20,263 bases of DNA from a virus, in the IMG/VR virus record IMGVR_UViG_3300008627_000080, positions 1 to 20,263 of that record, one strand, 5' to 3'. Positions within the stretch are counted from its first letter, which is position 1, and every line of letters starts with the position of its first letter. Positions 1 through 20,263 of this stretch are shown in pieces. The notes under the pieces were generated by a model that saw nothing but the letters and a program-made list of their open reading frames with translations, was not told where the DNA came from and ran no database searches. Position numbers and translations under genes: made by a program.

Positions 1-2687
1 TTAATATCACCACCTGCAACAGATGTAAAACTTTGATCATAATATCCGTTGCTTATTGTAGTTGTATCGTTTGCTACATTAACTGTATTAGCCGGTGTTG
101 TAACATCTTCAAACTCCCAATCTGCATGAGTAGCGTCTCCTGGATTCGAAATAGTAAATCTTACAGTTAATGGCACAGCAGGAGATGCTCCGCCTTCTAA
201 TGGAGAATTAGTAAATGCCGCACCTTGAACATATGTATTATTTTTTATATTTTTAATAGTTTCGTTTAACCCATCCATTGCATCAGTTATAGTACCAGTA
301 ACGTCAAACCCAGATAACAATGTGCCTCCACTATAAGTAGAACTTTTTTGATAATAGGCTCCGTCGTTAAATGTTGTATCAGTTGGTGCTCCTAACGCAC
401 CACCTCCGCCTCCAGCTGAAGCAGGAGAATTTATCCAAGCCGCTCCATCCCAAGTTAATACATCGTTGGCTTGAACACTTGTTATAGTTGTATCTGTTAA
501 TCCTACTACAGTTCCTGCGGCACCTGCTTGATTTATCCATTTGTTATTTGAAGAATCCCACGTTAATACATCTCCTCCTGAAGGAGTTGTTATTGTAGTA
601 TCAGTTAATCCTGATACAGTTAATGCACCTGCATCTGTTAAATCTACTTCAGTTTGTTCATAACTCATCCAGTATGGTTTTCCGTCTGCTTTTGTATAAA
701 AATATCCACCTTCACCATCTGCTGGTTGTGTTGGCGTAGACCCTTGTTCGGTTGATATATGAATTAATCCGCCAACATTTACAGAAGTATTAAATCCCCA
801 CATGTCTGTAGTTTTACTCCAGGTAATAGTTTTATCTGATGCGGCTTTAAGTATAATACCGCCTCCATCTGCTGTGTCATTTGTTGGGGTTCCTACTGTT
901 CCTATTTCAATATGTATATCATCTACTTGAAGAGTAGTACTGTTTACAATTGTTTGAGTTCCGTTGACTGTAAGATTACCATTAACAATTAAATCATCAA
1001 ATGTTACATCATCTGTTGTGTTTAAATCTTGATCAAAAATTGTTGCTGTAAGAGTGCCATTAACAATTAAATCATTAAATGTTACATCATCTGTTGTGTT
1101 TAAAGTTTGATCATAACTAGAAACTGTAGCCCATGTTCTATCGCCTTTTAAAAATTTAACTTCGTCTCCTGCTACTGGTGCAGGTACTAAACCTTCTGTT
1201 CCGTCTGTAGTAGATGTTGCTCCTCCAAATGGAGCTCCACCAGCATAGTTGTTTGCGTGTATTTCTTTAGGAATACCTGATTGATCTTGTGTCCAATCTA
1301 TGTGTTGATCTGCGGACCAATTTGTTAATTGATTATGATCCCAGTCAGAATTAACATATGTTGTATTAGGTGGTACTGCCCATACACCTGTTGCACTTAA
1401 ATATTTTAATTGATCTCCTGCTACTGGTGCAGGAACAAATCCATATGCTCCATTTACTGACGAAGATGCTCCGGAAAAATTACTTGGTTTGTTTGTTAAG
1501 TCATCATAACTACCGCTAAACAAATTAGGTTTATTTGTTAAGTCATTATAGTTTCCTGAAAATGCATCTAATATTCCATATCCTGCAATAGTTGTTGGTA
1601 CTTCAGTTAAATTAGCAAATACACCATTAAATACATTATCCCCCGAGCCTACCGGAGTTGACCATGAACCTAAGTGATTTAAAAATTGACCATCAGATCC
1701 ACCGGGCGGTAACCATTGTGAAACAATATGCGAATGTGTAGATGTTCCGCCGCCAGTACCGGAGCCTGTTCCCCCTCCACCACCTCCTGTGGTAGTGCCT
1801 GTTGTAGTTTCAGAAATAGTAATAGGTAAACCAGTTTGTGGTGCTTCTGTTGTAGTTGTTGTTGAAATTAATGTACTAAGTTGAGCATATTCTGTTTCAG
1901 GTGTAGTTTTAACAACATACTGTTCAACAGGTGTACTAGCATCAATAGTAGTATCTGTTTCTTGTTTTACTAAATTAATAATTCTGCGTCTGTCAATTTC
2001 AGATATATCTTTTATAAATTTAGTAGTTTCTTTATAATAAGCATATTGGGCTTGCTGTTGAGCAGTTTTATCAACACCACCATCTTTATTTTTAAGAGTA
2101 AGATAATTTTTTCTTATATATTGAATACCTTCGTTCCGTAACCATGACCTAGGTTTCATGCTACCATAGTTACATAATCTAAACAATGACGCTTCTGCAA
2201 TTCTACGAGTAGGAGTTCTGTTATCTATTTGTATTGCAGATGATACTTGGTCAATAGTACCTTTTTGAATAAAATAAATTAAATCAAATTCATATCCTTC
2301 AGTCTGGGTATAATCGATTGAACCAGTATCATAAAACATACTAACTAAAGCATCCCATTGATGCTGTAAAACAAATTCAGGACTATTGTTTAACCGTTTG
2401 CGAAGATTATTTTGTGCTTTAGTAACATCTGTAATCCATAATCTATATGCATTTGTTTCTGTTATACCATTAGGAAAAGCATCACCAGAATATCTATAAC
2501 CCATTACATATTTTTCACCATCCCAATGGCGATGGCCGCGATATAATTCTTTACCTAACATAAAGTTAAGTCCGGCGTCACTTATTGCGGCTGTCTTGGT
2601 GTTTATAGGAGTAGAAGAATAATGAGGTGATAATGATTGATCATCATAATTTATCTCTATCGGTAATTCTTTATATCTAGTAGCCAT
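1..2687 (-). CDS. Lysozyme-like domain fused to fibre-like tail protein (partial, C terminus off window)
   Basis: The frame is open from the ATG at 2687 to the window edge (895 codons) and is not terminated here. Residues about 35-130 read as a GH24 (T4 lysozyme type) domain. ISDAGLN at 35-41 is followed by Glu47 and Asp56 at the spacing of the catalytic Glu and Asp; a GIT..NAY..W..DV helix and a QHQWDALVSMFYDTGS segment match the family. The catalytic Thr is replaced by Val61 (VMGYRY where TIGYGH is usual), so activity is doubtful. From about residue 290 there is a Gly/Thr-rich linker, then fibre-like repeats: F.G.Y.DLTNKP twice, PAPVAGD twice, a 26-residue DDVTF.DLIVNG unit twice, and GLTDTTIT..DVLTWD twice. 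It starts 3 nt after the gp5-like gene's stop, last of the late minus-strand operon in this window. It probably forms a host-contact fibre or baseplate appendage. The lysozyme match is read from motifs only. Confidence 0.8.
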   Translation of the reverse strand, partial: MATRYKELPIEINYDDQSLSPHYSSTPINTKTAAISDAGLNFMLGKELYRGHRHWDGEKYVMGYRYSGDAFPNGITETNAYRLWITDVTKAQNNLRKRLNNSPEFVLQHQWDALVSMFYDTGSIDYTQTEGYEFDLIYFIQKGTIDQVSSAIQIDNRTPTRRIAEASLFRLCNYGSMKPRSWLRNEGIQYIRKNYLTLKNKDGGVDKTAQQQAQYAYYKETTKFIKDISEIDRRRIINLVKQETDTTIDASTPVEQYVVKTTPETEYAQLSTLISTTTTTEAPQTGLPITISETTTGTTTGGGGGGTGSGTGGGTSTHSHIVSQWLPPGGSDGQFLNHLGSWSTPVGSGDNVFNGVFANLTEVPTTIAGYGILDAFSGNYNDLTNKPNLFSGSYDDLTNKPSNFSGASSSVNGAYGFVPAPVAGDQLKYLSATGVWAVPPNTTYVNSDWDHNQLTNWSADQHIDWTQDQSGIPKEIHANNYAGGAPFGGATSTTDGTEGLVPAPVAGDEVKFLKGDRTWATVSSYDQTLNTTDDVTFNDLIVNGTLTATIFDQDLNTTDDVTFDDLIVNGNLTVNGTQTIVNSTTLQVDDIHIEIGTVGTPTNDTADGGGIILKAASDKTITWSKTTDMWGFNTSVNVGGLIHISTEQGSTPTQPADGEGGYFYTKADGKPYWMSYEQTEVDLTDAGALTVSGLTDTTITTPSGGDVLTWDSSNNKWINQAGAAGTVVGLTDTTITSVQANDVLTWDGAAWINSPASAGGGGGALGAPTDTTFNDGAYYQKSSTYSGGTLLSGFDVTGTITDAMDGLNETIKNIKNNTYVQGAAFTNSPLEGGASPAVPLTVRFTISNPGDATHADWEFEDVTTPANTVNVANDTTTISNGYYDQSFTSVAGGDI
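979..1113. repeat. Two near-identical 57-bp direct repeats, period 78 bp
   Basis: Copies at 979-1035 and 1057-1113 differ at only a few bases and are spaced by exactly 26 codons. They encode the duplicated TTDDVTF.DLIVNG.LT unit of the fibre-like protein. The in-frame period shows a repeat unit of the protein rather than a mobile element. Confidence 0.8.
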
Positions 2688-2690
2688 TCA

Positions 2691-3905
2691 TTAACCTGCA
2701 AACCCCGGTGTTAAACCTTCACCTAGTGGCATTAATTTTTTATCTTCGTGTCCTAACCATGGTTCATGCTCAGGTACTCTTGTACATACACTTTGTAATA
2801 CACTAACATTTCCGACTAATGGAGCAGGCTCTGGAGGAACTGCATCTGTAGCACTACCACCATTTAAATCTAATCTTGCCGCTTTAACAGTAGTTTGACC
2901 AGCAGTTATAAGACTTCCATCTAAGTCTGCTTGTATAACATAATTCATTGCAGTCTTCATTTGAAAGTCACCTGTTGTAGCATTTATATTAATTCCATCT
3001 GAACCTTCTGCTCTTATTTTTATACTACCCTTTGATTGTATATTAATGTCTCCGTCAACATGTAAATTAAAATCTTTAAGTGAATGATAAGATATATCGT
3101 CTGTACAAAACACATCCATTTTGCCTTCATTAGTAAGTTCTACCCAAGCAGTTCCATCTCTGTTAATAATATATACTATTCCTTTTTCGTCATTAAGTAA
3201 TAATTGGGCACCACCAGCAGTTCGTAATCGTATACCTTTATCGATACCTGCATCATCTCCATCATCCATTACAAATTGATGTTGTTCTGGTGTTAGAATA
3301 CCAAATACTCTACTAGGACTTTCTCTTCTAGCACCGCTAGTACATGTTCCTCTAATTGCATCATATTGAGCTAATGAAAGAAGTCCCTGTAATTCAAGAG
3401 CTTCTTTCATTGGCTTATGAGCAGGGCGTAATGTAGGTAATTTATCATACTTGTTTTTTTCTGCACCAGGTGCTGGTCCTTCATATGTCATAGCAGACGG
3501 AATACCCGGTACTGTAAAATTAACATTTTCTTGGAAGAAACAACCTAACCAAACTCCTTCGTTTAAATCTCCATTAATAAAACCTACTAACCCTTCTGTT
3601 TCTATAGTAGGCGGAACCATCCACATACCGTAAGCAGTTTGGGTGTCTTTAAATGCAGTAGACATTGGTTTTTGTAAGTACGGATTAGATGCTCCAGCAA
3701 ACGGTGACAAATATCTAACACTAATCCATGTATCTTCTCTAGAAGGATGTCCAATTTCAGGTATATAAACTTGTAATCTACCCATAGCGGCCGAATCAAG
3801 AGTTCGTTTAATATATGCTCTATACATATAGGGCATAGATCTAATCTTAATATTACTACCACCACTTCCGTTTACTGCTACCTGTGTTTTAAATTCTACT
3901 GCCAT
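2691..3905 (-). CDS. gp5: Baseplate hub / central spike protein, gp5-like without lysozyme domain
   Basis: 404 aa. Residues about 20-130 resemble the N-terminal OB-fold of T4 gp5: a GRLQVYIPEIG strand followed by W.SVRYLSPFAGA. The C-terminal half is VgrG/gp5-like beta-helix sequence: repeated short strands around DGDINIQSKGSIKIRAEG and DGININATTGDF, preceded by RTAGGAQLLLNDEKGIVYIINRDG. T4 gp5 carries a lysozyme domain between these parts; here there is only a linker of about 60 residues (PTLRPAHKPMKEALELQG and following). The protein should trimerise at the tail tip and form the puncturing spike. A GGAG Shine-Dalgarno sits 8 nt before the ATG. The gene lies 3 nt after the M15-like gene and 3 nt before the fibre-like gene, so cotranslation in one operon is likely. 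A lysozyme-like and a peptidase-like gene flank it directly. Confidence 0.85.
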   Translation of the reverse strand: MAVEFKTQVAVNGSGGSNIKIRSMPYMYRAYIKRTLDSAAMGRLQVYIPEIGHPSREDTWISVRYLSPFAGASNPYLQKPMSTAFKDTQTAYGMWMVPPTIETEGLVGFINGDLNEGVWLGCFFQENVNFTVPGIPSAMTYEGPAPGAEKNKYDKLPTLRPAHKPMKEALELQGLLSLAQYDAIRGTCTSGARRESPSRVFGILTPEQHQFVMDDGDDAGIDKGIRLRTAGGAQLLLNDEKGIVYIINRDGTAWVELTNEGKMDVFCTDDISYHSLKDFNLHVDGDINIQSKGSIKIRAEGSDGININATTGDFQMKTAMNYVIQADLDGSLITAGQTTVKAARLDLNGGSATDAVPPEPAPLVGNVSVLQSVCTRVPEHEPWLGHEDKKLMPLGEGLTPGFAG

Positions 3906-3908
3906 ATT

Positions 3909-4541
3909 TTACTCCGGTACACATCCTAATTCAAACCATTGGTCTGCATCTTTTTCCCTAGACCAATATTTTTTTGCACCTCTACGTCTTCCACAATCTC
4001 TAAATTCAAAATAATTTTTATTCCAACCTGTTCCATAATTTGCATCTGTATATTTTTGAAATAAATCATCTCCGCCATTACCGCCCCAATGAAAACCTTG
4101 AGTTTCTGCAAGTTGTCCTATTTCTTTCCAATGTGCTTTATTTGCAGATGTTACAGATCCGTCTGCTTCATGTAAATATTTTGTTTTGTTTACACTATTA
4201 ACACTAACAACTTCTATTCTAAATGCAGTACCTGTTAAGTGATGACTATCTTTATAATCATGTTTAAGTGTATCTTTTTTACGTAAGTCTTTGTGTTTAC
4301 TCAATGGTCTAACACCTGTTATTATTTTAATAATATAAATGCTTCCGTGAGCTTTTGCATTTATAACAAAGTTTGCCGCAAGTTTTCGTAACTTAGGATG
4401 CAATCTTGCTATCTCAATATTAGTTCCAATATCATCTGTACTAGGAAAAGACCAATTGCCATCTTTATCGGGTCTTTCACCAAACCCTGCGTAACTACCT
4501 ACTGGAGGTTTTTCGCCAAATTGTGTTTTATATGTTGCCAT
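3909..4541 (-). CDS. M15-type peptidoglycan peptidase fold, apparently inactivated, in the baseplate operon
   Basis: 210 aa. The centre and C terminus follow the M15 (VanY / L-Ala-D-Glu endopeptidase) pattern S-x-H-x-x-G-x-A-x-D, then W..I..LAE..G..WGG, then H-F-E. The first motif is Ser99-His-His101-Leu-Thr-Gly104-Thr-Ala106-Phe-Arg108, so the zinc-ligand Asp is Arg. The final motif is Tyr177-Phe-Glu179, so the last zinc-ligand His is Tyr. Two of three metal ligands are therefore lost while the surrounding fold signature is kept. This suggests a cell-wall-binding or structural role rather than catalysis. It starts with MATYKT, like its neighbour at 6832-7128, and an AGGA motif precedes the ATG. 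It lies between the hub structural protein and the gp5-like gene, so it is probably a virion baseplate component. The family call is from motifs and not confirmed by a search. Confidence 0.65.
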   Translation of the reverse strand: MATYKTQFGEKPPVGSYAGFGERPDKDGNWSFPSTDDIGTNIEIARLHPKLRKLAANFVINAKAHGSIYIIKIITGVRPLSKHKDLRKKDTLKHDYKDSHHLTGTAFRIEVVSVNSVNKTKYLHEADGSVTSANKAHWKEIGQLAETQGFHWGGNGGDDLFQKYTDANYGTGWNKNYFEFRDCGRRRGAKKYWSREKDADQWFELGCVPE

Positions 4542-4552
4542 TTTATTTCCTG

Positions 4553-6820
4553 TTATGCATCTTCCCTAGATTGTTGATCGGCTAGTTCTTCTTCAAATCG
4601 TTCTTTGTTAAACTTTTGTTGATTATATCCGCCTTCTCCTTTTTCCTTATCAGAGTATGCACTTTGAGCTGAGGCTTTATCTCTTGCCGCACGGTTTTCT
4701 AAACTAATTTCTTCTTCACTTGTAAATCTCAATAAAGTAGGTCGAGCTTTTTCATAATTAGTTCCAAGATCCCTTACTGCTCCTAATGATTGAGTAAATG
4801 CTCCATTTGTAAATCGTGATATAACAGAAGTTACTTTAAATATTCCACTTATTGTTGTATTGTCGACAAATTCCATTTTTCCTGTATCTTCATCTGGTTC
4901 TACAGGACTTCTAACATTTAACCAAAATAAATTTGCTCCCTGTTCGTATATTGCAAAATCTGCTATACCTGTAGTAGCATTTCTAAATTGTTTAGTTAAA
5001 TTTGACATACCTAACCAAAATGGATCACCTTTAATTTCTAAATCTATTTTAGCCAATTCATTACCGCCAGATAATTCCATATACATATTACCTAATTGTA
5101 TCCGGCCTGTACTTTGATCAGGTGTTATATTTTTTTGTAAGGCATCATCTGTATCTACAGTATCTGACGAAACAGTATACATTGAAATGTCTTCTTGAGT
5201 CGAAGGTAATGCATACGACTCTACAAATAAACCACTGCCTTTTCTAACATTTGTGCCAGTTTCACTTGCAAGTGCCGCTTGAGCTTTTTCTAATCCTTCT
5301 GCATCTGTAGGATTTGCACCATATACCAATCCTTGATCGCTCATAGGTCCATATGTTTTACCATAATATTTTCTAAGAGATGGAGGCAAATCATTTGGTT
5401 TTCTCATCTTTTTTGCTTCTTCACCGTTTTGAGAAGCACCTACTTTTAACTTTTTTGAATTTTGTGATCCTTCTCTTTGAGCTTGGTGTCCTGCTCTAAT
5501 TGGCATTGCTCTAAAATATGTGAGATTAAAATTCATATCAAAATTTAATACTTCTGTGTTTAATCCTGTAAAATTATAATCGTATCGTTTAGTAAGTAAT
5601 TGTTCTTCTAATAATTTGTTTATTCGTTTTTTCATTACATCAGGATCATTAAATTGTGTAGCTAATTCACCTGAATAAACAGCGGGTTCTTTATATGGTG
5701 CAAACGAATACAAATACTTTCTAGAATATCTTTTTCTTTTTATATCGTATTCACCAAATCTCATATCACAAACTAAACGAAAAACTACCGCAATATTTGA
5801 TGCATCTGTCATAGGACCATCAGGACCTTCTTGTCGTAAATACCCTTTCCCATCGGTAGTTTCTACACTTTGAAATTCTGTTGTTGCTCCCATTACAGTA
5901 TTCAAAATATCTGGAATGTGAGATCCTTTTGCTATCTGAATCATTAACTTAGAACTATCTGTAAAATGTCGTGTTGATCGGTCATTTGTGGTTGCTTTTA
6001 AATTGGCAAATTTATAATCTTTCCATTTGGGATCTAATATAATATAATATTCATCTTTAATAAAATGTGCTTCAGCATCAACTTCATCTTGGGCACATTT
6101 ATTTAGAAATGCTTGAAATCCTTTAACCCATTCGCCTAATGTAGATGCGGCTAAAGTAGAAACATTTTTTATAGTTGGGCCAGTTCCACCGGCATATGAT
6201 GAAACACCTGGTGATGTTGCAGATATTCTATATTGTCCACCTTTTTCTGTTATTGATATATTCATACTTTCTAACATAAGAGGATAAACAAAATAATATT
6301 CAGACTGTCCTGCCTCTACATTTTCTGCATTACCATTATTAAACATTACTTCTAATAAGTATGTTGCTTCTTTTGGTGTTTTAATTCCTAAATCTTTACA
6401 TGCTCTATTAATATAATCTAATAATGCGGCGCCATGTGTTTCAACTATTGTTATGTTAAAACCTTTTCCTTGTGCAGATCTAGTTCCTTGATTCCAACTT
6501 ACTGCCGCCATTATTTCTAAATCTACTATATTAAATACTGCCGTTGTTGCAGTTTCGGCGATTACTATTTTTTTCTTATTGTTTAAAGATAAATTATGAA
6601 CAATAGTTGGATGGCATATACTTAATCGAAGATAATATGTTGCGGAAGGCATAGAACTTAAAGCATTACCTAAAAAACCCCTATGGGAATATTTTAAAGA
6701 ATCTTTAGGAGCATAAGAAGACTTTGTTTTTGTTGCGGAGGCCGCTTGTCTTCGACCAAATTGCTCGTACCCTTTTTCTTGTTGGGTGTTTGGCTCTAAA
6801 AACCCAAATTCTTCAGACAT
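4553..6820 (-). CDS. Large baseplate hub / tail structural protein
   Basis: 755 aa, no obvious membrane segment. An N-terminal region of about 50 residues is polar, followed by a probable beta-domain (residues about 55-210: YYLRLSICHPTIVHN, FNIVDLEIMAAVSWNQGT, GFNITIVETHGAALLDYINRACKDLG). A middle region is rich in basic and aromatic residues (around KRKRYSRKYLYSF). A later beta domain holds GRIQLGNMYMELSGG and DLEIKGDPFWLG. The C-terminal 70 residues are charged and Gln-rich, probably coiled or disordered (EKGEGGYNQQKFNKERFEEELADQQ). By position next to the gp5-like gene it may be the functional counterpart of T4 gp27, but it is twice as long and I cannot assign it firmly. An AGAGGA Shine-Dalgarno precedes the ATG. 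It lies 11 nt from each neighbour. Confidence 0.6.
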   Translation of the reverse strand: MSEEFGFLEPNTQQEKGYEQFGRRQAASATKTKSSYAPKDSLKYSHRGFLGNALSSMPSATYYLRLSICHPTIVHNLSLNNKKKIVIAETATTAVFNIVDLEIMAAVSWNQGTRSAQGKGFNITIVETHGAALLDYINRACKDLGIKTPKEATYLLEVMFNNGNAENVEAGQSEYYFVYPLMLESMNISITEKGGQYRISATSPGVSSYAGGTGPTIKNVSTLAASTLGEWVKGFQAFLNKCAQDEVDAEAHFIKDEYYIILDPKWKDYKFANLKATTNDRSTRHFTDSSKLMIQIAKGSHIPDILNTVMGATTEFQSVETTDGKGYLRQEGPDGPMTDASNIAVVFRLVCDMRFGEYDIKRKRYSRKYLYSFAPYKEPAVYSGELATQFNDPDVMKKRINKLLEEQLLTKRYDYNFTGLNTEVLNFDMNFNLTYFRAMPIRAGHQAQREGSQNSKKLKVGASQNGEEAKKMRKPNDLPPSLRKYYGKTYGPMSDQGLVYGANPTDAEGLEKAQAALASETGTNVRKGSGLFVESYALPSTQEDISMYTVSSDTVDTDDALQKNITPDQSTGRIQLGNMYMELSGGNELAKIDLEIKGDPFWLGMSNLTKQFRNATTGIADFAIYEQGANLFWLNVRSPVEPDEDTGKMEFVDNTTISGIFKVTSVISRFTNGAFTQSLGAVRDLGTNYEKARPTLLRFTSEEEISLENRAARDKASAQSAYSDKEKGEGGYNQQKFNKERFEEELADQQSREDA

Positions 6821-6831
6821 ATTTTCTTCCT

Positions 6832-7128
6832 CTACTGCAAATATGAACTTATATCAGACTGATTAGGTGTTAATATTTCTACACCTTCATTAAAATCCCA
6901 TACAGGATCATTTAACTTATCAGGATTTAACATTTTAAAAACCCACCATAACTGAGGTGTCCCATATAATTCGTTGCTTAAAAGATCAGGACGATTTCTA
7001 TGGTGTCTTGAAATTATCATAGTTATTTCATTACCTGTAACCTCGACTTCTGGTGCTTTCCATATTCCTAATCTACCTGCATCCATCGGAGTTAATGCGT
7101 ATATACTATTAGTTTTATATGTTGCCAT
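6832..7128 (-). CDS. gp53: Baseplate wedge protein, gp53-like
   Basis: 98 aa. The signature is ELYGTPQLWWVFKMLNPDKLNDPVWDFNEGVEILTP at residues about 53-89. This YG....WW.....N....DP.W.....G..L.IP pattern is shared by T4 gp53-type wedge proteins and LysM-like small baseplate proteins. In T4, gp53 joins neighbouring wedges during baseplate assembly; that role is inferred here. The start codon overlaps the upstream stop by one base (TAATG), which fits translational coupling, and no strong Shine-Dalgarno is visible. A simple LysM-type tail protein is the alternative. Confidence 0.55.
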   Translation of the reverse strand: MATYKTNSIYALTPMDAGRLGIWKAPEVEVTGNEITMIISRHHRNRPDLLSNELYGTPQLWWVFKMLNPDKLNDPVWDFNEGVEILTPNQSDISSYLQ

Positions 7129-7763
7129 TAAATAAATCCGTCCTTAACTAATTTTCCTGATTTAAAATCGTTCATAGTAAATTTTGTTCTAAGTTTACTA
7201 GGAGTTTGTTGTATTACCATATCAATTACCAAATTTAACATGCTAGGTACTTTTGAATTAAATCCATCTGAAAATCCTGCTTCTGCTGAATCTGTTTCTA
7301 CATCTATATAATCGACATCTTGTCCTAAATCATATGCAAATGAACGAATTAAAACTGGAACATTACTAAACATTAAATCACCATATGCACTAAATTTTAA
7401 TACAGGTGGAGGAGTTCCTCTTTTTTTATCATTCATCCCAAAATGCATTTTTGTTACAATACGTAAAAAATGCAAAACTGCAATCATGTAATGCCCTTCT
7501 GCCGCAGATTGAGCAGTTAGCGGACCAGACACTTGTAAATTAGGCGGTCTACTTTTAGTAAAATAACTAACAGGATAATTTGTATGTGCCGTTTCATATT
7601 CACCATATTCTGCTTGATGAGATATATTAATAGTTGGTGTGTAAGGCCAAATTATCCCATTAAATTTTTTAAGGGGTAATAAAATAGGATTTGGTGCACC
7701 AGACTCTGTTTCTAATATATCACTATTTCTTGGTAACGATACTCTTGCTCGTATATCTTTCAT
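7128..7763 (-). CDS. Baseplate/tail-tube structural protein, possibly gp48/gp54-like
   Basis: 211 aa, beta-rich with one amphipathic helix region. Features: PLKKFNGIIWPYTPTINISHQAEYGEY near the N terminus, VSGPLTAQSAAEGHYMIAVLHFLRIVTKMHFG in the middle, then GTPPPVLKFSAYGDLMFSNVPVLIRSFAYDL and a conserved-looking VDYIDVETD segment. This layout is what I associate with tail-tube initiator or cap proteins of marine T4-like phages, but I cannot separate gp48 from gp54. The ATG overlaps the preceding stop by 4 nt (ATGA) and its own stop overlaps the next ATG, so it is embedded in a coupled operon. AGGAATTAGGCG precedes the start. Confidence 0.5.
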   Translation of the reverse strand: MKDIRARVSLPRNSDILETESGAPNPILLPLKKFNGIIWPYTPTINISHQAEYGEYETAHTNYPVSYFTKSRPPNLQVSGPLTAQSAAEGHYMIAVLHFLRIVTKMHFGMNDKKRGTPPPVLKFSAYGDLMFSNVPVLIRSFAYDLGQDVDYIDVETDSAEAGFSDGFNSKVPSMLNLVIDMVIQQTPSKLRTKFTMNDFKSGKLVKDGFI

Positions 7764-8398
7764 CGCCTAATTCCTCGCATTACTATGCCAAATATTCTAT
7801 CTCTAGATTTAGAATCGGTTTGTATGTTTCCAAAATAATCATTGAATAATTCTCGCATTTGTAATTGATCATCTTCTTTTATTATATCGGATCTAAATTT
7901 TGAAGCGTTCATTCCGCCTTCCATACTAGGTACTGTATATTTGTAAGAACGCTCTTGTCCTGTTTCAGGGTCTACAGAAGGTTCAGGTAATATATTTTCA
8001 GTATATTCTTGTACAACATTACCGGATTTTAATCGTTCAGCATCCTTAACACCTAATGCTAATACTACATAATTAGAAGAAGGATCCCTTCCTACTTTAG
8101 TTAAATCAGGTCTGTATGGCATAGTTTCTATAATATGATCTTTTGGTACTCCATACATTGTTGCAATTATATCTGCCTTCTCCTGAAATGTAAATGGATC
8201 AGTAGAGTAGTCACCTGCCGCATGTGCCTGTTGTTGTTTTTTACCAAACATAGTAGCGATAAATACGTTGTTGGCACCAAACTTTTCACTTAAATGTTTA
8301 TATACACCATAATGCCCTTTATGCATAGGCTGGAATCTGCCTCCATAAAATACAACCGGTGTTTTAGCAATTGCTTCAAAAAGTTCAAGAATTCTCAT
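7760..8398 (-). CDS. Nucleotidyltransferase (HIGH-motif family) with capsid-targeting-like N terminus
   Basis: 212 aa. GRFQPMHKGH at residues 20-29 is the (T/H)xGH motif of the cytidylyltransferase/NMN adenylyltransferase superfamily. NASKFR at 164-169 stands where the ISxTxxR motif is expected, so both nucleotide-binding signatures are present. Substrate unknown; NadM/NadR-like or glycerol-phosphate-type transfer are possible. The N terminus MRILELFEA precedes the first strand and resembles T4 capsid-targeting sequences, with Leu-Phe-Glu then Ala fitting the gp21 protease preference (L/I)-x-E. This would put the enzyme in the capsid, but it is inference. It is the first gene of the late structural operon and overlaps the next by 4 nt. 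No Shine-Dalgarno precedes its ATG; a late-promoter-like AATAAATA lies 5 nt upstream. Confidence 0.8.
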   Translation of the reverse strand: MRILELFEAIAKTPVVFYGGRFQPMHKGHYGVYKHLSEKFGANNVFIATMFGKKQQQAHAAGDYSTDPFTFQEKADIIATMYGVPKDHIIETMPYRPDLTKVGRDPSSNYVVLALGVKDAERLKSGNVVQEYTENILPEPSVDPETGQERSYKYTVPSMEGGMNASKFRSDIIKEDDQLQMRELFNDYFGNIQTDSKSRDRIFGIVMRGIRR

Positions 8399-8403
8399 AT
8401 TAA

Positions 8404-8411
8404 TATTTATT
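8404..8411 (-). promoter_or_regulatory. Candidate late promoter (AATAAATA) for the structural operon
   Basis: On the minus strand this reads AATAAATA, one mismatch from the T4 late -10 element TATAAATA recognised by gp55. It is the only such element in the divergent gap before the nucleotidyltransferase. Initiation 5-7 nt downstream would fall at or next to the ATG at 8398, giving an almost leaderless message. Confidence 0.4.
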
Positions 8412-8421
8412 CGAAAAATTC

Positions 8422-8450
8422 TTGACTTTTTTTACCTTATAATGTATAAT
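8422..8450 (+). promoter_or_regulatory. Sigma70-type early promoter for the gp55 operon
   Basis: TTGACT at 8422-8427, a 17-nt spacer, then TATAAT at 8445-8450. This is 11 of 12 consensus bases at ideal spacing. Transcription would begin near 8457. A GGAG Shine-Dalgarno at 8470-8473 and the gp55 ATG at 8478 follow. Host RNA polymerase should use it early in infection. Confidence 0.85.
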
Positions 8451-8477
8451 AATAGCAGTAAATAACCACGGAGAATC

Positions 8478-9287
8478 ATGGCTGTAAAACGAAATTATTT
8501 AAACAATAAAGATATTTTAAAACAAATACATTTATCAAAACAGACATATTGTGCATATACACATGATAAATTTAAGGATTACGATTTAATTGTAGCAGAA
8601 CATGTTAATTGTATTGATATTGAAGATTTAACAGACGAAAATAAAGAAGAGGCAATTACCAATCGTAAAAAACGATTAGAAATTGACAAGGATGTAGAAG
8701 TAGAAATTGATCCAAATGATATTGTTTATAGAGTTTATGACTTTGCACACATACCTTTAGAACCAGGCAGAAAAAATAAACCTAAAACAATAGCGGATCA
8801 TCATGCTAAAGTAAATTTTCCTCCTTTTAAACACTATGTTTGGAATCAAAATAAAAACAGATATAAAGAAGTAGCAAGATCACATTGGAAGGGCACTATT
8901 TCTACAGGTAAGTTTTGTGTTGAACATGGATACATGACAGATGAACTTGCTAATATGTGTATGAAACTTACAGAACGATATGCTACACGATCTAATTGGC
9001 GAGGGTACACTTATGTAGATGAAATGCGGTCGCAAGCATTATTGCAACTATCACAAATTTCATTACAATTTGATGAGAGCAAATCACAAAACCCATTTGC
9101 ATATTATACTGCCGCAATTACAAATTCTTTTACACGAGTATTAAATGTCGAAAAACGTAGTCAAAATATACGTGACGATCTACTAGAAAAAGCAGGACAT
9201 AATCCTAGTTATACTAGACAAGTAGCACATCAAATTGCTATTGCTGAAAAAGCAGAAACAGAAAGAAGAGAACGAGGCGAAGTATAA
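8478..9287 (+). CDS. gp55: Late-transcription sigma factor, gp55-like
   Basis: 269 aa, longer than T4 gp55 (about 185 aa). The sigma region 2-like core is at residues 179-227: YVDEMRSQALLQLSQISLQF, then SKSQNPFAYYTAAITNSFTRVLNVEKR. The NPFAYYT and F.R....EK pattern is diagnostic for the gp55 family. The region around residues 139-175 also fits the family's N-terminal part, and roughly 60-90 extra residues of acidic/basic sequence (about 45-135) are inserted before it. It directs RNA polymerase to TATAAATA late promoters, several of which occur in this window. No clear C-terminal hydrophobic/acidic clamp-binding tail is visible; the protein ends in a charged helix. It is the first gene behind a sigma70 promoter. 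Its stop overlaps the next ATG by one base. Confidence 0.8.
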   Translation: MAVKRNYLNNKDILKQIHLSKQTYCAYTHDKFKDYDLIVAEHVNCIDIEDLTDENKEEAITNRKKRLEIDKDVEVEIDPNDIVYRVYDFAHIPLEPGRKNKPKTIADHHAKVNFPPFKHYVWNQNKNRYKEVARSHWKGTISTGKFCVEHGYMTDELANMCMKLTERYATRSNWRGYTYVDEMRSQALLQLSQISLQFDESKSQNPFAYYTAAITNSFTRVLNVEKRSQNIRDDLLEKAGHNPSYTRQVAHQIAIAEKAETERRERGEV

Positions 9288-10045
9288 TGCTTCATAGTAG
9301 AATCGATTTTAATGAAGACATTGCAACAAATGTTAGGTTATTTAATCCGTTTGGACCTAACATGTTTTATATGTCATTAAAAGATCGACATACAGCAGAA
9401 CTGTTAGAAATAATTAATAAACTTAGTAGCCAACAAGATATAAAAGATAAATTAAATGCAATTGGTCAAATTGTTCACGGTACTAAAGGAAAAGAAAATC
9501 AAAAAAATAGTATAGTTGATGGAGAAATGTATCCTATACGTACAGAATTTTTAGAAGAAAATGATAAACAAATTCTTATAGATGTAATTACAAATTTAAC
9601 ATTAACATATGCTCAAATTGTTACTTCTCATGCTAAAGATGATCTTGCATTAAGAGATGATTCTGATGCCATTGAAAAACTAAAAAAAGAAGAAAATGAA
9701 TATGTGGCCGAAATACAAGGTCTTTGGTATGTTAAAATGAAGGCTGGAGATTTTCATATACTACATGAACATTCTACATCTGGAGCAACTATGAGTGGAG
9801 CAATATATTTAGATGTACCTGAGTTACCTTGGCCACAAGGTAATATAAATTGGATTCCTCCTGGCGGAGAAAACACTATGTATAATAGTACATGGCAACT
9901 TAGTCCTAAATCAGGCGATGTTATTATGTGGCCTGCATGGTTATTACATACAGTATATCCATTTAAAAGTGATAAAGAACGAATTATGATTTCTTTTAAT
10001 TCTATTTTATTAACCCAAAAAGGGGAGAAGTATAATGCTTTATAG
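9287..10045 (+). CDS. 2OG-Fe(II) oxygenase, first of a tandem pair
   Basis: 252 aa. The C-terminal half carries a double-stranded beta-helix signature: FHILHEH (His160, His162), SGAIYLDVPE, GDVIMWPAWLLH with distal His221, and ERIMISFN with Arg232, expected to bind the 2-oxoglutarate carboxylate. This resembles the putative 2OG-Fe(II) oxygenase families common in marine T4-like phages. The N-terminal half (FNPFGPN onward) is helical and shared with the next gene. Substrate unknown: a nucleic acid base, amino acid side chain or small molecule are all possible. It starts at TAATG overlapping the gp55 stop, with GAGG about 10 nt upstream, and overlaps its paralogue by 11 nt. Confidence 0.75.
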   Translation: MLHSRIDFNEDIATNVRLFNPFGPNMFYMSLKDRHTAELLEIINKLSSQQDIKDKLNAIGQIVHGTKGKENQKNSIVDGEMYPIRTEFLEENDKQILIDVITNLTLTYAQIVTSHAKDDLALRDDSDAIEKLKKEENEYVAEIQGLWYVKMKAGDFHILHEHSTSGATMSGAIYLDVPELPWPQGNINWIPPGGENTMYNSTWQLSPKSGDVIMWPAWLLHTVYPFKSDKERIMISFNSILLTQKGEKYNAL

Positions 10046-10793
10046 TAATATTAATATTAATTCCGATATTGGAACTGATGCAAGTTTTTTTAATCCATTT
10101 GGTCCTAATATTTTATATTATAAATTACAACCCGATGTTTTAAAAAAAACATTAGATTGTGTAAATGCATACCGAAGTGATCGAGAATATATCGAAGAAT
10201 TAAAAACCAAAGGACAAATAATCCAAGGAACTAGATCACAAGAAAGTCAATCAAATTCTATTGTTAGTGGTGAAATGCTACTAATAGAACAAGAGTTTCA
10301 AGAAAAACATTTTGATAATATTATTCAAGATATTATTAATATAACTAGTTATAATTATGGATTACAATCTGCTAAATTTAGTGTATTCGATATGGGTATG
10401 CGAGATATACAAGACGAATATATAAAAGAAATTGACGAAGATATATCGTCATTGAAAGTTTCTATTAAAGATTGTTGGTTTGTTGTTTTAAAAGAAGGAG
10501 ATTTCCATATTTTACATGAACATCATTATGGAGGAGCAATTCTTAGTGGAGCAATTTATTTAGATGTACCTGAAAAGCCGTGGCCTCAAGGTAATATTAA
10601 TTGGATAGTTAATGGAGTTTCAACTCATATGTTTAACTCTAGTTGGGGATTACAACCAACCACAGGAGATGTTTTTATGTGGCCGTCTTGGATTAAACAT
10701 TCAGTGTATCCTTTTAAAGGAGAAGGAGAACGAATTATGATATCGTTTAATGCAACCCTTTTACGTGCAAGAGATAAAAAAAATGACAAATAA
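10035..10793 (+). CDS. 2OG-Fe(II) oxygenase, second of a tandem pair
   Basis: 252 aa, same length as the preceding gene and collinear with it. Shared blocks include FNPFGPN, GDFHILHEH (His161, His163), SGAIYLDVPE, PWPQGNINWI, GDV.MWP.W..H (His222) and ERIMISFN (Arg233), so both copies keep the metal and 2OG ligands. The C-terminal halves look about two-thirds identical by eye, the N-terminal halves less so. The duplicated segment seems to include the start region: both genes begin gAAGTATAATGCTTyATAGTA. A GGGGAG Shine-Dalgarno precedes the ATG. It overlaps the preceding and following genes by 11 nt each. Retention of two intact copies suggests different substrates or a heteromer. Confidence 0.75.
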   Translation: MLYSNININSDIGTDASFFNPFGPNILYYKLQPDVLKKTLDCVNAYRSDREYIEELKTKGQIIQGTRSQESQSNSIVSGEMLLIEQEFQEKHFDNIIQDIINITSYNYGLQSAKFSVFDMGMRDIQDEYIKEIDEDISSLKVSIKDCWFVVLKEGDFHILHEHHYGGAILSGAIYLDVPEKPWPQGNINWIVNGVSTHMFNSSWGLQPTTGDVFMWPSWIKHSVYPFKGEGERIMISFNATLLRARDKKNDK

Positions 10794-11811
10794 TTTATTT
10801 AAAAAAGTAGCATGTTTTACAGATATACATTTTGGTTTAAGAAATAATAGTAGATTACACAATACAGATTGTGAAGAATTTATTAAATGGTTTATTGAAG
10901 AAGCTAAAAAAGAAAAATGTGAAACTTGTATATTTTTAGGTGATTGGCATCATCATAGGGCATCTATTAATGTTAGCACATTAAATTATACAATGTCTAA
11001 TTTAGAATTTTTATCTAAAGCATTTACAAATGTATTTGTTATAATGGGCAATCATGATTTATTTTACAGAGATAAACGAGAAATTAATAGTGTAGCATTT
11101 GGTGGATTATATGATAATGTACATATTGTAAATAGTATTTTTACAGAAGGTGATGTTAGCATTGTTCCATGGTTGGTACAAGACGAATGGAAGGAAATGC
11201 CTAATATAAAATCTAGGTATATATTTGGTCATTTCGAATTAGGCGGATTTCAAATGAATCAACTTGTAGCAATGCCAGAAAATGGAGGATTGGGACAACA
11301 ACATTTTAAAAATCAAGAATATGTTTTTAGCGGTCACTTTCATAATAGACAACAACAAAAAAATGTAGTGTATATAGGTAATACTTTTCCACATAATTAT
11401 TCTGATACTTGGCAAGATAATAGAGGAATGATGATATTAGAATGGGGTAAAGAACCACAATATACTGCATGGCCAAATGCACCATCATTTAAAACAATTA
11501 ATCTTAGTAAATTAATTGATGCACCAGAAAAATATTTAAAACCAAAAACATATATAAGAGTAACATTAGACATAGATATTTCATATGAAGAAGCAACTCA
11601 TATTAAACAAGCATTTACAGACGAATATAAATTACGAGAAATAGTATTATTACCAGAACGAGAGGACGAACACGAGGTAGATTGGTCCGAAGGAGAGGTT
11701 CCAAAATTTGAATCTGTAGATCAAATAGTATTAAGCGAACTTTCTACTATTAAATCGACCCATATTGATAACAATAAATTGGTTGACATCTATAACAATC
11801 TGACTGTATAA
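10783..11811 (+). CDS. gp47: Recombination endonuclease subunit gp47 (SbcD/Mre11 family)
   Basis: 342 aa from the ATG at 10783. An in-frame ATG at 10750 lies deep inside the previous gene and precedes no conserved sequence, so the later start is preferred. The metallophosphoesterase motifs are all present: Asp14-x-His16 (FTDIHFG), Gly-Asp54 (LGDWHHH), GNHD at 89-92, GHFE near 149 and GHFH at 184-187. With gp46 it forms the nuclease/ATPase complex that resects DNA ends in T4 recombination-dependent replication. The stop at 11811 is followed by the gp46 ATG at 11821. The 3' end of this gene contains a consensus sigma70 promoter. Confidence 0.93.
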   Translation: MTNNLFKKVACFTDIHFGLRNNSRLHNTDCEEFIKWFIEEAKKEKCETCIFLGDWHHHRASINVSTLNYTMSNLEFLSKAFTNVFVIMGNHDLFYRDKREINSVAFGGLYDNVHIVNSIFTEGDVSIVPWLVQDEWKEMPNIKSRYIFGHFELGGFQMNQLVAMPENGGLGQQHFKNQEYVFSGHFHNRQQQKNVVYIGNTFPHNYSDTWQDNRGMMILEWGKEPQYTAWPNAPSFKTINLSKLIDAPEKYLKPKTYIRVTLDIDISYEEATHIKQAFTDEYKLREIVLLPEREDEHEVDWSEGEVPKFESVDQIVLSELSTIKSTHIDNNKLVDIYNNLTV

Positions 11812-11812
11812 T
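11783..11812 (+). promoter_or_regulatory. Consensus sigma70 promoter inside the 3' end of gp47
   Basis: TTGACA at 11783-11788, an 18-nt spacer, and TATAAT at 11807-11812: all 12 consensus bases. Initiation about 7 nt downstream would be near 11819, two bases before the gp46 ATG. No Shine-Dalgarno precedes that ATG, so a leaderless gp46 message is possible. It overlaps gp47 codons, so chance occurrence in AT-rich DNA cannot be excluded. Confidence 0.55.
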
Positions 11813-11820
11813 AATAGATT

Positions 11821-13554
11821 ATGCTTACTATCAAAGAAATTACCATCAAGAATTTTATGAGTGTTGGTAATGTAACACAAGGAGTTCTTTTAAACGATAC
11901 TGGTTTAACTTTAGTTCTTGGAAACAATTTAGATTTAGGCGGAGACGGGTCACGCAATGGTACAGGAAAAACAACTCTTGTAAATGCGTTATCTTATGGT
12001 CTATTTGGTCTTCCATTAACTAATATCAGACGTGATAATTTAATCAATAAAACCAATGGCAAACATATGCTTGTCACGATTGAATTTTCATGCAATCGTG
12101 TAACGTATAGAATTGAACGAGGACGTAAACCAGGTATATTAAAATTTTATGTTAACGACTCTGAACAAATAGATGAAACAGACGAAGGACAAGGTGAAAG
12201 TAAATTAACACAAAAGCAAATAGATAAAGTTCTAGGTATGACACATAATATGTTTAAACATGTTATGGCACTTAATACATACACAGAACCTTTTCTTGCT
12301 ATGAAACAAAATGATCAACGAAACTTAATAGAAGAATTGTTAGGTATTACTTTACTTTCAGAAAAAGCGGCATTATTAAAAGAATTAGTTAAAGAAACAA
12401 AAGATAACCATAAAGAAGAAGAATACAGAATAGGTGGAATTCAACAAGCAAATGAACAAATAGAAAGTTCTATTAACGATTTACAACGTCGAAGTGATTT
12501 GTGGGACAGGAAGCATAAAGAAAATATAGAAGAATTAAAAAATAAATTACTAGAATTATCTGAAGTAGATATAGATATAGAATTGCAAGCTCATAAGGAC
12601 TTAGAAGCATATAGTGAGCTTCAAAGAAAAACGTCGCAATTAGACGGGAATATTGCACAAATTGACACCAAAATCTCCAAGTTAAATCAAGACCTATCAA
12701 GTATAAAAGATGATGCATGTTACGTATGTGGAAAACCATTAGATGATGAGTTGCATAAAAAACTATTAAAAACAAAAGAAGATAAATTAAAAAATTATAC
12801 AGAAGAAGTGTCTGAGTATAAACGAGAAAGAGAAGACCTAGGATCGTTAGGCAAGCAACCAATTACCCATTATGATAAAATAAGCGATGCATATAATCAC
12901 AAAACAACATTAGATACGTTATCAAATCAATTAGAAAGTAAATTAACAGAAACAAATCAGTACATAGAACAAATAGAAACACTTCAAGATAAAGGATTAC
13001 AAGAAATAAATTGGAACAAAATTAACGAATTAAATAATTTAAAAGAACACCAAGAATTTTTATTAAAGCTTCTTACAAATAAGGATTCTTTTATAAGAAA
13101 GAAGATTATAGACCAAAACTTAGCATATTTAAATACAAGGCTTAAATATTACTTACAAAAACTAGGTCTACCACATTATGTAAATTTTCAAAGTGATTTA
13201 ACTGTAGAAATTACAGAGCATGGAAGAGATTTAGATTTTGATAACTTATCACGAGGAGAGCGTAATAGGCTTATACTAGGTTTAAGTTTCTCGTTTAGGG
13301 ATATATTTGAATCTATGAATACTCCAATTAATTTAATGTTTATAGACGAATTAATTGACTCCGGAATGGACACAACCGGAGTTGAGTCTGCATTGGCTGA
13401 GCTTAAAAGAATTACAAGGGAACGAAATAAAAATATATTTTTAATTTCACATAAAGACGAACTTGTAGGACGAGTAAATGATATATTAAATGTAGTTAAA
13501 GAAGATGGATTTACATCATTTAGTTGCGATAAGGAAGTACTAGAACATGTCTGA
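11821..13554 (+). CDS. gp46: Recombination endonuclease ATPase subunit gp46 (SbcC/Rad50 family)
   Basis: 577 aa. Walker A GSRNGTGKT is at residues 43-51. Long coiled-coil arms (about 190-290 and 315-420) flank a zinc-hook motif CYVC at 300-303, which dimerises Rad50-type proteins. The ABC signature LSRGERNR is near 476 and Walker B NLMFIDEL near 505, followed by an ISHKDE switch region. Length matches T4 gp46 (560 aa). It is the ATPase partner of the gp47 nuclease just upstream. The start codon lacks a Shine-Dalgarno. The stop overlaps the next start (ATGTCTGA, 8 nt). Confidence 0.95.
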   Translation: MLTIKEITIKNFMSVGNVTQGVLLNDTGLTLVLGNNLDLGGDGSRNGTGKTTLVNALSYGLFGLPLTNIRRDNLINKTNGKHMLVTIEFSCNRVTYRIERGRKPGILKFYVNDSEQIDETDEGQGESKLTQKQIDKVLGMTHNMFKHVMALNTYTEPFLAMKQNDQRNLIEELLGITLLSEKAALLKELVKETKDNHKEEEYRIGGIQQANEQIESSINDLQRRSDLWDRKHKENIEELKNKLLELSEVDIDIELQAHKDLEAYSELQRKTSQLDGNIAQIDTKISKLNQDLSSIKDDACYVCGKPLDDELHKKLLKTKEDKLKNYTEEVSEYKREREDLGSLGKQPITHYDKISDAYNHKTTLDTLSNQLESKLTETNQYIEQIETLQDKGLQEINWNKINELNNLKEHQEFLLKLLTNKDSFIRKKIIDQNLAYLNTRLKYYLQKLGLPHYVNFQSDLTVEITEHGRDLDFDNLSRGERNRLILGLSFSFRDIFESMNTPINLMFIDELIDSGMDTTGVESALAELKRITRERNKNIFLISHKDELVGRVNDILNVVKEDGFTSFSCDKEVLEHV

Positions 13555-13750
13555 AACACCATGGATTGATAGAAGATCATTATTAGACATAACTCAACAA
13601 TCTAGAGGAGGAGCTGGATTGGCACCATTAGATATGGGATATGTATACGTCTTTAAAAACGGAGAAACCAGACATTGTTTAGATGACTCGGAGGCATATA
13701 ACTTTTATGCAGATAACAAAGAACGACTTGACTCAGAACCAACAATTTAA
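13547..13750 (+). CDS. Small hypothetical protein
   Basis: 67 aa, unrecognised. The C-terminal half (GYVYVFKNGETRHCLDDSEAYNFYADNKERLDSE) looks like a small beta-hairpin plus helix protein. It overlaps the gp46 3' end by 8 nt, as is typical of coupled phage genes, and is itself overlapped by the DHOD-like gene. No signal peptide or membrane segment. Real coding is supported by tight packing and ordinary composition; function unknown. Confidence 0.6.
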   Translation: MSETPWIDRRSLLDITQQSRGGAGLAPLDMGYVYVFKNGETRHCLDDSEAYNFYADNKERLDSEPTI

Positions 13751-14459
13751 ATTTTTTATAGCGGCCCCGTTTGGCAATTATATTAAACATAAAAATGCAA
13801 TTAATGTTAGAGGTTCTTTTACAATATTACGTAGACCAGGATTAATTAAACAACTATTTAGAACTCTTAGATATGATTTTTCTAAAAAAGGATGGAAGAA
13901 CGAATTAGGACTCCGTAATCCGGGTATAAAACACGGACTTAATAAATACAGAAACAACGGCAAAGAAGTTATAAGTATTGCCGCAATTATGCCTAGAGAT
14001 TGGGGTGACTTTGCAAAAGACATACCCGATCATGTAAACTTAGAATTAAATTTAAGTTGTCCAAATATCGATAAAGTAGAAATAGATTATAAAGCTCTTA
14101 CTAAGTTTTATAATGCATTTTGGGATAATAAACGAGAATGGTGTATAGCCAAAATATCGCCCCTATCTACAGAGGACGAAATCAAGCGATTATTAGACAT
14201 TGGGTTTGGTCAGATCCACTGCTCCAACACCCTCCCTATTACTGGCGGAGGATTGAGCGGAAAGGAATTGATAAGTTACACGATCAAACTCATAGATTAC
14301 ATAAAGACACACTTTCCCTCAGTGAAGATTATCGCAGGAGGAGGGATTGATCATATAGATATTGTAAATTACTATAAAGGTAAAGGTGCAGATTATTTCA
14401 GTTTAGGAACTGTATGTTTTACACCTTGGAAATTATCAAAAATACTTAATGCCAAGTAA
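13707..14459 (+). CDS. Dihydroorotate dehydrogenase-like flavoenzyme (PyrD family)
   Basis: 250 aa from the ATG at 13707, which has GGAGG 12 nt upstream; an ATG at 13683 and a TTG at 13728 are also in frame, so the start is uncertain. A TIM-barrel FMN enzyme is indicated by NELGLRNPG (65-73, orotate loop), NLSCPN (115-120), AKISP with Lys149, HCSNTLP with Asn174, GGLSG, then the phosphate-binding IIAGGGI (208-214) and ADYFSLGTV. Cys118 in NLSCPN is the class 1 catalytic base (class 2 enzymes have Ser). It would oxidise dihydroorotate to orotate for pyrimidine synthesis. It is shorter than cellular enzymes (about 300-340 aa), mainly at the N terminus. It sits in the early DNA-metabolism operon, so it is probably an auxiliary metabolic gene boosting nucleotide supply. 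A relative with another substrate is possible. Confidence 0.75.
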   Translation: MQITKNDLTQNQQFKFFIAAPFGNYIKHKNAINVRGSFTILRRPGLIKQLFRTLRYDFSKKGWKNELGLRNPGIKHGLNKYRNNGKEVISIAAIMPRDWGDFAKDIPDHVNLELNLSCPNIDKVEIDYKALTKFYNAFWDNKREWCIAKISPLSTEDEIKRLLDIGFGQIHCSNTLPITGGGLSGKELISYTIKLIDYIKTHFPSVKIIAGGGIDHIDIVNYYKGKGADYFSLGTVCFTPWKLSKILNAK

Positions 14460-14979
14460 AAGTAAAATAAAAGGCAGTTCATTTGAAAGAGAAATAGCAA
14501 AAGAACTATCGGATTTATATAATGAGAGCTTTGTAAGAACTCCATCGTCGGGTGCTTATGTTGGCGGCTCTAATGTTGCAAGAAAAGATTTTTTATCCGA
14601 GGGTCAGGTACAATCCTTCAGAGGAGACATAATACCACCCGACGACTGGAAATATTTTAATGTTGAATGTAAATCGTATGCTGATTTCCCTTTCCACCAA
14701 TTACTATACCAAGGCGATATTAGACTATTAGATGAATGGATAGAACAAATACTAGAAGTGGCAGAAGAAAAAGATTTAAACTTATTGATACTAAAATTTA
14801 ACCGCAAAGGCAAATACATAGGCTTCCAAGAACACTTACTTAATTCCTCATTTTATACATATAGACACGCAAATTATAAAGGCTGGATTTTTACAAGCTA
14901 CAAAGATTTTATGGAACAAAACAATGGCTCAATTAAATACCTCTCAGTTGAAGGGGTACCACAGCCTCTATTGTCGTAA
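14449..14979 (+). CDS. PD-(D/E)XK nuclease, Holliday-junction-resolvase-like
   Basis: 176 aa. The N-terminal half fits the resolvase/PD-(D/E)XK pattern: GSSFEREIAKEL with Glu13, a basic segment ending in RTPSSGAYVGG, FRGDI with Asp60, and NVECKSY with Glu73 and Lys75. The usual catalytic E...D...ExK set is complete. The C-terminal half holds a helix pair and a KGWIFTSYKDFM strand/helix. It probably cuts branched or recombination DNA; T4 uses gp49 (a different fold) for that job, but this is inference. It overlaps the DHOD-like gene by 11 nt (ATGCCAAGTAA). The structured RNA region begins right after its stop. Confidence 0.7.
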   Translation: MPSKSKIKGSSFEREIAKELSDLYNESFVRTPSSGAYVGGSNVARKDFLSEGQVQSFRGDIIPPDDWKYFNVECKSYADFPFHQLLYQGDIRLLDEWIEQILEVAEEKDLNLLILKFNRKGKYIGFQEHLLNSSFYTYRHANYKGWIFTSYKDFMEQNNGSIKYLSVEGVPQPLLS

Positions 14980-15259
14980 GACCGGTTGAGAACGAGTACG
15001 CTCGTTCGGATCTCCGTGGCAAAAGCAGAAAAAATGAGTAGGCTCTCCTGACAATTGGAACCTACAAGGTATATAAGGTAGATCTAATTGCTTTATATAA
15101 ACCTGCGTTGGATAAGCAGAACGTAAAAAGGTACAGCCCAACCGCCTTAACCTATTTGGTTGTTCTATTAGAATGTGCTATGTCCGAAGGAAATAGTTAT
15201 CTTAGCCTTAAACAGGCTAAGTGTGACTTGACTCTCAGGAAATAGTTAAATAGTAATAG

Positions 15260-15267
15260 TATAAATT
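15260..15267 (+). promoter_or_regulatory. Weak late-promoter-like element (TATAAATT)
   Basis: Seven of eight bases match TATAAATA. Initiation near 15273 would give the HAD gene a leader consisting of the two 3' hairpins. In DNA this AT-rich such a match may be chance. Confidence 0.25.
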
Positions 15268-15317
15268 CGATCTGAATTACGAAGTAATGAAAGATCGTGA
15301 TGAGCTTTAGCTCATCA
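15268..15317 (+). promoter_or_regulatory. Two abutting hairpins just upstream of the HAD ribosome binding site
   Basis: First stem CGATCT/AGATCG with a GA/GAA internal loop and inner ATTAC-GAA-GTAAT (15268-15297). It is followed with no gap by TGATGAGC-TTTA-GCTCATCA (15298-15317). The Shine-Dalgarno AAGGAAGG (15321-15328) follows directly. There is no U-run, so it is not a classical terminator; a processing, mRNA-stability or translation-control element is more likely. Confidence 0.5.
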
Positions 15318-15331
15318 TTAAAGGAAGGTAA

Positions 15332-15853
15332 ATGAAACTAACAGAATTTGATTATCCTCAAATATACTGCGACATGGACGGCGTTTTAGTAGATTTAATA
15401 GAAGGTGCAACAAAAATATTAGGTTATAATTTTGCTGAACGTTATGGTTACGTTTCAGGAAAGCACGAACTATGGGATAAATTAGCAGAAGAAAAATTAT
15501 TTTGGGCAGAGTTACCTCCTATGCCTGATATGAAACAACTTTGGGGATTTATATCAACTTTCCAACCTTATATATTAACCGCTGTTCCTGCTGTTCGGTT
15601 AATATGGGATCCTCCAGCAGGAATTCAAAAAGCAATGTGGTGTGAAAAAAACTTAGGTATTAGCAAAGATAGAGTGTATGCTGTAAAACGCTCAGATAAA
15701 AAACACTTTGCTAAATCGCACGACGGTCGACCTAATATATTAATTGATGACCATCAACAAAATATTAATGAATGGAATAAAGCAGGAGGAAAAGGAATAC
15801 TCCACACATCTGCAAGTAACAGTATTAAACAATTAGAAGGTATTGGCTTCTAA
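15332..15853 (+). CDS. HAD-superfamily 5'(3')-nucleotidase-like phosphatase
   Basis: 173 aa. Motif I is CDMDGVLVD with nucleophile Asp14 and Asp16. Motif II is Thr83 in YILTAVP. Motif III is a Lys in the KRSDKKHFAK segment (119-128). Motif IV is LIDDHQQN with Asp139-Asp140. This is the layout of the NT5C-type deoxyribonucleotidase and related small HAD phosphatases found in many phages. The likely substrate is a nucleotide monophosphate, giving a role in nucleotide pool control with the DHOD-like enzyme; this is inferred. A strong AAGGAAGG ribosome site lies 3 nt before the ATG, behind two hairpins. Its stop overlaps the convergent small ORF by 4 nt. Confidence 0.8.
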   Translation: MKLTEFDYPQIYCDMDGVLVDLIEGATKILGYNFAERYGYVSGKHELWDKLAEEKLFWAELPPMPDMKQLWGFISTFQPYILTAVPAVRLIWDPPAGIQKAMWCEKNLGISKDRVYAVKRSDKKHFAKSHDGRPNILIDDHQQNINEWNKAGGKGILHTSASNSIKQLEGIGF

Positions 15854-16083
15854 AGATTTTGTTGCTGTTTCTTTCCTGCCTTTGCATCAAGTTTTTGTTT
15901 AACAATTTCAAAAAACATTTCTCTTTCATCATAGGTCAACATCCACATATCATTGTATGATATCATTCCATCTGAAAACACAACCAGTTCCATTAAATTC
16001 TTTTGAAAGGCTCTTACATCATCTTTCATTTCTTGTAAGATTTCCTGAATTTCGTCAGGAGTTGATTGTAAGAGCCTTAGGCG
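15850..16083 (-). CDS. C-terminal extension ORF, reached by -1 frameshift from the gp26/gp51-family gene
   Basis: This open frame of 77 residues starts in the -1 frame at the end of the upstream gene and ends at TAG (15850-15852). Its sequence looks coding and helical from the start: STPDEIQEILQEMKDDVRAF, then VVFSDGMISYNDMWMLTYDEREMFFEIVKQ. An internal ATG at 16029 could start a 59-aa protein, but about 18 codons of coding-like sequence precede it and it lacks a well-spaced ribosome site. Frameshifting would give a 442-aa fusion. The SYNDMW.LTYDERE.FF pattern recalls the short second chaperone segments (gpT-like) of phage tail-assembly frameshift genes; this is an analogy. No other gene fits this stretch. 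Confidence 0.65.
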   Translation of the reverse strand, partial: RLRLLQSTPDEIQEILQEMKDDVRAFQKNLMELVVFSDGMISYNDMWMLTYDEREMFFEIVKQKLDAKAGKKQQQNL

Positions 16084-16089
16084 AAAAAA
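16007..16089 (-). promoter_or_regulatory. Candidate programmed -1 ribosomal frameshift signal
   Basis: On the minus strand the zero-frame codons CTT TTT TTC contain the slippery heptamer T TTT TTC (16089-16083). After a 4-nt spacer comes a perfect 12-bp stem: AAGGCTCTTACA (16078-16067) pairs with TGTAAGAGCCTT (16018-16007) across a 48-nt loop. The zero-frame stop TAA (16079-16077) lies at the base of the stem. This is the standard layout of a -1 signal. The frame entered is open for 77 codons. Confidence 0.7.
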
Positions 16090-17177
16090 AGGGTCGGATC
16101 AAACACAATAGGAGTAGAAGATTTAGATGAACACTTTTCGCAATCAAATTCTATGATGTTATTAAAACCTACATCTGTTATTTCTACTATTTTTTCTGAT
16201 ATAGACCCAAAAGAAGTTCGTCCTATATCATGTAACCATTCAGCAATTAATTGTTTGTCCTCAATTGAAGCAGTTGGTGTGTCTACTTTTATTATAGACC
16301 GTAATACTAGCTCATACGTTATTTCGGTAATTTTCTTTAATGATTTGCCTAATTCTACTTGTTTTTCGGCATCAGTGGTATCATCATTTGCTAATATATT
16401 ATTAGTAATCGCAGACCTTTCAAAATTTGCCAATGCTGATTGAATTTGACAACGAAGATCATATGGTTTAACATATACAGTTAAATCGCCTATTACTATT
16501 TTATATTGTTTTTCGAGACCTGTTATTTGTGTATCTAATAAAAATTCTATATCTACATTAAATTCGGTAGATGTATTACATTTTGTACACAAACCACTAT
16601 AAGCTAATTCTTTCCCATATGTTACTAGTCGTATTGCTAACATTAAAACATTAAAATCTGGTCCAGGAATATCATTTGGATTTTCAATATCTGGTACACA
16701 CGATTTCATTACTTCAATTAATGATTCACCGTTCATTAAAATATCCGGAGATTTGAATAATAATTCATCTCTTGCAGTCATAGGTCTTACTAAAATTTCA
16801 TTTAAGTTTGATAACTTAGGAGGTATAGTATAAAAGTTACCATTACTAGGTAATATTACATATACTCCGGGAGGTCTATGATATTGCATTAACGGATTAG
16901 AAGAATTAGTTTCTAAAACAGTATGTCGCACATTATGTTTTTTTGATTCAACTGTTTTTCCACCCTCACCTGAAACAGGTGTCTCTCGCTCAATTTTTTC
17001 TTTTTTAATCTGTTTTTTGGGAGTTGTTGAAAAATTATCTAATGCTTGATTTGCTATTTTTAATACAGGTTCTGCTTCTGGATTGTCTTTATATTTTTCT
17101 ATAAATTGTTCTACTTGTTCTTTTGATTCATTAATGTCATAAAACTCGTTTAATATAACATTTGCATCTTCGGGCAT
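16077..17177 (-). CDS. gp26: Baseplate/hub assembly protein, T4 gp26/gp51 family
   Basis: 366 aa. The family domain runs from about residue 105 to the end: VILPSNGNFYTIPP, RPMTARDELLFKSPDILMNGESL, a helix DFNVLMLAIRLVTYGKEL and then CTKC (197-200). CEKC at 346-349 completes a possible zinc-binding CxxC...CxxC pair. T4 gp26 (208 aa) and gp51 are both in this family, so the number is approximate. An extra N-terminal region of about 95 residues is charged and Lys/Glu-rich with a helical EQVEQFIEKYK segment. A strong GGAGG Shine-Dalgarno and a perfect TATAAATA late promoter (17206-17213) precede the gene. It ends at a slippery run, giving an alternative 442-aa product. Divergent from, and adjacent to, the tape measure gene, which suggests a role in tail-tube or tape-measure assembly. 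Confidence 0.75.
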   Translation of the reverse strand: MPEDANVILNEFYDINESKEQVEQFIEKYKDNPEAEPVLKIANQALDNFSTTPKKQIKKEKIERETPVSGEGGKTVESKKHNVRHTVLETNSSNPLMQYHRPPGVYVILPSNGNFYTIPPKLSNLNEILVRPMTARDELLFKSPDILMNGESLIEVMKSCVPDIENPNDIPGPDFNVLMLAIRLVTYGKELAYSGLCTKCNTSTEFNVDIEFLLDTQITGLEKQYKIVIGDLTVYVKPYDLRCQIQSALANFERSAITNNILANDDTTDAEKQVELGKSLKKITEITYELVLRSIIKVDTPTASIEDKQLIAEWLHDIGRTSFGSISEKIVEITDVGFNNIIEFDCEKCSSKSSTPIVFDPTLFFA

Positions 17178-17187
17178 TTTCCTCCTT

Positions 17188-17195
17188 AATAAATA
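17188..17195 (+). promoter_or_regulatory. Candidate late promoter (AATAAATA) for the tape measure gene
   Basis: One mismatch from TATAAATA. Initiation would be near 17201, leaving a leader of about 24 nt before the ATG at 17225 with only a weak AGG-type ribosome site. Confidence 0.4.
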
Positions 17196-17205
17196 TATAT
17201 AACTC

Positions 17206-17213
17206 TATTTATA
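17206..17213 (-). promoter_or_regulatory. Late promoter (TATAAATA) for the gp26/gp51-family gene
   Basis: The minus strand reads CTATAAATAGAG, an exact match to the T4 gp55-dependent late element. Initiation near 17200 would give a leader of about 23 nt containing the GGAGG ribosome site. Confidence 0.75.
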
Positions 17214-17224
17214 GGCAGAAATTC

Positions 17225-19786
17225 ATGGCATCTATACAACTTCCAGGCGTAGGCTCAGTAGAAATACCTGATTTTGCTACAGATTACACATTACAACAAG
17301 TATTAAATGTTCTTTCTAGTCAAGAAGCAGAACGTATCCAGGCCTTAGGAGAAATTAACCAAACACTTGTTACAGGATCAAATGTAAGTAGAGCTCAATT
17401 AGCTAGAGATACAGAGACAGCATCTAATACTGGAAGAATGTCTCGAATGCAGGCAGTCCAACATAGAACCAATCTTCAGACATTAAATCAAATGAAAGCT
17501 CAGCATAAAGAAATGTTATCTGCTCAAAAAAGAGCATCTGGGGCTTTCGCTCAACAAATGCCACAAATTATGAGAATGGCTGGTTCAATGATATCAGGAA
17601 AAGGTATTAGTGATGCATTAAGTATGATGCCAGGTGGCCTTGGCCAAGGGATAGCATTAGCAACAAAAGTTGTAGGAGAATTTGCCGATTCTCAACGCAG
17701 ATTAACAGATGTAGGTATGGGATTAGGAACATCTATTATTAATACAGGAGAAGCAATTAGTAGTTTTAATGTGCCATTAAGTGAATTAGAACGAATTGCA
17801 GGATCAAATGCAGTAACTTTAAATTACCTTAATGATACTACTATGGATATGACAAAGGCACATAAGGACTTATTAGATCAAGGAGTCAGACCTGGTGTTT
17901 TTGCATTTGGATTAATATCGAAAACAGCAAGAGATAGCATGAAAGAATTTGGTAATTTTGGATTTACAGTAACAGAAGTAAATTCTTTCTTAGCAGAATA
18001 TTTAGAAACTGATCGAAAACGAGGAGTATTAGCACAGAACTCTGCTGTAAATTTAGCCGCAAATTTTAAAGCACTAGCCCAAGAAACTGCCGCCTATGCT
18101 TACGATACAGGTAGAAATCGCAAAGATTTAATGAAAGCCCAAATAGAAAATTTAAATCGTACTGATGCATCAACGTATGCTATGATGCTTAGAATGAAAG
18201 GCGAAGAAGGTGCGGCAGAAACATTTGAAAAGAATTTAGCATTAATTACAAATGAAATGAAATCTCGATATGGAGAAAATGCAGATTCGATGATTGATGC
18301 ATGGATACAAGCTCAAACACAAGGTAGAGGTCTAGAAGCAACAGAAGCAGGTGCAGAATTTATGGCTATGTTAGGACCAGCAGGTGCTGTTTTAGATCAA
18401 ATGGCAAGATCTGGAGAAGCAATAGACCCTGCAATGTTTGGTAAATTTCATAAAGCATTAGAACAATCAGTAAAATCATATGACACTCAAAATTTTCAAT
18501 TATTAGCAACTCAACATGAATCTTTACAAACAGCAGGTCGTATGTTATCTGAAGCTAGAACTACTACTGCCGAATCTCGACATCAAGCAAAATTACGATT
18601 GAAAGAAGGAGCCCAATTATTAAAAGCAAATGAAGCAGTAGTTACAGTAACAACAGATTTACAACAAGGAATGTTAAGAGTAACTAATGCAATGGTTGGA
18701 GAGGGAGGGGCCCTTCAACCTGCACTTAAAAAAGCAATTGAATCAGTTGGACAATTTACAACTGCAATAGGGCAAGCGGCAAAAGGTGAAGGATTAGCCG
18801 CTTCGGCTACTATCGGAAAAATGTTATTGGACAATCCTTGGCAATTTTTGGCGATGGGAGCAGGTGCTTCAATGCTACCTAATGTTAATAAAATGTTTCC
18901 ACAATCAGGAACATCTATGGCAAACCAAAATAAATTTGCTAGTAGTTTGGCTATGTCACAATTAGGTTCCGCAACGGTTGGTCAAGGAAATAAAGTATTA
19001 AGAGGAGGACAAACATATGAGCTAAAGAACAATATATTTACAGATCCTAATTCCGGTTTGGACTACAAATATGATCCCAAAACTGGAAAATTTACACCAA
19101 CTAAAGGAGCCATAAAATCTATTACAGGTGGAACTGCGAGTAAAGCCATAACAGGAATGAAAGGTGGTACATTATCAGGTATATTTTCCATTGGAATAGC
19201 AATGATGGAAGGTTATGAAGAATTACAAAGATCAGAATCAGAATTTAATGCACAATGGGGTGGTGCTGACGTAAATAAAGATTCGCAAGAATATAAAGAT
19301 GCGGTCGCATTAAGAGATAAAAGAAGAAAAGATATTGCAATTAAAACTTTAGGAAAAGGTGGCGGCGGTATGGGCGGTTCTATGTTGATGGGTGGCCTTG
19401 TAGGAATGCTAGGTGGCGGACCATTAATGTCGATATTAGGAACTGCACTCGGTGGTTATTATGGTTACAAATGGGGTGGCGAAGCGGCAGAACAAGTAAC
19501 TGGTAGAGAAGATATTTTTACTACAATGCAAGAAAGTATGGGCGAACATGGTAACGAATATACGCAAGGTCAAAAATTAGCACAAGAACAACAAAAAATT
19601 ATAAACATGGAAAAAGCCAAAACAGATCCTCAATATTTAGAATTAACAAAAATACAAAAATTATTAGTAGATCATGGAACAAAATTAGATGTAATTGCTG
19701 GTGCATCAGCATCTACCGCTATAGAAACAACAAAGATAACCAGAACACAAAGCCCGGCTATAGGCCCTCCTGGGAGAAATTATTAA
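17225..19786 (+). CDS. Tail tape measure protein
   Basis: 853 aa from the ATG at 17225. A TTG 21 codons upstream is in frame, but it lies inside the divergent promoter region and overlaps the opposite gene, so it was not used. The N terminus is a small beta segment (MASIQLPGVGSVEIPDF), then long Ala/Gln/Met-rich alpha-helical sequence typical of tape measures, to about residue 560. Hydrophobic Gly-rich segments near 660-690 and 735-780 (MLMGGLVGMLGGGPLMSILG, TALGGYYGYKWGG) look membrane-active, as expected for a protein that is ejected ahead of DNA. T4 gp29 is 590 aa, so the tail may be longer, or the protein carries extra domains. Its place next to the portal and a baseplate assembly gene supports the call; the sequence itself is too low in conserved motifs to be certain. 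Confidence 0.7.
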   Translation: MASIQLPGVGSVEIPDFATDYTLQQVLNVLSSQEAERIQALGEINQTLVTGSNVSRAQLARDTETASNTGRMSRMQAVQHRTNLQTLNQMKAQHKEMLSAQKRASGAFAQQMPQIMRMAGSMISGKGISDALSMMPGGLGQGIALATKVVGEFADSQRRLTDVGMGLGTSIINTGEAISSFNVPLSELERIAGSNAVTLNYLNDTTMDMTKAHKDLLDQGVRPGVFAFGLISKTARDSMKEFGNFGFTVTEVNSFLAEYLETDRKRGVLAQNSAVNLAANFKALAQETAAYAYDTGRNRKDLMKAQIENLNRTDASTYAMMLRMKGEEGAAETFEKNLALITNEMKSRYGENADSMIDAWIQAQTQGRGLEATEAGAEFMAMLGPAGAVLDQMARSGEAIDPAMFGKFHKALEQSVKSYDTQNFQLLATQHESLQTAGRMLSEARTTTAESRHQAKLRLKEGAQLLKANEAVVTVTTDLQQGMLRVTNAMVGEGGALQPALKKAIESVGQFTTAIGQAAKGEGLAASATIGKMLLDNPWQFLAMGAGASMLPNVNKMFPQSGTSMANQNKFASSLAMSQLGSATVGQGNKVLRGGQTYELKNNIFTDPNSGLDYKYDPKTGKFTPTKGAIKSITGGTASKAITGMKGGTLSGIFSIGIAMMEGYEELQRSESEFNAQWGGADVNKDSQEYKDAVALRDKRRKDIAIKTLGKGGGGMGGSMLMGGLVGMLGGGPLMSILGTALGGYYGYKWGGEAAEQVTGREDIFTTMQESMGEHGNEYTQGQKLAQEQQKIINMEKAKTDPQYLELTKIQKLLVDHGTKLDVIAGASASTAIETTKITRTQSPAIGPPGRNY

Positions 19787-19790
19787 ATGG

Positions 19791-19826
19791 TTGACAAAAC
19801 ACATATAAGAGCATATAATATAAATA
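19791..19826 (+). promoter_or_regulatory. Overlapping consensus early and late promoters before the portal gene
   Basis: TTGACA at 19791-19796, a 17-nt spacer and TATAAT at 19814-19819: 12 of 12 sigma70 consensus bases. The exact late element TATAAATA occupies 19819-19826, sharing one base with the -10 box. Initiation would be near 19826 (sigma70) or 19832 (gp55). The AGGA ribosome site at 19834-19837 and the ATG at 19844 follow. Confidence 0.8.
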
Positions 19827-19843
19827 TTACTATAGGATAATAT

Positions 19844-20263
19844 ATGAGCTGGAAAAAACATTTTACAGTATACCAATTCGGTAATACTAAAAAAGTAGGA
19901 CAATCACATACAAGTGCAAGTAAATTTGGTTCTTGGTTACCTGAAGTTTATACAGGACAACCTAATAGAATTGAACGTTATGTTCAATACGACCAAATGG
20001 ATATAGATTCTGAAGTTAATGCGGCTTTAGATACTATTGCTGAATTTTCGACACAATTTGTAGATAAAACAAATATACCATTTGAAGTCGAATGGAAAGA
20101 AGATTCAACAGAAACTGAAGTAGCATTATTAGAAAAAGCATTAGAACAATGGAATAATCTAAACGATTGGGATAAACGTATTTGGAGAATATTTAGAAAT
20201 ACATGTAAATATGGAGACCAATTTTTTATTAGAGACCCGGAAACATATGAATGGAATTGGGTT
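19844..20263 (+). CDS. gp20: Portal vertex protein gp20 (partial, 3' end off window)
   Basis: 140 codons are visible, with no stop before the window edge; T4 gp20 is about 524 aa, so about a quarter is present. Recognisable family sequence: SWLPEVYTGQPNRIERYVQY, then MDIDSEVNAALDTIAEFSTQ, then LEQWNNLNDWDKRIWRIFRNTCKYGDQFFIRDPETYEW, closely like marine T4-like portals. It forms the dodecameric DNA gate at the unique capsid vertex and nucleates head assembly. The ATG at 19844 has AGGA 6 nt upstream. It lies 57 nt after the tape measure stop, with its own dual promoter. Confidence 0.95.
   Translation, partial: MSWKKHFTVYQFGNTKKVGQSHTSASKFGSWLPEVYTGQPNRIERYVQYDQMDIDSEVNAALDTIAEFSTQFVDKTNIPFEVEWKEDSTETEVALLEKALEQWNNLNDWDKRIWRIFRNTCKYGDQFFIRDPETYEWNWV

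Follow-up and report, generated by a model that had tools for sequence, protein, structure and literature searches.

The stretch of DNA analysed here, hereafter the window, comprises 20,263 nt of the IMG/VR virus record IMGVR_UViG_3300008627_000080 and carries on its minus strand a T4 gp26-like gene (16077–17177) that encodes a protein of 366 aa with matches to PF12322 and phrog_150. This gene closes with the codons GAT CCG ACC CTT TTT TTC GCC TAA, in which a slippery heptamer T TTT TTC (U UUU UUC in the RNA; 16083–16089, minus strand) lies in the zero-frame phase and is separated by a single codon, GCC, from the zero-frame stop TAA (16077–16079). A stem of 12 perfect pairs starts 4 nt past the heptamer on the same strand; its 5' arm AAGGCTCTTACA (16067–16078) and its 3' arm TGTAAGAGCCTT (16007–16018) are supported by folding and covariation and enclose an inner hairpin (16043–16060, minus strand) found by RNA folding. 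The −1 frame stays open as far as 15850, giving a predicted 442-aa fusion next to the 366-aa zero-frame product. The resulting extension (15850–16089, minus strand), which we propose to be the C-terminal part (TAC-C) of a tail-assembly chaperone (TAC), is predicted to be all-helical and consists of 79 codons including the two slipped Phe codons, plus a stop. The slippery site, the 12-bp stem at its 4-nt spacing, the open −1 frame and the two product lengths had all been pointed out in an initial annotation and were confirmed from the window sequence.

The end of the extension overlaps by 4 nt with a convergent deoxyribonucleotidase-like gene on the plus strand (15332–15853; phrog_2643, sub-threshold Pfam match to NT5C), which is preceded by about 350 nt (14980–15331) containing hairpin-like repeats and no listed gene. 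Further genes on the plus strand include one resembling dihydroorotate dehydrogenase (13683–14459; PF01180, E=6e-10) and a tandem pair (9287–10793), each member encoding a putative 2OG-Fe(II) oxygenase of 252 aa (PF13759, E about 3e-18 each). On its other side the gp26-like gene is flanked by a divergent neighbour (17162–19786, plus strand; 855 aa from the ATG at 17219), likely the tape measure protein, and a gp20-like portal protein (19844–20263, plus strand; phrog_213) whose 3' end is cut by the end of the window.

Membership of the 366-aa protein in the T4 gp26 family, as initially proposed, is borne out by a PF12322 match with E=1.5e-11 and 44.9 bits against a cut-off of 24.5, spanning residues 126–365. 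Since this alignment runs to residue 365 of 366 and to profile position 218 of 219, the short product by itself is a full member of the family, to which the extension is an addition. The protein features CxxC pairs and the C-terminal residues FDPTLFF, and its residues 1 to about 88 (16914–17177, minus strand) constitute an N-terminal addition. Proteins of at least 345 aa with this N-terminal part were found in five of 82 distinct relatives (L001, L006, L008, L032 and L037), L001 being identical in sequence to the window, and in none of 17 named phages. AlphaFold models the short product, the putative TAC-N, with a pLDDT of 85.8 as a helical N-terminal part (residues 5–50), a low-confidence linker (52–77) and the conserved body, while the extension is modelled as all-helical with a mean pLDDT of 88.6. 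Searched against a viral library, the predicted fold of the gp26-like body gives matches to T4-like proteins of baseplate hub assembly. A Foldseek search of the 366-aa model against the PDB gave nothing significant, the extension model found nothing with E under 0.001 in the viral library, and both models returned only middling VIA rows.

Relatives for comparison were gathered from named phages and from IMG/VR, where loci were picked by gp26 protein similarity alone. When a phage collection was searched by tblastn, gp26 relatives turned up in 67 records (60 of them listed), mostly of 285–490 kb, and the extension alone as tblastn query found 32 phage records with E values from 6e-5 to 0.7, some of them weak; Vibrio 2.275 used as a query found no relatives. 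In one IMG/VR search at least 573 viral relatives matched, of which the best 80 were used. Together with the 17 named regions that were fetched, 120 loci were taken forward, two of which were dropped as the contig ended inside the gene, and the remaining 118 collapsed to 82 distinct junctions, whose gp26 genes form 37 clusters at 60% identity. Six more loci, repeats of one branch, were left out, and the heptamer is present in all six. In 17 of 17 named phages, it is the −1 frame immediately behind gp26 that encodes the extension.

All 82 distinct junctions carry the heptamer, 79 as TTTTTTC and three as TTTTTTT. The slip site was defined by the last FF in each protein; the FF at which the extension starts is thus given by construction, and the heptamer codons are not. 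Elsewhere in these genes the same heptamer occurs in frame at only 2 of 22,811 other codon positions, and two of the 10 other FF pairs are slippery. The codon preceding FF encodes nine kinds of residue across the 37 cluster representatives and always ends in T, a conservation with log10 P of about −17 assuming 37 independent clusters, which are not fully independent. The 80 complete extensions have 65–83 codons (two more are cut by a contig end). In 15 of 15 hand-picked pairs of relatives, the extension has changed most often at third positions of the −1 frame, and the comparison indicates that this frame is under coding selection.

For the stem, the window itself already gives a strong signal. 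The junction RNA folds with a minimum free energy of −27.6 kcal/mol (z −5.67), none of 200 shuffles being as good, and the window holds a single perfect inverted repeat of 12 bp with a loop of 20–60 nt, while 17 of 20 mononucleotide-shuffled windows hold none. When 81 junctions were folded singly, z was below −2 in 34. With all 52 sequences outside the RaK2-like clade pooled in one register, the 12 pairs are formed in 58.0% of cases, compared with 47.9% when slid by +1 and with a codon-preserving null of mean 53.4% and maximum 56.2% in 500 permutations; this excess is small because some sequences place the 3' arm elsewhere. We then considered the 23 sequences in which the 3'-arm column holds Ala, a group defined by this protein criterion after the pooled result had been seen. 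Here 10 pairs are 90.9% formed, compared with at most 52.2% for shifted partners, and a null in which synonymous codons were permuted within columns reached a mean of 84.2% and a maximum of 87.8% in 1000 permutations, so the pairing exceeds what the protein imposes. This register result covers 23 of the 52 sequences, and five far sequences (L010, L012, L018, L020 and L027) show no clear stem.

An 11-sequence subset of the 23, set A6, chosen chiefly because their loops are equally long (that of L013 is longer by one codon), was submitted to RNAalifold, which unaided predicted 10 of the 12 stem pairs and nothing else, five of these 10 with two-sided changes. Over all 12 pairs of this set, 91.7% of cells are paired, compared with 29.5–56.1% when the arms are slid, and 15 cells carry two-sided changes. 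None of 500 shuffles was as high for cells paired, two-sided-change cells or covariation score, whereas the number of pairs with two-sided changes was matched by 12 of 500 and that of further pair types by 13 of 500. Scanning DNA for the slip site plus stem alone yielded 12 viral contigs, all 12 with the pattern at gp26-like 3' ends and a 78-codon extension behind it, a result to be read knowing that the pattern itself constrains a few residues, that three of the contigs had been seen already, that L138 and L148 are the same sequence at the site and that L140 holds only 34 codons of the gp26-like gene (E 0.003). Positions 15200–16400 gave no Rfam match up to E=1, and the whole window none at the gathering score. 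The RaK2-like clade shows no excess pairing in 20 sequences and no consensus structure in an alignment of 12, in which the trimming of several rows missed the slip site by a few bases. These junctions (L014–L017, L019, L021–L026 and L112–L125) keep heptamer and extension and have no conserved downstream stem. The comparison thus indicates that the stem covaries in the branch of the window and its wider relatives and not in the RaK2-like enterobacterial jumbo phages, and to this extent slippery site, compensatory changes in the stem and the −1 frame are conserved among homologues as the −1 frameshift proposal had anticipated.

Comparative sequence evidence and analogy make it very probable that the locus produces two tail-assembly chaperone forms, TAC-N and TAC-NC, by −1 programmed ribosomal frameshifting. 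The arrangement could instead represent two separate genes, the downstream frame having its own start and being translated by coupled reinitiation without any fusion. A separate short protein is indeed annotated in 15 of the 17 named records (it is missing in the other two), 29 of the 80 complete extensions have an ATG, GTG or TTG within their first 12 codons and seven have one upstream in the −1 frame, and a start overlapping the zero-frame stop (TAATG or ATGA) occurs in 13 of 82 junctions, namely in nine of 21 RaK2-like ones and four of 61 others. However, 47 of the 80, that of the window and 46 others, contain no such codon upstream or within the first 12 codons, so that the conserved beginning of their extension could not be made by separate initiation; in the window the −1 frame lacks ATG, GTG and TTG from the upstream stop to extension codon 20, its first ATG being codon 21. 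No junction among the 82 has a distant downstream frame or an own start combined with loss of the slippery run. As two genes would also leave unexplained why the slippery codons are kept against synonymous drift and why the stem covaries, we regard this arrangement as very unlikely.

Slightly less likely still is transcriptional slippage, in which RNA polymerase would slip on the T run and a mixture of mRNAs would give the fusion. The window does contain seven consecutive T, but 75 of the 82 junctions have only six, with the reading phase kept, and polymerase slippage usually needs longer runs. The conserved downstream stem, its spacing suited to the ribosome, is in keeping with a ribosomal signal, and we infer that the ribosome rather than the polymerase slips. 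A faulty T run, produced in sequencing or assembly and hiding a true gene in a single frame, would come to mind given that homopolymer sites are error-prone, yet the phase is the same in 82 distinct junctions including those of all 17 named isolates, and short product and Pfam model end together, which renders the probability of such an error negligible.

Programmed frameshifting thus being the preferred reading of the junction, the identity of the neighbouring gene bears on the role of the product. The gp26-like gene had been described as lying next to the tape measure gene; a neighbour is present between it and the portal gene, as described, though on the other strand and divergent, and its identity as the tape measure protein is likely from position, size and weak similarity and is not proven. 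It has no significant Pfam or PHROG match. Relatives of it occur in six of the 82 loci, with weak similarity to the proteins at the same place in PA5oct (E 1.5e-4) and SCTP-2 (E 0.008), and a portal match lies upstream of gp26 in 50 of the 82 loci, 67 of which extend more than 2500 nt upstream. For RaK2 the record of the same-place protein notes similarity to a tape measure protein, and its match to Tape_meas_lam_C is sub-threshold (E 0.36). Atu_ph07 has a 205-aa gene annotated as tape measure 15 genes away. The tail of T4 is about 98 nm long, and its tape measure protein has 590 aa. The tail of phage CBB measures 123 nm, and its same-place protein CBB_251 has 722 aa as calculated from its coordinates, a length near that predicted from the ratio in T4. 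CBB_251 is present in virions with 29 unique peptides and 50% coverage, and the proteome table passage that lists it holds no rows for CBB_249, CBB_250 or the portal protein CBB_252.

These virion data also bear on the question of whether the frameshift, although real, belongs to a part of the baseplate hub rather than to a tape measure chaperone. T4 gp26 and the Pfam and PHROG names all say baseplate, and the CBB record labels the gp26-like product a "structural protein". In the PA5oct record, however, an ESI-MS/MS mark stands on the same-place neighbour and on the portal protein and not on the gp26-like gene, and the gp26-like product has no row in the CBB table passage, in which the portal CBB_252 has none either. 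The design in two forms, the location next to a protein of the virion and to the portal, and a published re-reading of T4-like proteins as TACs, cited in passages of PMC10885494 and PMC12846349, likewise speak against a hub component, which we consider improbable, if less so than the alternatives to frameshifting discussed above. The gp26-like protein may hence act as a tape-measure chaperone, as the initial annotation had suggested.

Similar junctions are found in other T4-like phages. In seven of eight T4-like relatives other than T4 itself (S-RSM4, P-HM1, Melnitz-1, Aeh1, pf16, V07 and YB07), the 3' end of gp26 carries T TTT TTC or T TTT TTT followed by an open −1 frame. The gp26 gene of Shigella phage AG3 has no U UUU UUY site; at this locus (L135, Ackermannviridae) a short extension-like ORF begins at an overlapping TAATG around position 3244, perhaps by coupled initiation. 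T4 gene 26 reads GAG TTC TTT at the corresponding place and lacks the heptamer, and T4 gp51 runs on in frame into extension-like sequence. Comparison by hhalign relates the extension to cyanophage-type extensions (E=2.6e-4, probability 42%) and these to the tail of T4 gp51 (E=2.1e-5, probability 77%), the direct match of the extension to this tail being weak (E 0.012, probability 3.5%). An abstract by Vladimirov and colleagues reportedly describes TAC-N and TAC-NC as made by frameshifting in some T4-like phages and from two genes in others (T4 genes 26 and 51). The work (Vladimirov, Gautam, Davidson 2022, Virology 566:9-15) is cited in a passage of PMC12846349 for polyT slippery signals in T4-like TAC-N genes and in one of PMC10885494 for T4-like phages that use two genes instead. 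The earlier remark that no frameshift had been described in this family is out of date, this work having described one for T4-like phages. Among the literature matches listed, judged by titles and abstract openings, none dealt with gp26 frameshifting in large phages of the RaK2-like or a similar kind, and we do not claim its absence from print.

With the T4-like TAC-N/TAC-NC systems the window shares gp26 homology (PF12322), the in-phase heptamer at the 3' end and a conserved −1 ORF from the slip site, while the longer extension (77 aa after FF), the covarying stem and the divergent neighbour are points of difference, as are, for its branch, the about 88 extra N-terminal residues. In phage lambda, a −1 slip close to the tape measure gene yields the short and long chaperones gpG and gpGT from a common start, and the 2016 review describing this names T4 as the exception in the passage concerned (PMC5009743). 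The likeness to the window lies in this pair of forms that share a start and arise through a −1 slip; the window differs in its U UUU UUC site and long stem and in that no sequence match was found. Moreover, the lambda genes immediately precede the tape measure gene on the same strand, whereas the neighbour in the window is on the other strand. Lambda-type TAC families were absent from the Pfam and PHROG matches, and fold matches in the PDB were not significant. For the TAC of Vandenendeviridae, a passage of PMC12846349 reports a GTTTTT motif and a conserved −1 frameshift inferred comparatively; judged by this description, the comparative logic is the same, and family and slip motif differ from those of the window.

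In the mechanism we propose, most ribosomes would stop at 16077–16079 and release the 366-aa gp26-like protein as TAC-N. The stem 4 nt downstream would hold ribosomes at U UUU UUC, where a minority would slip back by one base and add the 77-residue helical domain to give the 442-aa TAC-NC. On the model of lambda gpG/gpGT and the TACs of T4-like phages, TAC-N would be expected to cover the tape measure protein, the extension to bring in subunits of the tail tube, and both to depart ahead of virion maturation. The locus would thereby be a new example of the T4-like TAC frameshift, the principle of which is already in print (Vladimirov et al. 2022), while possibly new features are the covarying stem, the fact that only some branches have it, and the N-terminal helical domain. 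A broader scenario, to which we assign about even chances, is that of graded solutions to one stoichiometry problem: in a large T4-like branch comprising the uncultured relatives of the window and the Agrobacterium and Sinorhizobium phages Atu_ph07 and Phosso, a dedicated covarying stem would tune the chaperone frameshift, with an N-terminal helical domain added in the branch of the window; the RaK2-like branch would use the slip site without a stem, often with a start overlapping the stop; and T4 would have given up the frameshift in favour of two genes.

The comparative evidence for extending the T4-like chaperone frameshift to large and uncultured phages is strong, and the reading argues for renaming such "baseplate hub" entries. 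The covarying RNA element has no Rfam match in the window, and with it the frameshift ratio becomes open to test by comparing lineages that have the stem with those that lack it. Besides the hub assembly proteins, the gp26-like model also matches larger, mostly uncharacterised proteins of the jumbo phages phiEaH2, RSF1, phiRSL1 and Special G (E about 1e-6 to 7e-5), which, going by these model matches, might possibly be unrecognised chaperones as well.
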